NCBI GenBank assembly: GCA_018333865.1
Contig: JAGXSE010000039.1
Coordinates: 1 to 64,000, forward strand
DNA from: Syntrophomonadaceae bacterium
GTDB taxonomy: Bacteria; Bacillota; PH28-bin88
Reading direction: 5' to 3'
Length of the DNA: 64,000 bases
In this document: positions 1 to 64,000 of the stretch, piece after piece
Position numbering within the stretch: position 1 is the stretch's first letter
Layout of the letters: each line of letters begins with the position of its first letter
Program-made: the position numbers and the translations under genes
Notes under the pieces: model-generated
What the model saw: the letters and a program-made list of their open reading frames with translations, nothing else
The model's database searches: none
What the model was told of the DNA's origin: nothing

Positions 1-32
1 ATGACCCGGTCTGCCAGTGGCCTAAGATTCAT
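1..32 (-). CDS. groES: GroES co-chaperonin, first 10 codons (cut by window edge)
   Basis: Read on the minus strand, the first 32 bases encode MNLRPLADRV, the conserved N-terminus of the 10-kDa co-chaperonin that caps GroEL. A perfect AGGAGG ribosome site (41-46) sits 8 bases before the ATG (30-32), and a perfect CIRCE operator lies further upstream. The rest of groES, and presumably groEL, are outside the window. The match of start peptide, RBS and CIRCE together makes the call firm despite the short fragment. Confidence 0.92.
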   Translation of the reverse strand, partial: MNLRPLADRV

Positions 33-65
33 CAAATTAACCTCCTATCTTTCCGACTTTCTTTG

Positions 66-92
66 TTAGCACTCATTTTTAACGAGTGCTAA
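66..92 (-). promoter_or_regulatory. CIRCE operator (HrcA site) of groESL
   Basis: TTAGCACTC (66-74), a 9-base spacer, and GAGTGCTAA (84-92) form a perfect CIRCE inverted repeat. HrcA binds this element to repress chaperonin genes until heat stress. It lies between the predicted -10 box and the groES ribosome site, the usual repressing position. Confidence 0.96.
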
Positions 93-99
93 CACTTAT

Positions 100-128
100 A
101 TAATATGCCAACGATTTTCTGCAATCAA
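100..128 (-). promoter_or_regulatory. Sigma-A promoter of groESL
   Basis: On the minus strand TTGATT (123-128) and TATTAT (100-105) are separated by 17 bases, a good vegetative promoter. The start site would fall at or just inside CIRCE. Confidence 0.7.
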
Positions 129-290
129 ACCCTGTTTTCCTGCAATATAGACCAAATATACCCATATTCTCCTTATTTCCTTATGTTTTCTATCGTTTTA
201 CCCCGATTACTTCCCACAACTTTTCATATTCTTTCCAAGTTCCAGGTTTTTTATACGAGGCCTGATCAAGCAAAACAGGAGATTTAGATG

Positions 291-317
291 CAAAAAACCC
301 GGGCAATACCCGGGTTA
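291..317 (-). terminator. Rho-independent terminator after pduL
   Basis: AACCCGGG and CCCGGGTT form a hairpin around a short CAATA-type loop (296-316). On the minus strand it is followed by a run of six T, about 55 bases past the pduL stop. Confidence 0.85.
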
Positions 318-369
318 GTCCAACATGCAAAATTATAAACAAAATCATACCAGGATCCCACGCTTTAAT

Positions 370-987
370 TTAGCCGACCATTTCCAGGCTGTGGCTATGC
401 TTGCCGATGATCATCACTTTGTCTCCATTGCGCAACCCGGCAGCATTGGCTTCATCAGTATCGATGTGAATCTCCAAATTAAAGCTCGGGTGTACCCGCA
501 CCAATACATGATGGAAGCAAAGTTCCCGCACATCGCCAGCCAGCACCAACACCCGGTCATTATCCTGCAAACAGGCAGCATGGGCTTCGGCAAGAGACAT
601 GTGAATATGACGCTCAGCTAAAATAACGCCTCGCTGAAGGGAAACGACACCATTTGGCCCAATTAAGGCACAGCCCGCTGAACCTTCCAGCTTGCCAGAT
701 TCCCGCACCGGGGCCTTAATTCCTAATTTATAACTATCCGTCAAAGAAATCTCTATTTGGGTTTCCTTTCTAATAGGTCCCAAAATCCGGATATTCTCGA
801 TAATACCTTTAGGCCCGACCACCGTCAGGGTTTCATTGGCGGCGAAGTGTCCAGGCTGGTAAGTATCTTTCATTTTTGTCAGTTCATAACCTTTTCCGAA
901 CAGAGCCTCCAAATGCTGTTGCGATAGATGGATATGCCGATTGGAAATACCTACCGGAACCTCAAGTTTAAGTTTGTTTTCAGGCAT
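370..987 (-). CDS. pduL: Phosphate propanoyl/acetyltransferase, PduL family
   Basis: About 205 residues, the usual length of PduL, which exchanges CoA and phosphate on short acyl groups (acyl-CoA to acyl-phosphate). Two His-x-His zinc motifs are visible, NRHIHLS near the N-terminus and ERHIHMS in the middle, matching the duplicated beta-barrel that binds the catalytic zincs. No encapsulation peptide is obvious, and no microcompartment genes are nearby, so it is probably a cytosolic enzyme used for ATP from acetyl- or propionyl-CoA. The ATG at 985-987 is preferred because AAGGGGG lies 8 bases upstream; a GTG three codons earlier is also possible. It has its own promoter and terminator. Confidence 0.9.
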   Translation of the reverse strand: MPENKLKLEVPVGISNRHIHLSQQHLEALFGKGYELTKMKDTYQPGHFAANETLTVVGPKGIIENIRILGPIRKETQIEISLTDSYKLGIKAPVRESGKLEGSAGCALIGPNGVVSLQRGVILAERHIHMSLAEAHAACLQDNDRVLVLAGDVRELCFHHVLVRVHPSFNLEIHIDTDEANAAGLRNGDKVMIIGKHSHSLEMVG

Positions 988-1029
988 TCTGCTCACCCCC
1001 TTACATATTCCATCAGCAGCATCAAATTA

Positions 1030-1060
1030 CCGTTCACCGATTAGTTTCTTCCGTTCACCG
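1030..1060 (-). promoter_or_regulatory. Tandem 10-bp direct repeat in the pduL leader
   Basis: CCGTTCACCG occurs exactly at 1030-1039 and 1051-1060, 21 bases apart, or two helical turns. The pair lies just downstream of the pduL -10 box and before the start codon, a typical place for a roadblock operator. The binding protein is unknown; it does not fit a Rex palindrome. Confidence 0.5.
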
Positions 1061-1062
1061 CA

Positions 1063-1092
1063 ATTATAGCACTAATATTCACAAGGTGGCAA
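1063..1092 (-). promoter_or_regulatory. Sigma-A promoter of pduL
   Basis: On the minus strand TTGCCA (1087-1092) and a perfect TATAAT (1063-1068) are spaced by 18 bases. Confidence 0.75.
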
Positions 1093-1159
1093 TAGGCCGG
1101 GAAAAAGTTGTAATAGGAAGATAAGTGTGACAATTCAGTGCCCCGCCAGCAAATGCATC

Positions 1160-1789
1160 TTATTTAGGCATAATCCGCCTCTCTAACTCGTAACTCAAGA
1201 GGGCAAGACCAACTCCCAGGTCTTCGTTGCGCACAAGGATATCTGAAGGCACTTCCAGGGATTCTGGGGTAAAATTCCAAATAGCTTCGATACCTGCCTT
1301 TATCAACTCGGCGGCAGTGGTTTTTGCCTGGTCCGCCGGAACAGTCAGAACAGCTATTTTCACATACAGCCGCCGTATGAGGCCAGGCATGAGGGAAACC
1401 GGCAAGACCTCGGTTTGGCCGATGAACTGCCCCGCTTTAGTCGCATCGGTGTCAAAGGCAGCCACAATCTTAAAACCATAATCGTCAAATCCCCGGTAGT
1501 TCAACAGAGCTTGCCCCAAAGAGCCCACTCCAACCAAAACTGCTTGTTTGGAGTTGTGCATACCGAGGATCTCCTGGATATTTCGCAAGGTATCCGGGAC
1601 ATGGTAGCCAACCTTCTGCACCTTGGCTGCCACCTCCGCCAAATCCTTGCGCACCAAACCGGGAGCTATGCCCAGCAGTTTAGCAAGCCTATCACAGGAT
1701 ACATACTCGCGCCCCCGTCCATGCAGATCCTTAATAATCTGGTAGTAGTTGGGCAGCCGTTTTACCGTTGTCAAGCTGAGTACTCGCAA
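1160..1789 (-). CDS. rex: Redox-sensing transcriptional repressor Rex
   Basis: 209 residues, full length for Rex. The N-terminal ~80 residues form the winged helix that binds DNA (KRLPNYY and VRKDLA are family signatures). GVGSLGQAL around residues 87-95 is the Rossmann NADH-binding loop, followed by FDTD, which selects NAD over NADP. Rex senses the NADH/NAD ratio and represses fermentation and respiration genes when NAD is high. The start is TTG, with AAGGTGG upstream. It neighbours pduL in the same direction, which suits joint control of acyl-CoA overflow, although no clear Rex palindrome was seen at either promoter. Confidence 0.95.
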   Translation of the reverse strand: MRVLSLTTVKRLPNYYQIIKDLHGRGREYVSCDRLAKLLGIAPGLVRKDLAEVAAKVQKVGYHVPDTLRNIQEILGMHNSKQAVLVGVGSLGQALLNYRGFDDYGFKIVAAFDTDATKAGQFIGQTEVLPVSLMPGLIRRLYVKIAVLTVPADQAKTTAAELIKAGIEAIWNFTPESLEVPSDILVRNEDLGVGLALLSYELERRIMPK

Positions 1790-2287
1790 CTTCAGTCCAC
1801 CTTCCTTGTTTTAATCAACTTATGTTCTTCCTGGTATTTGTCACCATTTATTTTTAGCCATGGCAGCCTAGCCATACCGATATTCGATACCAAAAGTGCC
1901 TTGAGGATAATTCCATTTTATCGCCCCGGAAATTATCCAAGATAATAGCAAGAATTACCTGTAGTGGTCTTAAATGCATTATATATGGAAGCTTGTGCAT
2001 GTGCAATCTTTCACACTTTGTTCTAACATTAAATTTATTTTGATATTTAAGATAACAATAGTTAATGTATCGGCTGTAATATGCCTGGGAAAACAAGAAT
2101 CCCCAGCCCAACAGGCTGAGGATTTTATCATCATCCTCCATTTTCTATAGCCGTTCTAGGATTTGAACACGCATGCAAGGAGGCGCCGATGTCAGAAGCA
2201 TTCCTTTAGAAAGAAGGCAGCACCGGCAAGGCCGTATTAAAATGGGTGGAAGACGGAATATCGGATACATAACCGGTTACAGTTCGT
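1790..2287. other. Intergenic region, rex upstream side
   Basis: About 500 bases without a convincing gene. A minus-strand reading frame of 95 codons (1854-2141) has low-complexity composition and no family resemblance. A strong ribosome site (AAGGAGG, 2178-2184) precedes a six-codon frame ending in TAG at 2207, after which the same frame stays open to 2272. No clear Rex box or terminator was found. Confidence 0.4.
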
Positions 2288-3532
2288 CTACTCGCTCTTG
2301 CTCCAGACTAAGTCCTCAAGGTTACCAGGATAACGGCGGACCTGTTCCATAGCCTCCGGCAGCTTTTGCTCCAATTTACATACAGCAGCCTTGATCAAGG
2401 CAACGTATTTATTTACATCTTCCTCAGTCATAAATGGAATGAGCAGCTCTTGCCGGTAAAGAGGCGGCACAAGATAATTCACAACTGCTCCCGTCCCTGG
2501 CATCAAACCGGTGCTGCCAATTATTTCATGCAGCTTGTTGCCCATAAAACTGATTCCTGCTCCGTCTTCTGAAATCAGCAAGGCCAGCTCTGCCAGAATA
2601 TGGATCTTCTCCTGGGCAAATTGGGCATCCTGCAGCTCAATTCCCAGAGCCGCAATTTTTTCGCCCAACTCCCGGGTCTTGTTCGCCAAAAGACCAGGCA
2701 CTCTTGCCATCACATCTTCCCGCAGGTATGCAGGAAATCCTGACTCCAGAGCCGCCTGATAGATACAGTGGGCCACCACGGGATTATCTGCTATCCTGTC
2801 CGCCCGTACCAGAAAGGTACATTCTGAGACCTCCTTGGAGTAAAGAGGAGAGTATGATTTCCCTTCCACAACAATTGTGGGGATATTTTCCATCCCCAGC
2901 ACAGCCATCAGTTCCGCTTTCTTGCCAACAAATGCATTTCCTTCCATGTCTTCATTCGGGCCAATTCCCCCGATGGAGGCATTAACAGTCCCCATGACCG
3001 ATACCGGAATGCCATTAACATCGAGCACAGCACCTGCTATCAGCCCGCAGGAACCAGGCAAACTCTCATACCCTGACACAAAATTCTCAGGAAATTGTTT
3101 CACAATCGCATCCAGGGCCCCGTTGGCCAGTGCAGTTTGCAGGGCGACAGGTCCTTCATGGACGCCTTGACTGTATAAACGGCCGAAGGCATCCATGACT
3201 AAACTCTGGGTGCGTACTGCCTCGCACCCGATAAGGGATTCCGCCAGACGGGCTTCTTGCCGGGTAATTCCCCTGCGGGCAGTGGTGCGGCTCTTACCGC
3301 CTCCCTCAATATGCACTTCAAAAAAACCGTCCATCCCGGTTTTGACCCGAATATCTTTAACCAGCAAAGATGCTCCCGTAGCCTCTTGAAAAAGGGCCAG
3401 CACTAAGGCCAGCCCACCAGAATCATCCTGCACATGACCGTTATGACTGTGACAGTGGCCGCAGCCCACATGGCCTGCTACAGCAATAACGCCCTTTTGA
3501 GCCTTGCTTAAATTTACTCGCATATCATTCAC
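2288..3532 (-). CDS. Conserved protein of unknown function with His/Cys-rich N-terminus
   Basis: 414 residues; I do not recognise the family. The N-terminus carries GHVGCGHCHSHNGH around residues 18-31, a dense His/Cys patch that looks like a metal site. Glycine-rich stretches follow, including a PGSCGLIAGAVLDVNG segment and a VNASIGGIGPNEDMEGN segment near the middle. No signal peptide or membrane segment is apparent, so it should be cytosolic. Its start directly abuts the stop of the upstream permease, so the two are almost certainly co-translated and probably act on the same compound. The function cannot be inferred from sequence alone. Confidence 0.8.
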   Translation of the reverse strand: MNDMRVNLSKAQKGVIAVAGHVGCGHCHSHNGHVQDDSGGLALVLALFQEATGASLLVKDIRVKTGMDGFFEVHIEGGGKSRTTARRGITRQEARLAESLIGCEAVRTQSLVMDAFGRLYSQGVHEGPVALQTALANGALDAIVKQFPENFVSGYESLPGSCGLIAGAVLDVNGIPVSVMGTVNASIGGIGPNEDMEGNAFVGKKAELMAVLGMENIPTIVVEGKSYSPLYSKEVSECTFLVRADRIADNPVVAHCIYQAALESGFPAYLREDVMARVPGLLANKTRELGEKIAALGIELQDAQFAQEKIHILAELALLISEDGAGISFMGNKLHEIIGSTGLMPGTGAVVNYLVPPLYRQELLIPFMTEEDVNKYVALIKAAVCKLEQKLPEAMEQVRRYPGNLEDLVWSKSE

Positions 3533-4795
3533 CTATAAGAAAAAACTGATTAAGAAAAGCACCAGCAAACCACCAAGGATCGATGGCCTTTGGAATTTGT
3601 TGGCAGCCTTAAGCTCGGATCCGGGGACAACAGGGATTGTCGTGGCCAAAGCAGCAACAGGCCCCCCCGTGAGGTAGTACTGCATCAAGGCACATCCGCC
3701 TGCGGCAACCACAGCTGCAGCGAAGGGATCCGCGCCGGCTTGCATCACAACCATCAGGAAGGGGACCACTATGGCGGCGGAAGCAGCGTTAGACTGGGTG
3801 ACAAAACCTGTTACCGCAGACACTAAAAGCATGATTTGAATAGGCGCAACCGCAAGCGCTGGCTTAAACCATTCTGACAGCAACTTCACCAAACCTATCT
3901 CTCTGATAACGGCAGACATAAAAAGGAAGCTAACGGTTGCCACAAGCGGTGTAGCTACCCTGGCAACCCCTGCCAGCATAGCCTTTTCACCTTCAATAAC
4001 GGGCATTTTAGCGAGGAAAACCACCAAGATAGCGGAAAGAACACCAACCAAGAAAATAGGATAGCCCATGGCAAAACCTATAAACAGCACAAGGAAGGGG
4101 AAGATAGCCTTGGCAAAGGAAATATCGCTGGTATTTTTTTCAAACTCAGCGGCAATCTCTTGTGCTGCCTCTTTGGAGAGGGCAATGCCGCGGGCTTTTT
4201 CTTCCTGTTTTACCCGCCAGAAGCTAATGGCAAAAATTGAAAGGGCTACGATAGCGCCGATCACGTTAATCATTCCGAAGGTAATCCCTGCGGTAGCGAT
4301 CACAGCTACCAGGGTAGGATGGGTGAAGCCGCCATAGTTGCCCAGATGCCCGGCATGTGCTTGGATACCAGCAGTTTTATTTGGATCAACACCAAGTTTG
4401 ATCGCTGCAGGCCCGGTAACCACGGCAGTAATAGCCGGTTGGGTGAATCCTGTCAGTCCGCCGATAATGCCTGCAGCAATACCGCCCGCAGTGGCTACAC
4501 CGGGGCCGCCTCCTAAAACACGACCCGCCTGAATTATTTTCTTGATGATCACATCAAGGAATCCGGCTCTCTCTAGAATACCAATGAATAAAAGCACACC
4601 TGCCATATCAGCGATAACTGGGTGCAGGCCAGATGTAATTAATTTGGCAATGGTGACGTTAGCAGAACCAGCAAAAGGAAAGCCTGCAGCTATGGCAGCC
4701 ACTGCGGCACCAACTATTGCCGTGAGGTATAAAGGTGTCTTACCGCTAACCATCAAACCCAGGGTAATGGCCATAATAATCTGGGCAATCTCCAT
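3533..4795 (-). CDS. Ion-transporter-superfamily permease (GntP/DcuC-like organic acid carrier)
   Basis: 420 residues, strongly hydrophobic, with about 11-12 predicted membrane helices and glycine/proline-rich re-entrant segments such as GGLTGFTQPAITAV and the later VTGFVTQSNAASAA. These paired hairpin motifs are typical of the IT superfamily (DcuC, GntP, CitM, NhaD), which moves organic anions with protons or sodium. The substrate cannot be set from the sequence. The RBS is strong (AAAGGGAGG). It is the first gene of a two-gene operon with the unknown 414-residue protein; the ~360 bases upstream hold a MITE-like element. Confidence 0.75.
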   Translation of the reverse strand: MEIAQIIMAITLGLMVSGKTPLYLTAIVGAAVAAIAAGFPFAGSANVTIAKLITSGLHPVIADMAGVLLFIGILERAGFLDVIIKKIIQAGRVLGGGPGVATAGGIAAGIIGGLTGFTQPAITAVVTGPAAIKLGVDPNKTAGIQAHAGHLGNYGGFTHPTLVAVIATAGITFGMINVIGAIVALSIFAISFWRVKQEEKARGIALSKEAAQEIAAEFEKNTSDISFAKAIFPFLVLFIGFAMGYPIFLVGVLSAILVVFLAKMPVIEGEKAMLAGVARVATPLVATVSFLFMSAVIREIGLVKLLSEWFKPALAVAPIQIMLLVSAVTGFVTQSNAASAAIVVPFLMVVMQAGADPFAAAVVAAGGCALMQYYLTGGPVAALATTIPVVPGSELKAANKFQRPSILGGLLVLFLISFFL

Positions 4796-5011
4796 TTTTA
4801 CGCCTCCCTTTCTAATAGTTAATCAAGTATCAGAATCCTTAGTCGAGCACCCTTGTTTCCACCTCCCAGCTACATGATTTTCTAAAAAAGCCAACACCCC
4901 ATCTATCAATGAACAAGATTTCTTTGCAGACATTTTTTCCGGATATCCAGGGTTTCTTTATCTCATCATAGCAAATTAATAATGATACAACAACCAGCAA
5001 AAAGAGCAAAG

Positions 5012-5159
5012 GGGGTCAGATCTAGACTGCACTTATATTTATGATGCAATAAAGTTTCTAATTCCCACAGTACTGCAATTGAGACCTAGTTAAATTTCTA
5101 TATGTTTGTGTGCAAAACAAGTTAAGTGTCAAGTGTAGAACTGACCCCACCCTTGTTTA
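5012..5159. mobile_element. MITE-like element with ~25-bp imperfect terminal inverted repeats
   Basis: The left end GGGGTCAGATCTAGACT (from 5012) is mirrored by the right end, whose reverse complement starts GGGGTCAGTTCTACACTT; both continue into CACTTA. The ~140-bp unit has no coding capacity. Its right 59 bases (5101-5159) recur nearly exactly at 25768-25826. It behaves as a non-autonomous, decayed insertion element. The stop codon of the neighbouring 87-codon gene lies at its right border. Confidence 0.65.
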
Positions 5160-5420
5160 CGGGCAACGGTGTGTATCTCGGCCCTTCCCCAGGATATCTT
5201 TCATCCTGCAAACAGCAGCATTGGATAAGAAGGAAATGTGGGTAGGGCGTCCTTCTGTTGTCTCCCCATACAATATTAATCCGTTGTCTGTTTCCAGGTA
5301 TTTGACGGGAAGGGTGCGCCGAAATGTTTTTCCCGTATACTTATCGGTAACTTCAACGACAATTGAGTCGGCTTCGATTCTGTCAGTAAGATGGTCTTCC
5401 TTCATCTGTTCTTCCCCCAA
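5157..5420 (-). CDS. Small hypothetical protein (87 aa)
   Basis: 87 residues, acidic N-terminus (MGEEQMKEDHL), then a beta-rich body with TDKYTGKTFRRTLPVKY and a C-terminal CRMKDILGKG segment. No known domain was recognised. It lies 2 bases past the histidine phosphatase stop and reads in the same direction, so it probably belongs to the end of the aldehyde-oxidoreductase maturation operon. Its TAA stop (5157-5159) is shared with the border of a repeated element that also occurs near 25.8 kb, so the native C-terminus may have been altered by that insertion. Confidence 0.6.
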   Translation of the reverse strand: MGEEQMKEDHLTDRIEADSIVVEVTDKYTGKTFRRTLPVKYLETDNGLILYGETTEGRPTHISFLSNAAVCRMKDILGKGRDTHRCP

Positions 5421-5422
5421 TA

Positions 5423-6031
5423 TTAGTTTATAGTAGTTTGGTTAAGGAGTTTCAGGCGAAACCCAAAATCTCCCGCCATGATAATATTTAAGCAGGCATA
5501 ATCCTGGGAAATCCTGAACAGGTTGGCCAAAGGCAGGCCCAAAATATGACAGATTATCAGGCGGTTGATACCGGCATGACCCACAATCGCTACACTGTTG
5601 AAAGGCGATTGGACAATCTCATGGAAAGCCGCTACCACTCTGCCGCTGCAGTCGGCGAAGCTTTCTCCGCCCGGCGGACGGAAATAACCGATGTCAGCGC
5701 CGCGCTCTTTAAATTCTTTGGGATAGCAGCGCGCCACTTCAGCAAATTTCAGGCCTTCCCAGCGGCCCAAACTGATTTCCCGTAAATCCGCTCTCTCCTG
5801 CGAGATCAGTCCATGCCTGACGGCTATTTCCCGTGCCGTATCAACAGAACGGGAGAGGTCGCTGCAAAAAACACCCTCAATTTTCACCCTGTTCAGTCTG
5901 TCGCCCAGGCTTCTGGCCTGTTCCTTGCCCTCTTTGCATAGCGGCGGGTCGATTTGACCTATATAACGCCGATGGTCATCTTCCAGCTCTATTTTGCCAT
6001 GCCTGACCAGGTAAATGAGTTTCTGTTCCAT
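5423..6031 (-). CDS. Histidine phosphatase family protein (CobC/GpmB-like)
   Basis: 202 residues. LVRHGKIE near residue 8 is the catalytic RHG motif carrying the phosphorylated histidine, CSDLSRSVDTA is the second conserved block, and VGHAGINR near residue 150 holds the second catalytic histidine. The family removes phosphate from small metabolites such as alpha-ribazole phosphate or phosphoglycerate. No cobalamin genes are near, and its position 12 bases after the AMP-ligase-like gene suggests a role in the uncharacterised molybdenum hydroxylase pathway. Substrate is unknown. Confidence 0.85.
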   Translation of the reverse strand: MEQKLIYLVRHGKIELEDDHRRYIGQIDPPLCKEGKEQARSLGDRLNRVKIEGVFCSDLSRSVDTAREIAVRHGLISQERADLREISLGRWEGLKFAEVARCYPKEFKERGADIGYFRPPGGESFADCSGRVVAAFHEIVQSPFNSVAIVGHAGINRLIICHILGLPLANLFRISQDYACLNIIMAGDFGFRLKLLNQTTIN

Positions 6032-6043
6032 AGAACCCCCTGT

Positions 6044-7375
6044 TCATTCAATGATGATTTGTCTCTTGCCTGTACGGGGGACGTATGAATCATCACATTC
6101 ACACAATTCCACTGAAAGCTCTGGTGTCCCTTGCTTAAGCCAGTAACCAAGTGCGGGAATCCGCAGTAATTCCCGGCGAATATCCTGCAGATTGCCGACA
6201 GGCCCCAGGACTGAGATTAAAATTTTCAACCTGGGGGAATCCTGTAGCCGGGATACCGTTGCGGAAAAATCAACAATACCAGGCAGGGCCAGCAGTGCTT
6301 CGTCCAGGTCTGCAATTTTCAGGTAGCAGTCCCCGGCCAGGGGAACAACCCCCGTTTTTCTGGCCATGATCTTCTCCAACCGGCGGGTAATACTGCCGCA
6401 GGAGCATTCTCCCGGTACAAAGCGGGAAAGATCTCCCGTGCGGTAACGGACCAGAGGCATTCCCCGCCTGGTCAGCGTGGTAAAAACCACCTCGCCGTAC
6501 CGGCCTTCCGCTACCGCTTCCTCAGTCTTTGGGTCAACAATTTCCAAAAAGAAATCCCCTTCATATAAATGATACCCGTGATGGTTTCCGCACTCAATGC
6601 CTCCGCCCAGGCCCATTTCGGTCATGCCGAAGTAGTTGTACACTTCGCAGCCCCAAATCCTGTCCGCTTCCTGAATAACGGCCCGGGGCACATAATCGGT
6701 GCTCAACAGCATCCTTTTTAAGAATACAGGAATTCCCCGGCCCCTTAGATCATAATATCTGGCCAGTGCCAGAACCTGAACAGGAATGCCCACCAGAACG
6801 TCGGCCCGGGTAGCCGCCAGTTTTTCCAGGGTATCCGGTAGGCTCTTAATAATCCCGTGTTTAATGGGTATGACACCAATCCTGGTCAGGGCTGTATGCA
6901 ACAAATCACCGATACTGCCGGGGCGCTCGCCGGGGAGCAGGATCAGGACGCGTTCGCCGGGCGAAGTCAAAAAGGACATGCCCTGCATAAAAAAATCGAT
7001 GGTCAGTTCCTGATCGTCTCGCGTAAAATATAGGCGCTTGGGCTCGCCAGTGGTGCCGGAACTTTCCAGGGTCACGACACGTTCAATCTCGCTCTGGGAC
7101 ACGCAGAGCATTTGCAGGGCATGCTCCCGTATATCATGAGGAGTTGTGAAGGGTAGTCGCGCCAGGTCCTCCGGACATGTCAGCCTGGTTTCTCCATACC
7201 CTTTGAAACGTTTGCGGTAAAAGTGACTGTTCCGAAAAACATAGTCAATGGTTTCCTGTAGCCTTTTTAACTGGTAGTCCCGTAAAGCCTGTCGCGAAAA
7301 CGATCCTGTCTGCAAACCGAATTTATCCTTGATCCGGGAATCCAAAGGATTTTTTTGATACATTCCGCCTGTCAT
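6044..7375 (-). CDS. AMP-dependent ligase of the phenylacetate-CoA ligase type (DVU_1553-like)
   Basis: About 443 residues from the chosen ATG, which overlaps the radical SAM stop as ATGA (7372-7375) with AGGGGTGAG upstream. LESSGTTGEPKRL is the adenylate-forming P-loop, YNYFGMTEMG is the A5-type motif, and YRTGDLSRF is the ATP-ribose motif. These place it in the PaaK branch of acyl-adenylating enzymes, although shorter and divergent. The cluster resembles D. vulgaris DVU1549-1559, where the homologue is uncharacterised. It may activate a carboxylate on a cofactor or peptide; that is inference. Confidence 0.85.
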   Translation of the reverse strand: MTGGMYQKNPLDSRIKDKFGLQTGSFSRQALRDYQLKRLQETIDYVFRNSHFYRKRFKGYGETRLTCPEDLARLPFTTPHDIREHALQMLCVSQSEIERVVTLESSGTTGEPKRLYFTRDDQELTIDFFMQGMSFLTSPGERVLILLPGERPGSIGDLLHTALTRIGVIPIKHGIIKSLPDTLEKLAATRADVLVGIPVQVLALARYYDLRGRGIPVFLKRMLLSTDYVPRAVIQEADRIWGCEVYNYFGMTEMGLGGGIECGNHHGYHLYEGDFFLEIVDPKTEEAVAEGRYGEVVFTTLTRRGMPLVRYRTGDLSRFVPGECSCGSITRRLEKIMARKTGVVPLAGDCYLKIADLDEALLALPGIVDFSATVSRLQDSPRLKILISVLGPVGNLQDIRRELLRIPALGYWLKQGTPELSVELCECDDSYVPRTGKRQIIIE

Positions 7376-8793
7376 ACTCTCACCCCTAAACCCCGGTAGA
7401 GACTTTTTCCGTTTCTGGTTGTCAGGTTGTAGGCGCAAAAGGGAATTATCCTTTTATCGGGGCTTACCACATGAATTTTGCACTCCCGCAGGCGCTCCAG
7501 GTCCAACGTCCACGCATCCTGGAACGCCATCCCCGAGATGGCCAGGGTATACTCGGAAATACGCTCCAGGAATTGATCAAGACTGGAGGTGTTAATCCCG
7601 CTCTGCCTCCCGTCTTCCACGCCTTGGGAGGAGCATCCGCCGAGGGCCGGCCTATTGGCATTCTGCGGAGCGGCCCACTGCCTGGCCACAAACTCCCGGC
7701 CTTTTTTCAGTTCTTCCGCCGCCATTAACGGTTTGCAGCAGCTTTGGCCGGCCTGGGAAGTCCTGATCGTCTCAAAGGAAGACCAGGGTTTAAGTTCGCC
7801 GCCGGGCATTAAGATAAAGTTTCCATGAAAGGAACAATAAGCATTTTCAGCGCTGGCAGGCAGAAAATTGTCCGACTTAAGCTGTCCGGCGGTCTGGCTT
7901 TCCAGAGCCCGCAGGACCTCCGGGATGGTAATTCTTCTTACCGGCGGCGCTTTTGGATACCGGCCAAAATAGCTGACGGGCTGAAAATGTACCCCTCTTA
8001 CGGTGGGCATCTGAGTAATGGCGAAACGGATAATCTCGCCGAGATTATCCATATTTACGCCGGGAACCAAGGTCGGAACAAGGACTACTCCGATTCCTTC
8101 CCTGGCGCAGCCGGCAATAGCCAGTTTTTTTAAGTCCAAAACAGCTGCGCCCCTGATCTGCCGGTAGATTTCATCGGTGGTTCCGTCAAACTGCAAGAAA
8201 ACACAGCTTAATCCGGCCTCCTTCAGCTCTTTTACAAATCCCGGCTCCAGGGCCAGGCGCACCCCGTTGGTGTTTAGCTGGATAAAATCAAAACCCAGTT
8301 CCCGTCCCATCCTGATTATGGCCGGCAAATCATCGCGCAGCGCGGGTTCCCCCCCGGAAAGCTGGATATTATATGGTCCGCCCCCCTCCAGCAGGAGGCG
8401 GTACCAGCTTTCAATCTCAGCCAGGTCAGGATCGGCGCTAAAGTTATTATTCGCAGAGGCAAAGCAGACCGGACAGCAAAGATTGCAGCGCTGAGTAATT
8501 TCCAACAGAACGCAACAGGTCTCTTGCCTGTGGTCCGGGCAGAGCCCGCAGTCATAAGGGCAGCCTCGCTGGACCTCGGTTCTGCAAACCGCCGGCGAAG
8601 AAGGTATTTTTGTTGTGGCCCAACTTTCATAGGCCGGTCCCCCTTCCCAGATCAAAACGCGATACTCCCCGTGTTCCGGGCAGCTTTTTACCAGGTATAC
8701 CCGCCCGCCGTCAATTATCTTTTCCGCCGGAATACGCTTCAGGCATTCTGGACAGACGCTTTCCGTTGTCCCCGGCAAGATCCTGTTTCTCAA
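7372..8793 (-). CDS. Radical SAM protein (TrsS-like, with N-terminal zinc-ribbon segment)
   Basis: 473 residues. Two early cysteine pairs (CPECLKRIP and CPEHGEY) and a CPYDCGLC segment precede the radical SAM motif CNLCCPVCFA near residue 108, which holds CxxxCxxC for the 4Fe-4S cluster. GGEP follows, as in other radical SAM enzymes. The C-terminus ends in a PFCAYNLT segment. This architecture resembles the Tes/TrsS branch; some relatives are selenoproteins, but this one has no in-frame UGA. It sits between the MobA-HD fusion (2-base gap) and the AMP ligase (4-base overlap), so it is in a tightly coupled operon. The reaction is unknown. Confidence 0.88.
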   Translation of the reverse strand: MRNRILPGTTESVCPECLKRIPAEKIIDGGRVYLVKSCPEHGEYRVLIWEGGPAYESWATTKIPSSPAVCRTEVQRGCPYDCGLCPDHRQETCCVLLEITQRCNLCCPVCFASANNNFSADPDLAEIESWYRLLLEGGGPYNIQLSGGEPALRDDLPAIIRMGRELGFDFIQLNTNGVRLALEPGFVKELKEAGLSCVFLQFDGTTDEIYRQIRGAAVLDLKKLAIAGCAREGIGVVLVPTLVPGVNMDNLGEIIRFAITQMPTVRGVHFQPVSYFGRYPKAPPVRRITIPEVLRALESQTAGQLKSDNFLPASAENAYCSFHGNFILMPGGELKPWSSFETIRTSQAGQSCCKPLMAAEELKKGREFVARQWAAPQNANRPALGGCSSQGVEDGRQSGINTSSLDQFLERISEYTLAISGMAFQDAWTLDLERLRECKIHVVSPDKRIIPFCAYNLTTRNGKSLYRGLGVRV

Positions 8794-8795
8794 AT

Positions 8796-9932
8796 CTATC
8801 CCTCCCCGCTGAACAAATACGCATACAGATCATTCAATCCCAAAGAATTTTCTATGCGTTCTTTAATTAAGTGCGCCTGCTTCATACGTTCCCCAACGCC
8901 TTTCACTGCTTCAGGATTGCCGGTGTTTCTTCTGAAAGCATCGCTATACCTTTGTTCAATCCTTACTGTCTTTTCTTTTTCTACAACTTTATCGGCCAAA
9001 TAGACAAGGGCTGTTTCATCAATGACAGGATATTTATCAGGGGACCCCAAATTCATATGCCTGGATATCACCTTGGCCACTCCTGGAAAACCTTCCTGTT
9101 CCAGGATAGCCGCTCCAGCCTGCGCGTGATTAGGCCTGCCTTTGGCTATGTCATGCAAGAGTCCCCCCGCCATAACCAGATCAAGATCCAGAAGACAGGA
9201 AGCGGATTTATTCAAGCTTTCCCCAAGCTCATACGCCACTTTGGCCACCATCCGGCCATGCCTGATCACCGGCTCCGGAACATGGTAGAGGGAAAACAGC
9301 GCTTCGCACTCTTCAAGGGTGGGGATATTGCCGCGCTCATGGCAGGCTTTGATATTTTCATAATCCTCTGGAGTGTCCATATCCAGGAGAATCCCCCGGT
9401 CAACGACTTCAGCGTCATAGGACTCTTCCTCAAACTGTTTTAATACCTGGCGCAGATTGCCTGAAATATCACAGGCGAGAATTGAGTTGAAGCACTCCCG
9501 GGCAATCAAGGGCGGATGGCCCCGCTCTCCGCGAAAACAGGGGTATATTACGCTCTTTCCGGTCCCTTGAAACTTTTCCAGAAGCTTCTCCAGGGTTTTG
9601 TTTTTCACCAGAGGCGTGTCAACGGGCAACATAAAAAAGGCTTCCGCCTCATCGGCCAAAGTACGCAATCCGGCCAGGAGCGAAGAAAACATGCCGGAGG
9701 CATATTGCTCATTATAGACAGGGGTCACTTGTAACGAGCATAAAACAGGTAGCAATTCTTCCGCCCGGTAACCTGTCACCACCCTGATATCTTTAAGGCC
9801 CATCTGGCGAAAACCGCAAACAGCCCTTTCGATAACTGTTTTGCCGTAAAGCGGCAGGAGCGGCTTGAATTCGCCCATGCGGGACGAATATCCCGCAGCC
9901 AGGATTAACGCTGAAATTTTATCTCGGCGCAT
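8796..9932 (-). CDS. MobA-like nucleotidyltransferase fused to an HD phosphohydrolase domain (DVU_1551-like)
   Basis: 378 residues with two domains. Residues 1-195 are a MobA/MocA-type transferase: LILAAGYSSRMGEFKPLL is the nucleotide-binding signature, and PVDTP carries the metal-binding aspartate. MocA proteins add CMP to molybdopterin for xanthine-dehydrogenase-type enzymes. Residues ~200-378 are an HD domain with LLHDIAKGRPNHA. The HD part may hydrolyse or salvage a nucleotide product. The start overlaps xdhC by 14 bases. With XdhC and an aldehyde oxidoreductase nearby, a job in making the cytidine form of the cofactor is likely. Confidence 0.88.
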   Translation of the reverse strand: MRRDKISALILAAGYSSRMGEFKPLLPLYGKTVIERAVCGFRQMGLKDIRVVTGYRAEELLPVLCSLQVTPVYNEQYASGMFSSLLAGLRTLADEAEAFFMLPVDTPLVKNKTLEKLLEKFQGTGKSVIYPCFRGERGHPPLIARECFNSILACDISGNLRQVLKQFEEESYDAEVVDRGILLDMDTPEDYENIKACHERGNIPTLEECEALFSLYHVPEPVIRHGRMVAKVAYELGESLNKSASCLLDLDLVMAGGLLHDIAKGRPNHAQAGAAILEQEGFPGVAKVISRHMNLGSPDKYPVIDETALVYLADKVVEKEKTVRIEQRYSDAFRRNTGNPEAVKGVGERMKQAHLIKERIENSLGLNDLYAYLFSGEG

Positions 9933-10983
9933 TTTCCCTCTCCGCCCGGATTTTGATTAGTTCAGCCACAATACTGACGGCAATTTCTTCGGGAGTCTCG
10001 GCCAGGATATCCAGGCCAATAGGTGAATGCACCCGGGCAAAATCACCGTCAACGAGGCCCAATTCTTCCTTTAAGGCTTTGTAGACCATGTCGCGTTTTC
10101 TTCTGCTGCCAATCATCCCTATGTAGGCAACAGGCTTTCTTATCACTTGACCCAGCACTGCTTTGTCATGGAGATGTCCCCTGGTTACTATCACCAGGTA
10201 ACTATCCTGGTTAAAAGCCAGATCCGGCAAAGGTTCTGCCAACGCTTCAAGAAGAATAATTTCGGAGAGGGGAAACCGTTCCTTACTTGCATATTCCGCA
10301 CGGTCATCCAGAATCACCGTCTTAAAGCCAGTCATTTCCGCGATGGGCGCTATTTTCTGGGAAACATGACCTGCCCCAAAAATATACAAAACGCCGGTGT
10401 TCCGGATGGGTTCAATCAAGAGGCGCCGGTCTTCCAGGACCTCCCAATGGATGGATATTTTGGCCGACCCCTCAATAAGCTTGGCCAAAAACCCCCGGTC
10501 CCACTCAAACGTGCCGGTTAACGAGCCATCTTGCTTTACCAGGCATTGTTGCCTCTTCCCTTTATTGTGCAAAGCCGTGCCCAGTTCCGTAATCAGCCAG
10601 GCTTTTTCCCGTTTCTCCAAGGTCTTGGCAATGCCCCGATAGATCTCAAGATTGGCTTGATCTGCGGCATCAATATAATCCAATAAGAACTCTCCCTTGC
10701 CGCCGCAAATCATATCCATCTGGGCCGCGTCTGTTCCTGTGAGCATGAATTTTTGAGTAAGAGGAGACTTGCTTTTAAAGACCTCGGCGGCCAGACTGCG
10801 AGCTTCCGCTTCCAGCCTGCCGCCCCCAATGGTGCCTATGATAGAACCATCCATTTTAATGACCATTTTGGCCCCGGCAGTACGGGGAACGGAACCGGAT
10901 TTGTCAAAAATGGTAGTCACAACAAAGCTCTCACCCCAAGACAACAGCTGCTCCATATCTTGCCACAAAGGCTTCATCGTCAC
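9919..10983 (-). CDS. xdhC: XdhC-family molybdenum hydroxylase maturation factor
   Basis: 354 residues. The N-terminal XdhC/CoxI domain carries GSVPRTAGAKMV and IGGGRLEAEA, and the C-terminal Rossmann domain has YIFGAGHVSQ and later IGSRRKRD. XdhC binds molybdenum cofactor, promotes its terminal sulfuration and loads it into xanthine-dehydrogenase-family enzymes. The GTG start overlaps the previous stop as GTGA; an ATG two codons in is equally possible. The nearby Mop-type oxidoreductase is the natural client. Confidence 0.95.
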   Translation of the reverse strand: MTMKPLWQDMEQLLSWGESFVVTTIFDKSGSVPRTAGAKMVIKMDGSIIGTIGGGRLEAEARSLAAEVFKSKSPLTQKFMLTGTDAAQMDMICGGKGEFLLDYIDAADQANLEIYRGIAKTLEKREKAWLITELGTALHNKGKRQQCLVKQDGSLTGTFEWDRGFLAKLIEGSAKISIHWEVLEDRRLLIEPIRNTGVLYIFGAGHVSQKIAPIAEMTGFKTVILDDRAEYASKERFPLSEIILLEALAEPLPDLAFNQDSYLVIVTRGHLHDKAVLGQVIRKPVAYIGMIGSRRKRDMVYKALKEELGLVDGDFARVHSPIGLDILAETPEEIAVSIVAELIKIRAERENAPR

Positions 10984-11432
10984 ACCTCCAGTTTTCCTGT
11001 CAAATCATAACCATTATCAGCGAGAAGCTCTTTAGTCTTGGCAAAAGTATCATATACTATCTGCGGACAGCGCTCCTTGCGTTTATTCAAATCGTTTTCC
11101 AAAATATCGCTGCAATTAATGCCGCCATACTTGGACTCATATTCCTGCTCAAACCATTCAACCAGTTCGCCGACCATCTTTTCAAGGCGGCTGTCTCCAA
11201 CTTCTTCCGGCGTCCCTTTGCCGGCATACAGGGCCAGCAAGCAGGCGCCTCCCGTCAGCGCTCCGCAATTATGCCCCTGAAAACAAAGGCCTCCGATTAA
11301 TCCATTCATGGCTCGAACTAAATCAGGGTTAATTTTCTCCTGGGCTTCCAGACCCAGCATCAGCAAGATTTGGCTGCAGTAGAATTCCTTTTGCGAAAGC
11401 TCCACCATACGAAAGAAATCTTCATTCACCAT
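10980..11432 (-). CDS. C-GCAxxG-C-C family redox protein (DVU_1555-like)
   Basis: 150 residues. The conserved cysteine pattern is visible as CFQGHNCGALTGGACL in the middle, with INCSDIL and RCPQIV towards the C-terminus; that is the C_GCAxxG_C_C family signature in degenerate form. Such proteins are thought to bind a metal or cluster and often accompany oxidoreductases. The operon position, with a 4-base overlap to xdhC, ties it to the aldehyde oxidoreductase system. No enzymatic activity is established for the family. Confidence 0.82.
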   Translation of the reverse strand: MVNEDFFRMVELSQKEFYCSQILLMLGLEAQEKINPDLVRAMNGLIGGLCFQGHNCGALTGGACLLALYAGKGTPEEVGDSRLEKMVGELVEWFEQEYESKYGGINCSDILENDLNKRKERCPQIVYDTFAKTKELLADNGYDLTGKLEV

Positions 11433-11449
11433 GCCACCCCCTCTAACGC

Positions 11450-12157
11450 TTAATCCAAGACCCCGGCCGAAGCCGGTTTTTCAGCCACCAGTAAAAAGTA
11501 TCCGATTTTTTCCTTCCGCTCCCTTTTTTCTTGCGCGCCACGCTGCCAGCAATGGGCCAGTACTCCGTATTCCATGATATAACGGGCAATAAACTCCTTT
11601 AAACAAGGGGAGTGATCTTCCCAGAGCAATATTTTGAATCCATATTCCTCCATCATCCGGGTCAGTTCGCTGTAAGTCAGGGCTCCGTTTAGACAGTTTG
11701 GTTCAGTTGACCCGGATGCCGGGGCTTTGGAGCGGTCATTTTTGATATAAAGATCTGTGATGGCCAGTTTTCCGCCGGCAACCAGGACGCGGTTAATTCC
11801 GGACAACACCCCGCCGTCATATTTCATGACGGATAAGCTGCATTCAGCTATAACTCCCTCAAAGGACGCAGGGGCAAAGGGCAGGCTTTCGGCCTGAGCC
11901 TTTAGGAGACGCAAGCCCGGCGAGCGCATTTTCCCCTGCCTGAGCGCCTCTTCTGACGAGTCAATACCTACGGCGTCCATGCGCCGGATATCCTGAAGAT
12001 ATTCCACTGTATTTCCGGCGCCGCACCCTATATCGATTACCCTGGCGCCGGGTTGAAAAGCGCAATAATCAATAAGCCGCTGCGTCAAGAAGAGACCGCC
12101 GGGGTGCAGCATCCCGTCCAGCAGCTTTATTGCCGAATCTTGGTGAGCACTCTTCAT
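11450..12157 (-). CDS. SAM-dependent methyltransferase (DVU_1556-like)
   Basis: 235 residues, class I methyltransferase fold. VIDIGCGAGNTVEYL is motif I for S-adenosylmethionine, DAVGIDSSEEAL is the acidic loop, and later ALPFAP-type and GGKLAITDLY segments follow the UbiE/COQ5 pattern. It overlaps the small four-cysteine protein by 4 bases, so translation is coupled. The substrate is unknown; context suggests modification of a cofactor or precursor for the molybdenum hydroxylase. Confidence 0.88.
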   Translation of the reverse strand: MKSAHQDSAIKLLDGMLHPGGLFLTQRLIDYCAFQPGARVIDIGCGAGNTVEYLQDIRRMDAVGIDSSEEALRQGKMRSPGLRLLKAQAESLPFAPASFEGVIAECSLSVMKYDGGVLSGINRVLVAGGKLAITDLYIKNDRSKAPASGSTEPNCLNGALTYSELTRMMEEYGFKILLWEDHSPCLKEFIARYIMEYGVLAHCWQRGAQEKRERKEKIGYFLLVAEKPASAGVLD

Positions 12158-12357
12158 TTGTCCTCCATGGCCTTTTCAACCTGCTGCATCTTGCCCTGGG
12201 CCAGTTCTTCCGGAACGTAGACCAGCCCGCATTGTGAACACTTCTGCAGTTCCACCGGAAATTTGCTTCCCATGTACGACAATGTTGCCTTGCCCAAGGT
12301 CAGGGGGATGCCGCACTTATCACAAACAATTCTCTGCTCTTGTGCCGTATTGCCCAT
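12154..12357 (-). CDS. Small four-cysteine redox/zinc protein (DVU_1557-like)
   Basis: 67 residues with two CxxC pairs, VCDKCGIPL near residue 12 and KCSQCGLVYV near residue 40, forming a zinc-ribbon or rubredoxin-like knuckle. It is coupled to the methyltransferase by a 4-base overlap and lies 14 bases after the large oxidoreductase gene. Homologues in the DVU1549-1559 type cluster are annotated only as redox proteins. Electron transfer or metal delivery are both possible. Confidence 0.85.
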   Translation of the reverse strand: MGNTAQEQRIVCDKCGIPLTLGKATLSYMGSKFPVELQKCSQCGLVYVPEELAQGKMQQVEKAMEDK

Positions 12358-12370
12358 TTCCTTCGCCCCA

Positions 12371-14704
12371 CTATTCGCTTATTTCCAATCTGTGGCTGTA
12401 TGCGTTTCTGACCAGGAAGCCGTCTCCCTGCGAGGTGTATTCTACCCAATAGGTTACGCTCACTGGTTTAAAGCAGGCAATAAAGCTATTATTTTCCATG
12501 TTTTTGAACTTGTTGCCGCTCTTTTCGGCATGGGCAATGACCTTGGCCACGTCTTCCCTGAGGATCATCCTGTCCTCCATGACATCCCCTACGGCCTCAG
12601 GGATAATAAGCTTTATTTCACTCTGCCGCTCTTCCACTGTCTCACCCCACACTTCCTTTAACAGTGTCTCTCTTAGTCTCGCCCTGTTTTCGTGCCGCTC
12701 GGAAAACCCCGGACCTTTTTGTGTTGCTGGATCCTGTTCTTTTGCGCTGAAGATCAGATCCAGGAGATGGTAGACCCGTTTTCCCCTTCCGGCAAAAATA
12801 TCGCGACACATGGCACAGTAGGCAAGATAGTCGGCCTCGCTTTCCTTAATGCGCCTTTCCGCCCCTTTGCGGGCCAAGTCCCTGTTGGCAAAAAGCTGCA
12901 ATCCGCCGTACCCGCAGCACTCGGTTTTCCCCCAGCCGGTATCCAGCTCTTCAACCTGGTGGCCCAGTTTATGCAAAATACTCCGGATACTTTTTTGCAG
13001 CCTGGCTTCATGTCTTGTGGTACAAGCGTCATGCACGGCCAGTTTTTTCGGAGAAACCCCTTCTTTGGCCTTATCCGGCAGTCCTATCTGTTCCAGGAAA
13101 GTCCAGACGGTCTCTGCTTCCATTTGGGGCAACTCCCGCTTAAATATGCTATAGCAGGTGGGGCACCCGGTGATTACCCTGGGTTGGCCCAAATCAAGCC
13201 AGTTGTTTTCTACGTTCCTGATTGTTTCCTTAAACAATTCCTGCCTTCCAGCCCAGTCGGCGGGAGCGCCGCAGCAGCCCAGGCTGAGTCCTGCCCCTCC
13301 CTCTGTTTTGGCGCACAAGAATTCATAAATTCTTCTGACGTTTTGCGGAGAGGACGCGCTTAACTGGCAGCCGGGAAAGAACATGATGCTACTTTTTTTA
13401 TAGCCCGGCTGGTGTTTATTCAAGACAAATTTAGTGCCGGTGCTGAATTGCATATCCCGCAGCGCAAAATCATGGGCCGTGGGCGGCATTTTTCCTTTTT
13501 TAACCATGATTTGCCGCGCTTCCTTGTAGATTTCGCCCATGTTCAGGCCGCCGGGACAAACCTGCTCACAGAGCCCGCACAACCTGCAGGAATTAATCGT
13601 AGCATTGGCATGGTGAATTCCCATGACAATGGACAGGTTGTTATATACTTCCCGGACATAGCGTTTAGGATAAGAACCGTAGTTGGCAAGAAACTCGCAG
13701 ACCTTTACGCACTCCATGCATTCGCACAGCAAACAGCGGTTGGCTTCCCGCAAAGCTTCCCCAACAATATAACCCCGAACGGGATTATATTCTTTTGACG
13801 CAACCTGGAATTCTACTCCGTCGATATTTGTATACAGCGAAGAGTCAAACGGCCCTTCCTTTTCCCTGCCGACAGTGAGGGAGGCATTCTGGAACAGACG
13901 GTCGATGGAATTGGCAGCAATTTTGCCATGTGATATTGAGGTTATGGGAGATTTGCCGTGAGTGCCCAAAAGGAGGCTGCCGCCGGCAAAGACCTTGGAA
14001 CGGCTTGTAGCGAAGGTGACGGGGTCAATTACCGGTTTGCCCGCGCTATTAAGCTCAAGCCCCAGGTTCAAAGAGCTTGCCCCCAGGCAGCCCACACCTA
14101 AATATACGGCGTCAAAACCCGTGCATACATCGTCAAAAGTCAGCATTTTGCTGCCGGAATTGCTAATTCTCGCATCATATCTTATCTCCAGAGGAAGTTT
14201 TTCCAGGTAGGCCAGATCATCCTCAATAGTTTGAGCAGGCAGGATGCTTTCCGAAATGTCCCGGATACTCCCAGCCAAACGATGAGTGGCTTCAAAAACC
14301 ACCACTTTATACCCTTTTTTTGCCAGTTCAACAGCTGCGGTCAGACCGCTCAAGCCGGCGCCTATTACCGCAACCTTCTTATCTTTGGCCTTGACTTGCA
14401 AGATTTTGGGAGCAGGAGGGTCGTAGTTTTCCGCGCAACACCTTTCCAGTGCATTGACATGAATAGCTCCGCCCAAATCTTTGCGTTTACAGGCCTGGCG
14501 GCAGGGCTGGTCACAAATTCTGCTGATGATCCTGGGAAAAGGGAGCATTTTGTTTAATAACATGAACCCGGCAGCATAGTCTTTCTTCCGGACAGCTAAA
14601 GCAATGCCCCGCCCGTCTACGTGAACGGGACAGGCGGCAGTGCACCCGGGTGCTTCCTCCTGTATGCATCTTGCTTCCCGTTCGCGCCATTTTTTCTGAT
14701 CCAT
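12371..14704 (-). CDS. FAD/NAD(P) oxidoreductase with ferredoxin clusters and two CCG domains
   Basis: About 777 residues. The N-terminus has GltD-type cysteines (CTAACPVHVDGRG, ICDQPCRQACKR), then a GAGLSGLTAAVELA FAD-binding motif. A ferredoxin-like segment follows (CLLCECMECVKVC and CRLCGLCEQVCPGG). The C-terminal half carries two CCG motifs, LGCCGAPADW and TECCGYGG, as in HdrB and GlpC subunits that bind non-cubane or quinone-linked clusters. Fusion of GltD-like and HdrD-like parts suggests electron transfer between NAD(P)H and a disulfide, quinone or the Mop enzyme. The ATG at 14702-14704 has GGGTGG 8 bases upstream. It heads the maturation gene string. Confidence 0.85.
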   Translation of the reverse strand: MDQKKWREREARCIQEEAPGCTAACPVHVDGRGIALAVRKKDYAAGFMLLNKMLPFPRIISRICDQPCRQACKRKDLGGAIHVNALERCCAENYDPPAPKILQVKAKDKKVAVIGAGLSGLTAAVELAKKGYKVVVFEATHRLAGSIRDISESILPAQTIEDDLAYLEKLPLEIRYDARISNSGSKMLTFDDVCTGFDAVYLGVGCLGASSLNLGLELNSAGKPVIDPVTFATSRSKVFAGGSLLLGTHGKSPITSISHGKIAANSIDRLFQNASLTVGREKEGPFDSSLYTNIDGVEFQVASKEYNPVRGYIVGEALREANRCLLCECMECVKVCEFLANYGSYPKRYVREVYNNLSIVMGIHHANATINSCRLCGLCEQVCPGGLNMGEIYKEARQIMVKKGKMPPTAHDFALRDMQFSTGTKFVLNKHQPGYKKSSIMFFPGCQLSASSPQNVRRIYEFLCAKTEGGAGLSLGCCGAPADWAGRQELFKETIRNVENNWLDLGQPRVITGCPTCYSIFKRELPQMEAETVWTFLEQIGLPDKAKEGVSPKKLAVHDACTTRHEARLQKSIRSILHKLGHQVEELDTGWGKTECCGYGGLQLFANRDLARKGAERRIKESEADYLAYCAMCRDIFAGRGKRVYHLLDLIFSAKEQDPATQKGPGFSERHENRARLRETLLKEVWGETVEERQSEIKLIIPEAVGDVMEDRMILREDVAKVIAHAEKSGNKFKNMENNSFIACFKPVSVTYWVEYTSQGDGFLVRNAYSHRLEISE

Positions 14705-14789
14705 GGGAATGCCACCCTTTGCCTTTAAAATTTTGGAACATCCAGGACTGCCGAAGAAGTCCCTGTTATCATGGAATACAGGCAAACCT

Positions 14790-14827
14790 AAAACGAACCG
14801 GCAGTTTATGCTGCCAGGCTCGTTTTA
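14790..14827 (-). terminator. Terminator after the aldehyde oxidoreductase gene
   Basis: AACGAGCC pairs with GGTTCGTT and GGCAG with CTGCC (14791-14826), with flanking T/A runs on both sides. It lies 37 bases past the oxidoreductase stop and separates that gene from the downstream maturation genes, so read-through or a separate promoter is needed for them. Confidence 0.75.
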
Positions 14828-14863
14828 GGTTATGCCTTTGGTTAACCGTAATATACGTCAGGC

Positions 14864-17590
14864 CTATTTCTTGAGGGCCTCCAGACCCGCTTTGATTTTT
14901 TCCGGCAAAGCAGGCACTGAGTAAATGCGTACGCCGGTAGCGTTGTAGATGGCGTTCAGGATAGCCGGGTGCGGGGCGGTCAGCGGGGCTTCGCCGACGC
15001 CTGCGGCGCCATGAGGTCCCAATTCGCGCGGGGTTTCCAGGTACATGATTTCCATATCGTCGGGAATGTCCTTAATAAAGGGCAGACCGCAGGCCACGAG
15101 ACTGGTGTGCTTCTTGAGGTCTTCGAAGTCTTCGGTCAGGGCCAGGCCGATGCCTTGAGCCAAGCCCCCGTAGATTTGCCCGTCAACTGCGGCCTTATTG
15201 GTGATGGTGCCCACATCGGCGACGGTGGTGAACTTGACAACCGTTGCTTTACCGGTCTTCATGTCCACTTCCACTTCAGGCATAAAAATTTCGTACATGT
15301 AAATTCCGAAGGGTTCTCCTTTACCGGTAACAGGATCGCAGCCGCTGCCCGAAAAACCCCATTTGCCTTCATAGCGGAGGGGGATATTCTCGGCTGCCAT
15401 TTCCTCGTAAGTGCGGAAGGTGCCGTCAGCTTTCTTCATGGCCCTCATCAGGGCATTGCAGCCGGCGATAATGGCGTTGCCGGTCATGACGTTCTGGCGG
15501 CTTCCCCCGGAAGGACCGCTGTTGGGAGTCTTGGACATGTCATTCATGACCAGCTTGATCTGCTCAGGCACGATCCCCAGCGGTCGCAGGGCTTCATGGG
15601 CATGAGTCAGCGCGCCTATGTCGGCCCCTTGCCCGTGGTCTTCCCAGGAGGTGCCAATTGTTACCCCGTCTTTGCTCAGCTCGACCCAGACCTCGGAACC
15701 GTCAACTCCGTCCAGACCGCAGCCATAGATGCCCAGGGAGAGACCGACGCCCCGCTTCTTTTCCGGCGTAGAAAGCTCTTGGCAGCGCTTTTTGGCTTCC
15801 TCCCACTTGGGACGGAGCATGTCGAACATTTCTTCAAAGACGAATACTTCCGGAACCTGTTGGGTGGGAGTAGTGGCCCCGGGACGATAAATATTCTTAT
15901 AGCGGAGTTCCAGGGGATCCATACCCAGCTTTTCGGCCAGTTCATCCATGGCGATTTCCGAAGCCAGGAAGGACTGGGGAGAACCGTAAGCACGGAAGGG
16001 GGAACCCCAGGCATGGTTGGTGCAAACGGTACGACCTATGCCGCGGATGTTGGGAATATTGTAGCCGGCCCCGATAAACTGGGCCTGGCGTACTGTAAGC
16101 AAATCGCCGAACTCGGAGTAGGGACCATGATCGATGAACCAGTCAGTCTCCATGGCCAGCAGTTTGCCTGTTTTGTCAGCGGCCAGCTTGCACTTGACAA
16201 AACCGGGGGAGCGTTTGCCGGTGTAAGTAATATTCTGGTACATGGTGTAAACCAGGGAAACCGGTTTTCCGGTGGCCAGGGCGGCAACGCCCACAAGGGC
16301 TTCCATGGTGGGGCTGAATTTGTAGCCGAAGGTGCCGCCGGTGGGGTTTTGCACAATATAGCATTTTTCCGGATCAATCCCGATTCCTTGCACAATCATG
16401 GCATGATGCAGGTGGATGCCGACGCTCTTGGAGTGAATGACCAGACGGCCTTCTTCGTCAAAGTAGGCGCATCCGCAGTCAGGTTCGATGGTAAGGTGCG
16501 GCTGACGGCTGCAGTAGGTGTTAACTTCGACAGTTACCACCTCAGGGCTTTCCATAATGGGCTTGACTTCTTCCCCTTTGATCACGCCCTGCTCATAGTA
16601 AATGTTGGGCGTTCCGGGGTGAATCTCCATAGCGTCCGGATCCATGGCGGCAGGAGCGCTCATATAAGCGGGGAGCAGTTCCAGGTCGACCCTGACTTTT
16701 TTGGCCGCAGCCTTGGCGTGCTCTTCCGTGTCGGCGCAAACTATGGCTATGGCGTCGCCAAACTGGAATACCTTCTCGTCGCAGAGGATGGGACGGTCCC
16801 AGCCGTCGCCTTTGTTGGTTGGAAAGGTGATGAGACCGGTTATGCGGTTTTTGCCTTTAACGTCCTTATGGGTAACTACTTTATAAACGCCAGGCATTTT
16901 CTCGGCTTCGGAAGTATCGATACCCTTAATGAGGGCATGGGACACTTCGGCCTGCACCAAAGCGCAACGCAAAGTACCGGGAGGCATCTGCAACGCCACA
17001 TCGGCGCCGTAGTCCCAGGTGCCGGTAACCTTTTGCAGCGCGCTGGGACGATGGTAGGTGGTCCCATAAATCTTATTGCCTATAGGCTTGAAGAGGAGAT
17101 CCTCTTTGCGCGTTTCCCCGCGCAGGACCTCGGCGGCTGCCATTACGGCGTCCACCAAAGGCTTATATCCTGTGCAGCGGCAGGCGTTGCGGTTCTTTTG
17201 GAACCAGTCGCGAACTTCGTCCCTTGCCGGACTGGGGTTTTTCTCCAGGAGAACCTTAGCGGACATAATAAAGCCGGGGCTGCAGAAACCGCACTGGGCG
17301 CAGCCGTAGGCCATCCAGGCCACCTGGATGGGATGGAGGTTCTCCGGAGTGCCGATGCCTTCGATAGTCCAGATTTTGGCGTCATCGGGCACTCTCTTCA
17401 TTTTAACGATACAGGAACGCGCCACTTCGCCATCCAGGACGATAGCGCAGGAGCCGCACTGACCTTGATTACAGCCAACCTTGCAGCCGGTCAGCAACAG
17501 CTGTTCCCGCAGGACTTGGGCCAGACTGGCCTCAGGGTCAACAATCAAGGTTCTGGGCAGGCCGTTGATCTTTAACACCTTCTTAAGCAT
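14864..17590 (-). CDS. mop: Molybdenum aldehyde oxidoreductase, Mop type (xanthine oxidase family)
   Basis: 908 residues in one chain, matching the Desulfovibrio gigas aldehyde oxidoreductase (907). Residues 1-75 bind the first 2Fe-2S cluster (GCNQGQCGSC), and residues 95-150 the second (CAQCGFCSPG and NACRCTGYKP). The rest is the molybdopterin part: DHGPYSEFGD, SPFRAYGSPQ and SGPSGGSRQ near the cofactor, and the catalytic glutamate in GVGEAPLTAPH near the C-terminus. It oxidises aldehydes to acids with water as the oxygen source. No FAD domain is present, so an external electron acceptor is needed. It follows a molybdopterin-binding protein and is flanked by XdhC and MobA-like genes. Confidence 0.95.
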   Translation of the reverse strand: MLKKVLKINGLPRTLIVDPEASLAQVLREQLLLTGCKVGCNQGQCGSCAIVLDGEVARSCIVKMKRVPDDAKIWTIEGIGTPENLHPIQVAWMAYGCAQCGFCSPGFIMSAKVLLEKNPSPARDEVRDWFQKNRNACRCTGYKPLVDAVMAAAEVLRGETRKEDLLFKPIGNKIYGTTYHRPSALQKVTGTWDYGADVALQMPPGTLRCALVQAEVSHALIKGIDTSEAEKMPGVYKVVTHKDVKGKNRITGLITFPTNKGDGWDRPILCDEKVFQFGDAIAIVCADTEEHAKAAAKKVRVDLELLPAYMSAPAAMDPDAMEIHPGTPNIYYEQGVIKGEEVKPIMESPEVVTVEVNTYCSRQPHLTIEPDCGCAYFDEEGRLVIHSKSVGIHLHHAMIVQGIGIDPEKCYIVQNPTGGTFGYKFSPTMEALVGVAALATGKPVSLVYTMYQNITYTGKRSPGFVKCKLAADKTGKLLAMETDWFIDHGPYSEFGDLLTVRQAQFIGAGYNIPNIRGIGRTVCTNHAWGSPFRAYGSPQSFLASEIAMDELAEKLGMDPLELRYKNIYRPGATTPTQQVPEVFVFEEMFDMLRPKWEEAKKRCQELSTPEKKRGVGLSLGIYGCGLDGVDGSEVWVELSKDGVTIGTSWEDHGQGADIGALTHAHEALRPLGIVPEQIKLVMNDMSKTPNSGPSGGSRQNVMTGNAIIAGCNALMRAMKKADGTFRTYEEMAAENIPLRYEGKWGFSGSGCDPVTGKGEPFGIYMYEIFMPEVEVDMKTGKATVVKFTTVADVGTITNKAAVDGQIYGGLAQGIGLALTEDFEDLKKHTSLVACGLPFIKDIPDDMEIMYLETPRELGPHGAAGVGEAPLTAPHPAILNAIYNATGVRIYSVPALPEKIKAGLEALKK

Positions 17591-17650
17591 TTTCCTTCTC
17601 TCCTCGTATAATTTTATAGTGTATTTTAGAGGTTATACACCCCTCAAATC

Positions 17651-18676
17651 CTAACTCCCTTTCCCAAAATTACATTCGGGATACCGGCAGGGGCCGCAGA
17701 CTCCGCACAATCCTCCATGACCCAATCGGGTAATGTCTCTGCGCGTAATCTCCTCTCCGGCCAGAATCCGGGGAGCCACCAGGTCAAAAACCGTCGTCTT
17801 GTGATACATCACACAACCCGGCAACCCCAGCACCGGGACATCCCCCATATAGGCCAGCATAAACATCGATCCCGGCAACACAGGCGCCCCGTAAATAACC
17901 ACCTGCCCCCCAGCGGCTCTGATCCCCGCCGGGGTCACGTCATCGGGATCAACGGACATCCCGCCTGTGGTGACAATCATTTCGGCACCCTCCTGGATAA
18001 GAGTCCGAATGGCCTCCGCAATCATCCAAATGCTGTCGTTGGCAAAGATCTGCCTCAGAACCCGGCTGCCCCACCCGGTTACCTTTCTCTCTATAACAGG
18101 TCCGAACTTGTCTATGATGCGACCGTGATAAACCTCGCTGCCTGTTGTGACTATTCCTACTTTCAGGGAGCGCAGGGGTTCAATCTGAAAAACGGGGTAG
18201 AATGATTGGCTTATTCTCTCCGCCTGCTCGATTTTCTCCCTGTAGATTACCAGCGGGATAACCCGGCAACCCGCCAAGGTTTTGCCCGCCGTTACCAATT
18301 GATTGGAATGGATGGAAGCAACCACGATCTCACTGATTTCGTTAACCTCTTCCAGGGCGGGAGTATTGATTTTTAAGAGACCATTCCGATCCGCTTTTAG
18401 CTCGACCTTTCCTTCCGCCGGTTCCGTGATAACAATCCCCGGGCCTGCCACAGCTTTGGCTATCCTAAGCGCCGCTTCGTCTTCATGCAGTTTTTTTTCG
18501 TTTATTTCCCAGATATAAATATGCTCTTTTCCCAGGTTCAGGAGTCTCGGTATGTCCTCCTGGCTTACAACGTGGCCTTTTTTGAAGGCCCTGCCTTTTC
18601 TTTTGCCGGGAACAATCTCCGTAACATCGTGACAAAGCACCATTCCTGCCGCCTCGGTAACCGCTATGGTTTTCAT
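17651..18676 (-). CDS. Molybdopterin-binding protein with C-terminal cysteine motif (MoeA-related)
   Basis: About 341 residues from ATG 18674-18676, with GAAGGAAG upstream. The core is the MoeA/MogA molybdopterin-binding fold: VGIVTTGSEVYHGR, then VTTGGMSVDPDDVTPAG and VLGLPGCVMYH. The MoeA N-terminal domain is reduced. The tail GLCGVCGPCRYPECNFGKG has four cysteines and may bind a metal or cluster. The gene is immediately upstream of the Mop oxidoreductase and downstream of a long leader that has a sigma-54 promoter and an intrinsic terminator. It may hold or hand over the cofactor to that enzyme. Confidence 0.87.
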   Translation of the reverse strand: MKTIAVTEAAGMVLCHDVTEIVPGKRKGRAFKKGHVVSQEDIPRLLNLGKEHIYIWEINEKKLHEDEAALRIAKAVAGPGIVITEPAEGKVELKADRNGLLKINTPALEEVNEISEIVVASIHSNQLVTAGKTLAGCRVIPLVIYREKIEQAERISQSFYPVFQIEPLRSLKVGIVTTGSEVYHGRIIDKFGPVIERKVTGWGSRVLRQIFANDSIWMIAEAIRTLIQEGAEMIVTTGGMSVDPDDVTPAGIRAAGGQVVIYGAPVLPGSMFMLAYMGDVPVLGLPGCVMYHKTTVFDLVAPRILAGEEITRRDITRLGHGGLCGVCGPCRYPECNFGKGS

Positions 18677-18715
18677 CAGACCACTTCCTTCGGGCAAAAT
18701 GTAGAGAATCCAGCG

Positions 18716-18757
18716 ACAAAAAAGCAAAGCGCAGAAAAAGAAAACAGCGCTTTGCTT
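18716..18757 (-). terminator. Intrinsic terminator inside the leader of the MoeA-like/mop operon (attenuator)
   Basis: AAGCAAAGCGC (18722-18732) and GCGCTTTGCTT (18747-18757) form a perfect 11-bp stem, followed on the minus strand by TTTTTTG. It lies only ~40 bases before the start codon, so RNA from the upstream sigma-54 promoter must pass it. This makes it a likely attenuator. Confidence 0.8.
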
Positions 18758-18900
18758 AACAGCCTTTGGGCCAGTACACTGTATTCCTTTTTCTCCCGGA
18801 TGGTCCGGCCAAGGCTAAACCCCAGCAACCGCTTAACCAATTACCAACTCAAGAATTGCCAACAGCGAACTCGCTTAGAAGTATCCAGTATTCTTATATA
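18758..18900 (-). promoter_or_regulatory. Structured 5' leader of unknown class ahead of the attenuator
   Basis: On the minus strand AGCCTTGGCC (18807-18816) can pair with GGCCCAAAGGCT (18761-18772), enclosing a CCGGA-CCA-TCCGG hairpin. The 3' arm ends right beside the 5' arm of the terminator stem. It lacks the GCCTCCC and GGAAAGGAGT blocks of the two Moco riboswitches in this window. It could be an unrecognised riboswitch or protein-binding leader. Confidence 0.4.
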
Positions 18901-18910
18901 GTAAGTTATA

Positions 18911-18928
18911 TAGCAAGTATCATGCCAA
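18911..18928 (-). promoter_or_regulatory. Sigma-54 (-24/-12) promoter of the MoeA-like/mop operon
   Basis: On the minus strand TTGGCATGATACTTGCTA matches the sigma-54 consensus TGGCAC-N5-TTGC, with GG and GC exactly 10 bases apart. It lies ~235 bases before the MoeA-like start. A sigma-54-dependent activator is encoded at 23.4-25.4 kb. The promoter is the best -24/-12 match I found in the window. Confidence 0.75.
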
Positions 18929-18930
18929 AA

Positions 18931-18968
18931 AAGAAACCACCCTGTCCGCCGCGAGGTGGCTGGTCTTT
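18931..18968 (-). terminator. Second hairpin terminator downstream of modC
   Basis: CCACC and GGTGG arms flank a GC-rich loop and are followed on the minus strand by TTTCTTTTTT. With the hairpin at 18997-19034 it isolates the mod operon from the sigma-54 promoter. Confidence 0.6.
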
Positions 18969-18996
18969 TGTTTTGTTAAGGCCGGAAAATGTGTAT

Positions 18997-19034
18997 AAAA
19001 AGTGTTACTCAAAGCATTTCAAGTAACACTTTTT
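18997..19034 (-). terminator. Terminator downstream of the modABC operon
   Basis: AAAAAGTGTTACT (18997-19009) and AGTAACACTTTTT (19022-19034) are perfectly complementary over 13 bp, with A/T tracts making it active in both directions. It lies 80 bases past the modC stop. Confidence 0.85.
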
Positions 19035-19114
19035 ACACAGGAAGGTTACACTTTAGGTTCAAGAAACTTACCAGCAAATTCGGTCTGGAGGCAGGCTGCA
19101 CGTTTACAATGGGA

Positions 19115-20191
19115 TCAATCTTCTTTTGTCAAAAAAAGACTGGACGGGTCCAGATGGAGCAGCCAGGGATATGGTTTCCTGCGCTGCTCTTCCCATTTAT
19201 CCCTGTATAACATGGCCTGCAGGCAACAATCGTCGTTGTTGGCGACACCGTCAAGCCCATCAATCCGCAGGCGGAGAATGACGGTGTGGGGAGACTCTGT
19301 GATGCCGACAGGGCGGCAGGGAAAGGTATTAACTGCTCCTGGCTCATCTACCAGCAAGAGGTGGTGCTCCCTGATACCAATATGAGACACTCCCGCTGAA
19401 AAGATCTGGGCCACCTGCAGCTTACAGCCCCAGTTCAAGGCCTCAACAGTTCCGAGGGAGAGCATACGAATAGGGGATAGGTTCCGGCATCCGGTCAGAC
19501 GGGCAGAGGTTATCGTCGGCGGATGCTGAAAAAGGGTCTCTTTGTGGCCTGCGGCCACAACCCGCCCGCCATCCAGCAACAACAGTTCCTTACAGATGCG
19601 GTATGATTCTTCCAGATTGTGGGTGACATACAAGGAACACCCACGGTATTTCCCGAGGTTTTCCGCCAGCTGTGCCTCAAGCTGGTTACGCAGTTGGCTG
19701 TCCAGCGAGGAAAATGGTTCATCTAAAAGCAAGGCTTCCGGTTCCAGAACCAGTGCCCGCGCCAAGGCGACCCGCTGCTGTTGGCCGCCGGAAAGCTGGC
19801 GCGGGTAACGTTTTCCCAGGCCGTGCAAATTGACCAAAGACAGAATTTCTTCAACACAACTGGCCTTTTCCTGTTTGGAAAGGTGCTGCAGACCGAAGCA
19901 AATGTTCTGTTCAACATTTAAATGTGGGAAAAGGGCATAGCTCTGAAAAAGGTAGCCGATTTTCCGCTTCCGGCTCGGCAGGTTAATACCCTGTTCCGCG
20001 TCAAAAAGAACACGCCCGTTAAGGACAATCCTGCCTTTGCTAGGGGTAACAAGGCCGGCGATACAGCGCAAAGTCATGCTTTTGCCGGAGCCGGAGGCAC
20101 CAAGTAAACCAAGGGTATCCTCGCCGGCTGTAAAAGCAACGCGCAGGCGAAACCCGGACAATTCTTTTTCAATATCAACAATGAGCGTCAT
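19115..20191 (-). CDS. modC: Molybdate ABC transporter ATP-binding protein
   Basis: 358 residues. Walker A is GASGSGKSMT near residue 31, the ABC signature is LSGGQQQRVALARAL, and Walker B is ALLLDEPFSSLD followed by the H-loop VTHNLEESY. The C-terminal ~110 residues form a TOBE/MOP-like regulatory domain that can bind oxyanion. ModC drives molybdate (or tungstate) uptake through ModB. It is the last gene of modABC, one base after modB. Confidence 0.93.
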   Translation of the reverse strand: MTLIVDIEKELSGFRLRVAFTAGEDTLGLLGASGSGKSMTLRCIAGLVTPSKGRIVLNGRVLFDAEQGINLPSRKRKIGYLFQSYALFPHLNVEQNICFGLQHLSKQEKASCVEEILSLVNLHGLGKRYPRQLSGGQQQRVALARALVLEPEALLLDEPFSSLDSQLRNQLEAQLAENLGKYRGCSLYVTHNLEESYRICKELLLLDGGRVVAAGHKETLFQHPPTITSARLTGCRNLSPIRMLSLGTVEALNWGCKLQVAQIFSAGVSHIGIREHHLLLVDEPGAVNTFPCRPVGITESPHTVILRLRIDGLDGVANNDDCCLQAMLYRDKWEEQRRKPYPWLLHLDPSSLFLTKED

Positions 20192-20192
20192 C

Positions 20193-20876
20193 TTAACCCA
20201 CCCTGCTATGCGTGAAGAAGTTTTGCCGGCGATAAGACCAATAATTCAGAGCCAATACACTGGCCGTGGAAACAGCGATCATCAATAGCGTCCAGACCAG
20301 TGCGACATCTCGCTTGCCGCCTTCCACGGCAAAATATATGGCAATGGGCATCGTCTGTGTCTTGCCCGGGATATTGCCGGCCATCATCAAAGTAGCGCCA
20401 AATTCGCCAAGCGCACGCGCAAAGGAAAGAATGATCCCTGCGGTAACTCCCGGCCAGGAAAGAGGAAGGATAACCCGCCAAAACAGGCTCCATTCGCTGG
20501 CTCCCATGGTACGGGCGGCATCGGGTAGGTCCGGGTCAACCTGCTCAAAGGCGCCGCGTGCCGTCCGGTACATTAACGGAAATGCTACCACCGCCGCGGC
20601 AATAGCGGCCCCATACCAGGTGAACACGACCGGTATCCCCCACTCGGTCAGCACCCGCCCCAATAAGCCCCGGCTGCCGAAGACGAGCAATAAGAGAAAT
20701 CCTACCACCGTCGGCGGGAGGAGCATCGGCATGATCAGCAACCCATCGACCAGGGATTTGATTTTACCACCCGGTGTGTGCGCCAGCCAGCGGGCGGCGA
20801 GAATTCCGGGGAAAAAGGCTACCGCTGTGGCAGCGGTAGCGGTTTGCAGGGAAATGAACAGCGGTGATAAATCCAT
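20193..20876 (-). CDS. modB: Molybdate ABC transporter permease
   Basis: 227 residues with five to six membrane helices. The EAA-type cytoplasmic loop is present as ARTMGASEWSLFWRVILPLSWPG split by its helix turn around residues 120-145, followed by SFARALGEFGATLMMAGN, which is characteristic of ModB/CysT permeases. It forms the membrane channel for molybdate, taking it from ModA. It lies between modA (24-base gap) and modC (1-base gap). Confidence 0.94.
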   Translation of the reverse strand: MDLSPLFISLQTATAATAVAFFPGILAARWLAHTPGGKIKSLVDGLLIMPMLLPPTVVGFLLLLVFGSRGLLGRVLTEWGIPVVFTWYGAAIAAAVVAFPLMYRTARGAFEQVDPDLPDAARTMGASEWSLFWRVILPLSWPGVTAGIILSFARALGEFGATLMMAGNIPGKTQTMPIAIYFAVEGGKRDVALVWTLLMIAVSTASVLALNYWSYRRQNFFTHSRVG

Positions 20877-20900
20877 ACAATAATCACTCTCGTCTCCCTA

Positions 20901-22034
20901 TCAATTAATGACAGCAAATCCGTAACGTTCAAACACCGCGTCAGCCTGCGCACTGCGGAGAAAATCTAAGAAGTCCCTGGCCGCAAAAGGTTCCTGGCTT
21001 CTTCTCAGCGCAGCAGCCGGATAAACGATCGGCGAGTGGGATCCTGGCGGTGCAGTGGCCAGAACGGAAACATTTGGCGCAATTTTGGCATCAGACAGGT
21101 ACACAAACCCCGCGTCGGCATCGCCGGCCTCCACCCAAGCCAAGACCTGACGTACCGAGTTGCCAAAGACAAACTTAGGCTGCAGCCTGTCCCAAAGACC
21201 CTGAGCGGTAAGCGATTCTCTGGCGTAAAGGCCGGCTGGCACACTGCCCGGATCCCCAACGCCAATTCTGCGGACCGTACCGGCAACCAACTCGTTAAAA
21301 CCGCCAACTCCCCGTAACCCCTGCCTGCCTACCAGGACCAGGGTGTTGCCAAGCAGGTCAGTCCTTGTTCCCTCGATTAGCAGTCCTTTTTCCTGCAAGA
21401 TATCCATATTCCTCTTAGCAGCAGAGATAAACATATCAGCCGGCGCACCCTCCTCAATTTGCCGCTGCAACGCACCGGAGGCGGCATAATTGGGAGTGAT
21501 CCTCACAACCGGTCTTTTCTCCTGATACATGGTAATCAGCTCATCGAGGGCATCCTTCAGGCTGGCTGCGGCGGAAACAGTCAGCCTAATCGGGCTGGCG
21601 GTAAGTCGCACCGTCCTCTCTGCAGCGTTCCAGTCTGCACGTGCCCCGAGGGTCTCGCTTACAAAGCGCAGGGGCACCAGGGTGCGGCCGTTAACAATCA
21701 TCGGCAAGGTATCCAGGCTTACCGGCGTGCCGTTTCTGCGTGCCGTATTATCATTCATGGACAGCTGGACGTTGTTGTCTCCCCTGAGAACCGTGACCAT
21801 TCTGGTGTTGTCGTCCCACCTGATGTCCGCGCCAAGATTCTCAGCGATAACCCGCAGGGGCACCAACACCCGGTCACCTACCAATACCGGCTGCACCTCC
21901 GCCGCCAGCGCCTTATCATTCAGCAGCACCCTTATCTCGCCGGCCTGAACCGGACTTACCATGCCAATAGTGAAAAACAAGGCGATCAGCAAAAAGACGA
22001 CACCAAACCTGTTGACAAAGCTGTTTTTGAACAT
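20901..22034 (-). CDS. modA: Molybdate-binding protein ModA with N-terminal copper-amine-oxidase-like stalk domain
   Basis: 377 residues, longer than usual ModA (~250). A signal peptide covers residues ~1-31, without a lipobox cysteine. Residues ~32-145 are a Cu-amine-oxidase N1 stalk repeat (VLVGDRVLVPLRVIAENLGA and later VNGRTLVPLRFVSETLGA), common in surface proteins of Firmicutes. Residues ~150-377 are ModA: LTVSAAASLKDAL, then PADMFISA and ADAGFVYLSDA. The stalk may anchor or space the binding protein at the wall. This domain fusion is unusual. Confidence 0.9.
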   Translation of the reverse strand: MFKNSFVNRFGVVFLLIALFFTIGMVSPVQAGEIRVLLNDKALAAEVQPVLVGDRVLVPLRVIAENLGADIRWDDNTRMVTVLRGDNNVQLSMNDNTARRNGTPVSLDTLPMIVNGRTLVPLRFVSETLGARADWNAAERTVRLTASPIRLTVSAAASLKDALDELITMYQEKRPVVRITPNYAASGALQRQIEEGAPADMFISAAKRNMDILQEKGLLIEGTRTDLLGNTLVLVGRQGLRGVGGFNELVAGTVRRIGVGDPGSVPAGLYARESLTAQGLWDRLQPKFVFGNSVRQVLAWVEAGDADAGFVYLSDAKIAPNVSVLATAPPGSHSPIVYPAAALRRSQEPFAARDFLDFLRSAQADAVFERYGFAVIN

Positions 22035-22377
22035 AAATCAATTAATCTCCTTTGCGCTTTTTTTGCGTCTAAAACAATCCATTGCGCTGCCCTTTTTCGA
22101 TATCCGGCACGCTATTTAATCAAAATGTCTCCTCCTTCCCTTTTCAAATATAATAAAATAAGGTGAAAATAGTATATTTCATAATATAACGTAACATAAC
22201 TAATAAATTTATTATGTTATGGAATGTTTTGTTATGTTTCATTGTACAAACTTTGTTATTAAAATGCAATACCAAAAATCATGTGTACAGTTAATATGTT
22301 TTTTTGTTTTGAAATGATATAATACACTTGGTATAGTCCCGGAATATAACCACAAGATTGAATAGGGGAGGACTAAT
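22035..22377. promoter_or_regulatory. Divergent control region between modABC and its putative regulator
   Basis: This AT-rich region drives modA leftwards and the HTH-PBP gene rightwards. CATAAC and GTTATG half-sites recur several times between 22180 and 22245, including a CATAAC...GTTATG inverted pair about 27 bases long. A minus-strand TTATGT-17-TATACT promoter overlaps them, and a plus-strand TATAAT lies at 22318-22323. Operator use by the regulator is inference. Confidence 0.5.
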
Positions 22378-23340
22378 ATGACTGATAATTCGGTCTTAAC
22401 CCCTCTGGAGGTTGCCAATATCTTAAAAATTACTAAAAATACAGTCTATGAACTGATTAAGCGCGGAGAACTCAATGCTTACAGGGTCGGGAAAAAGGTC
22501 AGGGTGGACATGAGGGATATTGAAGAATACAAAAACCGAACCAAAAATCTGAAAAACACAACACCGGAGAATAGTACAAGAACTGCCGTGACGGCCAAAC
22601 AAAACCCCTTGTCTATTGAGCAGACATCTTCGGGCAACGATTTTATCATCTGCGGACAGGACGCAATCCTTGATATTTTATCAAGACACTTGGAACTGCG
22701 CCCCCAAGGCGTCCGGGCGCTCCGCTCTTACATCGGCAGTTACAACGGACTGTACGCCCTGTACCAGGGAAAAGCGCAGGTTGCCACAGCCCACATGTGG
22801 GACGGCGAAACAAACCAGTACAATACGCCTTATGTGCGAAGGATGCTCCCAGGAATTCCGGCGGTAATCTTTAACCTTGCCGGCCGCACCCAGGGCTTTT
22901 ATGTGGCCAATGGCAACCCCAAAGGCATCAAAAGCTGGGAAGACCTGAAAAGAAAGGATATTTCAATTATTAACCGGGAAAAGGGAAGCGGCGTAAGAAT
23001 CTTGTTAGATGAGCATCTGAGGATAATGGGCATGACCGGCAAACAGCTCAAAGGTTATGAGCAGGAATATTCCTCCCATCTCGCTGTGGCCAGCGCAGTT
23101 GCCAGGGGGGAAGCCGATGTTGGGGTTGGCAATGAAAAAACCGGTCTTCAGGTAAAAGGAGTAGATTTTCTGCCTCTGCAAAAGGAAAGATTAGACCTGA
23201 TCATAAAAAAGGAAGATCTGGATAAACCCGCGTTTGAAGCCATAATAGAAATAATCCGCTCCCAGAAATTCAAAGCGGAGTTGGAAGGAATCGGGGGATA
23301 TGATCTCGCCCAAACAGGTGAAATTGTGGCGGAAACATAA
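22378..23340 (+). CDS. One-component regulator: MerR/excisionase-type HTH plus periplasmic-binding-like sensor
   Basis: 320 residues. Residues 1-55 form an excisionase-type helix-turn-helix (LTPLEVANILKITKNTVYEL). Residues ~85-310 are a type-2 periplasmic-binding-like domain with NREKGSGVRILLDE and SAVARGEADVGVGNE. The same domain is fused to MoeA at 28.5-30.4 kb. It is divergent from modABC, so it most likely senses molybdate, tungstate or a pterin and controls uptake. RBS AGGGGAGG precedes the ATG. Confidence 0.85.
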   Translation: MTDNSVLTPLEVANILKITKNTVYELIKRGELNAYRVGKKVRVDMRDIEEYKNRTKNLKNTTPENSTRTAVTAKQNPLSIEQTSSGNDFIICGQDAILDILSRHLELRPQGVRALRSYIGSYNGLYALYQGKAQVATAHMWDGETNQYNTPYVRRMLPGIPAVIFNLAGRTQGFYVANGNPKGIKSWEDLKRKDISIINREKGSGVRILLDEHLRIMGMTGKQLKGYEQEYSSHLAVASAVARGEADVGVGNEKTGLQVKGVDFLPLQKERLDLIIKKEDLDKPAFEAIIEIIRSQKFKAELEGIGGYDLAQTGEIVAET

Positions 23341-23368
23341 AAAAGGGGGCGGCTTAAGCCGCTCCCTG
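23341..23368 (-). terminator. Terminator between the convergent regulator genes
   Basis: GGGGGCGGC and GCCGCTCCC flank a TTAA loop. On the minus strand the stem runs into TTTTTT, so it serves the sigma-54 activator; it lies immediately after the stop of the plus-strand regulator and may serve both. Confidence 0.8.
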
Positions 23369-23385
23369 CTTCGTCTTTATCTTCG

Positions 23386-25392
23386 CTAATTCTGGATAGC
23401 ATACACCCGCATCTTGTTATAGACTGTCTTGCGGGATACTCCCATTTCCCTGGCTACATAACTGACATTACCCGCATGCATATTCAAGAGGCGAATTATC
23501 AGACGCCTCTCCGCATCCCTTACCAGCTCTTGTCTCTGCTCCCGGCAGTTAAAATCCTGGACTGTTTGCATGATTGATACCGGTTGTATGTGGGAAGAAA
23601 CCCCATAAACCTCAGCCGGCAAATTCCGCACGGCAATAATTCCGTTTTCGGCCAGATTGGCCGCGCGCTCAATCATGTTTTGCAGTTCCCGGACGTTGCC
23701 GGGCCAACTGTACTGTTTTAAACAGTCAATCACTTCCGGTTCAACATAAAACTTGCATCCCCAGTCACGGCACAGCTTCTCCAAAAAATGCATGAACAAT
23801 AAGGGTATATCTTCTTTGCGATGGCACAGCGCAGGAATATGGATAGACATGACATTGAGCCTGTAAAACAAATCCCGGCGAAAGATTCCTTTCTCCACTT
23901 CCTGGCGCAGATTCTTGTTTGTGGCGCAAATCAAACGGACATTTACCGGGACCATCTTATCGCTGCCGAGGCGGGCCACTTTCTTTTCCTGGATTACCCG
24001 TAGCAAAGCCGTTTGCTGCTCAAAAGGCATGTCGCCGATTTCATCAAGAAAAAGGGTCCCCCCGTTAGCCAGTTCAAACTTTCCCAGTTTACCGCCGCGT
24101 TTAGCCCCTGTAAAAGCGCCCTCTTCATAGCCAAACAGCTCGCTGCCAATGAGTTCCCGGGGAATGGCCCCGCAATTTAGAGGAACAAAGGGACCGGCGC
24201 TTTTGGCGCTTCCGTTGTGGATAGCCTGAGCGAATATCTCTTTACCGGTGCCGCTTTCCCCTTGCAGCAAAACATTAGACGTAGTGGTCGCTGTCAGTTT
24301 GGCCAGGCGTATGGCTTCTTTGATTTCAGCGCTTTCCCCGATAATATCGCTGAACTGCAAAGTGGCGTTATACCCGCTAAAGCGGTTCACCAGGTTTTGC
24401 ACTTGCTTGATAGGTCGCAAGATTATAAATCCTCCGGTTATTTCTCCTCTTCCGTTAACTATTGGTTCGCCGGAAGCCAGGCAATAACAGAGACCGTCCT
24501 GGGTATCAACCATGATTTCCACATCTGTATAGGGCTTATTTATAGCCAGTTTCCGCTCCTTTAAGGATGAGCGATAGTCAAACAAGCGGCTTACCGGCGT
24601 TCCCAGGATATTTTGCGCCGCCTTGCCCAGCATGGCTTTGGCCGCAGGATTTAAATCGATTACAATTTCGTCCTTGTCAACAATAATTACCCCATCGGAG
24701 ACTGTATTGAAGAAATTTGTCAATCTGTTATTAACCAGGGCCAATTCATAATTCTTTTGCTGAATTCTGAGCTGGGCCATAATGGCTTCCGTAGCCGCCA
24801 CCACAATTCCCAGGGTGTGTAAATGCGAGGCATGGGAAGCTCCCGACATGTCCAGAATGCCGATAATTTTACCATTGGCATCAAAAATAGGTGCCGCGGA
24901 GCAGGTCAGGCAATGATGTTTTTGGCAAAAGTGTTCGGCGCCCGAAACTTGAATGGGTTCTCCCAAAACCAAAGCCGTCCCGATGGCATTGGTGCCTGCT
25001 TCCTCTTCATGCCAGCTTGCCCCCGGGAAAAAATTTTGGGTCATGGGATTTTGCAGGGTGTCATTGTCGCAGAACATTTCCATGATGTTGCCGTTCTCAT
25101 TGGTTAAGACAACCACAAATCCCGAACCTTCTACAAATTTATGCAGGTTTGCCATAAACGGCCTGGCAATCTTAATTAGCTTTTCATTCTCATTTAACAC
25201 CCTGTTAAGGCCCTCTTCGTCCAGAGCTTGATGAAGTCTGGCATCGTAGGGATCTACTCCCGCCCGCTGACATCTGAGCCAGGACCCGGCTATCTGCGGG
25301 CGAACAATACCGGTGTCGTACTTTCCGTTGGTAACAAACTTTTGCCATTCCGCATGTATACGCTTTGAAATGCTCAGGGTATCAACTTTCAT
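23386..25392 (-). CDS. Sigma-54-dependent transcriptional activator, AcoR type (GAF-PAS-AAA-Fis)
   Basis: About 668 residues from the ATG at 25390-25392, which has GGGGGTG six bases upstream. The N-terminal third has a GAF domain with a CxxxHxCLTCSAAP patch, then a PAS domain (GVIIVDKDEIVIDLN). The AAA+ domain has Walker A GESGTGKE, the sigma-54 contact loop EEGAFTGAKRGG, and Walker B LFLDEIGDMP. A Fis-type HTH ends the protein (VAREMGVSRKTVYNKMR). Such proteins open -24/-12 promoters in response to a small-molecule or redox signal. The leader has a Moco-type riboswitch and a terminator, which suggests control by cofactor supply. Confidence 0.95.
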   Translation of the reverse strand: MKVDTLSISKRIHAEWQKFVTNGKYDTGIVRPQIAGSWLRCQRAGVDPYDARLHQALDEEGLNRVLNENEKLIKIARPFMANLHKFVEGSGFVVVLTNENGNIMEMFCDNDTLQNPMTQNFFPGASWHEEEAGTNAIGTALVLGEPIQVSGAEHFCQKHHCLTCSAAPIFDANGKIIGILDMSGASHASHLHTLGIVVAATEAIMAQLRIQQKNYELALVNNRLTNFFNTVSDGVIIVDKDEIVIDLNPAAKAMLGKAAQNILGTPVSRLFDYRSSLKERKLAINKPYTDVEIMVDTQDGLCYCLASGEPIVNGRGEITGGFIILRPIKQVQNLVNRFSGYNATLQFSDIIGESAEIKEAIRLAKLTATTTSNVLLQGESGTGKEIFAQAIHNGSAKSAGPFVPLNCGAIPRELIGSELFGYEEGAFTGAKRGGKLGKFELANGGTLFLDEIGDMPFEQQTALLRVIQEKKVARLGSDKMVPVNVRLICATNKNLRQEVEKGIFRRDLFYRLNVMSIHIPALCHRKEDIPLLFMHFLEKLCRDWGCKFYVEPEVIDCLKQYSWPGNVRELQNMIERAANLAENGIIAVRNLPAEVYGVSSHIQPVSIMQTVQDFNCREQRQELVRDAERRLIIRLLNMHAGNVSYVAREMGVSRKTVYNKMRVYAIQN

Positions 25393-25424
25393 TAAAAACA
25401 CCCCCGCAATTGACCAATTAAATC

Positions 25425-25465
25425 AAAAAGCCACTGCTTTCCCCAAGGGAAAGCAGTGGCTTTTT
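25425..25465 (-). terminator. Intrinsic terminator of the activator leader
   Basis: A perfect 19-bp stem (25425-25443 with 25447-25465) with a three-base loop ends in TTTTT on the minus strand, 33 bases before the activator ATG and directly after the riboswitch aptamer. This is the expression platform position. Confidence 0.88.
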
Positions 25466-25487
25466 ATATGTTTTAACCACCTGTAGC

Positions 25488-25582
25488 ACTCCTTTCCGCA
25501 CTGGGAGGCGCAACCGTTTCCAACTGCACCCGACGTTTACAGTTTCATAGCTTTCACCTTAGAAATCCGTAAATCGGAGAAG
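25488..25582 (-). ncRNA. Moco/Tuco-type riboswitch aptamer upstream of the sigma-54 activator
   Basis: On the minus strand the leader holds CTTCTCCG at the 5' side, a CTAAG/TATGA pair like an 11-nt tetraloop receptor, a GAAA-capped hairpin, then GCCTCCC and GGAAAGGAGT at the 3' side. CTCC pairs with GGAG as P1. The same blocks in the same order occur at 32035-32140 before the cofactor operon. These features fit the molybdenum/tungsten cofactor RNA motif as I recall it. Confidence 0.75.
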
Positions 25583-25767
25583 ATATTTTATTTTCCATGT
25601 GATATTCCACAATTCCACGTTAATTATTAAATTCCTTCCTCATTCTTAAAAATTCTCAATTCATCGGGGCACCGGCCAATTGAAGGAAGCAATTCCGCCT
25701 TGAAGCGTGGAATCATACACAAATTTGACACACCATGGTACTGCAATAAGAAAATGAAGTAACAGTA

Positions 25768-25826
25768 TATGTTTGTGTGCAAAACAAGTTAAGTGTCAAG
25801 TGTAGATCTGACCCCACCCTTGTTTA
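25768..25826 (+). repeat. Second copy of the 59-bp MITE end
   Basis: Identical to 5101-5159 except for one base (GATCTG versus GAACTG). No matching left end with GGGGTCAG was seen nearby, so this is a solo or truncated element. It lies directly upstream of the dinB promoter. Confidence 0.8.
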
Positions 25827-25829
25827 TGC

Positions 25830-25859
25830 TTTACAAGAACATATGTTCGGTGTTATAAT
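25830..25859 (+). promoter_or_regulatory. SOS promoter of dinB with LexA (DinR) box
   Basis: GAACATATGTTC (25837-25848) is a perfect palindrome matching the Firmicute LexA box GAAC-N4-GTTC. It lies in the spacer between TTTACA (25830-25835) and TATAAT (25854-25859), so LexA would block RNA polymerase until DNA damage. Confidence 0.8.
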
Positions 25860-25893
25860 TTTGCTGCAATCAGCCGATGAAGGAGCGAGGGTC

Positions 25894-27135
25894 ATGGAAC
25901 GGGTTATTTTGCACTGCGATCTAAATAGTTTTTATGCCTCTGTCGAGTGTCTTTATCGCCCGGAAATCAGGCACCTGCCGGTTGCTGTCTGTGGCAGAGC
26001 CGATCTGCGCCATGGCATTGTGCTGGCTAAAAACCCTGTCGCTAAGCAGTTTGGCATTAAAACAGGTGAGGTTACCTGGCAGGCGAAACTGAAATGCCCC
26101 CGCCTTATTGTCATCAACCCCAATTATCCCTTGTATCTTCGCTTTGCCAAGGAGGCCAGGGAAATCTATGCCTGCTATACAGACCAGATTGAATCCTTCG
26201 GGATTGATGAGTGCTGGCTGGATATAAGCGGCAGTGCCAGTCTATTCGGCAGCGGAGAAAAAATAGCCCATGAAATAAAAGAGCGGGTAAAAAAAGAACT
26301 TGGCATCACTGTTTCGATCGGGGCATCCTACAACAAGATTTTTTCCAAGCTGGGCAGCGACCTTAAAAAACCTGACGCCGTAACAGTGATTACCAGGGAG
26401 AACTATCAACAGGTGGTATGGCCCTTGCCGGTCGAAGATCTGTTGTATGTAGGCCGCGCTACCCAAAGAAAACTTAAAAACCACTCTATCTCTACCATCG
26501 GCAAATTGGCTGCCACACCTCCTGACGGGCTAAGAAAAATCCTGGGAAAATGGGGAGAAACCCTCTGGGTTTTTGCTAACGGCCTGGATAAAACCCCGGT
26601 TATGAAAATGGATTACCAAAGCGGAATCAAAGGCATCGGCAACAGTATCACCACACCCAGGGATCTAAAAAACGCAGAAGATGTAAAAATAACCTTCTAT
26701 GTCCTGGCGGAAAGCGTCGCTAAAAGGCTGCGGGAACATCACTTAAAAGGGAAAACGGTGCAGATCCAGGTCCGGGATCAGGACTTGTTTTTCTTTGAAC
26801 GGCAAGCCCAGCTTTCTGCCGCCAGTTATGTGTCAGGAATGATCGCTAAAAAAGCGATGGATATTTTTGCAGCCAACTGGCACTGGACAAAATCCATCCG
26901 TTCCTTGGGCATCAGAGTCACCGACTTGTTGGCGGCAGATTCTTGCCTGCAGCTTTCCCTCTTTGCCGGCGATAACCAACAGCACAAACTGGAGGCTCTG
27001 GAAAAAAGTCTGGACGAGATCCGCCGGCGCTACGGCCACTATGCGGTACAACGGGCCTTGCTGCTAAAGGAGCGGGCCTTAAATGCCAATCCGGCTGAAG
27101 AAAACGTGATTCATCCTGTTTCATTCTTTCGCTAA
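25894..27135 (+). CDS. dinB: DNA polymerase IV (Y family)
   Basis: 413 residues from ATG 25894, preceded by AGGAGCGAGG; an upstream in-frame ATG at 25777 lies inside a repeat and before the promoter, so it is rejected. LHCDLNSFYASVE holds the first catalytic aspartate, and ESFGIDECWLDISG the second acidic pair. FSKLGSDLKKPD is in the thumb/finger region, and the C-terminal little-finger domain ends in a QLSLF-type clamp-binding peptide (LQLSLFAGD). It carries out error-prone lesion bypass. A LexA box shows damage induction. A small protein gene follows. Confidence 0.95.
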   Translation: MERVILHCDLNSFYASVECLYRPEIRHLPVAVCGRADLRHGIVLAKNPVAKQFGIKTGEVTWQAKLKCPRLIVINPNYPLYLRFAKEAREIYACYTDQIESFGIDECWLDISGSASLFGSGEKIAHEIKERVKKELGITVSIGASYNKIFSKLGSDLKKPDAVTVITRENYQQVVWPLPVEDLLYVGRATQRKLKNHSISTIGKLAATPPDGLRKILGKWGETLWVFANGLDKTPVMKMDYQSGIKGIGNSITTPRDLKNAEDVKITFYVLAESVAKRLREHHLKGKTVQIQVRDQDLFFFERQAQLSAASYVSGMIAKKAMDIFAANWHWTKSIRSLGIRVTDLLAADSCLQLSLFAGDNQQHKLEALEKSLDEIRRRYGHYAVQRALLLKERALNANPAEENVIHPVSFFR

Positions 27136-27193
27136 GGTGATAATCGAATGGTCTGATGACGTCTTATGTTACAAGAAAGGTATGGTTATCAAA

Positions 27194-27451
27194 ATGAAAA
27201 AGGTATTTGTGGACGTAACCGCTTTTTTTACTAAAGAAGGTAAGTTAATGCCTGTTTCTTTCATCTGGGAGGACGGTGTGATCTATGAGATCGAAAAGGT
27301 GTACGGATGGGTAAAAGCGGCCAGCCTGAAGGTTGGCGGCCAGGGAATACGCTATAAATGCAGGGTAAAAGGGAAAGAGGTGTACCTTTTTCTAGAAGAA
27401 GGACGCTGGTTTATGGAAGGAAAACAGGGAAAATCCGGGTCCGGTTCTTGA
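27194..27451 (+). CDS. Small protein downstream of dinB (possible DUF6504-like)
   Basis: 85 residues from ATG 27194 (an in-frame start at 27137 is possible but has no clear RBS). The sequence MKKVFVDVTAFFTKEGKLMP followed by a beta-rich FIWEDGVIYEIEKV segment and CRVKGKEVYLFLEEGRWFM resembles small beta proteins found after dinB in other bacteria. It probably shares the dinB transcript, 58 bases downstream. The role is unknown; assignment to DUF6504 is from pattern only. Confidence 0.7.
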   Translation: MKKVFVDVTAFFTKEGKLMPVSFIWEDGVIYEIEKVYGWVKAASLKVGGQGIRYKCRVKGKEVYLFLEEGRWFMEGKQGKSGSGS

Positions 27452-27499
27452 GTTGACAAGACTCGCTTTCAGGCCACGTTTAATCCCTGAATCCTGGGT

Positions 27500-28003
27500 T
27501 TAACTGCGGGCGCATTCCCCTGCTGTCCCCTTCAGGATGGCCAGGCCGTGCGGCAAAGCCGGCAGGACGGCCTGGAGGCACTCCCGTACCCCCTTCGGGC
27601 TCCCTGGCAGGTTTATAATCAAGGTCTGCCCGCGAATACCGGCAACTGCCCGGCTGAGCATGGCTTGGGGGGTATATTTCAGCCCTTCCAGGCGCATAAC
27701 TTCCGGCAGCCCCGGCACCAGGCGGTCTACTACATCCCTGGTGGCCTCAGGGGTAATATCCCGGGGCGAGAAGCCCGTACCCCCGGTGGTTAACACCAGG
27801 TCCAGCTTTAGCGTGTCCGCAAACCGGACCATTGTCTCTTTTAGCACTTCCCTTTCGTCAGGGACAACCTGGTAGGCTTCCACCCTTCCGCCAATGGCCT
27901 CGATCATCTCTTTGATGACCCCAGCGCTCAAATCCTCCCGCTCTCCCCTGGCCCCTTTGTCGCTGGCGGTGATGATCCCTACCTTAAAAGTTCCTCCGGC
28001 CAC
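27500..28003 (-). CDS. mog: Molybdopterin adenylyltransferase (MogA/MoaB family)
   Basis: 167 residues. [20 protein letters not shown] is the molybdopterin-binding signature, and [13 protein letters not shown] the second conserved block. The enzyme adenylates molybdopterin before MoeA inserts molybdate. It overlaps moaC by 25 bases and is the last gene of the riboswitch-controlled cofactor operon. Confidence 0.95.
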
Positions 28004-28488
28004 GGTTTTTCCCCCTCTCTCTGCCAGGCGCCGCTCTTGCCGCCGCTTTTCTTGATTAACCTGACCTGCTCAATGACCATGCCTTTATCGACAGCCTTAC
28101 ACATATCGTAGATGGTTAAGGCGGCTACCGAAACGGCCGTCAAGGCCTCCATTTCCACCCCGGTCTGGCCTGCGAGGCTCACCCTGGCCTCTATTTCCAC
28201 AGCACTTGCAGTTTTATCCAGTAAAAAATGAATATTTACCGACGTAATCAACAGGGGATGGCACAGGGGGATCAGTGTCGGCGTCTTTTTTGCGGCCATA
28301 ATCCCGGCCACCCTGGCTACCCCCAGCACGTCTCCCTTGGCCAGCCGCCCTGATTCGATCAGAGACAGGGTTTCAGGTTGCATCCTGACAGCCGCCCTGG
28401 CTACCGCCTCTCGCTCTGTTTTTGGTTTTTCTCCCACATCCACCATCCTGGCCCTGCCCTCTTGGTCAAAATGGGTGAAACCATCCAT
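27979..28488 (-). CDS. moaC: Cyclic pyranopterin monophosphate synthase
   Basis: 169 residues from ATG 28486-28488, which has AAAGGAAG upstream; an earlier start would overlap moe[19 protein letters not shown] opens the family core, [10 protein letters not shown] holds the catalytic region, and [19 protein letters not shown] continues it. With MoaA, it converts GTP to cPMP, the first step of molybdenum cofactor synthesis. MoaA is not in the window. It is flanked by mog and the MoeA-PBP fusion. Confidence 0.96.
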
Positions 28489-28508
28489 GGCTTGTTTCTT
28501 CCTTTCTT

Positions 28509-30446
28509 TTAAATAACGGGTTTTGCAGACCAGAGCACCCGGCCGCAATCCCGCAGGTCATAGCCACCCAAAGCCATGACTTCTGCTTGAAAAGGCTCGC
28601 TTTTTAAAATGCTGATCATACGCATGACCCCAGGATGCTCCCAGTGACGCAAGGGGATGCAAAGGTCGTAGCGTTCTTCTGCTATCGGCAGGAAATCCAG
28701 GTCCAGGGCCTGGGCCGCCGCCTGGATGCCCATGCCCACATCAGCCCCGCCGCTGGCCACAGCCACTGCCACAGCCAGATGAGTGAACTCTTCCCGCTGG
28801 TAGCCATGAATATCCGATGGTTTGATATTCTCTTGGTCCAAGAGGTAATCGAGCAAAATCCTGGTTCCGGCCCCCCGCTGGCGATTAACAAAGACCAGGC
28901 CGGGACGGGCCAAGTCCCGCAAATGGGTTATTCCCAATGGATTTTGTTTGGGAACGATCAGGCCCTGCTGGCGGTAGGCCAGGTTTACCAGTACCACCGG
29001 CTCTTCCGCCAGGTAGCGGGCAAGATAGGTTTCGTTATAGCCACCACTGACCGGGTCCAGAAGGTGCACCCCGGCGACATGGGCCTCCCCCCGTTTCAGG
29101 GCCATTAGCCCCCCCAGGCTGCCTACGTTGGCCGAGCTAAGAAAGGTATCCGGAAAAGCCACCTTTAAGTGATGGGCCAAAATATCCAGGCTCAGGTCAT
29201 GACTCCCGACTGCCACCACTGTCTGTTCAATTTCCGCCAGGGGTTTTAAAAGCTCCACCCGGACTTCTTCGCCCTGGGCATAGCCCTCGGACAGGCGCGG
29301 AACAACCAGGAGCCCGTCGGCCCGCATCAAAGAGGTGATCACCCCGGCCCCCCGGGATATAGGCGTGGCCACCAGCCGGCCGCCAACCCGCCCCAGTTTA
29401 ACCCGGACATACTCTTCCGGTCCCAGGGGGGAATACACTTTCCGGGCAAGGGCGGCGGTTACTGTTGGGCGCTTAGGCACAGGGGCACCGAGAAGGCGGC
29501 AGATCAAGGGCAGGATAAACAGCTCGGCCGTGATGGCGGCAGAAACGGGATACCCGGGCAGGCCCACCACCGGCTTGCCTTCGATGATTCCCAGAATAAC
29601 CGGCTTGCCAGGCTTGATGGCTACCCCATGGGTCAAGACCTGGCCTAAATTGCTGATCACCTGGGCTGTAAAATCCTCCCGCCCCGCCGAAGAACCGGCG
29701 TTAATCACGATAATCTCCGCTTTCTCCATAGCTTTTAGTAAACACTGCTCTAATTGAGCCGGGTCATCGGGAGTAACCGGCAAAACCAGCGGTTGGGCAC
29801 CCCACTTTAAAACCAGGCCGCTTAAGATAGAACTATTAAATTCCGGGACTTCTCCAGGCCTAAGCTCCCGGCCAGCCGGAACCAGTTCGTCCCCCGTGGG
29901 GATGATGGCAACAACGGGAAGGCGTTTGACCTTAACCTCTAAGGCCCCGCCAGCCATCAGACCTCCCACATCAACGGCTGTAATGGAATGCCCGCCTGGC
30001 AGCAACATTTCCCCAATAACCACGTCCTCGCCGACCTGGCGCACGTGTTGCCCCGGCACCGCCGGCGCCGTTAGCTCAACCTTCCCGTCTGAACGGTAGT
30101 TTAAGTTTTCGACCATGATCACCGCATCAAAACCGGGAGGCAGCAAGTCGCCGGTGTCGACCTCGATTGCTTCTTCCTCCAGGTTCAAGGCCAGGGGCGC
30201 TGTGTCCTGGGCCGAAAAGGTGTCCTTTGATTTCACCGCCACCCCGTCCATGGCCGCAGCAGGGTAATGGGGGCTGGACATGGCAGCCCAGACCGGCCCG
30301 GCGGTAACCCGGCCCAAAGCCTGAAGAACCGGTACTGTTTCACTCCCGGCTGACCAAAAAAAACCGGCTTCCTCCAGCTTGTCCAGAAAGACAGCCAATG
30401 CTTCCTCTTTTGGTTGATTGTTAAGGTAGACCTTTCTCCTGGCCAA
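28509..30446 (-). CDS. MoeA fused to a periplasmic-binding-like domain
   Basis: About 645 residues from TTG 30444-30446, chosen because AAAGGGTGG precedes it and the resulting [10 protein letters not shown] start matches relatives. Residues ~1-410 are MoeA ([46 protein letters not shown]), which inserts molybdate or tungstate into adenylated molybdopterin. Residues ~420-645 are a binding-protein-like domain with [14 protein letters not shown] and [12 protein letters not shown], homologous to the sensor half of the regulator at 22.4 kb. This domain may hold oxyanion or substrate for the MoeA part. It is a paralogue of the next gene upstream. Confidence 0.93.
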
Positions 30447-30487
30447 ACACTTCCACCCTTTCTTTTCCAAAAGCCTGCCTGAGCAAT

Positions 30488-31711
30488 TTAAAAAAGGTGC
30501 ACTCCGACTTCTTGCCCCATGCTTAAGCCCTCGGCCTCCAGGGGGATGACCACTGTCCCCTGGGCCTTGACCATGGTGCTGATCAACCCGGACTTGCCCA
30601 AAACCGGATCAGCCCATAACTCCCCATCCCGCTCAATTAACCTTACCCTGACATGCTCCTCCCGCCCGGCACCGGAGGCCAGACTCCTGGTCATTTTGGC
30701 CCTGACTGCCGGGTGCCGTTCTTGGCCGTACCCTCCCAAGGACAGCAGGGGCTTAATTAAAAGGTCGAACACCACCATCACAGAAACAGGATGCCCCGGC
30801 AAGCCAAATACCAGCCGGCCGTCGGCTACTGCCGCTAAAGTCGGCTTGCCCGGCTTTAAAGAGACCCCGTGAAACAGGATCCCGGGAGTACCCAAAGACT
30901 TAAGTACCTGAACTGTATAGTCCCGGGAACCGACAGAACTGCCGCCAGATATCAGTACCAGGTCGCAAAGAGACAGGGCCTTCTCCGCCAAGGCCAGGAT
31001 AGCATCCGGGTCATCCCTGGCAATTCCGAATAAAAGGGGCAGACCGCCGCTTTCCTGCACCAGCCCGGACAGGACATAGGAATTAATGTCCCGCACCTGG
31101 CCGAAAAGAGGCTCATTCTCTGGCATAACCAGTTCATTGCCGGTAGAGATAATTCCCACTTTCATAGGCAGCCGCACAGGCACCGCGGTAATTCCGACGG
31201 CTGCCAATAACCCCAGGTCCTGGGGGCGCAAGCGGTGTCCCGTAGTTAGCACCTGGGAGCCACATGCAATATCTTCGCCTTGAAAGACTAAGTTCTCTCC
31301 CGGTGCCACCGGACGGATTACCGCCAGGCTCTTCGGGTCCAATAATTCTGTGTGCTCCAGCATTACCACGGCATTGGCGCCGGGGGGAAGCATGCCGCCG
31401 GTGGAAACCCTGGCTGCCTGGCCGGGCAGCAAATCTATTTCCGGCACCACTCCCATCAGGATTTCCCCCATCAGCTCAAAACAAGCCGGCAGGGTTTCCG
31501 TCGCGCCAAAGGTCTCCTCCGCTCTTAAGGCAAAACCATCCACAGTGGAGCGGGTAAAACCCGGGACCTCTTCACGACTGAAAACATCAGCTGCCAGCCG
31601 GCGTCCCAGGGCCTCTGTCAGGGATACCCGCTCGATCTGCCATTTGGCTTCCCAGCTTTGCTCGATCTGCCGCCGGGCTTCCGGCACCGTAACTACATTA
31701 AATAGCTCCAT
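30488..31711 (-). CDS. moeA: Molybdopterin molybdenumtransferase
   Basis: 407 residues, full-length MoeA. STVDGFALRA in domain I, DVFSREEVPG, STGGMLPPGANAVVML, IISTGNEL and SGGSSVGSRDYT in the molybdopterin fold, and GLPGHPVSVMVVFD are all present. It catalyses metal insertion at the last step of cofactor assembly. Two MoeA genes in one operon suggest separate roles for molybdenum and tungsten, which is inference. Confidence 0.95.
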   Translation of the reverse strand: MELFNVVTVPEARRQIEQSWEAKWQIERVSLTEALGRRLAADVFSREEVPGFTRSTVDGFALRAEETFGATETLPACFELMGEILMGVVPEIDLLPGQAARVSTGGMLPPGANAVVMLEHTELLDPKSLAVIRPVAPGENLVFQGEDIACGSQVLTTGHRLRPQDLGLLAAVGITAVPVRLPMKVGIISTGNELVMPENEPLFGQVRDINSYVLSGLVQESGGLPLLFGIARDDPDAILALAEKALSLCDLVLISGGSSVGSRDYTVQVLKSLGTPGILFHGVSLKPGKPTLAAVADGRLVFGLPGHPVSVMVVFDLLIKPLLSLGGYGQERHPAVRAKMTRSLASGAGREEHVRVRLIERDGELWADPVLGKSGLISTMVKAQGTVVIPLEAEGLSMGQEVGVHLF

Positions 31712-31732
31712 TGTTCTTCCCCTTTGCCCTTG

Positions 31733-31915
31733 TTAAAAACACCCCAGCTGGCAGGCAATTATTTTTATACCGGAGGCATCTGCAGCCCGGCCCACTTCCA
31801 GGAAAGGTATCTTCAGCTCGTTGGCAATCTGCCAGGCGGCCTGGCAGGTAAGTTTACCCTGGGCAGCAACCTCTTTAACCCTTGCGATTACTTCCGGACT
31901 TGCCTGTTCACACAT
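31733..31915 (-). CDS. Small cysteine protein heading the cofactor operon
   Basis: 60 residues from ATG 31913-31915, with AAGGGG seven bases upstream. It contains a SPEVIARVKEVAAQGKLTC helix-rich half and a EVGRAADASGIKIIACQLGCF tail split around a turn, ending in the distinctive CQLGCF. It is the first gene after the riboswitch and lies 21 bases before moeA. I recall similar small proteins in Moco operons of related clostridia but no function. A helix-turn-helix-like or metal-binding role is possible. Confidence 0.75.
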   Translation of the reverse strand: MCEQASPEVIARVKEVAAQGKLTCQAAWQIANELKIPFLEVGRAADASGIKIIACQLGCF

Positions 31916-31980
31916 CACAATTTCCCCTTTCAAAAATAGAATGCCAATATTCTTTCTTCATAATCCTAGTGCCAGAAACT

Positions 31981-32021
31981 AAAAAAGGCCTGTCAAGGTA
32001 ATCTTGCCAATTAGCCTTTTT
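31981..32021 (-). terminator. Intrinsic terminator of the cofactor operon leader
   Basis: AAAAAGGC (32014-32021 in reverse) pairs with GCCTTTTT (31982-31989), with an inner CAAG/CTTG stem, and ends in TTTTTT on the minus strand. It lies between the aptamer and the first gene, in the expression-platform position. Confidence 0.82.
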
Positions 32022-32034
32022 GGGCCTCCTCAAG

Positions 32035-32140
32035 ACTCCTTTCCAACCGGGAGGCTTGGCGATTTCCCGCCAAACCTTTCTGCCCAACAGGCAGAGGGCC
32101 GCAAGTCATTGCAATGGCTTTAGACTAAACGGCTCGGAGA
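32035..32140 (-). ncRNA. Moco/Tuco-type riboswitch aptamer upstream of the cofactor biosynthesis operon
   Basis: Minus-strand CTCCGAGCCG (5' side) pairs with CGGTTGG and GGAG at the 3' side. Inside are a CTGCC/GGCAG hairpin and TTGGCG/CGCCAA capped by a GGAAAT loop, directly followed by GCCTCCC. GGAAAGGAGT closes the motif. A downstream GGAGGC can alternatively pair with GCCTCC of the aptamer, which gives a switching mechanism ahead of the terminator. The same blocks recur at 25488-25582. Confidence 0.78.
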
Positions 32141-32248
32141 TATTTTTGTTATTGCACAATATTCGATCACCCAGGCTAATCTCCTGCCAGGCACCATTAT
32201 TTTTCCTGATCTTTCATTAAAGATTCCTTACACTGCAGTACTTAAAGC

Positions 32249-34165
32249 CTAACAGGCTCCAAGGCTATTAACTGGCAGGTGAACAAAGAGGGTGGTCCCT
32301 TGGCCTTCCTGGCTTTCTATGGAAATCCTGCCGCCATGATTTTCCACGATCTGCCGGCAAAGAAACAGCCCCAGACCAGTCCCTTCGAGCTTGGTGGTAA
32401 AGAATGGGTCAAATACCTGGGGCAAGAGATGGGCGGGAATACCACGCCCGGTATCTTTCACATACAGGGTGAGCCAGTCTGGTTCATTGTTCTTTTTTGC
32501 ACCAACTACAATGGAGCCGCCCGCCTGAGTTGCTTCCAAGGCATTGAGCAAAGCGTTTATCAATACCTGCTTGATTTGTTCACAATCAGCAGACAAATCC
32601 GGCAAATTTCCTTCGCAGTCTATTGTCAGGCTTATATCCCTGAGCAAGGTTTCACCCCTTAAAAGTTCCTCTAATTCACTAATCAGCTGAGCGGATGAGG
32701 TTTTGCCGACTTGGGGGGGGTGAGGCTTGGCCAGGTTCATTAAGGTCTTTAATAATTTATTGATTCGCTCCAGTTCCTCTAAAATAATATCCAGGTACTT
32801 ACCCTTAGGATTACCTGCTAATTCTTTTGCCAGCAGCTGGGCAAAACCCTTGATCGAAGTCAGGGGATTCCGGATTTCGTGAGCCGCCCCCGCCGCTACT
32901 TCTCCGATAAAGGATAGCCGCTGGGAGCGGGACGCTAAAGACTCCAGCGCTTGCCGGGCGGAATCATCCCGCAAAACCAGGATCAGACCAACAGGCTGGT
33001 CATCAAGACCGCTCAACAAGTTACCGCTAATTTTCAAATTTCTTTCGCTGCCGTCTTGATAGCAAATTAGTTCCAAGCTGGTCTGCCGCTCCCGCCTGGT
33101 CTTTTCCACGATGTCTTTCAACTGGACAATCAGCTCACTGTCGTTTTGCAAGAAAAGCTGGTTGATTAGCATACCAACAGCTGTGGTATCCAAACCAGCC
33201 AGCTTGACAAAAATCCTGTTATGCCAGATCACATTTCCATCCATATCCAATACAGCTACACCGGCTTCAAACTGATCCAGGACCCATTCCCTGAGGGAAG
33301 ACATGGCAGCAGTCATCAAGGCATGATATGCTTTCAGGTTCTTCACTGCGCTTTTATGACGGCTTTGTTGGCGGTTAAGTTCAATCAGAATCTCCATAAT
33401 ATTAAGCAGGTTAAAATAATTTACTGGCGCGTAAAAACAAAGGACCTGCGGAAATTCAGGAGCACCGGCAAGCTGCCCCGGCTGGTGGCTTACTACCACT
33501 ACCCTGCTGCCTTCTATGCCTGCATTGGAAATAAGCTCCAAAGCATTCCCCAGTTCTTCCAGCGGCTGCCGGTAACTGATCAATACCAAATCAAACTGGT
33601 AGTCAGCCAGTTTCATGGCAGCCTCTGCCGGCGTATAGGCATCAATTACTTTATATCCGCTGCTCTCAAGCAGCGTACGGAGGGAAATGCCTTCAAACCC
33701 GGCATCAAGGTGCAGAAATAAAATCAGGGCCGGAATAGAAACCATCCAGCGGTCTTGTTCCTTCTTTTTCGATCCGGTAAGTTCCGCAGCCCATTCCAAC
33801 AAAGGATCGACTCTGGAGAAGGTACGGGGTTGAACATCGTCTTTAAAAAGATAGGCGGCTGCGCCTCTTTGGATCCCGGCGATTACTTCCTGATCCTCCA
33901 AACAGCAACCGGTAAGAAAAATAAAGGGGATGTCCCGGCAAAACGGTAAAGATTTCAGCTCTGAGCAAAACTGGAGCCCGTTTTTTTCCGGCAATAAAAC
34001 TTCGCTGATAATTAAATCAGGCAGAAGGGCTCTGGCTTGAGCTATGCCTTCCACTCCGTTGGCAGCCATAACCACCTGAAAACTGGCATCTGCCAGTCTT
34101 TTGCCCAAGGCAGTACGGTAGTTGGAGTCGCTGTCAACCAGCAAAACTGTTTTTGCTTTAGCCAT
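32249..34165 (-). CDS. Sensor histidine kinase with two degenerate receiver domains and PAS
   Basis: 638 residues, cytosolic. Residues 1-120 are a receiver fold in which the phospho-acceptor position is Glu (LIISEVLLPEKNG); residues ~150-270 are a second receiver-like domain with Ser there (LVLISYRQP). A PAS domain (~300-415) follows. The kinase core has GAAHEIRNPLTSIKGFAQL with the phosphorylated histidine, and an ATPase domain with DTGRGIPAHLL and GTGLGLFLCRQIVE. It probably phosphorylates a response regulator elsewhere. No receiver partner or DNA-binding regulator is next to it. Confidence 0.92.
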   Translation of the reverse strand: MAKAKTVLLVDSDSNYRTALGKRLADASFQVVMAANGVEGIAQARALLPDLIISEVLLPEKNGLQFCSELKSLPFCRDIPFIFLTGCCLEDQEVIAGIQRGAAAYLFKDDVQPRTFSRVDPLLEWAAELTGSKKKEQDRWMVSIPALILFLHLDAGFEGISLRTLLESSGYKVIDAYTPAEAAMKLADYQFDLVLISYRQPLEELGNALELISNAGIEGSRVVVVSHQPGQLAGAPEFPQVLCFYAPVNYFNLLNIMEILIELNRQQSRHKSAVKNLKAYHALMTAAMSSLREWVLDQFEAGVAVLDMDGNVIWHNRIFVKLAGLDTTAVGMLINQLFLQNDSELIVQLKDIVEKTRRERQTSLELICYQDGSERNLKISGNLLSGLDDQPVGLILVLRDDSARQALESLASRSQRLSFIGEVAAGAAHEIRNPLTSIKGFAQLLAKELAGNPKGKYLDIILEELERINKLLKTLMNLAKPHPPQVGKTSSAQLISELEELLRGETLLRDISLTIDCEGNLPDLSADCEQIKQVLINALLNALEATQAGGSIVVGAKKNNEPDWLTLYVKDTGRGIPAHLLPQVFDPFFTTKLEGTGLGLFLCRQIVENHGGRISIESQEGQGTTLFVHLPVNSLGAC

Positions 34166-34492
34166 GCTGTTACCGTCCTTAAGCTCGCATTTGGCTTTTT
34201 AACCATCAGGAGAAACCGTAAAGCAGTTTTAACACACCTTTGCAACGAGGCGGGGGACTTAAATCCACCGCCTGAAAAATTACCAAAGTAGACAATTCTG
34301 TATGCTATCAAGAATTCCTGCCAATTCTGTCCATATTAAAAATTTTTCCCCATCTGTTGATCCCAATAAAGTAAAACAATACCATTTTCAAGCGGGTTTC
34401 CCGCAAAAGAAACTTCCTTGAGTGCAAGCCAGAATCTTCTATGGAAGTCAGGTATAATCCGCACTCAATTGATAAGGTGTCTTCATGGTCGC
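34166..34492. other. Intergenic region upstream of the sensor kinase
   Basis: Holds a hairpin AGGCGG...CCGCCT (34248-34273) with complementary GGAC/GTCC-like inner bases, in the kinase leader, and a short GCGGG/CCCGC hairpin near 34395. A possible minus-strand TTGGCA-16-TACAGA promoter lies near 34285-34315. No gene is evident. Confidence 0.35.
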
Positions 34493-35080
34493 CTAGCTAT
34501 TGCGGCGAAAGATGCTGCAATCGATAACTCCTTCTTCAGTGACCACAAAATCCACCGGGAAATCATGCTCATCTGCCTCTATATGTTCAAACACCTGCAG
34601 CTGATAGGCTAACGCCACTGCCTTAGCCCGGTGAGTTAACGACCGTAAAAAACGATCATAGTATCCTGCTCCATACCCCAGGCGGTTTCCGGATCGATCG
34701 AAAGCAACCCCCGGCACCAGTACCAAGTCTATCTCAGCAGGGTCGACTGGCCGCAATGACTCCGGCTTTGGTTCCAAGATGCCCCAAGCTCCCGGAGCCA
34801 AGTCCTCTTCGGTGTTTAAGAGCCTGGAGGCTAGCAGCCGCCTGGGGTTTTCCAAACATACCGGGACAACTGCCTGCTTTCCTGCGGCAAGAGCCTGGCT
34901 AATCAGGGATGCAGTATCCACTTCTTGACGGAAGGCAAGATAAACCATTACCGTAAGGGCATGCCGCCATTCCGGCAAGCCTATAATTAAATTGCTGATC
35001 TTCTCGCTTTTTAATATTACTTCGCCAGGGCTTAATGCTAGTCGCTGAGAAATAATCTGGCGACGAATCTCTTTTTTCAA
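34493..35080 (-). CDS. 5-formyltetrahydrofolate cyclo-ligase
   Basis: 195 residues. DLVLVPGVAFDRSGNRLGYG then GYYDRFL near residues 118-145 is the hallmark ATP/folate motif, and KKEIRRQI opens the protein as usual. It converts 5-formyl-THF to 5,10-methenyl-THF with ATP, returning stalled folate to one-carbon metabolism. It is divergent from the formate dehydrogenase gene, which fits a one-carbon theme. Confidence 0.95.
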   Translation of the reverse strand: MKKEIRRQIISQRLALSPGEVILKSEKISNLIIGLPEWRHALTVMVYLAFRQEVDTASLISQALAAGKQAVVPVCLENPRRLLASRLLNTEEDLAPGAWGILEPKPESLRPVDPAEIDLVLVPGVAFDRSGNRLGYGAGYYDRFLRSLTHRAKAVALAYQLQVFEHIEADEHDFPVDFVVTEEGVIDCSIFRRNS

Positions 35081-35146
35081 CTACTCCCCTCCATTCTGCA
35101 AAAGTTTAAATCAAAACATTTTTTTGCCATTTTTATTAGGATAGGT

Positions 35147-35163
35147 CTGGTTTATTATTTGCC
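35147..35163 (+). promoter_or_regulatory. Possible sigma-54 promoter of fdhA
   Basis: TGG (35148-35150) and TTGC (35159-35162) place GG and GC exactly 10 bases apart, but the -24 block TGGTTTA is weaker than consensus. It lies ~182 bases before the proposed fdhA start. No clear sigma-A alternative was found. Confidence 0.4.
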
Positions 35164-35344
35164 ATGAAAAGCTCAAATCCTTTATATGGTAGCTGGCTGC
35201 GATCTGTTTTTTTGAATTATGCAATTGAATATGGCTTTGAAGGTTTTTTGTGGGTTTTATCACAAATAGCAGGATTCTCTATGGCCGAAAGAGAATCAGA
35301 TATGTATAAATATTTTAGCAAATCTAAATTTAGGAGGGAAATTT

Positions 35345-38032
35345 ACGCTTAAACTTATCATTGATGACCAGAAAGTGGCTGCATCGCCAGGCTCGACCGT
35401 TTTAGCGGCAGCCAACGCCGCGGGGATCTATATCCCGGCGCTTTGTTATCACCCGGATTTATCTAATTTCGGCGGCTGCCGGATCTGCACCGTGGAGATT
35501 AACGGCAAAACGGCGCGGGCTTGTTTTGCCAAAGTGGAAGAAAATATGGTCGTCTGGACCGATACTCCTGAGGTAACAGAACTGCGCAGGAAGGCATTGG
35601 AAAAAATTTTTGCCGCCCATAACCCGGACTGTCAGTCATGTAGCCGCAACGGTGATTGCGAGCTGCAAAAAGCATCTGCTTTCGTTGGGTTTACTGAGGT
35701 ACACCAGGCTGGTCTTGCCAGAAACGTAAGCAAAGTGCCCTCCGATACTTCAAATCCGTTTTTTAGCCTGGACCACACCCGCTGTATCCTGTGCGGCATC
35801 TGTATCCGCACCTGCAAGGAGATTAATGGGGTTGCCGCCATTAGCTTCGGCCGCAGCAGCACAGGCGAGAGATGTGTTTCAACGGCAGATGGCAAACCAT
35901 TAGCCGAGTCTAAGTGTGAATCCTGCGGCGAATGCGTCGACCGCTGCCCCACCGGGGCCTTAGCCCGTAAAAACAGCTGGCGTCCGGCGAGGGAAGTCAA
36001 GACCATCTGCCCGTATTGCGGCGTAGGTTGTGGGATCTACCTCGGCGTGCGCGGCGACCGGGTAGTGTCAGTGCGCGGTGACCGGGAAAACCCGGCCAAT
36101 AATGGCCAGCTCTGTGTAAAGGGTCGTTTCGGCTACCATTTTATTAACCACCGCAATCGCCTGACCACCCCGCTGATTAAAAAAGACGGTGTTTTTACCG
36201 AGGCCACCTGGGATGAAGCTTTAGACCTGGTAGCTAATAAGTTCCTGGATCTAACAAAGAGGTACGGCCCAGATACCTTGGCTGCTGTCAGTTCAGCCCG
36301 GTGCACAACAGAGGACATCTATCTATTCCAGAAACTTGTGCGCCACCTCGGCACTAATAATATCGACCATTGCGCGCGCCTCTGACACGCTCCCTCTGTG
36401 GTCGGTCTGGCCACAACCCTGGGCAGCGGCGCTATGACCAACACCAATGCCGAGTTTGCCAACAGTGACGCCTTCTTAATTATTGGCTCCAACACCTCGG
36501 AAACCCATCCGGTGATTGCTTATCGTGTCCGCAAGGCCGTGGGGAAAGGCGCCAAGCTGATTGTCGCCGACCCGCGCCGCATTCCTTTGGTTAATTTTGC
36601 CGATGTACACCTGCAGTTTAAGCCGGGAACAGATGTGGCTTTGCTGAACGGCCTGCTTCACGTGATCTTAAAAGAGGGCTTGGAAGACAAGGAGTACATT
36701 GCCAGCCGTACTGAAGGCTTTGCGGAGATGCTGGAAACAGTGGAAAAATACACGCCGGAGTTTGTGGCGGAAATTACCGGTGTGCCGGCAGAGGATCTGG
36801 TCACCGCCGCCCGCCTATTCGGTGCCGCCGGAAATGCCGCCATCCTTTACTGCATGGGTGTCACTCAGCAGACCAGCGGCACAGACAATGTCCTGGCACT
36901 GGCCAACCTCTCCCTGGCTACCGGCAACATTGGCAAGCCATATGCGGGTTTAAACCCGTTGCGCGGCCAAAACAACGTCCAGGGAGCATGCGATATGGGC
37001 GCCTTGCCTGTTGTCTTCACCGGCTACCAACCAGTAGCGAGCGAAGAGGTCCGGGCCAAATTCTCTCAAGCCTGGGGAATAGAGCTTTCCGGCAAACCGG
37101 GCTTGACCATGACCGAAATTATTGACGCCGCCCTCGATAAAAAGGTGCGTGCACTGTATGTGATGGGGGAAAACCCGCTCCTTACCGAACCCAATGTCAA
37201 TCATACCAGGGAGAGCCTGGAGGCCCTTGACTTTCTGGTAGTACAGGACATTTTCCTTACAGAAACAGCACAACTTGCCGATGTAGTCCTGCCTGCCGCC
37301 TCATTTGCGGAAAAAGACGGCACCTTTGTGAATACAGAGCGCCGCGTGCAGCGGGTGCGGCGAGCCGTCCGGCCCCGCGGACAAAGCAAGCCGGACTGGG
37401 AGATTTGCCAGCTGTTGGCTAAAAAGTTAGGCTTTGACTGGGGCCATACCTCCGCCGCTGAAATCTTTGCGGAAATCAGCCGTCTTACGCCCAGTTATGG
37501 CGGCATCAGCTATCAGCGGTTGGAAGCAGACGGCTTGCAGTGGCCCTGCACCACCCCGGATCACCCCGGGACGCCCATCCTGCATGTCGGTCAGTTCGCC
37601 CGCGGGCTCGGCAAGTTTTCTGCTGTGGAGTATCGACCGGCAGCAGAGGAAATGGACGACGAGTTCCCCTTCCTGTTGACTACAGGACGCAGCCTTTACC
37701 AATACCACACCGGCACCATGACCGGCAAGAGTGACGGGTTGAATCAGTTTCACCGGGAAGAACTGATGGAGATTAATCCGGCTGATGCCGCCCGCCTCGG
37801 TATTAATGAAGACGACGTGGTACAGGTTGTTTCCCGGCGCGGGACCGTCAGAAGCAAGGTAAAAATTACCGAAAACATCAAAAGAGGCGTCCTTTTTATG
37901 ACCTTCCACTTCGCGGAAACAGCAGCCAACCTCTTGACAAACCCGCAGCTTTGCCCAAAGGCCAAGACGCCGGAACTCAAAGTCTGCGCGGTCCGGGTGG
38001 AAAAAACCAGCTGCCATTGCAAGAATTGCTAA
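35345..38032 (+). CDS. fdhA: Formate dehydrogenase alpha subunit, selenocysteine-containing
   Basis: One frame of 895 codons with TGA at 36383-36385 read as selenocysteine (Sec347) in the active-site context DHCARL-Sec-HAPSV. The N-terminal part is NuoG-like: a 2Fe-2S domain, CQSCSRNGDC (His/Cys-type cluster), and two ferredoxin clusters (CILCGICIRTCKE, CESCGECVDRCPTG). CPYCGVGCG opens the molybdopterin part with its own cluster, and MGENPLLTEPN lies later. It interconverts formate and CO2. RBS AGGAGGG (35332-35338) sits 6 bases before ACG at 35345, the only suitable start; an in-frame GTG at 35375 lacks an RBS and would remove the first beta strand. sbtA and sbtB follow. Confidence 0.93.
36383..36415 (+). 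promoter_or_regulatory. Bacterial SECIS element and UGA selenocysteine codon in fdhA
   Basis: After the TGA (36383-36385), an 11-base spacer leads to TGTGGTC (36397-36403), loop GGTCT (36404-36408) and GGCCACA (36409-36415), a 7-bp stem with one G-U pair. The GGUCU apical loop resembles the E. coli fdhF SECIS. SelB would bind it to insert Sec. selA, selB and selC are not in the window. Confidence 0.9.
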
Positions 38033-38041
38033 ATTAAAAAA

Positions 38042-38068
38042 GGTGCGGCTGCCGCAAGGCACCGCACC
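38042..38068 (+). terminator. Hairpin after fdhA
   Basis: GGTGCGG (38042-38048) and CCGCACC (38062-38068) form a strong stem, but the following CTTATA is a weak T tract, so partial read-through into sbtA is plausible. Confidence 0.6.
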
Positions 38069-38126
38069 CTTATAGGAGAAAGGGAATTTTCGAAAGTCTA
38101 CGAAACAAGAAAAGGGGGATCGTCCT

Positions 38127-39158
38127 TTGTACAACATATGGGATATTGTCTTAACTAACTTTTCTTCGGCTCCTGTATTATTCTTTTTCCTCGGTGTGCT
38201 TGCTGTCATTAGCAAGTCTGATTTGCATATTCCGAATCATGTTGGGCAGGGGGTAGTTATTTTTTTAATGGCTTCCATTGGCATTAGAGCCGGAAAGGAA
38301 ATTGCGGAAATGCCGGGCGGCATTTTGGCGGTACTGCCTTATGCGATGGTTGCCGCATTGTTTGGGATAAGCATTGCTGCCGCAAGCTATTTTCTTTTAA
38401 CAATACTCCTGCGCTTAGACTCGTCCAATGCTGGAGCACTGGCCGCAAGCTTTGGCGCGGTAAGTTCGGCAACCTTGATGGTAGCCATTTCTTTGCTGGA
38501 TAGCCTGGGAGTAGCTTACGAAGGATTTGTCCCTGCTCTTTACCCATTTATGGATTCTGCTTCTATCATTATGGCCATTTTTCTGGGCAAATGGGGTCTT
38601 TATCGCCAAAAATATTCTCAAGATCCCGGTACCTCTGAAGCAAAAATCTTGCCAGTTAACAATAAGAACAAAATCGGAACCCTTATTTTGGAGACAGTAA
38701 CAAATAGTGGGGTTTATGTCTTGCTGGGTTCGCTGGTAATTGGCTTAATCGCTGGTCCGGAAAGACTGGAAAGAGAGATGAAATTTTTCTATTGGATGTT
38801 CAGAGGAGTTTTATGCCTCTTTTTATTGGAAATGGGCATCCTGGCAGCCTCCCGTCTGAAAGAGCTTAAATCCGTCAGCCCGCTGGTTCTTCCCTTTTCT
38901 ATTTTTATTGCCCTGTGCAGTGGAACGCTGGCCGTTTTTGCAGCTACTCTTCTTGGTTTAAGCCCCGGGGGAGCCCTCATCTTTGCTGCTATGGCGGCCG
39001 GAGCATCCTATGTAACAGTTCCTGCCGCTGTACGGGTTTCTTTACCGGAAGCCAATCCGTCTCTTTATATCGGAACGGCCATTGGCATTACTTTTCCATT
39101 TAACATGGCTGTCGGTTTACCAGTATTCTTAACGCTTGCTCAACACCTTGCCAAATAA
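38127..39158 (+). CDS. sbtA: SbtA-family sodium-dependent bicarbonate transporter
   Basis: 343 residues with about ten membrane helices. SSAPVLFFFLGVLAV and KSDLHIPN at the N-terminus and ALAASFGAVSSATLMVA in the first half match the SbtA signature; GASYVTVPAAVRVSLPEA in the second half is the inverted-repeat counterpart. The TTG start has AAAAGGGGG upstream. SbtA imports bicarbonate with sodium; in cyanobacteria it is inhibited by SbtB. Here it follows formate dehydrogenase and precedes a PII-like gene, so it probably supplies inorganic carbon for CO2 reduction. Confidence 0.9.
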   Translation: MYNIWDIVLTNFSSAPVLFFFLGVLAVISKSDLHIPNHVGQGVVIFLMASIGIRAGKEIAEMPGGILAVLPYAMVAALFGISIAAASYFLLTILLRLDSSNAGALAASFGAVSSATLMVAISLLDSLGVAYEGFVPALYPFMDSASIIMAIFLGKWGLYRQKYSQDPGTSEAKILPVNNKNKIGTLILETVTNSGVYVLLGSLVIGLIAGPERLEREMKFFYWMFRGVLCLFLLEMGILAASRLKELKSVSPLVLPFSIFIALCSGTLAVFAATLLGLSPGGALIFAAMAAGASYVTVPAAVRVSLPEANPSLYIGTAIGITFPFNMAVGLPVFLTLAQHLAK

Positions 39159-39275
39159 GGCTGAATGGTAAAATAAGTATTCGCGTGAATAATTGGCGGT
39201 CAAGGTTTTGAGGAGATAGCCAGAATGGTAGTCCCTTCAGGCCGGAATCATTTTTAAATTAGGAAGGTGAATACA

Positions 39276-39599
39276 GTGCAGCTTACCGAGGCAAAAAAGG
39301 TGGTCATCATTACCGAGGCGGTAATAGAGGAGCAGGTCATCAGCCTGCTAAACGCCTGCGGGGCCAAGGGCTACACAGTGTACAGGGAACTTGCAGGCAA
39401 AGGCGTACGTCGAATTCGTTCAGGTTTGAGAACATGGCAGGGGCAATTCGCCATGAATGTGCGCATTGAAACGATCGTGGTCGGGGAAGAGCAGGCTTCC
39501 TATGTCATGGAGGAGGTTTACAACAAGTTTTTGGCCGAAAAGTATGCGGGGATTATTTACATGGAAGATGTTCGCGTAATCCGTACGTGGAAATTTTAA
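39276..39599 (+). CDS. sbtB: SbtB-like PII signalling protein
   Basis: 107 residues from GTG 39276, 8 bases after AGGAAGG; another GTG at 39267 overlaps that RBS. The PII ferredoxin-like fold is visible in KKVVIITEAVIEEQV, GAKGYTVYRELAGKGVRRIR and the C-terminal VYNKFLAEKYAGIIYMEDV. In cyanobacteria SbtB binds adenyl nucleotides and gates SbtA. Gene order sbtA-sbtB is the standard one, 117 bases apart. Confidence 0.9.
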   Translation: MQLTEAKKVVIITEAVIEEQVISLLNACGAKGYTVYRELAGKGVRRIRSGLRTWQGQFAMNVRIETIVVGEEQASYVMEEVYNKFLAEKYAGIIYMEDVRVIRTWKF

Positions 39600-39628
39600 T
39601 CATCTTATAATATACCCGCTCTGAGGAA

Positions 39629-39757
39629 TGGGGACATACCTGCTAGAAATCAGGACGTAGGAAGCAGGAGGCAAGAGTCAGATGCCTAGGGACTAAAATC
39701 CGATTATCTATCCTGTTTCCTGCCTCTTGCTTCTTGAACGGGACAGGAATGTCCCCA
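39629..39757. mobile_element. MITE-like inverted-repeat element
   Basis: TGGGGACATACCTG at the left is mirrored by CAGGAATGTCCCCA at the right, and inner GGAAGCAGGAGGCAAGAG pairs imperfectly with the CCTGCCTCTTGCTTC region. The ~129-bp unit has no reading frame. It separates the plus-strand sbtB from the minus-strand larE and may also end both transcripts. Confidence 0.6.
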
Positions 39758-39773
39758 ACTAGTGGGGGTATTA

Positions 39774-39795
39774 TTAGAGCGGATAGCTATCTATG
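39774..39795 (+). repeat. Dispersed 22-bp repeat, copy 1
   Basis: TTAGAGCGGATAGCTATCTATG. Near-identical copies occur at 48082-48103 and, on the other strand, at 62227-62247. All three are intergenic. Confidence 0.6.
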
Positions 39796-39815
39796 TAAAT
39801 TGGATGCGAAAAATG

Positions 39816-40622
39816 TCAGATGTTCAAAACCTCATTCATGCTGCCGGACCTGAACCCATCCAAATCCAAGGTTATATAGGTGTACCCGATGTGTTTCAAT
39901 GCTGCCGCAACTTCCCCGGCTTTTGCAAGGATAAGTTGAAAATCCTGGGGCAACACCTCAATCCGCGCGATGGTGCCATGATGGCGAACTCGCAACTGTC
40001 GCAAGCCCAATCCCCTGATATAGTCTTCCGCCTGACCGATCATCACCAGCTTGTCTTTAGTGATTTTTTCACCGTAGGGGAAGCGGGAAGAAAGACAAGC
40101 GTAAGAGGGTTTATCCCAGGTATCCAGTCCCATCAGCCGTGAAAGCTGCCGGATGTCTTCTTTGGTTAACCCGGCTTCTTTTAAAGGGCTTCGGATACCT
40201 AGTTCCTGGCCGGCCTTCATCCCTGGCCGATGATCAAACTGGTCGTCGTAGTTTGCACCATCCAGCACATATCTGAAACCCTGTTCTTTGGCCATCTCTT
40301 TTAGCTTGCCAAAAAGTTCTATTTTACAAAAATAACACCGGTCCGGAGAATTCGCTGCAAAGTCCTCATTGGCCAGCTCATCCGTCCAGATTTGGGTATA
40401 ATTAAAGCCAAACCTTTCCGCCAAAGCTTCGGCAGCCTCCACTTCATGAGCAGGGTAAGTCTCGGAACAAGCGGTGACCACTAAGAGGTTATTTTCCAAG
40501 ACTTCTTGCGCTACTTTAGCCAAAAATGTGCTGTCCACTCCGCCAGAATAAGCCACCACCCCACTCCCGCATTCTCTCAGAATGGTCTTTAATCGCTCCA
40601 GTTTAACTTCTAATATATCCAT
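39816..40622 (-). CDS. larE: LarE-type sulfur-insertion enzyme for the nickel-pincer cofactor
   Basis: 268 residues from ATG 40620-40622 (MDILEVKLERL). VVAYSGGVDSTFLAKVA is the PP-loop that binds ATP. Three cysteines lie in the expected places: RCYFCK and ACLSSRFPYG. Sacrificial LarE has one cysteine, while three-cysteine LarE uses a labile 4Fe-4S cluster, so this is probably the catalytic form. It sulfurates the precursor of the Ni-pincer cofactor needed by LarA; a LarA homologue is encoded at 57.1-58.5 kb. LarB and LarC are not in the window. Confidence 0.9.
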   Translation of the reverse strand: MDILEVKLERLKTILRECGSGVVAYSGGVDSTFLAKVAQEVLENNLLVVTACSETYPAHEVEAAEALAERFGFNYTQIWTDELANEDFAANSPDRCYFCKIELFGKLKEMAKEQGFRYVLDGANYDDQFDHRPGMKAGQELGIRSPLKEAGLTKEDIRQLSRLMGLDTWDKPSYACLSSRFPYGEKITKDKLVMIGQAEDYIRGLGLRQLRVRHHGTIARIEVLPQDFQLILAKAGEVAAALKHIGYTYITLDLDGFRSGSMNEVLNI

Positions 40623-40698
40623 GAATTTCACTCCTTTACCGCAACTAAAATAAAGTACATTCGCCAGCAAGGGATATTTTCCTTTTTCGGGGCTTTAC

Positions 40699-41352
40699 TT
40701 AAAAGTGATTGCCCAAATTGTCAATCGCCTTATTGCTGCCCAGGACCACTAATAAGTCTTGCCCACTGATCAATGTTTCCGCACCCGGAGCAATAATCAA
40801 TTCGTCATCCCTTTTGATCACCAGAACGTTTAACCCCATCTTAACCCGCAAATTTAGCTGGCCCAGCGTCTTGCCTACCATTTTAGGCGTTGCGTTAATT
40901 TCTGCGATGCTGTAATCCGGCGACAACTGAATTTGGTCCAAGATCTGGCAGGATACGAGACAGTGGGCAACCCGGACTCCCATATCCCGTTCGGGAAAAA
41001 TAACCAGATCTGCCCCCACCTTCTCCAAGACCTTGCCGTGCAGCTCATTTTGGGCCTTGGCCACAAGGTTTTTGACGCCCATTTCCTTCAGCATCACCGT
41101 CGCCAGGATGCTGGTCTGGATATCCTGGCCGATAGCCACCACCACTGTATCGAAATTCCTAATGCCAAGAGATTTAAGAACTTCTTCGTTATGGACGTCT
41201 GCCTGAACGGCCTTGGTTACTTCCCCGGCAATTTTTTCTACAGTCTCCTCATGGGCATCTACTGCCAGCACTTCATGCCCCATCCTGGCCAATGTAACTG
41301 CCAGACTGGTCCCGAATCTACCCAAACCAAGTACGGCAAACTGTTTCCGCAT
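40699..41352 (-). CDS. trkA: TrkA/KtrA potassium-uptake regulatory subunit
   Basis: 217 residues. The N-terminal RCK domain has VLGLGRFGTSLAVTLARMGHE and later VVVAIGQDIQTSI, which bind NAD or ATP; the TrkA-C domain is at the C-terminus (LNVLVIKRDDELIIAPGAETL). It gates the TrkH/KtrB channel. It lies 15 bases after the trkH stop on the same strand. Confidence 0.93.
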   Translation of the reverse strand: MRKQFAVLGLGRFGTSLAVTLARMGHEVLAVDAHEETVEKIAGEVTKAVQADVHNEEVLKSLGIRNFDTVVVAIGQDIQTSILATVMLKEMGVKNLVAKAQNELHGKVLEKVGADLVIFPERDMGVRVAHCLVSCQILDQIQLSPDYSIAEINATPKMVGKTLGQLNLRVKMGLNVLVIKRDDELIIAPGAETLISGQDLLVVLGSNKAIDNLGNHF

Positions 41353-41367
41353 GAATACCGACCCCCT

Positions 41368-42699
41368 TTATCCCACTAAAAGTTTTTCTTCCGGATAGCG
41401 AAATTGCTCTTTCGGACCCCGGGTTGCTAAGGCCATCGCAATTGTCAAAGGCCCCAGCCGCCCAAAAAACATGGTCATAATTACCACTATTTTACCTGGC
41501 AAGCTCAGGTCAGGAGTAATCCCCATGGACAGCCCCACTGTTGCAAAAGCAGAAATTGCTTCAAAAAGGCAAGGCAAAAACTCCGCCTCTTCAAACAATG
41601 TCAGTAAAAAAGCAGATGTAAGCACCAAAAAAAGGGACGCAGAAAAGATGGCCATCGCCTTACCAACTATTTGGCTGCTTACCCGCCGGGAAAAGAGATG
41701 GGGGTTTTCCTGGCCCTTAACAATTGATCTCACTGTCAATAGCAGGAGGAAGAAAGTTGTAACCTTTATTCCGCCACCGGTTGAACCGGAGGAGGCCCCA
41801 ATAAACATCAAGACCATCACCACCAAAAGGGTTGGGTTTAATAAAGAAGCAGTGTCTATAGTATTAAAACCTGCCGTGCGGGCCGTAGCCGACTGGAAGA
41901 AAGCAGCCTGGACTCTGGTGAAGCTATCAAGGGGACCAAGGGTCGCAGGGTTCCCCTGCTCCAAGAGAAACACCAGTACCGTCCCGCTAATGAGTAAAAC
42001 TGCCGCAGCAACAAGGGTGATTTTGCTGTTTAAAGACAAAGATGAGAACCGCCGCTGGTTAAAAAGATCTAAGGTCACCACAAAACCTAGACCGCCAATA
42101 ACTAAAAGACCAGCGATCACAGCGTTAACAAAAAGGTCGGCAGTGTATCCGGTAAGACTGGCATAGTTTCCGAATAAATCAAATCCAGCGTTGTTAAAGG
42201 CAGAGACGGAATGAAAGACCCCGAAAAAAGCCGCCCGAGGAAATTCCATTTCCTGGGCAAATCTTGCTGTTAAAAGTGCTGCCCCCACGAATTCGACCAG
42301 CAAAGTGGTGACAAAAACGTACCGGACCATCCGGATAATACCTGCTGGCGATTGCTGATTTATTGCCTCCTGCAGGAGGAGCCGCTCCCTAAAGTAGATT
42401 CGCTTGCCCATAATGACAGCAAAAAAGGTGCCAAAAGTCAAGAAACCCATCCCCCCCACCTTGATCAGCAGCATAATTACTGCTTGACCCCAAGGGGTAA
42501 AGGTAGTTCCGGTATCAACAACCACCAAACCGGTTACGCATACAGCAGAGGTAGCCGTAAAAAGGGCATCAATGAATGGCAGGCCATTGCCGTTAACGGT
42601 TGCAAAAGGCATTGTCAACAATATAGCGCCGACTACAATAATAATTACGAAACCAGCGATAAAAAAGCGCTGCGGGTTCATTCTTAATAAATCATGCAA
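41368..42699 (-). CDS. ktrB: TrkH/KtrB potassium channel subunit
   Basis: About 443 residues from TTG 42697-42699, which has AGGTAGGTGAG upstream. Eight or more membrane helices with four P-loop repeats: SAVCVTGL, SAFNNAGFD, ARTAGFNT and SAFATVGLS line the selectivity filter. It is the ion-conducting partner of TrkA/KtrA for potassium uptake. Confidence 0.93.
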   Translation of the reverse strand: MHDLLRMNPQRFFIAGFVIIIVVGAILLTMPFATVNGNGLPFIDALFTATSAVCVTGLVVVDTGTTFTPWGQAVIMLLIKVGGMGFLTFGTFFAVIMGKRIYFRERLLLQEAINQQSPAGIIRMVRYVFVTTLLVEFVGAALLTARFAQEMEFPRAAFFGVFHSVSAFNNAGFDLFGNYASLTGYTADLFVNAVIAGLLVIGGLGFVVTLDLFNQRRFSSLSLNSKITLVAAAVLLISGTVLVFLLEQGNPATLGPLDSFTRVQAAFFQSATARTAGFNTIDTASLLNPTLLVVMVLMFIGASSGSTGGGIKVTTFFLLLLTVRSIVKGQENPHLFSRRVSSQIVGKAMAIFSASLFLVLTSAFLLTLFEEAEFLPCLFEAISAFATVGLSMGITPDLSLPGKIVVIMTMFFGRLGPLTIAMALATRGPKEQFRYPEEKLLVG

Positions 42700-42764
42700 A
42701 TTGCGCTCACCTACCTCTGGAAATAGTAGCCAGACCCTCACGCCGCCTTTAGCGGCATGGTTTT

Positions 42765-43742
42765 CTATTTATGATAAATGCATTTCCCGTTTTGCACTCT
42801 CTGCCTGACCTGCCCCTGCTCTTCCAGATAACTCAGATGAGCTAAGGCTTCGCCGGTGGCAAACCACTTTTGTGCGACAGGAAACGCTGCCCAGGAAGAA
42901 TAGGTCATATCCCAGGTCATCATTGCCGCAACCTGATAAGCATCTTTTTCTCCCTTGGAAAGTATTTCCAGAACCTCATCCAGCCGGTGGTTGTGGTGCC
43001 GGCGCAGTTCCTCAATCCTTTCTTTTAAATCTCGAAAAATGCTCCGATGCCCGGGCAGCACCAAATCCACATCCAGTCCCGCTACCTTATCCAGGCTTTT
43101 CAAGTATTCCCCCAAAGGGTTTTTTTCATCACGAAACCAGCGGGAAATATTGGGGGTAATATCCCTGAGGACATGGTCGCCAGAAAAAAGGAGCCTCTTT
43201 TTATCATCATAAAGGCACAGGTGTCCGCGGGTATGACCGGGGGTCTCCACGCAAGCAAAGTCATAGCCGGCAATACTGATCGTATCCCCTTCCCGCAGAG
43301 TATGAAAACTTCTGTTACCCCGCGGGCAATAGCGGTAACCTGGGTGTTTTTGCACTGCGTCCTCCAGTTCTTCTTCGGGAAAGCCATTCTCCCGGGCAAA
43401 GTCCTGCATGTTATCCCAAACTCCCCGGAAACTCATCCTGCTAATGGCCTCTGCATCGGCCTGGCTGCAGTAAATAGCCGAGTTATCTGTGGCCAAATCA
43501 AAGACCAGGCCTGAATGGTCCGCATGCATATGTGTAATGAAGAAATCCGTTCGCTTAAGATCAATCTCCAGCTCTTTGATCCCCGAATACATGGCCTCCC
43601 TGCACTCGTCCCTGTTCATTCCCGTATCAATGATCAGATTTCGGTCCTTGCTTTTAATGACGAAGGAGTTGAGGGCTTTCAAAGGATTGTTGGGCAGGGG
43701 AACTTCGATCTTAAAAATGCCTGGCAGGGTTTCGCTGATCAA
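42765..43742 (-). CDS. Metallo-beta-lactamase fold hydrolase
   Basis: 325 residues. THMHADHSG near residue 70 is the HxHxDH zinc motif, followed by VETPGHTRGHLCLY and later VLPGHRS with metal-binding histidines. A C-terminal winged-helix-like region follows, as in the LACTB2/RNase-type branch. Substrate unknown. It lies 28 bases after the radical SAM-PDZ gene and is co-directional. Confidence 0.88.
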   Translation of the reverse strand: MISETLPGIFKIEVPLPNNPLKALNSFVIKSKDRNLIIDTGMNRDECREAMYSGIKELEIDLKRTDFFITHMHADHSGLVFDLATDNSAIYCSQADAEAISRMSFRGVWDNMQDFARENGFPEEELEDAVQKHPGYRYCPRGNRSFHTLREGDTISIAGYDFACVETPGHTRGHLCLYDDKKRLLFSGDHVLRDITPNISRWFRDEKNPLGEYLKSLDKVAGLDVDLVLPGHRSIFRDLKERIEELRRHHNHRLDEVLEILSKGEKDAYQVAAMMTWDMTYSSWAAFPVAQKWFATGEALAHLSYLEEQGQVRQRVQNGKCIYHK

Positions 43743-43770
43743 TTTCTTAGCTCCTCTCGTTTTTCCAATG

Positions 43771-45114
43771 CTATACCAATGCCACCGGGCAACTGGCCAG
43801 AACCTCCCAGAAAAAACGACCGGTTAAATCCCGGCCCCCGGCGTCGAACGCAATGGCCGGAAGCAGAATTAAGTCGGGGCGAAAATCTGGTTCTTCCCGC
43901 AAAAAGCCGGCTAAACTGCTGGCAAAATCTTCCACTACCAAAAGGCCTGCCGACTGAATAGAACCGCCAAAGAAATGGTTTTTCGTCTCCACCAACCGGA
44001 CTTCTTCCTGAAAGGGATATTTCTCCAGGGCAAGCCGCAGGGCAGAAGCCCCCAAAACGGAACATAACAGGATTACTTGCTTGGCCCGGAAACGGTTGAT
44101 TTCTTTATTGATCCCCTCGATAACAGCCGGGTCCAGGTCATAGCCCATCACCAAGCCGGATGTTGTACCGGCCTCTTTTTCCACCACTACCGGATCTCTC
44201 ACACCGGCAAGCTCTAGCTTTGGGTTATTCCCCTGCCAGACCCTGCGAAAGGCATCTACCCGGCAAATTACCGGGGAACCATCAACGGCTGTAATCACAT
44301 CTCCCCGGCGTAATCCAACCCTGGCCGCCGGGGAGCCTTGAATAACTCCCTCCAGCCTGGCAGCCAGGTCTGTCACCCGGAAGGGCTCCATCATTACGGG
44401 CACTTTGCTGGACTTGTTTATCTCCTGGATCATTTCTTCCAGTTTTCGAGCGGTTTCTTGGCTAAAATGCATGAGGGGAGCAGCATTCCTGGTAAAACCG
44501 GGCAAGAACACCCTGACTGTCTGAGCGCCCCGCTGGGTTAAATCCAATATGCTTTGCCAAACATCTTCCCACCCGGTGATCCAAGGCATGGCCACAATAC
44601 TGCCATGAAAAGGAATCCCATACTCTGACAATAAATCTGGCAGGGCGATAGCAGCTTCAGGGTTTTGATCACTCATTAAGACCTGTCTTTTTATCGGATG
44701 ACAGCTGTTTAAGGATAAATTGATTTCGACTGGCATCAGGTCTTTTAACATGGTCAAACCTTTTCTGTCCAGCAGGGTACCGTTGGTAGTCAGCTGGATC
44801 AGAGTTTTCGGAAAGCGGCGGCGGACAGAGGTTAACACAGGGAATATTTGGGGATGAGTAAAAGGCTCCCCCTCGACTATGCGAGTCGCCGACTCCCCGA
44901 CCACTATTTTCCGGTTTTCCCGCAGGTAATCCAGCCCCTCAAGAATGGCTTCGGCGCTCCTAAAGGGCAAATAAATTACCTCGACACCCGGCGGGTTTTG
45001 CTTATGGCTGCAAAAAATGCAGCTGACATTACACCTGGAGGTAATGGGCAAAACATTATAGATTTGCATCGAGGAAAAAACCAAGGAATTTATTCTTGCA
45101 GCGGCAAAAGCCAA
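43771..45114 (-). CDS. Radical SAM protein with PDZ and DUF512-like C-terminus
   Basis: About 447 residues from TTG 45112-45114, chosen because a perfect AAAGGAGG lies 7 bases upstream; a GTG at 45154-45156 lies inside a DnaA box and lacks an RBS. The radical SAM motif SRCNVSCIFCSH is near the N-terminus. A PDZ-like domain (GSPAARVGLRRGDVITAVDG) occupies the middle, and ETKNHFFGGSIQSAGLLVVE matches the DUF512 end. In usual DUF512 proteins the PDZ domain is at the N-terminus, so the order is permuted. Function unknown. Confidence 0.8.
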   Translation of the reverse strand: MAFAAARINSLVFSSMQIYNVLPITSRCNVSCIFCSHKQNPPGVEVIYLPFRSAEAILEGLDYLRENRKIVVGESATRIVEGEPFTHPQIFPVLTSVRRRFPKTLIQLTTNGTLLDRKGLTMLKDLMPVEINLSLNSCHPIKRQVLMSDQNPEAAIALPDLLSEYGIPFHGSIVAMPWITGWEDVWQSILDLTQRGAQTVRVFLPGFTRNAAPLMHFSQETARKLEEMIQEINKSSKVPVMMEPFRVTDLAARLEGVIQGSPAARVGLRRGDVITAVDGSPVICRVDAFRRVWQGNNPKLELAGVRDPVVVEKEAGTTSGLVMGYDLDPAVIEGINKEINRFRAKQVILLCSVLGASALRLALEKYPFQEEVRLVETKNHFFGGSIQSAGLLVVEDFASSLAGFLREEPDFRPDLILLPAIAFDAGGRDLTGRFFWEVLASCPVALV

Positions 45115-45148
45115 GTGCCAGCCTCCTTTAAATTCCTTAAGCATCCGC

Positions 45149-45298
45149 TTATCCACAGGGAAATCCTTGGTGTAACAAGGGTTTCAGGTTTTATCACCAC
45201 TATCCACAAAGACCAGTATCTTCCCGGTTTAAAATTTTTCCACAAACCGAAATTCAGGTTTTCCAAAGTTATTAACAGAGTTATCCACATTATCCACA
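45149..45298 (+). other. Cluster of DnaA boxes
   Basis: Perfect TTATCCACA boxes lie at 45149-45157, 45281-45289 and 45290-45298, the last two abutting. Near matches CTATCCACA (45200-45208) and TTTTCCACA (45236-45244) have one mismatch. All five point the same way within 150 bases of the tsaD/radical SAM gap. dnaA itself is not present. Confidence 0.8.
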
Positions 45299-45341
45299 AG
45301 CAAATCTCCCCCAGAAAACACCCGTTTGCAGGACTAGAGGC

Positions 45342-46361
45342 CTAGACAAGAGCTAAATCTGGAACAGCGTTCAGATCCAACCCGGCAAATTCCCGCCGCA
45401 AGTACTGGAAATGCCCCGCACACGCAATCATGGCGGCATTATCAGTACAAAGTACCGGCGGCGGATACAAGACCCGCATCCCAGATTCGGTAGCCCTTCC
45501 GGTCATTCTGGTGCGCAGGTGATTATTGGCGGCTACACCCCCGGCAAGAATCACCGTTTCAACACTTGCCCTCCTGGCAGCCAGGATAGTCTTTTCCACC
45601 AGCACATCTATAACTGCAGCCTGAAAACTTGCGGCAATGCTGGCTTTGTGGACGGGCTCCCCCCGCTCTTTAGCGTTATGTACAAAATTGATTACTGCAG
45701 ATTTAAGCCCGCTGAAGCTAAAGTCCAAACTGCCTTCCTCCAGCCAGGCCCGGGGAAACGGGATAGCGGATGCGTCTCCCTCCAAGGCAATCTTTTCTAT
45801 TTGCGGCCCCCCAGGGTAGCCTAACTTCAGTGTTCTGGCTATTTTATCGAAAGCCTCCCCGGCAGCATCATCCCTGGTAGAGCCAAGCACCCGCCTGGTC
45901 TGATGGTCCTCCAGGTAAAGCAAGCTGGTATGCCCGCCTGAAACCACCAGACAGACCAGTGGGGGCTTAAGATCCGGATGGGCAAGAAAGTTGGCATAGA
46001 TATGGCCCACCAGGTGATTCACACCAAGGAGCGGTATTTTCAAGGCATAGGCCATGGCTTTAGCTACAGATACCCCCACCAAAAGTGCACCTGCCAACCC
46101 AGGCCCATGGGTAACGGCAATTGCCTGCAAATCTCTAAAGTTAATCTTCGCCTCGGCCATCGCCTGTTCCACCACCAGGGTTATTTTCTCCACATGCTTG
46201 CGGGAAGCTATTTCCGGCACTACACCACCGAAACGCTGATGGGTATCAATCTGAGAAAAAATGACATTGGATTTAACTATCTTCCCGTTAGCCACCACTG
46301 CGGCGGACGTTTCATCGCAGCTTGTCTCAATCCCCAAGATAATCCCAGACCTGGTCTCCAA
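45342..46361 (-). CDS. tsaD: tRNA N6-adenosine threonylcarbamoyltransferase
   Basis: 339 residues. ILGIETSCDETSAAVV opens the ASKHA fold, HGPGLAGALLVGVSVAKAMA and NHLVGHIYANFL hold the metal-binding histidines, and AGGVAANNHLR is near the C-terminus. TsaD transfers threonylcarbamoyl to A37 of tRNAs decoding ANN codons, with TsaB and TsaE. It ends the tsaE-tsaB-rimI-tsaD run. Confidence 0.97.
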   Translation of the reverse strand: METRSGIILGIETSCDETSAAVVANGKIVKSNVIFSQIDTHQRFGGVVPEIASRKHVEKITLVVEQAMAEAKINFRDLQAIAVTHGPGLAGALLVGVSVAKAMAYALKIPLLGVNHLVGHIYANFLAHPDLKPPLVCLVVSGGHTSLLYLEDHQTRRVLGSTRDDAAGEAFDKIARTLKLGYPGGPQIEKIALEGDASAIPFPRAWLEEGSLDFSFSGLKSAVINFVHNAKERGEPVHKASIAASFQAAVIDVLVEKTILAARRASVETVILAGGVAANNHLRTRMTGRATESGMRVLYPPPVLCTDNAAMIACAGHFQYLRREFAGLDLNAVPDLALV

Positions 46362-46390
46362 AAAATATCACCCCGCAAAGACAATATGTC

Positions 46391-46837
46391 CTAGTCAATT
46401 ATTTTCCACATAATAAGGGCATCTTCCTTGTTGTCTGAATAGTAGCCTTTTCGCACACCTGTTGTCTTAAAACCCATTTTACCATAAAGAGACTGGGCCG
46501 TTGCATTTGAACGCCTCACCTCTAAGGTAAAACGGACAGCGCCGTTATTTATTCCTAACTCAATCAGGGATGCCAGCAGCTTCATGCCGATCCCCTTCCC
46601 CCTGAAATCCGGGTGTACTGCTAAATTGGTAATATGAGCTTCATCAAAGATCAACCACATGCCTCCATATCCGACCACCTTGTCATCAAAGCAGCAAACC
46701 AAATAAGCAGCAAACTCGTTAAAGTAGATTTCATTTACAAAGGAAGACCGTGACCAGGGGGTTGGAAACGAACAGGATTCGATTTCCAATATCCAATCCA
46801 AATCATGTTCCCTCATGGACCGTATGGATATTTCCAT
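46391..46837 (-). CDS. rimI: Ribosomal protein S18 alanine N-acetyltransferase RimI
   Basis: 148 residues. The GNAT fold has VHPDFRGKGIGMKLLASLIE for acetyl-CoA binding and LEVRRSNATAQSLYGKMGF at the C-terminal part. It acetylates S18 or other N-termini. It is 5 bases after tsaB and 30 bases before tsaD, the standard order. Confidence 0.95.
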   Translation of the reverse strand: MEISIRSMREHDLDWILEIESCSFPTPWSRSSFVNEIYFNEFAAYLVCCFDDKVVGYGGMWLIFDEAHITNLAVHPDFRGKGIGMKLLASLIELGINNGAVRFTLEVRRSNATAQSLYGKMGFKTTGVRKGYYSDNKEDALIMWKIID

Positions 46838-46841
46838 AATC

Positions 46842-47555
46842 TCACCCTTTACATGCCTGGTTTTTCGCCGCCCATTTCAGTTCAGCCTCCGACTGCCTTA
46901 CATACAACGGGCTTAAACTGTGCAGGCTGTCTGATTCTCCATTGGCAAGCCGTTCCAACCCGATAAATGCCGCCTGAGCAGCCCGGGGAAGGAGCGTTGC
47001 GGCATGAGCAACACAGAGTTTGGAGCCTAAACGATCCACCAGGATTTTACTGCAGACCTCCACCCCATCACCCAGCAAGAGCACCGGTTCATCACCAGGC
47101 GCCAGAATATCCCCCAGCAACTGCGGGCTAACGGCCAGATAGCCGGACAGTCGTTCTATTTTTCCGCCCGCAGCCCGGTAAAGGCAGGTGTAAACCTCTT
47201 GCCGGCGGGCATTTAAAACAGGACAGACTAACCCAGACCAACCCATGCCATTCCTGGCCAGTACATCCAAGGTTGGCACCCCCACCAGAGGCAGGCCGGT
47301 TGTCAGGGACAATCCTTTTACAGTAGCCAAACCTATGCGGAGCCCGGTGAAAGAACCCGGTCCAATAGTTACAGCCAACCCGTCCAAATCTCCGAGCTCA
47401 AGAACAGCCTCCTGCAGGGTTTGGGCCACCATCGGCATTAACCGCTGGGAATGTGCCTTGTTTATGTTTAAAAAAAACTCCGCTATTAACCGGTCGTCTT
47501 CGGCAACGGCTACCCCGGCAACACCGGTAGCACTGTCGACAGCTAAAACTCGCAC
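46842..47555 (-). CDS. tsaB: t6A biosynthesis protein TsaB
   Basis: 237 residues. MRVLAVDSATGVAGVAV starts the ASKHA fold, and IGPGSFTGLRIGLATVKGL is the family signature. TsaB is the non-catalytic partner that binds TsaD and TsaE. The start overlaps tsaE by 13 bases. Confidence 0.95.
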   Translation of the reverse strand: MRVLAVDSATGVAGVAVAEDDRLIAEFFLNINKAHSQRLMPMVAQTLQEAVLELGDLDGLAVTIGPGSFTGLRIGLATVKGLSLTTGLPLVGVPTLDVLARNGMGWSGLVCPVLNARRQEVYTCLYRAAGGKIERLSGYLAVSPQLLGDILAPGDEPVLLLGDGVEVCSKILVDRLGSKLCVAHAATLLPRAAQAAFIGLERLANGESDSLHSLSPLYVRQSEAELKWAAKNQACKG

Positions 47556-48013
47556 AATGCTTTCAACTCCTCCACTAAAGGGGAAATGCTCTGGCCAACA
47601 GGCCGAAAGATAACCTTTCTTGCAAGTCCCTGATCAATGACCTCGATCTCGATCAGCAGATATTCGGGAGGCAAGTATGGATGGATGTTCTCAGCCCACT
47701 CGATCACTGTCACCCCTCCCCCGCCCAGCAATTCTTCCAAACCGATATCTTCTGCCTCACCCGGGCGTTCCAGTCGGTAGGCATCGACATGGTTAAATGC
47801 CAGCCGCCCTTCATAGGTATGAACAATAGTAAAAGTAGGGCTCGTCACCTGATCTGATACCTGCAGGCCGATGGCTATGCCCTGGGCTAGAGTAGTCTTT
47901 CCTGCTCCCAAGGGGCCAGCCAGACAAACAACATCGCCGGCCCGGAGCAGGCTGCCCAAATCCCGTCCAAGCCTCCGCATATTTTCCGGAGAATCAACTA
48001 TAATGGAATGCAT
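47543..48013 (-). CDS. tsaE: t6A biosynthesis ATPase TsaE
   Basis: 156 residues. AGPLGAGKTTLAQGIA is the Walker A loop, SPTFTIVHTYEG is the conserved block after it, and HVDAYRL with VTVIEWAENI follow. TsaE uses ATP to keep the TsaBD complex active. It is the first gene of the tsa run. Confidence 0.95.
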   Translation of the reverse strand: MHSIIVDSPENMRRLGRDLGSLLRAGDVVCLAGPLGAGKTTLAQGIAIGLQVSDQVTSPTFTIVHTYEGRLAFNHVDAYRLERPGEAEDIGLEELLGGGGVTVIEWAENIHPYLPPEYLLIEIEVIDQGLARKVIFRPVGQSISPLVEELKALCEF

Positions 48014-48081
48014 TTTCTCACCTCTACCAAGTAGGAGCTCAGCTGCTCTTTGTGCCGCTAATTCCGCTAAGAAGCGAAGGC

Positions 48082-48103
48082 TTAGAGCGGGTAGCTGTCT
48101 ATG
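48082..48103 (+). repeat. Dispersed 22-bp repeat, copy 2
   Basis: TTAGAGCGGGTAGCTGTCTATG, two changes from copy 1 (39774-39795). It lies between the uracil-DNA glycosylase and tsaE genes. Confidence 0.6.
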
Positions 48104-48175
48104 ATAAAACCGGCTGTTCTATCAGCATTATTCCCTGACATTGGCAAGTCAAAACTCGCAATCAGGGGAATAAGG

Positions 48176-48787
48176 TTATTGGCGGCCCAGGACCTGGAAA
48201 TAAGCATCCCGGACGCGCTGAAAATCCTCCCACGCAGGCCTTTTCTTGACCGGATCCCGCAACAGGGCGGAAGGGTGGTAGGTAGCGGCTATTTTAATGC
48301 CATAGCGCTCAAACCATTTTCCCCGGTCACGAGTAATTGAGAAGCCTGGTTCAATCAAGACCTGAGCAGCAACACTGCCCAGGCAAAGGATTATCTTCGG
48401 CTGGATAACAGCGATCTGCGCTTCCAACCAAGGGAGACAAGCTTTTATTTCCTCCTCAGCCGGAGGCCGGTTCTGCCCCCCTCCGGCCCGGAATCCCGGC
48501 CGGCCGGGTAGGTTACGGGGTCTGCATTTTACAATATTGCAGATATAAACCCGGGCCCGCCCAATTGCAGCAGCATCCAGGATTTTGTCCAGCAACTGTC
48601 CTGCGGGTCCTACAAAAGGCCTGCCCTGCAGATCTTCTTGCTCACCAGGTCCTTCGCCTACCAGCATCAAGGAAGACAAGGGGTCTCCATCGCTAAATGC
48701 CACATTGGTCCGCTCTTCAGCCAAACAACACTGGCGACAAGCCTTAGCTTTTTTTTCCAGTTCGGCCAACAGATCCAATCGTACCAT
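48176..48787 (-). CDS. Uracil-DNA glycosylase, family 4/5 (iron-sulfur type)
   Basis: 203 residues. VGEGPGEQEDLQGRPFVGPA is the uracil-binding motif, CRQCCLAEERTN gives cluster ligands near the N-terminus, CNIVKCRP further ligands, and TYHPSALLR is the C-terminal motif. It removes uracil from DNA. A Gly/Pro/Arg-rich insertion of about a dozen residues follows CRPRN, where relatives have a short CRPPxNRPP linker. Confidence 0.93.
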   Translation of the reverse strand: MVRLDLLAELEKKAKACRQCCLAEERTNVAFSDGDPLSSLMLVGEGPGEQEDLQGRPFVGPAGQLLDKILDAAAIGRARVYICNIVKCRPRNLPGRPGFRAGGGQNRPPAEEEIKACLPWLEAQIAVIQPKIILCLGSVAAQVLIEPGFSITRDRGKWFERYGIKIAATYHPSALLRDPVKKRPAWEDFQRVRDAYFQVLGRQ

Positions 48788-48903
48788 AAAATCACCCCGG
48801 AGAAATGTTTCGCTTAAGCCAAAGCGAATCCTCCAAACCGAAAGAAATATGTCGCAAATTCCATCTGGCTACTGGCTGCGAGCTATCCCGGTGATAAACG
48901 CAA

Positions 48904-48924
48904 TAAGGCGGGAACCCCGCCTTA
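48904..48924 (-). terminator. Hairpin after the amidohydrolase gene
   Basis: TAAGGCGGG and CCCGCCTTA form a perfect 9-bp stem with a three-base loop; the minus-strand tail is only moderately T-rich. It lies 60 bases past the amidohydrolase stop. Confidence 0.65.
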
Positions 48925-48984
48925 GAACAATTACAAACCTCCATTGGCACCAGCATCAGGAAGTGGCCGGTGCCGGGTTGCCGA

Positions 48985-50136
48985 CTAAGCTGAGATCAAG
49001 GGAAGCACGTTCTCGCCGTTTACATAAACGGCCTCCACCCTGGAGCGGACATCAAACAGGGGGCCTGACAGGATAATAAAATCAGCATCTTTCCCTGGCT
49101 CCAGGCTCCCGATTCGGTCAGCCACCCCTAGAATTTTGGCGGCATCAACTGTAATAGCCCTCATCGCACTTTCCTCATCCATTCCTTCCTTAACAGCCAA
49201 AGCCCCACACAGAGCGAGGTACTGGATTGGAATAACCGGGTGATCCGTCATCAAGGCCACCGGGATACCGGCAGATGCCAAAACCCCCGGGGTTTTGAAA
49301 GTTCTTTCTTTTAACTCTACCTTGGCCCGGGAAATCAATGTCGGGCCAATTACGCAAGGCAACCTGCGAATGACCAGTTCTTCCACAATCAGATGTCCTT
49401 CGGTGCAGTGCTCAATAATCAGGTCTACGCCAAATTCCTCCGCTATTCGAATAGCAGTCAAAATGTCATCTGCCCGGTGGGCATGGGCCCGTAACGGCAT
49501 TTCCCGGTTTAGGACCTTGACCAGAGCCTCCATTTTCAAGTCCCTTTCTACCAAGCCCTGAGCAAGTAGTTTTGCCCGGTAGTTTTGGGCCTTGACCAGG
49601 TTTTCCCGCAAAAGGGCAGCCGTACCCATCCTGGTGGCAGGCATCTTTTTTTGCTCTCCGTAGATCCTTTTCGGGTTTTCCCCAAAGGCCACTTTCATCC
49701 CCGCCGGCTGGCGCAACAGCATCCGGTCGATCACCCGTCCCCAGGTTTTCATCACCACATGCTCCCCGCCAATGACATTCGCGCTCCCCGGGCCGACCCC
49801 GACCGTGGTTACCCCACCGAGGATGGCGTCATGAAATCCCTGGTCCTGAGGGTTGATGGCATCAAGCGCCCTCAGGTGGGGAGTGACCGGATCTGTGTGC
49901 TCGTTGGTATCGTCTCCTTCTACCCGGTAAATCTCTTCGGCTATACCCAGGTGACAGTGGGCATCGACTAACCCGGGCATGATAATTTTTCCCGTCGCAT
50001 CAATCACTTCTGTTTCCGGTTCAAGCTCTACTTTTAGTCCAACGGCAACAATCTTGCCTTTATTTATCAACAAGGTTCCAGGGCAATAGTTTTCCCCTGT
50101 CATTGTGATCAGGGTACCTCCGGTTATCGCAATCAA
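48985..50136 (-). CDS. Amidohydrolase family protein
   Basis: 383 residues from TTG 50134-50136 (MIAITGGTL), with GGGGGAGG seven bases before it. GLVDAHCHLG holds the metal HxH motif, RAHAHRADD and IIEHCTEGH give further histidines, and LMTDHPV the catalytic aspartate. LEPGKDADFIIL near the C-terminus is typical of imidazolonepropionase-type amidohydrolases. Substrate is not identified. It follows the NIF3 gene by 16 bases on the same strand. Confidence 0.88.
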   Translation of the reverse strand: MIAITGGTLITMTGENYCPGTLLINKGKIVAVGLKVELEPETEVIDATGKIIMPGLVDAHCHLGIAEEIYRVEGDDTNEHTDPVTPHLRALDAINPQDQGFHDAILGGVTTVGVGPGSANVIGGEHVVMKTWGRVIDRMLLRQPAGMKVAFGENPKRIYGEQKKMPATRMGTAALLRENLVKAQNYRAKLLAQGLVERDLKMEALVKVLNREMPLRAHAHRADDILTAIRIAEEFGVDLIIEHCTEGHLIVEELVIRRLPCVIGPTLISRAKVELKERTFKTPGVLASAGIPVALMTDHPVIPIQYLALCGALAVKEGMDEESAMRAITVDAAKILGVADRIGSLEPGKDADFIILSGPLFDVRSRVEAVYVNGENVLPLISA

Positions 50137-50152
50137 ACGGTTACCTCCCCCA

Positions 50153-50980
50153 CTAAAATGGATCGACAACGCCACTGGCCCGGGTTACCTCAATCCCGTT
50201 CGCTTCCAGGGCTTTGATGACAGAATTCACACCGACGGAATCGCTGGCCATATGGCCCGCAACAATTACGTTGCCGAGGTTTTGTTCCCTGACTGCCTTT
50301 AGCACTTCATCCGGGGCATGCATTACCACCAGGGTTCCTACCCCTGCTTCAAAATAAGCCTTAAATACTTCTTTGCCCCCGCTGGTCCCCCCGGCCATGG
50401 TCGCAAATATCCGGCCGGCAAAACTCTCTTTACTGCCAACCCGAATCTTAGGCTTAGCAAGAGCGTTCCTGTATTCGGGAATTTCCAAAAGGGCGTCCTC
50501 TACTTCAGCCAAGGTTGCTTTCGGAGAGGCAGCAAACCTGGTGTCCAGGTGCTCCTGCACTATTGCCTCGGCCAGGATATCAGTAGGAGTGTGCAGGACG
50601 ATGTAAGGCATCTGCAAAAGCTTGGCGGCGCTAACAGCGCGGTCATAGTTTTCCACCTGGCGCAGCCTGTCCACTTCTTCCTTTCTTTCCGCCAAGGCTT
50701 TTTGGGCTTTGTTGATGGGTATTCCTGCCTGAACCATCCGGTCAATTTGGCTATTCATCACTGCCGCAAAGCTGACCAGAGGATCCCCCCCCTTGGGATG
50801 GTGAGTGATGACACAATCATAGCCCAGCTGTTTGGCGATGATCAGTTCCGGCCCTTCCATATCAATGCCGAACATGACCTTTTTAATATTATCTCCGTCC
50901 ACCAGGACCCCTGAATCAACCGGAACCTGGACAAGCCCGGCTGCCCGGATCGCAATATCCAAAATTTCTGCCGCCCGCAT
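50153..50980 (-). CDS. NIF3-family (DUF34) metal-binding protein
   Basis: 275 residues from ATG 50978-50980 (MRAAEILDIAI). DCVITHHPKGG near residue 63 holds the metal-binding histidines; VVMHAPDEVL and IVAGHMASDSVGVN complete the site. NIF3 proteins are often named GTP cyclohydrolase type 2 but their true role is unsettled. It shares the operon with the amidohydrolase. Confidence 0.85.
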   Translation of the reverse strand: MRAAEILDIAIRAAGLVQVPVDSGVLVDGDNIKKVMFGIDMEGPELIIAKQLGYDCVITHHPKGGDPLVSFAAVMNSQIDRMVQAGIPINKAQKALAERKEEVDRLRQVENYDRAVSAAKLLQMPYIVLHTPTDILAEAIVQEHLDTRFAASPKATLAEVEDALLEIPEYRNALAKPKIRVGSKESFAGRIFATMAGGTSGGKEVFKAYFEAGVGTLVVMHAPDEVLKAVREQNLGNVIVAGHMASDSVGVNSVIKALEANGIEVTRASGVVDPF

Positions 50981-51039
50981 GTTTTTACCCCTTTCCATGA
51001 AACAAAGCATGACAGGAGTATAATACTACTTCGAAACCA

Positions 51040-51762
51040 TTAATTCCTGCTTGCGGTGCCTTTCCCGGCAGCCCGAGCCAAAGCCTTGAAAGGGCCCAGA
51101 TGTTCTGGATGCCTCTGCCACATAGCTTCCGGATGCCACTGCACACCCACGGCAAAGGGATGTTCGGGCGACTCGATCGCTTCCACCAAACCATCCTGGG
51201 AGGTGGCGACAACCTGAAAACCAGGAGCAACCTGCCTGACTGCCTGATGGTGAAAACTGTTGACCCGGGTTAATTTCCCGCCATATGCCTTTTGGACAAG
51301 GCTGGATTGCTTGACCTCCACCCCATGGCTGGCATGCCAGCGGGGAGATTGCTGCATGTGTTTTAATACTTTTGCCGCCTGGGTATGGATATCTTGATAA
51401 ATATCCCCACCGGCCGCAATATTTACTACCTGCATTCCGCGGCAAATTGCTAAGAAGGGGATGTTTTCCCTCAGGCACATCCTGGCCAGAGCCAGCTCAA
51501 ACACATCTCGATCCGGGCTGACTTCGCCGTTGCCTGGAATCGGCTCCTCGCCAAAATGGACCGGATCCACATCATTACCACCGGAAAAAACCACACCCTG
51601 CAGAAAATTAAAGCGGATGATCAAACGGGTATCCATTGGCGGCAGCAGTACCGGGCAAGCGCCCGCCGCCACTAAGGCATTGACATAGGCAATGGGGATA
51701 AAATACCTGTTGTTTTCTAACTCATGGCTGCAGGTGATGCCAATTACAGGTGGCATGGACAA
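51040..51762 (-). CDS. Class I glutamine amidotransferase-like peptidase (C26, PuuD type)
   Basis: 240 residues. FLAICRGMQVVNIAAGGDIY has the nucleophilic cysteine (CRGxQ), GVQWHPEAM the catalytic histidine and glutamate, and GVVFSGGNDVDP the oxyanion region. Family members cleave gamma-glutamyl bonds, for example gamma-glutamyl-GABA. It is 59 bases upstream of the NIF3 gene on the same strand. Confidence 0.92.
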   Translation of the reverse strand: MSMPPVIGITCSHELENNRYFIPIAYVNALVAAGACPVLLPPMDTRLIIRFNFLQGVVFSGGNDVDPVHFGEEPIPGNGEVSPDRDVFELALARMCLRENIPFLAICRGMQVVNIAAGGDIYQDIHTQAAKVLKHMQQSPRWHASHGVEVKQSSLVQKAYGGKLTRVNSFHHQAVRQVAPGFQVVATSQDGLVEAIESPEHPFAVGVQWHPEAMWQRHPEHLGPFKALARAAGKGTASRN

Positions 51763-51894
51763 ACCTCCTATTCAGCAACAATTCCCTACCCTAAGATTAT
51801 ATGCAGAATTTCGCAAGGTGATTATCGAAGAGGCATCCTTACCCGAAATAAAAAGCTTCCTTTCGGAAGAATTAATTGCTAATAATAAAAGAGC

Positions 51895-51910
51895 CTGAAC
51901 TAGCGTTCAG
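51895..51910 (-). terminator. Terminator after mazF
   Basis: CTGAAC-TAGC-GTTCAG hairpin followed on the minus strand by CTCTTTTATTATT; 29 bases past the mazF stop. Confidence 0.65.
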
Positions 51911-51938
51911 ACTACCTGAGGAAATCTATTAAATAATA

Positions 51939-52289
51939 TTATACTTCAACCAATCCGAGACTGATTTCCAGTCCCCGGTCGACCCTTTTCATTATTTCTT
52001 CATCTAAAAATGATATTTTTTGCTTCAGCCGCCTTTTATCAATGGTCCTGACTTGCTCGGTCAGGACCACGGAATCCCGTTCCAAGCCGCTGCTTTCGGC
52101 ATCAACCTCTACATGGGTAGGGAGTTTGGCTTTATTAATCTGGGAAGTGATTGCCGCTACAATTGTTGTCGGGCTGTACTGGTTGCCAATATCATTTTGG
52201 ATAACCAGCACCGGTCTGGTTCCACCCTGCTCGGAGCCTATAACAGGATTTAACTCAGCAAAAAAAATGTCGCCCCGTTTTACGATCAT
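51939..52289 (-). CDS. mazF: EndoA/MazF mRNA interferase toxin
   Basis: 116 residues from ATG 52287-52289. [29 protein letters not shown] and [14 protein letters not shown] are the conserved PemK/MazF blocks, the last being typical of Bacillus EndoA. It cleaves single-stranded RNA at short motifs. The antitoxin gene ends 2 bases before it. Confidence 0.95.
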
Positions 52290-52291
52290 AC

Positions 52292-52567
52292 TCACTTGCA
52301 CTCCGCCAGCTTACCCTCAAATAAATCCTGAAAATCTATTTCCGCATCTATATGCTCCAATGCCAGGGCGAGATTGATATGGGCCATTTCCTGGTAACCC
52401 CGTTTCATTTGCTCTCTGATGGTAAAGCGTTTTCGTTCAGCAATATAGAGTCTCATGGCTTCGCGGATAAACTCGCTCCGATTCCTTCTTTCAACTGTAG
52501 CCAGACCGTCAACTTCCTCCAGCAAGCTCTCAGGCAAGCTGATCATGATGCGCTTAATACCTGACAA
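52292..52567 (-). CDS. mazE: MazE/EndoAI-type ribbon-helix-helix antitoxin
   Basis: 91 residues. [16 protein letters not shown] is the ribbon strand and first helix, and [18 protein letters not shown] the second helix of an RHH DNA-binding domain. The acidic C-terminus ([11 protein letters not shown]) would bind the toxin. The start is TTG with a GGGGGGTGG RBS. It is the first gene of the pair. Confidence 0.92.
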
Positions 52568-52833
52568 AAAAAGCCACCCCCCAGTTAATCCATGGCTAAC
52601 AGGTAATAAAGTATATGCTTGGGCAACAAATACGATAACCAGTTGATTTTGCCAATCCGGCCAAGCAGAACAGCCCGGATGCTATAAATTTTGAGAAATT
52701 AATATAGATGTCCAAGCTGCTTTTTATTATATCTGCTTCCTGGAAGAATTGCAAGCCAGTGGTACTAAGCTACCAACCGGTTGGCGCATGGCCATTAAAA
52801 TTTTGCCGCATCTTGGCTTACTGGGGTTAAAAC
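52568..52833. other. Intergenic region between lysR and mazEF
   Basis: About 265 bases with no gene. It should hold the mazEF promoter and the lysR 3' end. No clear terminator, repeat or operator was seen. Confidence 0.3.
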
Positions 52834-53700
52834 TTATATTTTTGCATAGTCGATTATATCCGAAAATTCGACAAAAGCATTAACCGCATAATTATTGAGA
52901 TCTCCCGGATAGATCATCCATGTTCTGCGCATAATAGGTTGGTTATTCTTATCAATAAGCGGTGTTTTATAGATGTCGTCTGCGCTTAGCAATAACGTGC
53001 TTGGCATTATCGCATACCCGTGCCCATTTACGACCATATGCATACAGGTGTCCAGACGGTCAACCTCCATACTTATTAACGGGGGAACGTTAAAATTTTC
53101 CCGCCACCAACTATCAATTAAAAGCTGAGCCAATTCATCTGTACGATAGCTTATTTTTGGGAGTTTCGGCAGTTCTGGAATAGATATTTGCTCTGTCGAA
53201 GCAATGCATACAGTTTCTTCAAAAAGTAGCTTTTTTTTGCCCGGCCAAGCATAATCCCCCCGGATAAACCCGATGTGGGTTTCCTGCGTGCTGACCAGAT
53301 TTAAGACCTCTTTGCTCCAGACTGTGACTACCTTCACATCTACTTGGGGATAGTTTTCTTTAAAAAGCTTTAATACGCGCGGAAGCTTGTATCTCGTCAT
53401 GAAGTGGGTTGCCGCTATGCGCAAGGTTCCACGTGCGCCTTCTTGCATGTTAATAATCTGATCTTTAATTTCTTGCATTCGCGCCAGCATTTCTTTAGCA
53501 CACTTGGCCAGATACTCTCCCTCAGACGTAAAATGGATACCCTTACCTGAACTGTATATCAACTTCACTCCGAATTCTTCCTCGATTTGGCGCAAACGGG
53601 TTGTCAGAGCAGGCTGAGAAATGAAAAGAGCTTGCCCGGTTTTGGTGATATTCCTCTTTTCATACAGCACGTGCAGGATCAGCCAATCTCGCTCATTCAT
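52834..53700 (-). CDS. LysR-type transcriptional regulator
   Basis: 288 residues. Residues 1-60 form the winged HTH (ITKTGQALFISQPALTTRLR), followed by the linker helix and a PBP-like effector domain (GTLRIAATHFMTRYKLP). It is the only DNA-binding regulator near the tricarboxylate operon at 54.8-63.5 kb, though 1.1 kb from its end and separated by a toxin-antitoxin pair. Control of that operon is inference. Confidence 0.93.
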   Translation of the reverse strand: MNERDWLILHVLYEKRNITKTGQALFISQPALTTRLRQIEEEFGVKLIYSSGKGIHFTSEGEYLAKCAKEMLARMQEIKDQIINMQEGARGTLRIAATHFMTRYKLPRVLKLFKENYPQVDVKVVTVWSKEVLNLVSTQETHIGFIRGDYAWPGKKKLLFEETVCIASTEQISIPELPKLPKISYRTDELAQLLIDSWWRENFNVPPLISMEVDRLDTCMHMVVNGHGYAIMPSTLLLSADDIYKTPLIDKNNQPIMRRTWMIYPGDLNNYAVNAFVEFSDIIDYAKI

Positions 53701-53756
53701 ACCGTCTTCTCCTTGCGAGTTGTGAAGTTTTCCACACCCCCATCATAACATAATAA

Positions 53757-53906
53757 TACAAGCCTATAAAAGCCTCGAAAAAAAATCATGGTGATGGCTT
53801 CCCGGGAGATAAACCGGCGGTAATGGGCCGGGAATTGAAAGAACCTATCAATCAGGGTCTGGTTGGTTTCCGAGTGAACTCTCCGGTGGTAGTTCTGACT
53901 GATTAA
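53757..53906 (+). pseudogene. Possible C-terminal fragment of a decayed gene
   Basis: An open stretch of 49 codons without a start ends at TAA 53904-53906 and contains GDGFPGDKPAVMGRELKEP and NSPVVVLTD, which look protein-like. No ribosome site or upstream frame exists. It may be a leftover C-terminus next to the toxin-antitoxin insertion. Confidence 0.3.
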
Positions 53907-53943
53907 GGCGACCAGGAATTCATCAAGGTGAATTGAGATGGTC

Positions 53944-53980
53944 TTGATTTGTAGCCACTATCCTGCTACAATATAGCCAC
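53944..53980 (+). promoter_or_regulatory. Promoter and operator of the Phd/VapC pair
   Basis: TTGATT (53944-53949) and TACAAT (53967-53972) are 17 bases apart. TGTAGC and GCTACA form an inverted repeat across the spacer, and TAGCCAC occurs twice, 22 bases apart. This arrangement suits autoregulation by the antitoxin. Confidence 0.65.
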
Positions 53981-53995
53981 AAAGGAGGTGCCACG

Positions 53996-54265
53996 ATGAA
54001 GAGCATCGGCATCAGGGAACTCAGGGACAACCTCAGCCGTTACTTGGAAGAAGTCAAGGAGGGGCAGGCAATCTACATCACGTCCCGTGGCGTACCGGTA
54101 GCACGGATTTCTCCGGTGAGTGATCCCGTGGACCCTGGCATCTCGGATTTGCTCGACACCGGTCAAGCCCAGTGGAATGGCGGTAAGCCCCAAGGCAACC
54201 CATCTCCTCCCTGCCTTAAAGGCAAGAAATCAATTAGCGACACGGTCAGCGAGGACCGCCGATGA
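53996..54265 (+). CDS. Phd/YefM-type antitoxin
   Basis: 89 residues. IGIRELRDNLSRYLEEVKEG and YITSRGVPVARISPV are the Phd/YefM DNA-binding fold. The basic C-terminal tail would wrap the toxin. A perfect AAAGGAGG lies upstream. The stop overlaps the toxin start as ATGA. Confidence 0.92.
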   Translation: MKSIGIRELRDNLSRYLEEVKEGQAIYITSRGVPVARISPVSDPVDPGISDLLDTGQAQWNGGKPQGNPSPPCLKGKKSISDTVSEDRR

Positions 54266-54693
54266 TAGCATATCTAGACACCAGTGCGCTGGTCAAGTTA
54301 TACGTCAGCGAAGAAGGTTCGGAAATCGTGCGTCGTGCGTTGACCCAAGCCACGGTCGCCGCAACTTGTCAAATAGCATATGCCGAGACCAGGGCTGCCT
54401 TTTCACGAACATGGCGCGAAGGACTACTCTCTGAAAGTGACTACCGGCGCACGATTGCACTCTTCAGAGCGGACTGGGATCGTTACCTGGCTCTTGCCGT
54501 TTCTGACAAAATCGTTCTCCTGGCAGGCGATCTCACGGAATATCATCATCTTCGGGGCTTTGATGCTATTCACCTGGCAAGCTTGATCACCCTCCGGCAG
54601 CAAACCCAGGAACCAGTAACCGCTCTTTGCTGGGATACCAGGCTGAAGTCAGCCATGTGCGACTGTGGTTTTTCCGTTCTGCCGGTGCCATGA
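54262..54693 (+). CDS. vapC: VapC-family PIN-domain ribonuclease toxin
   Basis: 143 residues. AYLDTSALVKLYV carries the first catalytic aspartate, YAETRAAF the conserved glutamate, RGFDAIHLAS and CWDTRLKS the remaining acidic residues. PIN toxins cut tRNA or rRNA. The pair is in plus orientation between minus-strand genes, consistent with independent acquisition. Confidence 0.92.
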   Translation: MIAYLDTSALVKLYVSEEGSEIVRRALTQATVAATCQIAYAETRAAFSRTWREGLLSESDYRRTIALFRADWDRYLALAVSDKIVLLAGDLTEYHHLRGFDAIHLASLITLRQQTQEPVTALCWDTRLKSAMCDCGFSVLPVP

Positions 54694-54794
54694 TTTATGA
54701 TAGCCTCTTGCTAAAAGGCACTGATACCTTTTAACAGATGGGTTCATGCTTTTGCCGTGCTGGTTTTTGCCTAAGCCCCTCCGGCAGCGTCAGC

Positions 54795-57137
54795 TTATAC
54801 GGAATAGTAATTGATTAAACACCCTGACAAAATTATCTCCCGCTCTGCTTGGGAAAGATTTTCGAGCTTCAGCACAAGCGGCAGTTTTCCCTCATCATTG
54901 ATTATCCAAGCCGGGACCGTTTCTGCACCGGCGGCCACGTGCTGCCGGATCCCTTGGATAAAAATATACCCATCAATTGTAAGTTTAGCGATGTCTTCTT
55001 TGTTAATGCTAAAGGGAAGCATGCCCCAGTTGATCAGATTGCTGCGGTAGCGCTTGGTCGCATATTCGATGGCGATGTTTGCGTCTCCTCCCAATACTCT
55101 CTGACAAGAAGCTGCCTGTTCTCGCGCCGAACCATCGCCAGGCTTCATCGCGAAGACCACGCTGCCTAACCCTGTATTTTTTATGAGCTGAGGCAATTGC
55201 TCCTTGGTTAAGAGGTCAGCTTTTACCAATGGCAGAAATACCTCTTCCAGCTCCTTAAAAAATCCGCCATCTTTCTGGAACTGCTGCCGTTTGGCCTCCA
55301 TTTGTTGGATTGCCTTTGCCCGCCCAACATAGCCGGGGTCTTTGCGGGATAAGGTGAATTCCGCCAGCCTGAACGGATTTGACCGGTAGGATGAGGTCTC
55401 GCCGGATGGGATTAACTCGTCGGTAGTAGTAACTGGGTCGTGAATAACAGCGGCTAACCGGATTAAAAGGTTTTCCGGCAACGGCCTGATTTCGGGCCAA
55501 TTGGCAATGCCGGGCCCGAATATAAGCGTTTCTTCCGGATTGGCTTTGCCAAAACCATGGTAAACCCGGTTCTCATAGGCTTTAGGGTTAAACTGATAAG
55601 GAACTGAAGCATCGGGGAAATCTACTTCCGTAGCCGGAGTCAAAATACCGCCGTTGATGGCAGTTGCTGCGATGGAACGGGCATCCATCAAGGCAACCAT
55701 CGCAATTTGCCCCTCAGTGGGTTTTGCGCCCTCCCGGTGCGGGAAGTTGCGGGTAGCATGACGGATACTGAGCTGGTTATGGGCCGGAATATCACCCGCA
55801 CCGAAACACGGCCCGCAAAAGGCAGTTCTGATAATAGTTCCTGCATCAATCAGTTTTTCGAGGTTGTGATTGCTGATTAGTTCGGCAAGGATCGGCTGGC
55901 TGGCCGGGTAGAGGCTCAAAGCGAAATTGCCGCTTCCGATAGCTTTCTGGCCTAAGATTTGCGTCATGGCCACGATGTTTTCGAAGGTGCCGCCGGCACA
56001 ACCCACAACTATCCCCTGATCGGCCTGAAGGCGGCCGTTGACTAGTTTGTCGGCTAAGCGGAGTGTCTGGTTTGGGTTTTCTAATTGTTTTTGGCCTTCC
56101 GCCTCTACCTGTCGCAAAATATCGGCAGCATTGCGGTTAAGCTCCGCGATCGGGTATACATTGCCCGGATGAAAGGGGAGGGCAATCATGGGCACTACTT
56201 TGCTCAAGTCAACTTTTACTACGCCGTCATAGTAGCTTACTTCGCCAGGTTCTAGTTTTTGGTAAGCCCCCGGCCGTCCATGGATCTTGTAGTATTCTGC
56301 CACTTTATCATCCGTTTGCCAGATCGAAGACAGACAGGCCGTTTCAGTGGTCATGACGTCGATGCCATTCCGAAAATCAACGCTGAGATTTTTCACACCC
56401 GGTCCGACAAACTCCATCACCTTATTTTTCACAAAGCCGTCATTAAAGACAGCGCCGATGATCGCCAAGGCTACATCCTGGGGTCCTACACCCTTAACCG
56501 GCTGCCCCGCCAGGTAAACTGCCACGACTTCCGGATAAGTGATGTCATACGTCCGCTGCAAGAGCTGCTTTACTACTTCCGGACCGCCTTCACCGATAGC
56601 CATCGTCCCTAAGGCGCCATAGCGGGTATGGCTGTCCGACCCTAGCATCATTTGCCCGCAGGCAGCCATCATCTCTCGCATGTACTGGTGGATCACCGCC
56701 AGATGCGGGGGAACAAAAATACCGCCATACTTGCGAGCAGCCGACAGCCCAAAGGCATGGTCGTCAGCGTTGATCGTTCCGCCCACGGCACAGAGGCTGT
56801 TGTGACAGTTTGTCAAGACATAAGGAACTGGAAATTCTTTCAGGCCGCTGGCGATGGCTGTCTGAATGATTCCAACATAGGTGATGTCATGTGAAGCCAG
56901 CGCGTCGAATTTTAGCCTTAAATTACGCCAATCTCCCGAAGTATTATGTTTGGTTAAAATTTGATACGTGATCGTGTTAGCGCATGCTTTTTCCGGGACA
57001 ATTGCGGTCTTTGCCAAAGGCTGAAGCCCCGCCTTAGCTAAGACGTTATTAACTTCGTCTATGCTCAGTTTATTTGCTTCTTCCAGAAGCACCTCGCCCT
57101 TTAAAAGGTAAATACCTTTACGGAGTTTCTCGATCAT
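54795..57137 (-). CDS. Aconitase-family hydratase (YbhJ-like)
   Basis: About 780 residues from ATG 57135-57137; an in-frame GTG at 57159 is also possible. MLGSDSHTRYGALGTMAIGEGG is split over the substrate loop, ETACLSS gives the first cluster cysteine, and FCGPCFGAGD the CxxC pair for the 4Fe-4S cluster. The C-terminal swivel domain has RYRSNLINWGMLPF. The closest pattern is E. coli YbhJ, itself uncharacterised and adjacent to a PrpF homologue. It likely hydrates or dehydrates an aconitate-like acid. It is the last gene of the operon and overlaps larA by 20 bases. Confidence 0.88.
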   Translation of the reverse strand: MIEKLRKGIYLLKGEVLLEEANKLSIDEVNNVLAKAGLQPLAKTAIVPEKACANTITYQILTKHNTSGDWRNLRLKFDALASHDITYVGIIQTAIASGLKEFPVPYVLTNCHNSLCAVGGTINADDHAFGLSAARKYGGIFVPPHLAVIHQYMREMMAACGQMMLGSDSHTRYGALGTMAIGEGGPEVVKQLLQRTYDITYPEVVAVYLAGQPVKGVGPQDVALAIIGAVFNDGFVKNKVMEFVGPGVKNLSVDFRNGIDVMTTETACLSSIWQTDDKVAEYYKIHGRPGAYQKLEPGEVSYYDGVVKVDLSKVVPMIALPFHPGNVYPIAELNRNAADILRQVEAEGQKQLENPNQTLRLADKLVNGRLQADQGIVVGCAGGTFENIVAMTQILGQKAIGSGNFALSLYPASQPILAELISNHNLEKLIDAGTIIRTAFCGPCFGAGDIPAHNQLSIRHATRNFPHREGAKPTEGQIAMVALMDARSIAATAINGGILTPATEVDFPDASVPYQFNPKAYENRVYHGFGKANPEETLIFGPGIANWPEIRPLPENLLIRLAAVIHDPVTTTDELIPSGETSSYRSNPFRLAEFTLSRKDPGYVGRAKAIQQMEAKRQQFQKDGGFFKELEEVFLPLVKADLLTKEQLPQLIKNTGLGSVVFAMKPGDGSAREQAASCQRVLGGDANIAIEYATKRYRSNLINWGMLPFSINKEDIAKLTIDGYIFIQGIRQHVAAGAETVPAWIINDEGKLPLVLKLENLSQAEREIILSGCLINYYSV

Positions 57138-58452
57138 TGAAATAGCACACCCTTTCCCCACATTCGCCTGCTGCCTCTGGAATAATTTGAACAGCCCTCG
57201 GGATCACTGCAACTATATGATTACATCCTATTGGTTTTTCCGCCATAGTCAAGGCCTCCTCCAGGGTGGTCGCTTTTTCCATGAACATCTGAGATAAGAG
57301 GTCACCCGGAAGGTTGGTTGTTACTACAATTAGACGGCATCTAGCCGCCGCACGGGCGAAGAAAAAGGCTTTTGAGGCACCTGGACTAAACCCCTCCCGG
57401 CGAAACCGCTCAATAACCTCCTGGGGAGACTTGGCTTCAACCAGCCAATCAACAAACACCCCTTCTCCAAATCCATGGGCACACTCGGCTACCAGGATAA
57501 TAGTTCCGTTATCCCTGATAACCATCTCTGCAGCAGAAATTGCCTTTTGCGCCTGGTACAGATTGATATCTCTGGGGTATCCGCCGGCTCCAGTAATGAC
57601 AATATCAGCCAAAAAAGGCAGGCGACACCTGGACATAGTCTCAGCTACACGGACTCCTGCCATGTGGGCCTCTTCCAGCTCCCCTGCCACAACTGCAACA
57701 ACCTGCCCCCTGCTGTTAGGCACTACATTTAAAATAAATTCGGCACCGGCAATACGGGCTGCAGCTACTGCCTCAAGGTGAAAGGGGTTGCCCTCCAGAC
57801 ATCCCATGGCAGGGTTAAAGATCCGGCCATCCAGGGAGTGATGACGTTTTAACAGTTCCAATCCGGCAAGGCCTGGGATTACACTCTTTCTTCCGCCGCT
57901 AAACCCGGCGGCATGATGGGGTGCAATCAGACCAGTTAGGATCCGGTAATCCGCTTCAGCATACAGCCGGTTTACCACTACCCTGGTGCCGCCAGGCGTA
58001 ACTCCAAGATACACTAGATTGGCTTCATCCCGGCAATCATGGTTTGAGACTTGGAATCGCTTCAAGAGGTCTGGCCCCAACATATTTTTTATTTCTTCCT
58101 GGTTATTGGGGCGGTGGGTGCCTGTAGCTAGCAAGATTTTTACCTGCTGGTCTGGCACACCGGCTTTTTCTAACTCCTGGGCAATCTTTTGCACCAGAAT
58201 CCCGCTTGGAACCGGCCTGGTAATGTCGTTGATAACGATTACCACCTGATCGGTCCGGCAGACCGCCTCAGCTATCCGGGGTGCTCCCGTCGGGTTTTCC
58301 AATGCCTGTTGGACTGCTGCGTCCAGATCGGAAACCGGGTCTATATCCTTGCCCTCCAAAATAAATGAATGCCAACTTCCCTGTAACTTAAGATCAAGGG
58401 AGCTTTTTCCATAAGGAATTGAAATAAACCTTGTCTCAGTCGCTTCTATCAA
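57118..58452 (-). CDS. larA: LarA-family nickel-dependent racemase/epimerase
   Basis: 444 residues. LLATGTHRPNNQEE is the N-terminal signature. HHAAGFSGGRKSVIPG and LKRHHSLDG hold the histidines and lysine that bind the nickel-pincer cofactor (equivalents of His174, Lys184 and His200 in lactate racemase). LarA enzymes racemise or epimerise 2-hydroxy acids by hydride transfer. Position between tctB and an aconitase-like gene suggests a hydroxy di- or tricarboxylate as substrate. The LarE gene needed for its cofactor is at 39.8 kb. Confidence 0.9.
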   Translation of the reverse strand: MIEATETRFISIPYGKSSLDLKLQGSWHSFILEGKDIDPVSDLDAAVQQALENPTGAPRIAEAVCRTDQVVIVINDITRPVPSGILVQKIAQELEKAGVPDQQVKILLATGTHRPNNQEEIKNMLGPDLLKRFQVSNHDCRDEANLVYLGVTPGGTRVVVNRLYAEADYRILTGLIAPHHAAGFSGGRKSVIPGLAGLELLKRHHSLDGRIFNPAMGCLEGNPFHLEAVAAARIAGAEFILNVVPNSRGQVVAVVAGELEEAHMAGVRVAETMSRCRLPFLADIVITGAGGYPRDINLYQAQKAISAAEMVIRDNGTIILVAECAHGFGEGVFVDWLVEAKSPQEVIERFRREGFSPGASKAFFFARAAARCRLIVVTTNLPGDLLSQMFMEKATTLEEALTMAEKPIGCNHIVAVIPRAVQIIPEAAGECGERVCYFNDRETP

Positions 58453-58487
58453 TGCCCCATTTCCCTCCCCCTGTTAAAGCTATGGCA

Positions 58488-58949
58488 TTACATAATAAGC
58501 CTGACGAGTATTCCTTCCGGCCAATACATGTGCAGTACCCTGCCAAAAAATACAATAAAACCCAAGGTAATTACTACACCCGTGATAGTTTGAACCAAAG
58601 TCATCCCAGATTCTCTTTTCAGGAAGGCGAATAAAAAAATCCCGGTTGCCACTAAAAAGCCGAGCAAATAGATTAGTAAAACATAACCTAAAACCCATCC
58701 CATATAAACTAAGAGAGCAGGCATTCTCTCTTTTAAGGCATTAAAATCTTCTGCGCTATTGGCTGAAGAATCATTGGTAGCTTTATTCTTTATTTCCAGA
58801 AAAAGTTGTGCAATTACTAAGGGAATTGCCACTAATGAGACGTACAATGGAAGGAATCTCGCCTGTTTTGCGAAACCCAGCGCTTCCCATGCCGTCCACA
58901 AAAAGACGAGTAATATTGCCACTGTAAACATTATCTGATATTTCTTCAA
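58488..58949 (-). CDS. tctB: Tripartite tricarboxylate transporter small membrane subunit
   Basis: 153 residues with four predicted helices (around residues 5-25, 30-50, 80-105 and 115-145). Size, helix spacing and position after tctA match TctB. It partners TctA in the membrane and contacts the binding protein. Confidence 0.9.
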   Translation of the reverse strand: MKKYQIMFTVAILLVFLWTAWEALGFAKQARFLPLYVSLVAIPLVIAQLFLEIKNKATNDSSANSAEDFNALKERMPALLVYMGWVLGYVLLIYLLGFLVATGIFLFAFLKRESGMTLVQTITGVVITLGFIVFFGRVLHMYWPEGILVRLIM

Positions 58950-58966
58950 CCTGCAAACCCCTCTTC

Positions 58967-60448
58967 CTAAGAAATATTCTGGGGTTGGGACTTGCTTTTC
59001 AGCTTAATACCACCCCATAAAAGAAAAATAATAAAACACCCGATGATTATTACCCCAGGATGGGTTAGCCAGGCAAAACCGTGGAAGGACATGGAGATCC
59101 ACAGATATCTTTCGGTTGCGGTTGACAGCACAAACCCGATAATTAGCGGAGGGCGGGGCCAGTCCAGGTGTTTCATCACCCAACCTAGCACACCGATAAT
59201 AACAAAGAAAATAATATCCCCCCAGTGACGATTAGCCTGATACGATCCGATCAACAGAATCACCAGGATAAAGGGAACCAGTTTCTGTGCCGGAATTTGG
59301 CAAATACGAGCAACAACCTTAGAAAACAAAATGCAGGCAGCTGCTCCAAAAATATTAGCTAAAACTAAGGTCCAAATTATTACCATCAATAATGTTAATT
59401 CTGTTGTCACCATGCTAGCCCCAGCATGCACACCCATCAAGGTTAGGCCTCCCAAGAGAATAGCAGTAGTGCCACTGCCAGGAATACCAAACATCAATGC
59501 AGGTATCAAAGCGCCTCCTTCTTTAGCGTTATTGCCGCTTTCAGGCGCGATCACCCCTCTGATGTCGCCCTTGCCAAAGTTTTCTGAGTTTTTACAAAAC
59601 CGCATCGCAGCACCATAGTTTACCCAGTTAACCACTGCCCCGCCAAGTCCTGGAATAAACCCGACCAATGCACCTATTCCGGCGCTCCAGAGGATTAACC
59701 ATTTTTCCCGGATGGCGTCTCTGATACCCTGTAAGATTCCACTGCCTGTCGGGGTTGCGCATTTGGCAATACTACGGCGCTCAGCCAGCAAATCCAGCAA
59801 TTCTGGAAAGGCAAACAAACCCAGTGCCATCACTATCAAAGGAACCCCGGCAGATAAATACAGGATGTCGAAAGTATACCGGTATTCCGGTACTGCCGGC
59901 GCTACCCCAACCGCACCTAACATAAGGCCAAAAGCCCCTGCCAAGATTCCCTTAAGAGGTGCGTTGCCGGCCAAAATGCCTACCATACTTAACCCCATAA
60001 TCGACATCATCAATAATTCCGGTGACTTAAAGGCTAGCACCAATGGCCGAAAAACTGGAATGGCCAGAAACAGCACCACTCCTCCGATAATTCCTCCAAT
60101 CATTGAGCTAAAAAAAGCAGCACCCAATGCCCTGGAGGCTTCACCTTTCTGCGCAAGTGGATACCCATCAAGGATTGTGGCCTGTGCGCCTGATGATCCA
60201 GGCATTCCTATTAACACAGAAGGAAAGGTATCACTGGTATGAATGACTGCTGCCATCCCAATTAACATGGCCATCCCTGAGTAAGGGTCCATGCCGAAGA
60301 TAAAAGGTAGTAAGATAGACATACCTACCATTCCGCCTAAACCAGGCAGAAACCCTATTACCAAGCCCACTGCGATACCTATAAACATAAAGATCAGCCT
60401 GGCCGGGTCAAACAAGATCATTAAGGCCTGCAGGGCAATTTCCAACAA
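58967..60448 (-). CDS. tctA: Tripartite tricarboxylate transporter large permease
   Basis: About 493 residues from TTG 60446-60448, with GGAGGTG upstream. Eleven to twelve helices. GFLPGLGGMVGMSILLP and GFIPGLGGAVVNWVNYG are the two PGLGG motifs of TctA, and FGIPGSGTTAILLGGL a third conserved segment. It takes carboxylate from the TctC-type binding protein and moves it with sodium or protons. Order tctC-tctA-tctB is intact. Confidence 0.94.
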   Translation of the reverse strand: MLEIALQALMILFDPARLIFMFIGIAVGLVIGFLPGLGGMVGMSILLPFIFGMDPYSGMAMLIGMAAVIHTSDTFPSVLIGMPGSSGAQATILDGYPLAQKGEASRALGAAFFSSMIGGIIGGVVLFLAIPVFRPLVLAFKSPELLMMSIMGLSMVGILAGNAPLKGILAGAFGLMLGAVGVAPAVPEYRYTFDILYLSAGVPLIVMALGLFAFPELLDLLAERRSIAKCATPTGSGILQGIRDAIREKWLILWSAGIGALVGFIPGLGGAVVNWVNYGAAMRFCKNSENFGKGDIRGVIAPESGNNAKEGGALIPALMFGIPGSGTTAILLGGLTLMGVHAGASMVTTELTLLMVIIWTLVLANIFGAAACILFSKVVARICQIPAQKLVPFILVILLIGSYQANRHWGDIIFFVIIGVLGWVMKHLDWPRPPLIIGFVLSTATERYLWISMSFHGFAWLTHPGVIIIGCFIIFLLWGGIKLKSKSQPQNIS

Positions 60449-60505
60449 ATGCAAACACCTCCATAACAAAACTAGCTGCAATTCTAGGATTTCAGGTTAG
60501 CCTTT

Positions 60506-60538
60506 GCCTCAGTGGAGGATTGGGTCCCCTACTGAGGC
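60506..60538 (-). terminator. Hairpin between tctC and tctA
   Basis: GCCTCAGT (60506-60513) and ACTGAGGC (60531-60538) form a perfect 8-bp stem enclosing GGGG/CCTCC-type bases. A second G/C-rich hairpin (60601-60626) lies just after the tctC stop. They probably give higher tctC than tctAB levels by attenuation or 3'-end protection. Confidence 0.6.
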
Positions 60539-60654
60539 TTAAACCATTAAATACAATGCTGTAACCGTTCTAATAATGGGCGAGGCCGACAATTTGCATT
60601 GGAGGGGGGAAGTAAGCCCCCCCTCCCTCCTAAACTAAGAAAAATTTTAAACCA

Positions 60655-62085
60655 TTACCATCTAACACCGTATTTACCTGATAAATGTCTTCGTACCCAT
60701 TCCAGCACGCTATCAGGCACATCCATACCAGTAGCAAGTCTCACTAACTCTTCGCCCACTAAGGGATCATAGCCACCTAATTCTTCGGCACCCTTTTCAA
60801 GGAATTCCGGATCTTTGATCATTGCACTAAAAGCATCTCTCAACGCCTTGATAGCCTCTGGTGGCGCATTACTGTGGATCCAATAAGGTTTAGCAGTAGA
60901 AACATTGGCAGCAATAAAGGCTTTATAGGCTTCCCACTCAGGACCGGAGGGTTCTCTTCCATACATCGCCACGTGAAGTTCTCCTACTGTTGGCAAATTC
61001 GGATACACAGGATCGCGAACCAACTTCCCGTCCTTAATCATGCCTAAAGTAGCAATCGGAATCGCCCTCCTGGCTGCCACCATTGGTTCGACATGTCTTT
61101 TATAAGCCGCAATTAGCTGAAAATCGACATTGGTCTCCCCCCGTTCATAGGCTAGCCGCGCCGCAGCCCGGCCCTCAAAACCCATCACTGAGTGCACATT
61201 AATGCCCAGGATCTCCCACGCTAAAAGCATAACAAGGTCTAGCCCAGTCGCACTGATTCCAGCAAATACCAAAGGTTGCGCAGGTTTTAACAAGTCTCTC
61301 GGCTCCTTATAGCCAGTCCTGGGACTAACGTAAATCACCGCACCCATGGGAAGGGATATTAGTGGCGTTAGCTTTTTAAAGTCATACTTAACAGCAGGTA
61401 CCCTCAGAAGATAAGGATTGTGAGTTGAACCGGCACTTGCAAAAATGTGCAATCCGTCTGCCGGCCGGTTCAGCATGTAAGTATTAGCCCCTGTTATGCT
61501 ACCGGCACCAGGCACATTGACCACCTGGACTGCTGGCTGACCAGGCAAATGCTTGCGTAAAAATGGAGCTATAAACCTGGCGGTAACATCGGTTCCTCCT
61601 CCTGCACCAAAAGGCACCAGGATTTCAATAGTTTTACCCTGATAAAAGGGGCGTGCGGCCGGTGCTGGCGCAGGGGCAGGTGCCGGTGCCGGTGCTGGAG
61701 CTACTGCAACTGGTCGCGGTTCAGGCGCTGGCGCAGGCCTTGGCGCAGGGGCCGGGGCTGGTGCCGGAGCTACTGCAACTGGTCGCGGTTCAGGCGCTGG
61801 CGCAGGCCTTGGCGCAGGGGCCGGGGCTGGTGCCGGAGCCGGGGCTGGGGCCGGTGCTGGCGCTGGTGCTGGAGCCGGTGCTGGCACTGGCGCTGGAGCA
61901 GGTACTGGCACTGGCGCTGGAGCAGGTGCTGGGGCCGGTGCTGGTGCCGGAGCTGGCGCTGGCGCTGGGGCCGGTGCCTGAGTGGTTTGCTGAACGCCAC
62001 AGCCACCCAACACAGATGCCATCAACACCGCCACTAAAAAAATTGCTAAAATTCTGGTGAACTTACTTGATCTTCGCAAGGACAT
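60655..62085 (-). CDS. tctC: TctC-type substrate-binding lipoprotein with long Ala-Pro linker
   Basis: About 476 residues from ATG 62083-62085, 8 bases after GGGGGAGG. A lipoprotein signal ends in VLGGCG (Cys near residue 29). A linker of about 105 residues, nearly all Ala-Pro with Val, Glu and Arg insertions, precedes the TctC domain (GKTIEILVPFGAGGGTDVTAR, split at the ligand loop). The linker DNA has a 69-bp tandem repeat. In a Gram-positive cell the linker would span the wall and present the binding domain outside. It delivers carboxylates to TctAB. Confidence 0.92.
   Translation of the reverse strand: MSLRRSSKFTRILAIFLVAVLMASVLGGCGVQQTTQAPAPAPAPAPAPAPAPAPAPAPVPVPAPAPVPAPAPAPAPAPAPAPAPAPAPAPAPRPAPAPEPRPVAVAPAPAPAPAPRPAPAPEPRPVAVAPAPAPAPAPAPAPAARPFYQGKTIEILVPFGAGGGTDVTARFIAPFLRKHLPGQPAVQVVNVPGAGSITGANTYMLNRPADGLHIFASAGSTHNPYLLRVPAVKYDFKKLTPLISLPMGAVIYVSPRTGYKEPRDLLKPAQPLVFAGISATGLDLVMLLAWEILGINVHSVMGFEGRAAARLAYERGETNVDFQLIAAYKRHVEPMVAARRAIPIATLGMIKDGKLVRDPVYPNLPTVGELHVAMYGREPSGPEWEAYKAFIAANVSTAKPYWIHSNAPPEAIKALRDAFSAMIKDPEFLEKGAEELGGYDPLVGEELVRLATGMDVPDSVLEWVRRHLSGKYGVRW
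61690..61840 (-). repeat. 69-bp tandem repeat in the tctC linker
   Basis: The unit beginning near GAGCTACTGCAACTGG at 61698 recurs 69 bases later at 61767 with almost no change, giving two copies of a 23-residue APAPAPRPAPAPEPRPVAV-type unit. The flanking sequence is shorter GGTGCT-type hexamer repetition. Slippage or unequal crossing-over here would change linker length in frame. Confidence 0.85.
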
Positions 62086-62226
62086 CAACATTACCTCCCC
62101 CTTCTTTTAGTTCAATTAGGATTACATCGGCTTTTAAAAAAAGCATTTTATTTGCCTATTTCACCCCCTTATTAATTGACTGACAATAAAAAATTCTTTC
62201 TTAAACCTAAGGTCTTCCAAATTTCT

Positions 62227-62247
62227 CATAGATAGTTACCCGCTATA
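62227..62247 (-). repeat. Dispersed 22-bp repeat, copy 3 (reverse strand)
   Basis: Minus-strand TATAGCGGGTAACTATCTATG matches copies at 39774 and 48082 at 17 to 18 of 21 positions. It lies in the tctC upstream region beside a possible TTGTGA-17-TATAGC promoter. Confidence 0.5.
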
Positions 62248-62367
62248 ATTATTTTATAGAATATTCACAAAATATTTATTTAAAATAAAATTTATATTAT
62301 TCTACATGAGGCATATAAATGACTGCTGCCTTTTCCCGCAAGACGTTATTTTCCCCAAAAACCAGGA

Positions 62368-63531
62368 TCAGGGTTGGAGGAAATACTCTTCCGGTACATA
62401 GACAAAGCCATCCATCAACCTGCGGGCGGTCCGGAAAGCCGTCCCTTTTATATACTCATAGGCACCGCAGCCACAGGCCATCTCTACTTCCACATCTACC
62501 GTCCCGCCTGGGTGGCCAAGCCGCACTAAATTGCTTTCTTTTCGCTCAAGGGGCATCATCTCCCATACCACGCTGCCTGTTATCTTGGCTGCTCCAGCAG
62601 TGCAGATGGCCCCGGTGATGGCATAAGAGGCATGGAGTCTGCCCATGGACATGATCCGGGCAGTTACATCAATCTCCTGGGCCTTGATTGGTACGCCGGA
62701 AGTGCTGGCATAGGTAACCGCAGGTGATACAAAGGCAATTTTCGGTACGGCGGGACTCTTCTGGGTGGCTTCTTCAAGAGTTTTTGCCAGTCCAACTCTA
62801 ACCGTAGCCGCAGCCCGGATGCTTTCGATTTTAGCCAGCATTTCCGGGTCACTGTCTATTGCTGGCGGCAATTCGGTCCCCTGTAATCCTAAGTCAGAGG
62901 CCTTAACAAAAACCAGCGGATTGGCTGCATCCACAATGGAAACTGTAAATGGGCCGTAGTTCCCAGTCTCCAAAACGTCAGCCGCATTCCCTGTGGGAAG
63001 CAGCTTTCCTGTAACCGAGCCGCCCGGTTGTTGGAACTCCAGGCCGATCTTGGCCCCGTTTCCGGGAATGCCGGCGATGGCATAGTCCCCGCTGACTTTG
63101 GCTTTGCCGTTTTCCACCGGCACTTGGGCATTAATATACTTTTGAGTGTTGGTATTAAAAATCCTGACAAGAGTAACCGGTTCTGTCACTTCTACCATGC
63201 CTTCGTCAATGGCGTAGGGGCCTACTGCGGAGGAGATATTGCCGCAGTTTCCCTTCCGGTCAATCAACCAGTTAGTGATACTGACCTGGCCAAAGGTGTA
63301 ATTGACAGTGTTGGGTTCACCAGTCCGGGGGCTGATCACCGCCACTTTACTGGTAGTGGAGGTAGCACCTCCCAGGCCGTTGATCTGCCGCCCGTAAGGG
63401 TCAGGGCTGCCAAAAGCTATAGAGATCACCCTGTCCCGGATTTCAGGGTCTTGGGGCAGATCCTTTTCTTGAAAAAATAATGCTCTGCTAGTCCCTCCTC
63501 GCATGATGGTGACGGGAATTTTTCTTTGCAT
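62368..63531 (-). CDS. prpF: PrpF-family isomerase (aconitate/methylaconitate isomerase type)
   Basis: 387 residues. MRGGTSRALFFQEKDLP at the N-terminus, GGATSTTSKVAVI, KGNCGNISSAVGPYA with a catalytic-site cysteine, and GAICTAGAAKI are PrpF hallmarks. PrpF proteins shift double bonds by proton transfer (2-methylaconitate cis/trans, 4-oxalomesaconate, 3-methylitaconate). It has RBS AAAGGAGCG and precedes the tct genes with a 276-base AT-rich gap, so it may be a separate transcript in the same pathway. Confidence 0.92.
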   Translation of the reverse strand: MQRKIPVTIMRGGTSRALFFQEKDLPQDPEIRDRVISIAFGSPDPYGRQINGLGGATSTTSKVAVISPRTGEPNTVNYTFGQVSITNWLIDRKGNCGNISSAVGPYAIDEGMVEVTEPVTLVRIFNTNTQKYINAQVPVENGKAKVSGDYAIAGIPGNGAKIGLEFQQPGGSVTGKLLPTGNAADVLETGNYGPFTVSIVDAANPLVFVKASDLGLQGTELPPAIDSDPEMLAKIESIRAAATVRVGLAKTLEEATQKSPAVPKIAFVSPAVTYASTSGVPIKAQEIDVTARIMSMGRLHASYAITGAICTAGAAKITGSVVWEMMPLERKESNLVRLGHPGGTVDVEVEMACGCGAYEYIKGTAFRTARRLMDGFVYVPEEYFLQP

Positions 63532-63651
63532 GCTTTCTTTCGCTCCTTTCTGTTTAATTATTTGGCCTCATGGGTCCATGTTTTTAAAGAACAGATCAGG
63601 TTTTGAAAGAGCTTATTCCTTAAGGAAATACCCTGGCCAAAGACAGTGAGC

Positions 63652-64000
63652 TTACCTGGCAAGAGGAAACTCCTTGGAAGAGATTGGATGCGGCTGCCAG
63701 GTGGCAGGAAGGTTATTGACGACTTGGCCTTCTTCAAATTTAACAGCAGGATGCAAAATAAGTTGAGTCCGCCGCCAGAGCCGGCCCACAAATTTCCGGT
63801 AAAGATGCACTATAAACAAGATATCCACAGTAAGGGCGGTGTACACGTGCACCCAGACAGCAACGATCATAACGGCTGTGCCTGGATCACCGACCTCAAT
63901 CCACTTCATAATGCCAGTAACAGTCAGAAGGACCATACCACCAAGGACTGCTAAATACCAGATCTTCTGTCCCGTGTTGAACTCGCCCTGGAACAGAACT
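63652..64000 (-). CDS. Cytochrome b membrane subunit, C-terminal part (FdnI/formate dehydrogenase gamma-like)
   Basis: The frame enters from the right edge and ends at 63652, giving 116 residues. FQGEFNTGQKIWYL at the start of the fragment matches the G-x-F-N-x-G-Q-K motif of FdnI-type cytochromes. Two helices follow, with HVYTALTVDILFIVHLYRKF supplying heme-ligand histidines. Such subunits pass electrons from a periplasmic or membrane oxidoreductase to quinone. The 5' part is outside the window. Its stop is 120 bases before prpF. Confidence 0.75.
   Translation of the reverse strand, partial: VLFQGEFNTGQKIWYLAVLGGMVLLTVTGIMKWIEVGDPGTAVMIVAVWVHVYTALTVDILFIVHLYRKFVGRLWRRTQLILHPAVKFEEGQVVNNLPATWQPHPISSKEFPLAR

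What the first reader, a model, noticed from the sequence alone, without database searches (positions are those of the whole stretch)
45149..45298. Orphan cluster of five DnaA boxes
Three perfect and two one-mismatch TTATCCACA boxes, all in one direction and two abutting, occupy a 230-base gap between tsaD and a radical SAM gene. No dnaA or dnaN is nearby. It could be a DnaA titration or reactivation site (datA/DARS-like), a DnaA-regulated promoter for the radical SAM gene, or part of a replication origin.
Basis: partly seen in the sequence, partly recalled or inferred. Interest (0 to 1): 0.62.

Follow-up and report, generated by a model that had tools for sequence, protein, structure and literature searches.

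The report
Ancient conserved DnaA-box cluster beside tsaD
A short non-coding stretch carrying a row of docking sites for DnaA, the protein that starts chromosome copying, sits behind the gene tsaD; the same row, with its sites on one face of the DNA helix, sits behind tsaD in dozens of families of Gram-positive bacteria including Bacillus subtilis, so it is probably an old DnaA-holding site that helps time chromosome copying.

Summary
In detail: five TTATCCACA boxes (three perfect, two one-mismatch, one direction, two abutting) lie in the 227-bp gap behind tsaD; 0 of 20,000 shuffles gave more than two. It is not the origin, which is on another contig with dnaA, dnaN and DnaA-trios, and GC skew does not turn here. 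It is the counterpart of the B. subtilis gcp(tsaD)-ydiF DnaA-box cluster, one of that species' eight strongest DnaA-binding regions. What seems new is the depth of conservation. In 203 Bacillota tsaD 3' flanks, 109 carry at least three same-strand boxes within 300 bp, against 0 with the reversed motif and 0 of 140 upstream flanks. In the enlarged set, 133 of 243 flanks and 70 of 107 family groups carry it. Spacing is helically phased (9, 12, 21-22, 42-45 bp). At least ten unrelated genes follow it, convergent or codirectional, and in two genomes about 20 kb separates tsaD from an intact cluster. This argues against a promoter for the radical SAM gene and for a stand-alone DnaA-assembly site that limits free ATP-DnaA and initiation. 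Binding and phenotype in this organism are inferred. New member of a known kind, with unexpectedly deep conservation.

The parts
45115..45341 (.). intergenic region holding the DnaA-box cluster (227 bp, 42% GC)
45290..45298 (+). DnaA box TTATCCACA (perfect), second of the abutting pair, tsaD-proximal
   Evidence: abutting pair conserved
45281..45289 (+). DnaA box TTATCCACA (perfect), first of the abutting pair
45269..45277 (+). weak DnaA box TTATTAACA (two mismatches), 12 bp before the pair; conserved core element GTTATTAACAG
45259..45267 (+). possible weak DnaA box TTTTCCAAA (two mismatches)
   Evidence: read; not tested for conservation
45236..45244 (+). DnaA box TTTTCCACA (one mismatch), 45 bp before the pair, a recurring spacing
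45200..45208 (+). DnaA box CTATCCACA (one mismatch)
45191..45199 (+). possible weak DnaA box TTATCACCA (two mismatches), abutting the 45200 box
   Evidence: read; not tested for conservation
45149..45157 (+). DnaA box TTATCCACA (perfect), radical SAM-proximal end of the cluster
45342..46361 (-). tsaD (gcp), the conserved flank; last gene of tsaE-tsaB-rimI-tsaD
   Evidence: PF00814 E=1e-96
43771..45114 (-). radical SAM/PDZ/DUF512-type protein gene downstream (TTG start after AAAGGAGG); neighbour, not part of the element

Best explanation
The gap carries a DnaA-box cluster (DBC) that corresponds in position to the B. subtilis gcp-ydiF cluster. DnaA, preferentially its ATP form, would bind the perfect boxes and spread cooperatively over the phased weaker boxes into an ordered oligomer. 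This holds a set of DnaA molecules away from oriC, and once the fork duplicates the site the held amount doubles, which lowers free ATP-DnaA and delays re-initiation. Shown here: the boxes, their same-strand helically phased layout, the deep conservation, independence from both neighbours, and that it is not oriC. Inferred from B. subtilis: DnaA binding, ATP preference and the negative effect on initiation. Not shown anywhere that I found: that the phasing matters.
For: Boxes far above chance. Same site at the tsaD 3' end in 109 of 203 flanks; reversed-motif control 0, upstream 0 of 140, inside tsaD 1, 0.9-1.4 kb downstream 3 of 186; 559 of 656 boxes on the strand opposite tsaD. 133 of 243 flanks and 70 of 107 family groups in the enlarged set. 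Presence follows the TsaD tree: 20 changes against a shuffled mean of 66, minimum 57. Helical phasing R=0.46 at 10.85 bp, simulations at most 0.16; 0.50 with one locus per family. Conserved core. At least ten different downstream genes. In G254 and G013 the cluster stays intact with family-like spacings although about 20 kb separates it from tsaD. B. subtilis gcp/ydiF region: 10 sites, Kd 0.15 uM, 16-fold ATP-DnaA preference at 55 nM (PMC4447404). Deleting six DBCs gives early initiation (PMC5295017; PMC13220808).
Against: No binding or phenotype data exist for this organism. Absence from Lachnospiraceae and several other groups shows it is dispensable over evolution; [quoted passage not shown] subtilis. 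About 10-fold DnaA overproduction did not over-initiate in B. subtilis (PMC13220808), which fits simple titration poorly. The typical distance from oriC is a property of tsaD itself, since tsaD genes without a cluster lie there too.
Confidence: 0.72

Rival explanations
1. DnaA-regulated promoter: DnaA binding in the gap represses or activates the downstream radical SAM gene, as at sda or ywlC in B. subtilis.
For: The cluster lies directly upstream of the codirectional radical SAM gene, and DnaA regulates genes at several B. subtilis clusters (PMC4447404). 18 of 24 tsaD loci in the radical SAM neighbour group carry the cluster.
Against: The next gene changes among at least ten families (ABC-F ATPase convergent in 28 positives, lgt 13, 5-FTHF cyclo-ligase 11, murC and others). 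No sigma-70-like promoter in the gap. A convergent neighbour cannot be driven from there.
Confidence: 0.1
2. The cluster acts on tsaD itself, for example as a DnaA roadblock or terminator at the 3' end that tunes readthrough from tsaE-tsaB-rimI-tsaD.
For: Fixed position and polarity relative to tsaD; polarity is kept even in G036, where tsaD is head-on to the fork.
Against: In G254 and G013 about 20 kb of other DNA separates tsaD from the cluster, which stays intact. Many tsaD genes lack it.
Confidence: 0.08
3. Nucleotide-state control site (datA- or DARS-like in action) that changes the ATP/ADP form of DnaA rather than only holding it.
For: Conserved phased layout suggests an ordered DnaA complex rather than a simple sponge; strong ATP-DnaA preference of the B. 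subtilis counterpart.
Against: B. subtilis lacks IHF and Hda homologues and the datA and DARS loci, and no regulator balancing DnaA-ATP/ADP is known there (PMC13220808). Boxes all point one way.
Confidence: 0.07
4. A replication origin or part of one.
For: Dense DnaA boxes with an abutting pair.
Against: dnaA, dnaN, a recF-like gene and an AT-rich stretch with DnaA-trios (CTACTACTATTACTA) are on contig C38. GC skew is negative on both sides of 45.2 kb without a sign change there. No unwinding element or trios in the gap.
Confidence: 0.01

Closest known systems
B. subtilis gcp-ydiF DnaA-box cluster (one of six DBCs outside oriC; Ishikawa 2007, Okumura 2012, Smith and Grossman 2015)
   Same: Lies at the 3' end of the same gene (gcp = tsaD), non-coding, multiple DnaA boxes, outside oriC; relatives with a ydiF-type convergent neighbour in this survey bridge the two.
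   Different: Here the neighbour is a codirectional radical SAM gene instead of convergent ydiF. DnaA binding and the initiation phenotype are untested here.
E. coli datA
   Same: Compact DnaA-box cluster away from oriC that lowers active DnaA.
   Different: datA works with IHF and in another gene context (PMC5295017); no evidence of DnaA-ATP hydrolysis here; boxes here are unidirectional and phased.
E. coli DARS1/DARS2
   Same: Non-coding DnaA-box cluster.
   Different: The DARS core has oppositely oriented boxes (own knowledge); here all are in one direction.
Bacterial oriC (B. subtilis type, boxes either side of dnaA)
   Same: DnaA boxes including tandem ones.
   Different: No unwinding element, no DnaA-trios, no dnaA/dnaN, no skew switch.

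Membership tests
B. subtilis-type DBC at gcp/tsaD | cluster of DnaA boxes at the 3' end of gcp/tsaD | tested here: met
B. subtilis-type DBC at gcp/tsaD | outside oriC | tested here: met
   oriC on C38 with dnaA/dnaN
B. subtilis-type DBC at gcp/tsaD | high-affinity, cooperative, ATP-preferring DnaA binding | not testable with these tools
   known only for B. subtilis (PMC4447404)
B. subtilis-type DBC at gcp/tsaD | loss, with the other DBCs, causes early initiation | not testable with these tools
   reported for B. subtilis (PMC5295017; PMC13220808)
replication origin (oriC) | dnaA or dnaN adjacent | tested here: not met
   neighbours are tsaD and radical SAM; dnaA is on C38
replication origin (oriC) | AT-rich unwinding element with DnaA-trios | tested here: not met
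   absent from the gap, present at C38
replication origin (oriC) | GC-skew sign change | tested here: not met
DARS | core boxes in opposed orientation (own knowledge) | tested here: not met
   all boxes on + strand; 85% on one strand in relatives
DARS | stimulates ADP release from DnaA | not testable with these tools
   biochemistry needed
datA | IHF-dependent DnaA-ATP hydrolysis | not testable with these tools
   biochemistry needed; IHF genes were not searched for in this genome
DnaA-regulated promoter | same regulated gene conserved next to the boxes | tested here: not met
   at least ten different neighbours
DnaA-regulated promoter | promoter overlapping the boxes | tested here: inconclusive
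   no sigma-70-like match, but a consensus scan is weak evidence

The most novel reading that the evidence does not exclude
The tsaD-linked cluster is an ancestral Bacillota regulatory element in which helical phasing builds a defined DnaA-ATP filament with its own activity (for instance promoting ATP turnover or handing DnaA to YabA/Soj-type regulators), making it a Gram-positive functional equivalent of datA rather than a passive sponge.
Probability: 0.2. Interest if true: 0.85.

Novelty: new member of a known kind. Interest (0 to 1): 0.58.

Why it matters
DnaA-box clusters outside oriC are known in B. subtilis, but their role is unsettled because the effect is strong only when all six are removed. 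Finding one of them kept at the same gene across Bacilli, Negativicutes (Sporomusa), several Clostridia and the window's lineage, with a phased layout and independent of its neighbours, points to selection on the element itself. It singles out one of the six clusters to study, gives an architecture (9/12/42-45 bp) to mutate, and offers natural losses (for example Lachnospiraceae) for comparison. It also marks a likely control point beyond oriC in anaerobes that have no replication studies.

Tried and rejected
Origin reading: rejected by oriC location, trios and skew. Structured RNA: no Rfam match at E up to 1. Sigma-70 promoter: none found; one terminator-like hairpin at 45160-45185 on the + strand, within chance. 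Chromosomal distance as a signature: positives have a median 18% of genome length from oriC, but tsaD genes without a cluster are near oriC too, so it is not specific. Link with t6A biosynthesis (B. subtilis also has a cluster at ywlC = tsaC, own knowledge): dropped, because the cluster survives away from tsaD and no Sua5/TsaC match was found in this genome to examine. Several loci counted as negative within 500 bp have a cluster further down or only the abutting pair. The primary papers Okumura 2012 and Ishikawa 2007 are not held, so whether they mention conservation outside B. subtilis could not be checked; literature searches found no such report.

Full report
OBSERVATION. They lie in a 227-bp gap between the tsaD stop and the likely TTG start of a radical SAM/PDZ/DUF512 gene (45114, after AAAGGAGG), both genes on the minus strand. 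In 20,000 dinucleotide shuffles of the gap no more than two same-strand boxes were ever seen. In the 3.2-Mb draft genome there are 46 perfect boxes, and nowhere else are three within 500 bp. Further two-mismatch sites fill the array; TTATTAACA at 45269 is the one shown to be conserved.

NOT AN ORIGIN. dnaA is on contig C38 with rnpA-like, dnaN-like and recF-like ORFs around it, flanked by DnaA boxes, an AT-rich stretch and DnaA-trios. GC skew in the window stays negative on both sides of the cluster. The gap has no AT-rich unwinding element or trios.

A KNOWN COUNTERPART. In B. [quoted passage not shown] Six clusters outside oriC, removed together, give early initiation (PMC5295017; PMC13220808).

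CONSERVATION. tsaD loci were fetched by protein search in named genomes and in unnamed Bacillota genomes. In 203 non-redundant 500-bp 3' flanks, 109 have three or more same-strand boxes (up to one mismatch) within 300 bp. The reversed motif gives 0; flanks upstream of tsaD 0 of 140; the end of tsaD 1; a stretch 0.9-1.4 kb downstream 3 of 186. There are 288 perfect boxes against 0 perfect reversed ones, and 559 of 656 boxes lie on the strand opposite tsaD. Adding 40 more Bacilli flanks and reading 1.2 kb gives 133 of 243, in 70 of 107 family groups. Named positives include Bacillaceae, Brevibacillus, Kroppenstedtia, Sporomusa, Alkaliphilus, Thermovorax and the closest named relative, Clostridiales bacterium PH28_bin88. 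Negatives include all 27 sampled Lachnospiraceae, the sampled Selenomonadaceae and six of ten Clostridiaceae; negatives have a median gap of 28 bp to the next gene, positives 271 bp. On a TsaD tree, presence needs 20 changes against a mean of 66 for shuffled labels. In that tree the label also counts loci with only an abutting pair within 1.2 kb, and the two loci with a displaced cluster. The sampling leans towards sequences like the queries, so the fractions are not estimates for the whole phylum.

ARCHITECTURE. Neighbouring boxes are spaced mostly 9, 12, 42-45 and 21-22 bp. All pair distances show a helical period: R=0.46 at 10.85 bp, simulated maximum 0.16; R=0.50 with one locus per family group. 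The boxes therefore sit on about one face of the helix. Aligning 94 loci on the abutting pair reveals AAGTTATTAACAGA-N-TTATCCACATTATCCACAG, which adds a conserved weak box 12 bp before the pair.

INDEPENDENCE FROM NEIGHBOURS. The gene after the cluster is an ABC-F ATPase (convergent), radical SAM, prolipoprotein diacylglyceryl transferase, 5-FTHF cyclo-ligase, MurC, a 2Fe-2S thioredoxin-like ferredoxin, a transglycosylase, a histidine kinase and others. In G254 and G013 the cluster lies about 20 kb from tsaD, beside the 5-FTHF cyclo-ligase that follows it in that family, with spacings matching those of relatives (54/45/44/9 in G254). The DNA next to it on the tsaD side holds metabolic ORFs that I read as glycolate-oxidase-like in one genome and integrase/transposase-like ORFs in the other (names by eye, no family search). 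The element thus appears to be kept for itself.

MECHANISM. The simplest account is a DnaA-holding site. Strong boxes nucleate, phased weak boxes let ATP-DnaA oligomerise, and the site doubles after the fork passes, lowering free ATP-DnaA. In complete genomes with a cluster it lies a median 18% of genome length from oriC (range 8-47%), but tsaD without a cluster is also oriC-proximal, so the position is not special. Polarity follows tsaD, not the fork, in the one head-on case (G036). Binding, ATP preference and effect on initiation are taken over from B. subtilis and are not shown here. Whether the phased complex does more than hold DnaA is open.

NOVELTY. The kind is known and this is a new member. 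The phylum-wide conservation, the phasing and the independence from neighbours were not found in the held literature, but the two primary B. subtilis papers could not be read.

Noticed in passing
G000:C61:81241-81258 (locus L118:2242-2259): A second abutting pair of perfect DnaA boxes lies between comFC-like and hpf-like genes; the same site recurs between these genes in G231, G254, G358, G377 and G145, and beside hpf in G068 (L226-L228, L241, L231, L234).
   Followed up: partly
G000:C9:178048-178213 (locus L115:2049-2214): A third cluster of five boxes in mixed orientation lies beside a divIC/FtsB-like gene and a yabQ-like gene (gene names by eye).
   Followed up: no
own genome G000: No match to the Sua5/YrdC family (PF01300, TsaC) although tsaB, tsaD and tsaE are present and all 14 control genomes match; real absence or an assembly gap.
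   Followed up: no
L236 (G310:C1:84365-84485): G310 has no cluster at tsaD but has a six-box cluster 84 kb from oriC between an RNase J-like and an L,D-transpeptidase/LysM-like gene, which may be a replacement site (gene names by eye).
   Followed up: no
window 45160-45185: A 10-bp inverted repeat (GAAATCCTTG-N6-CAAGGGTTTC) sits between the first and second boxes; conservation not examined.
   Followed up: no
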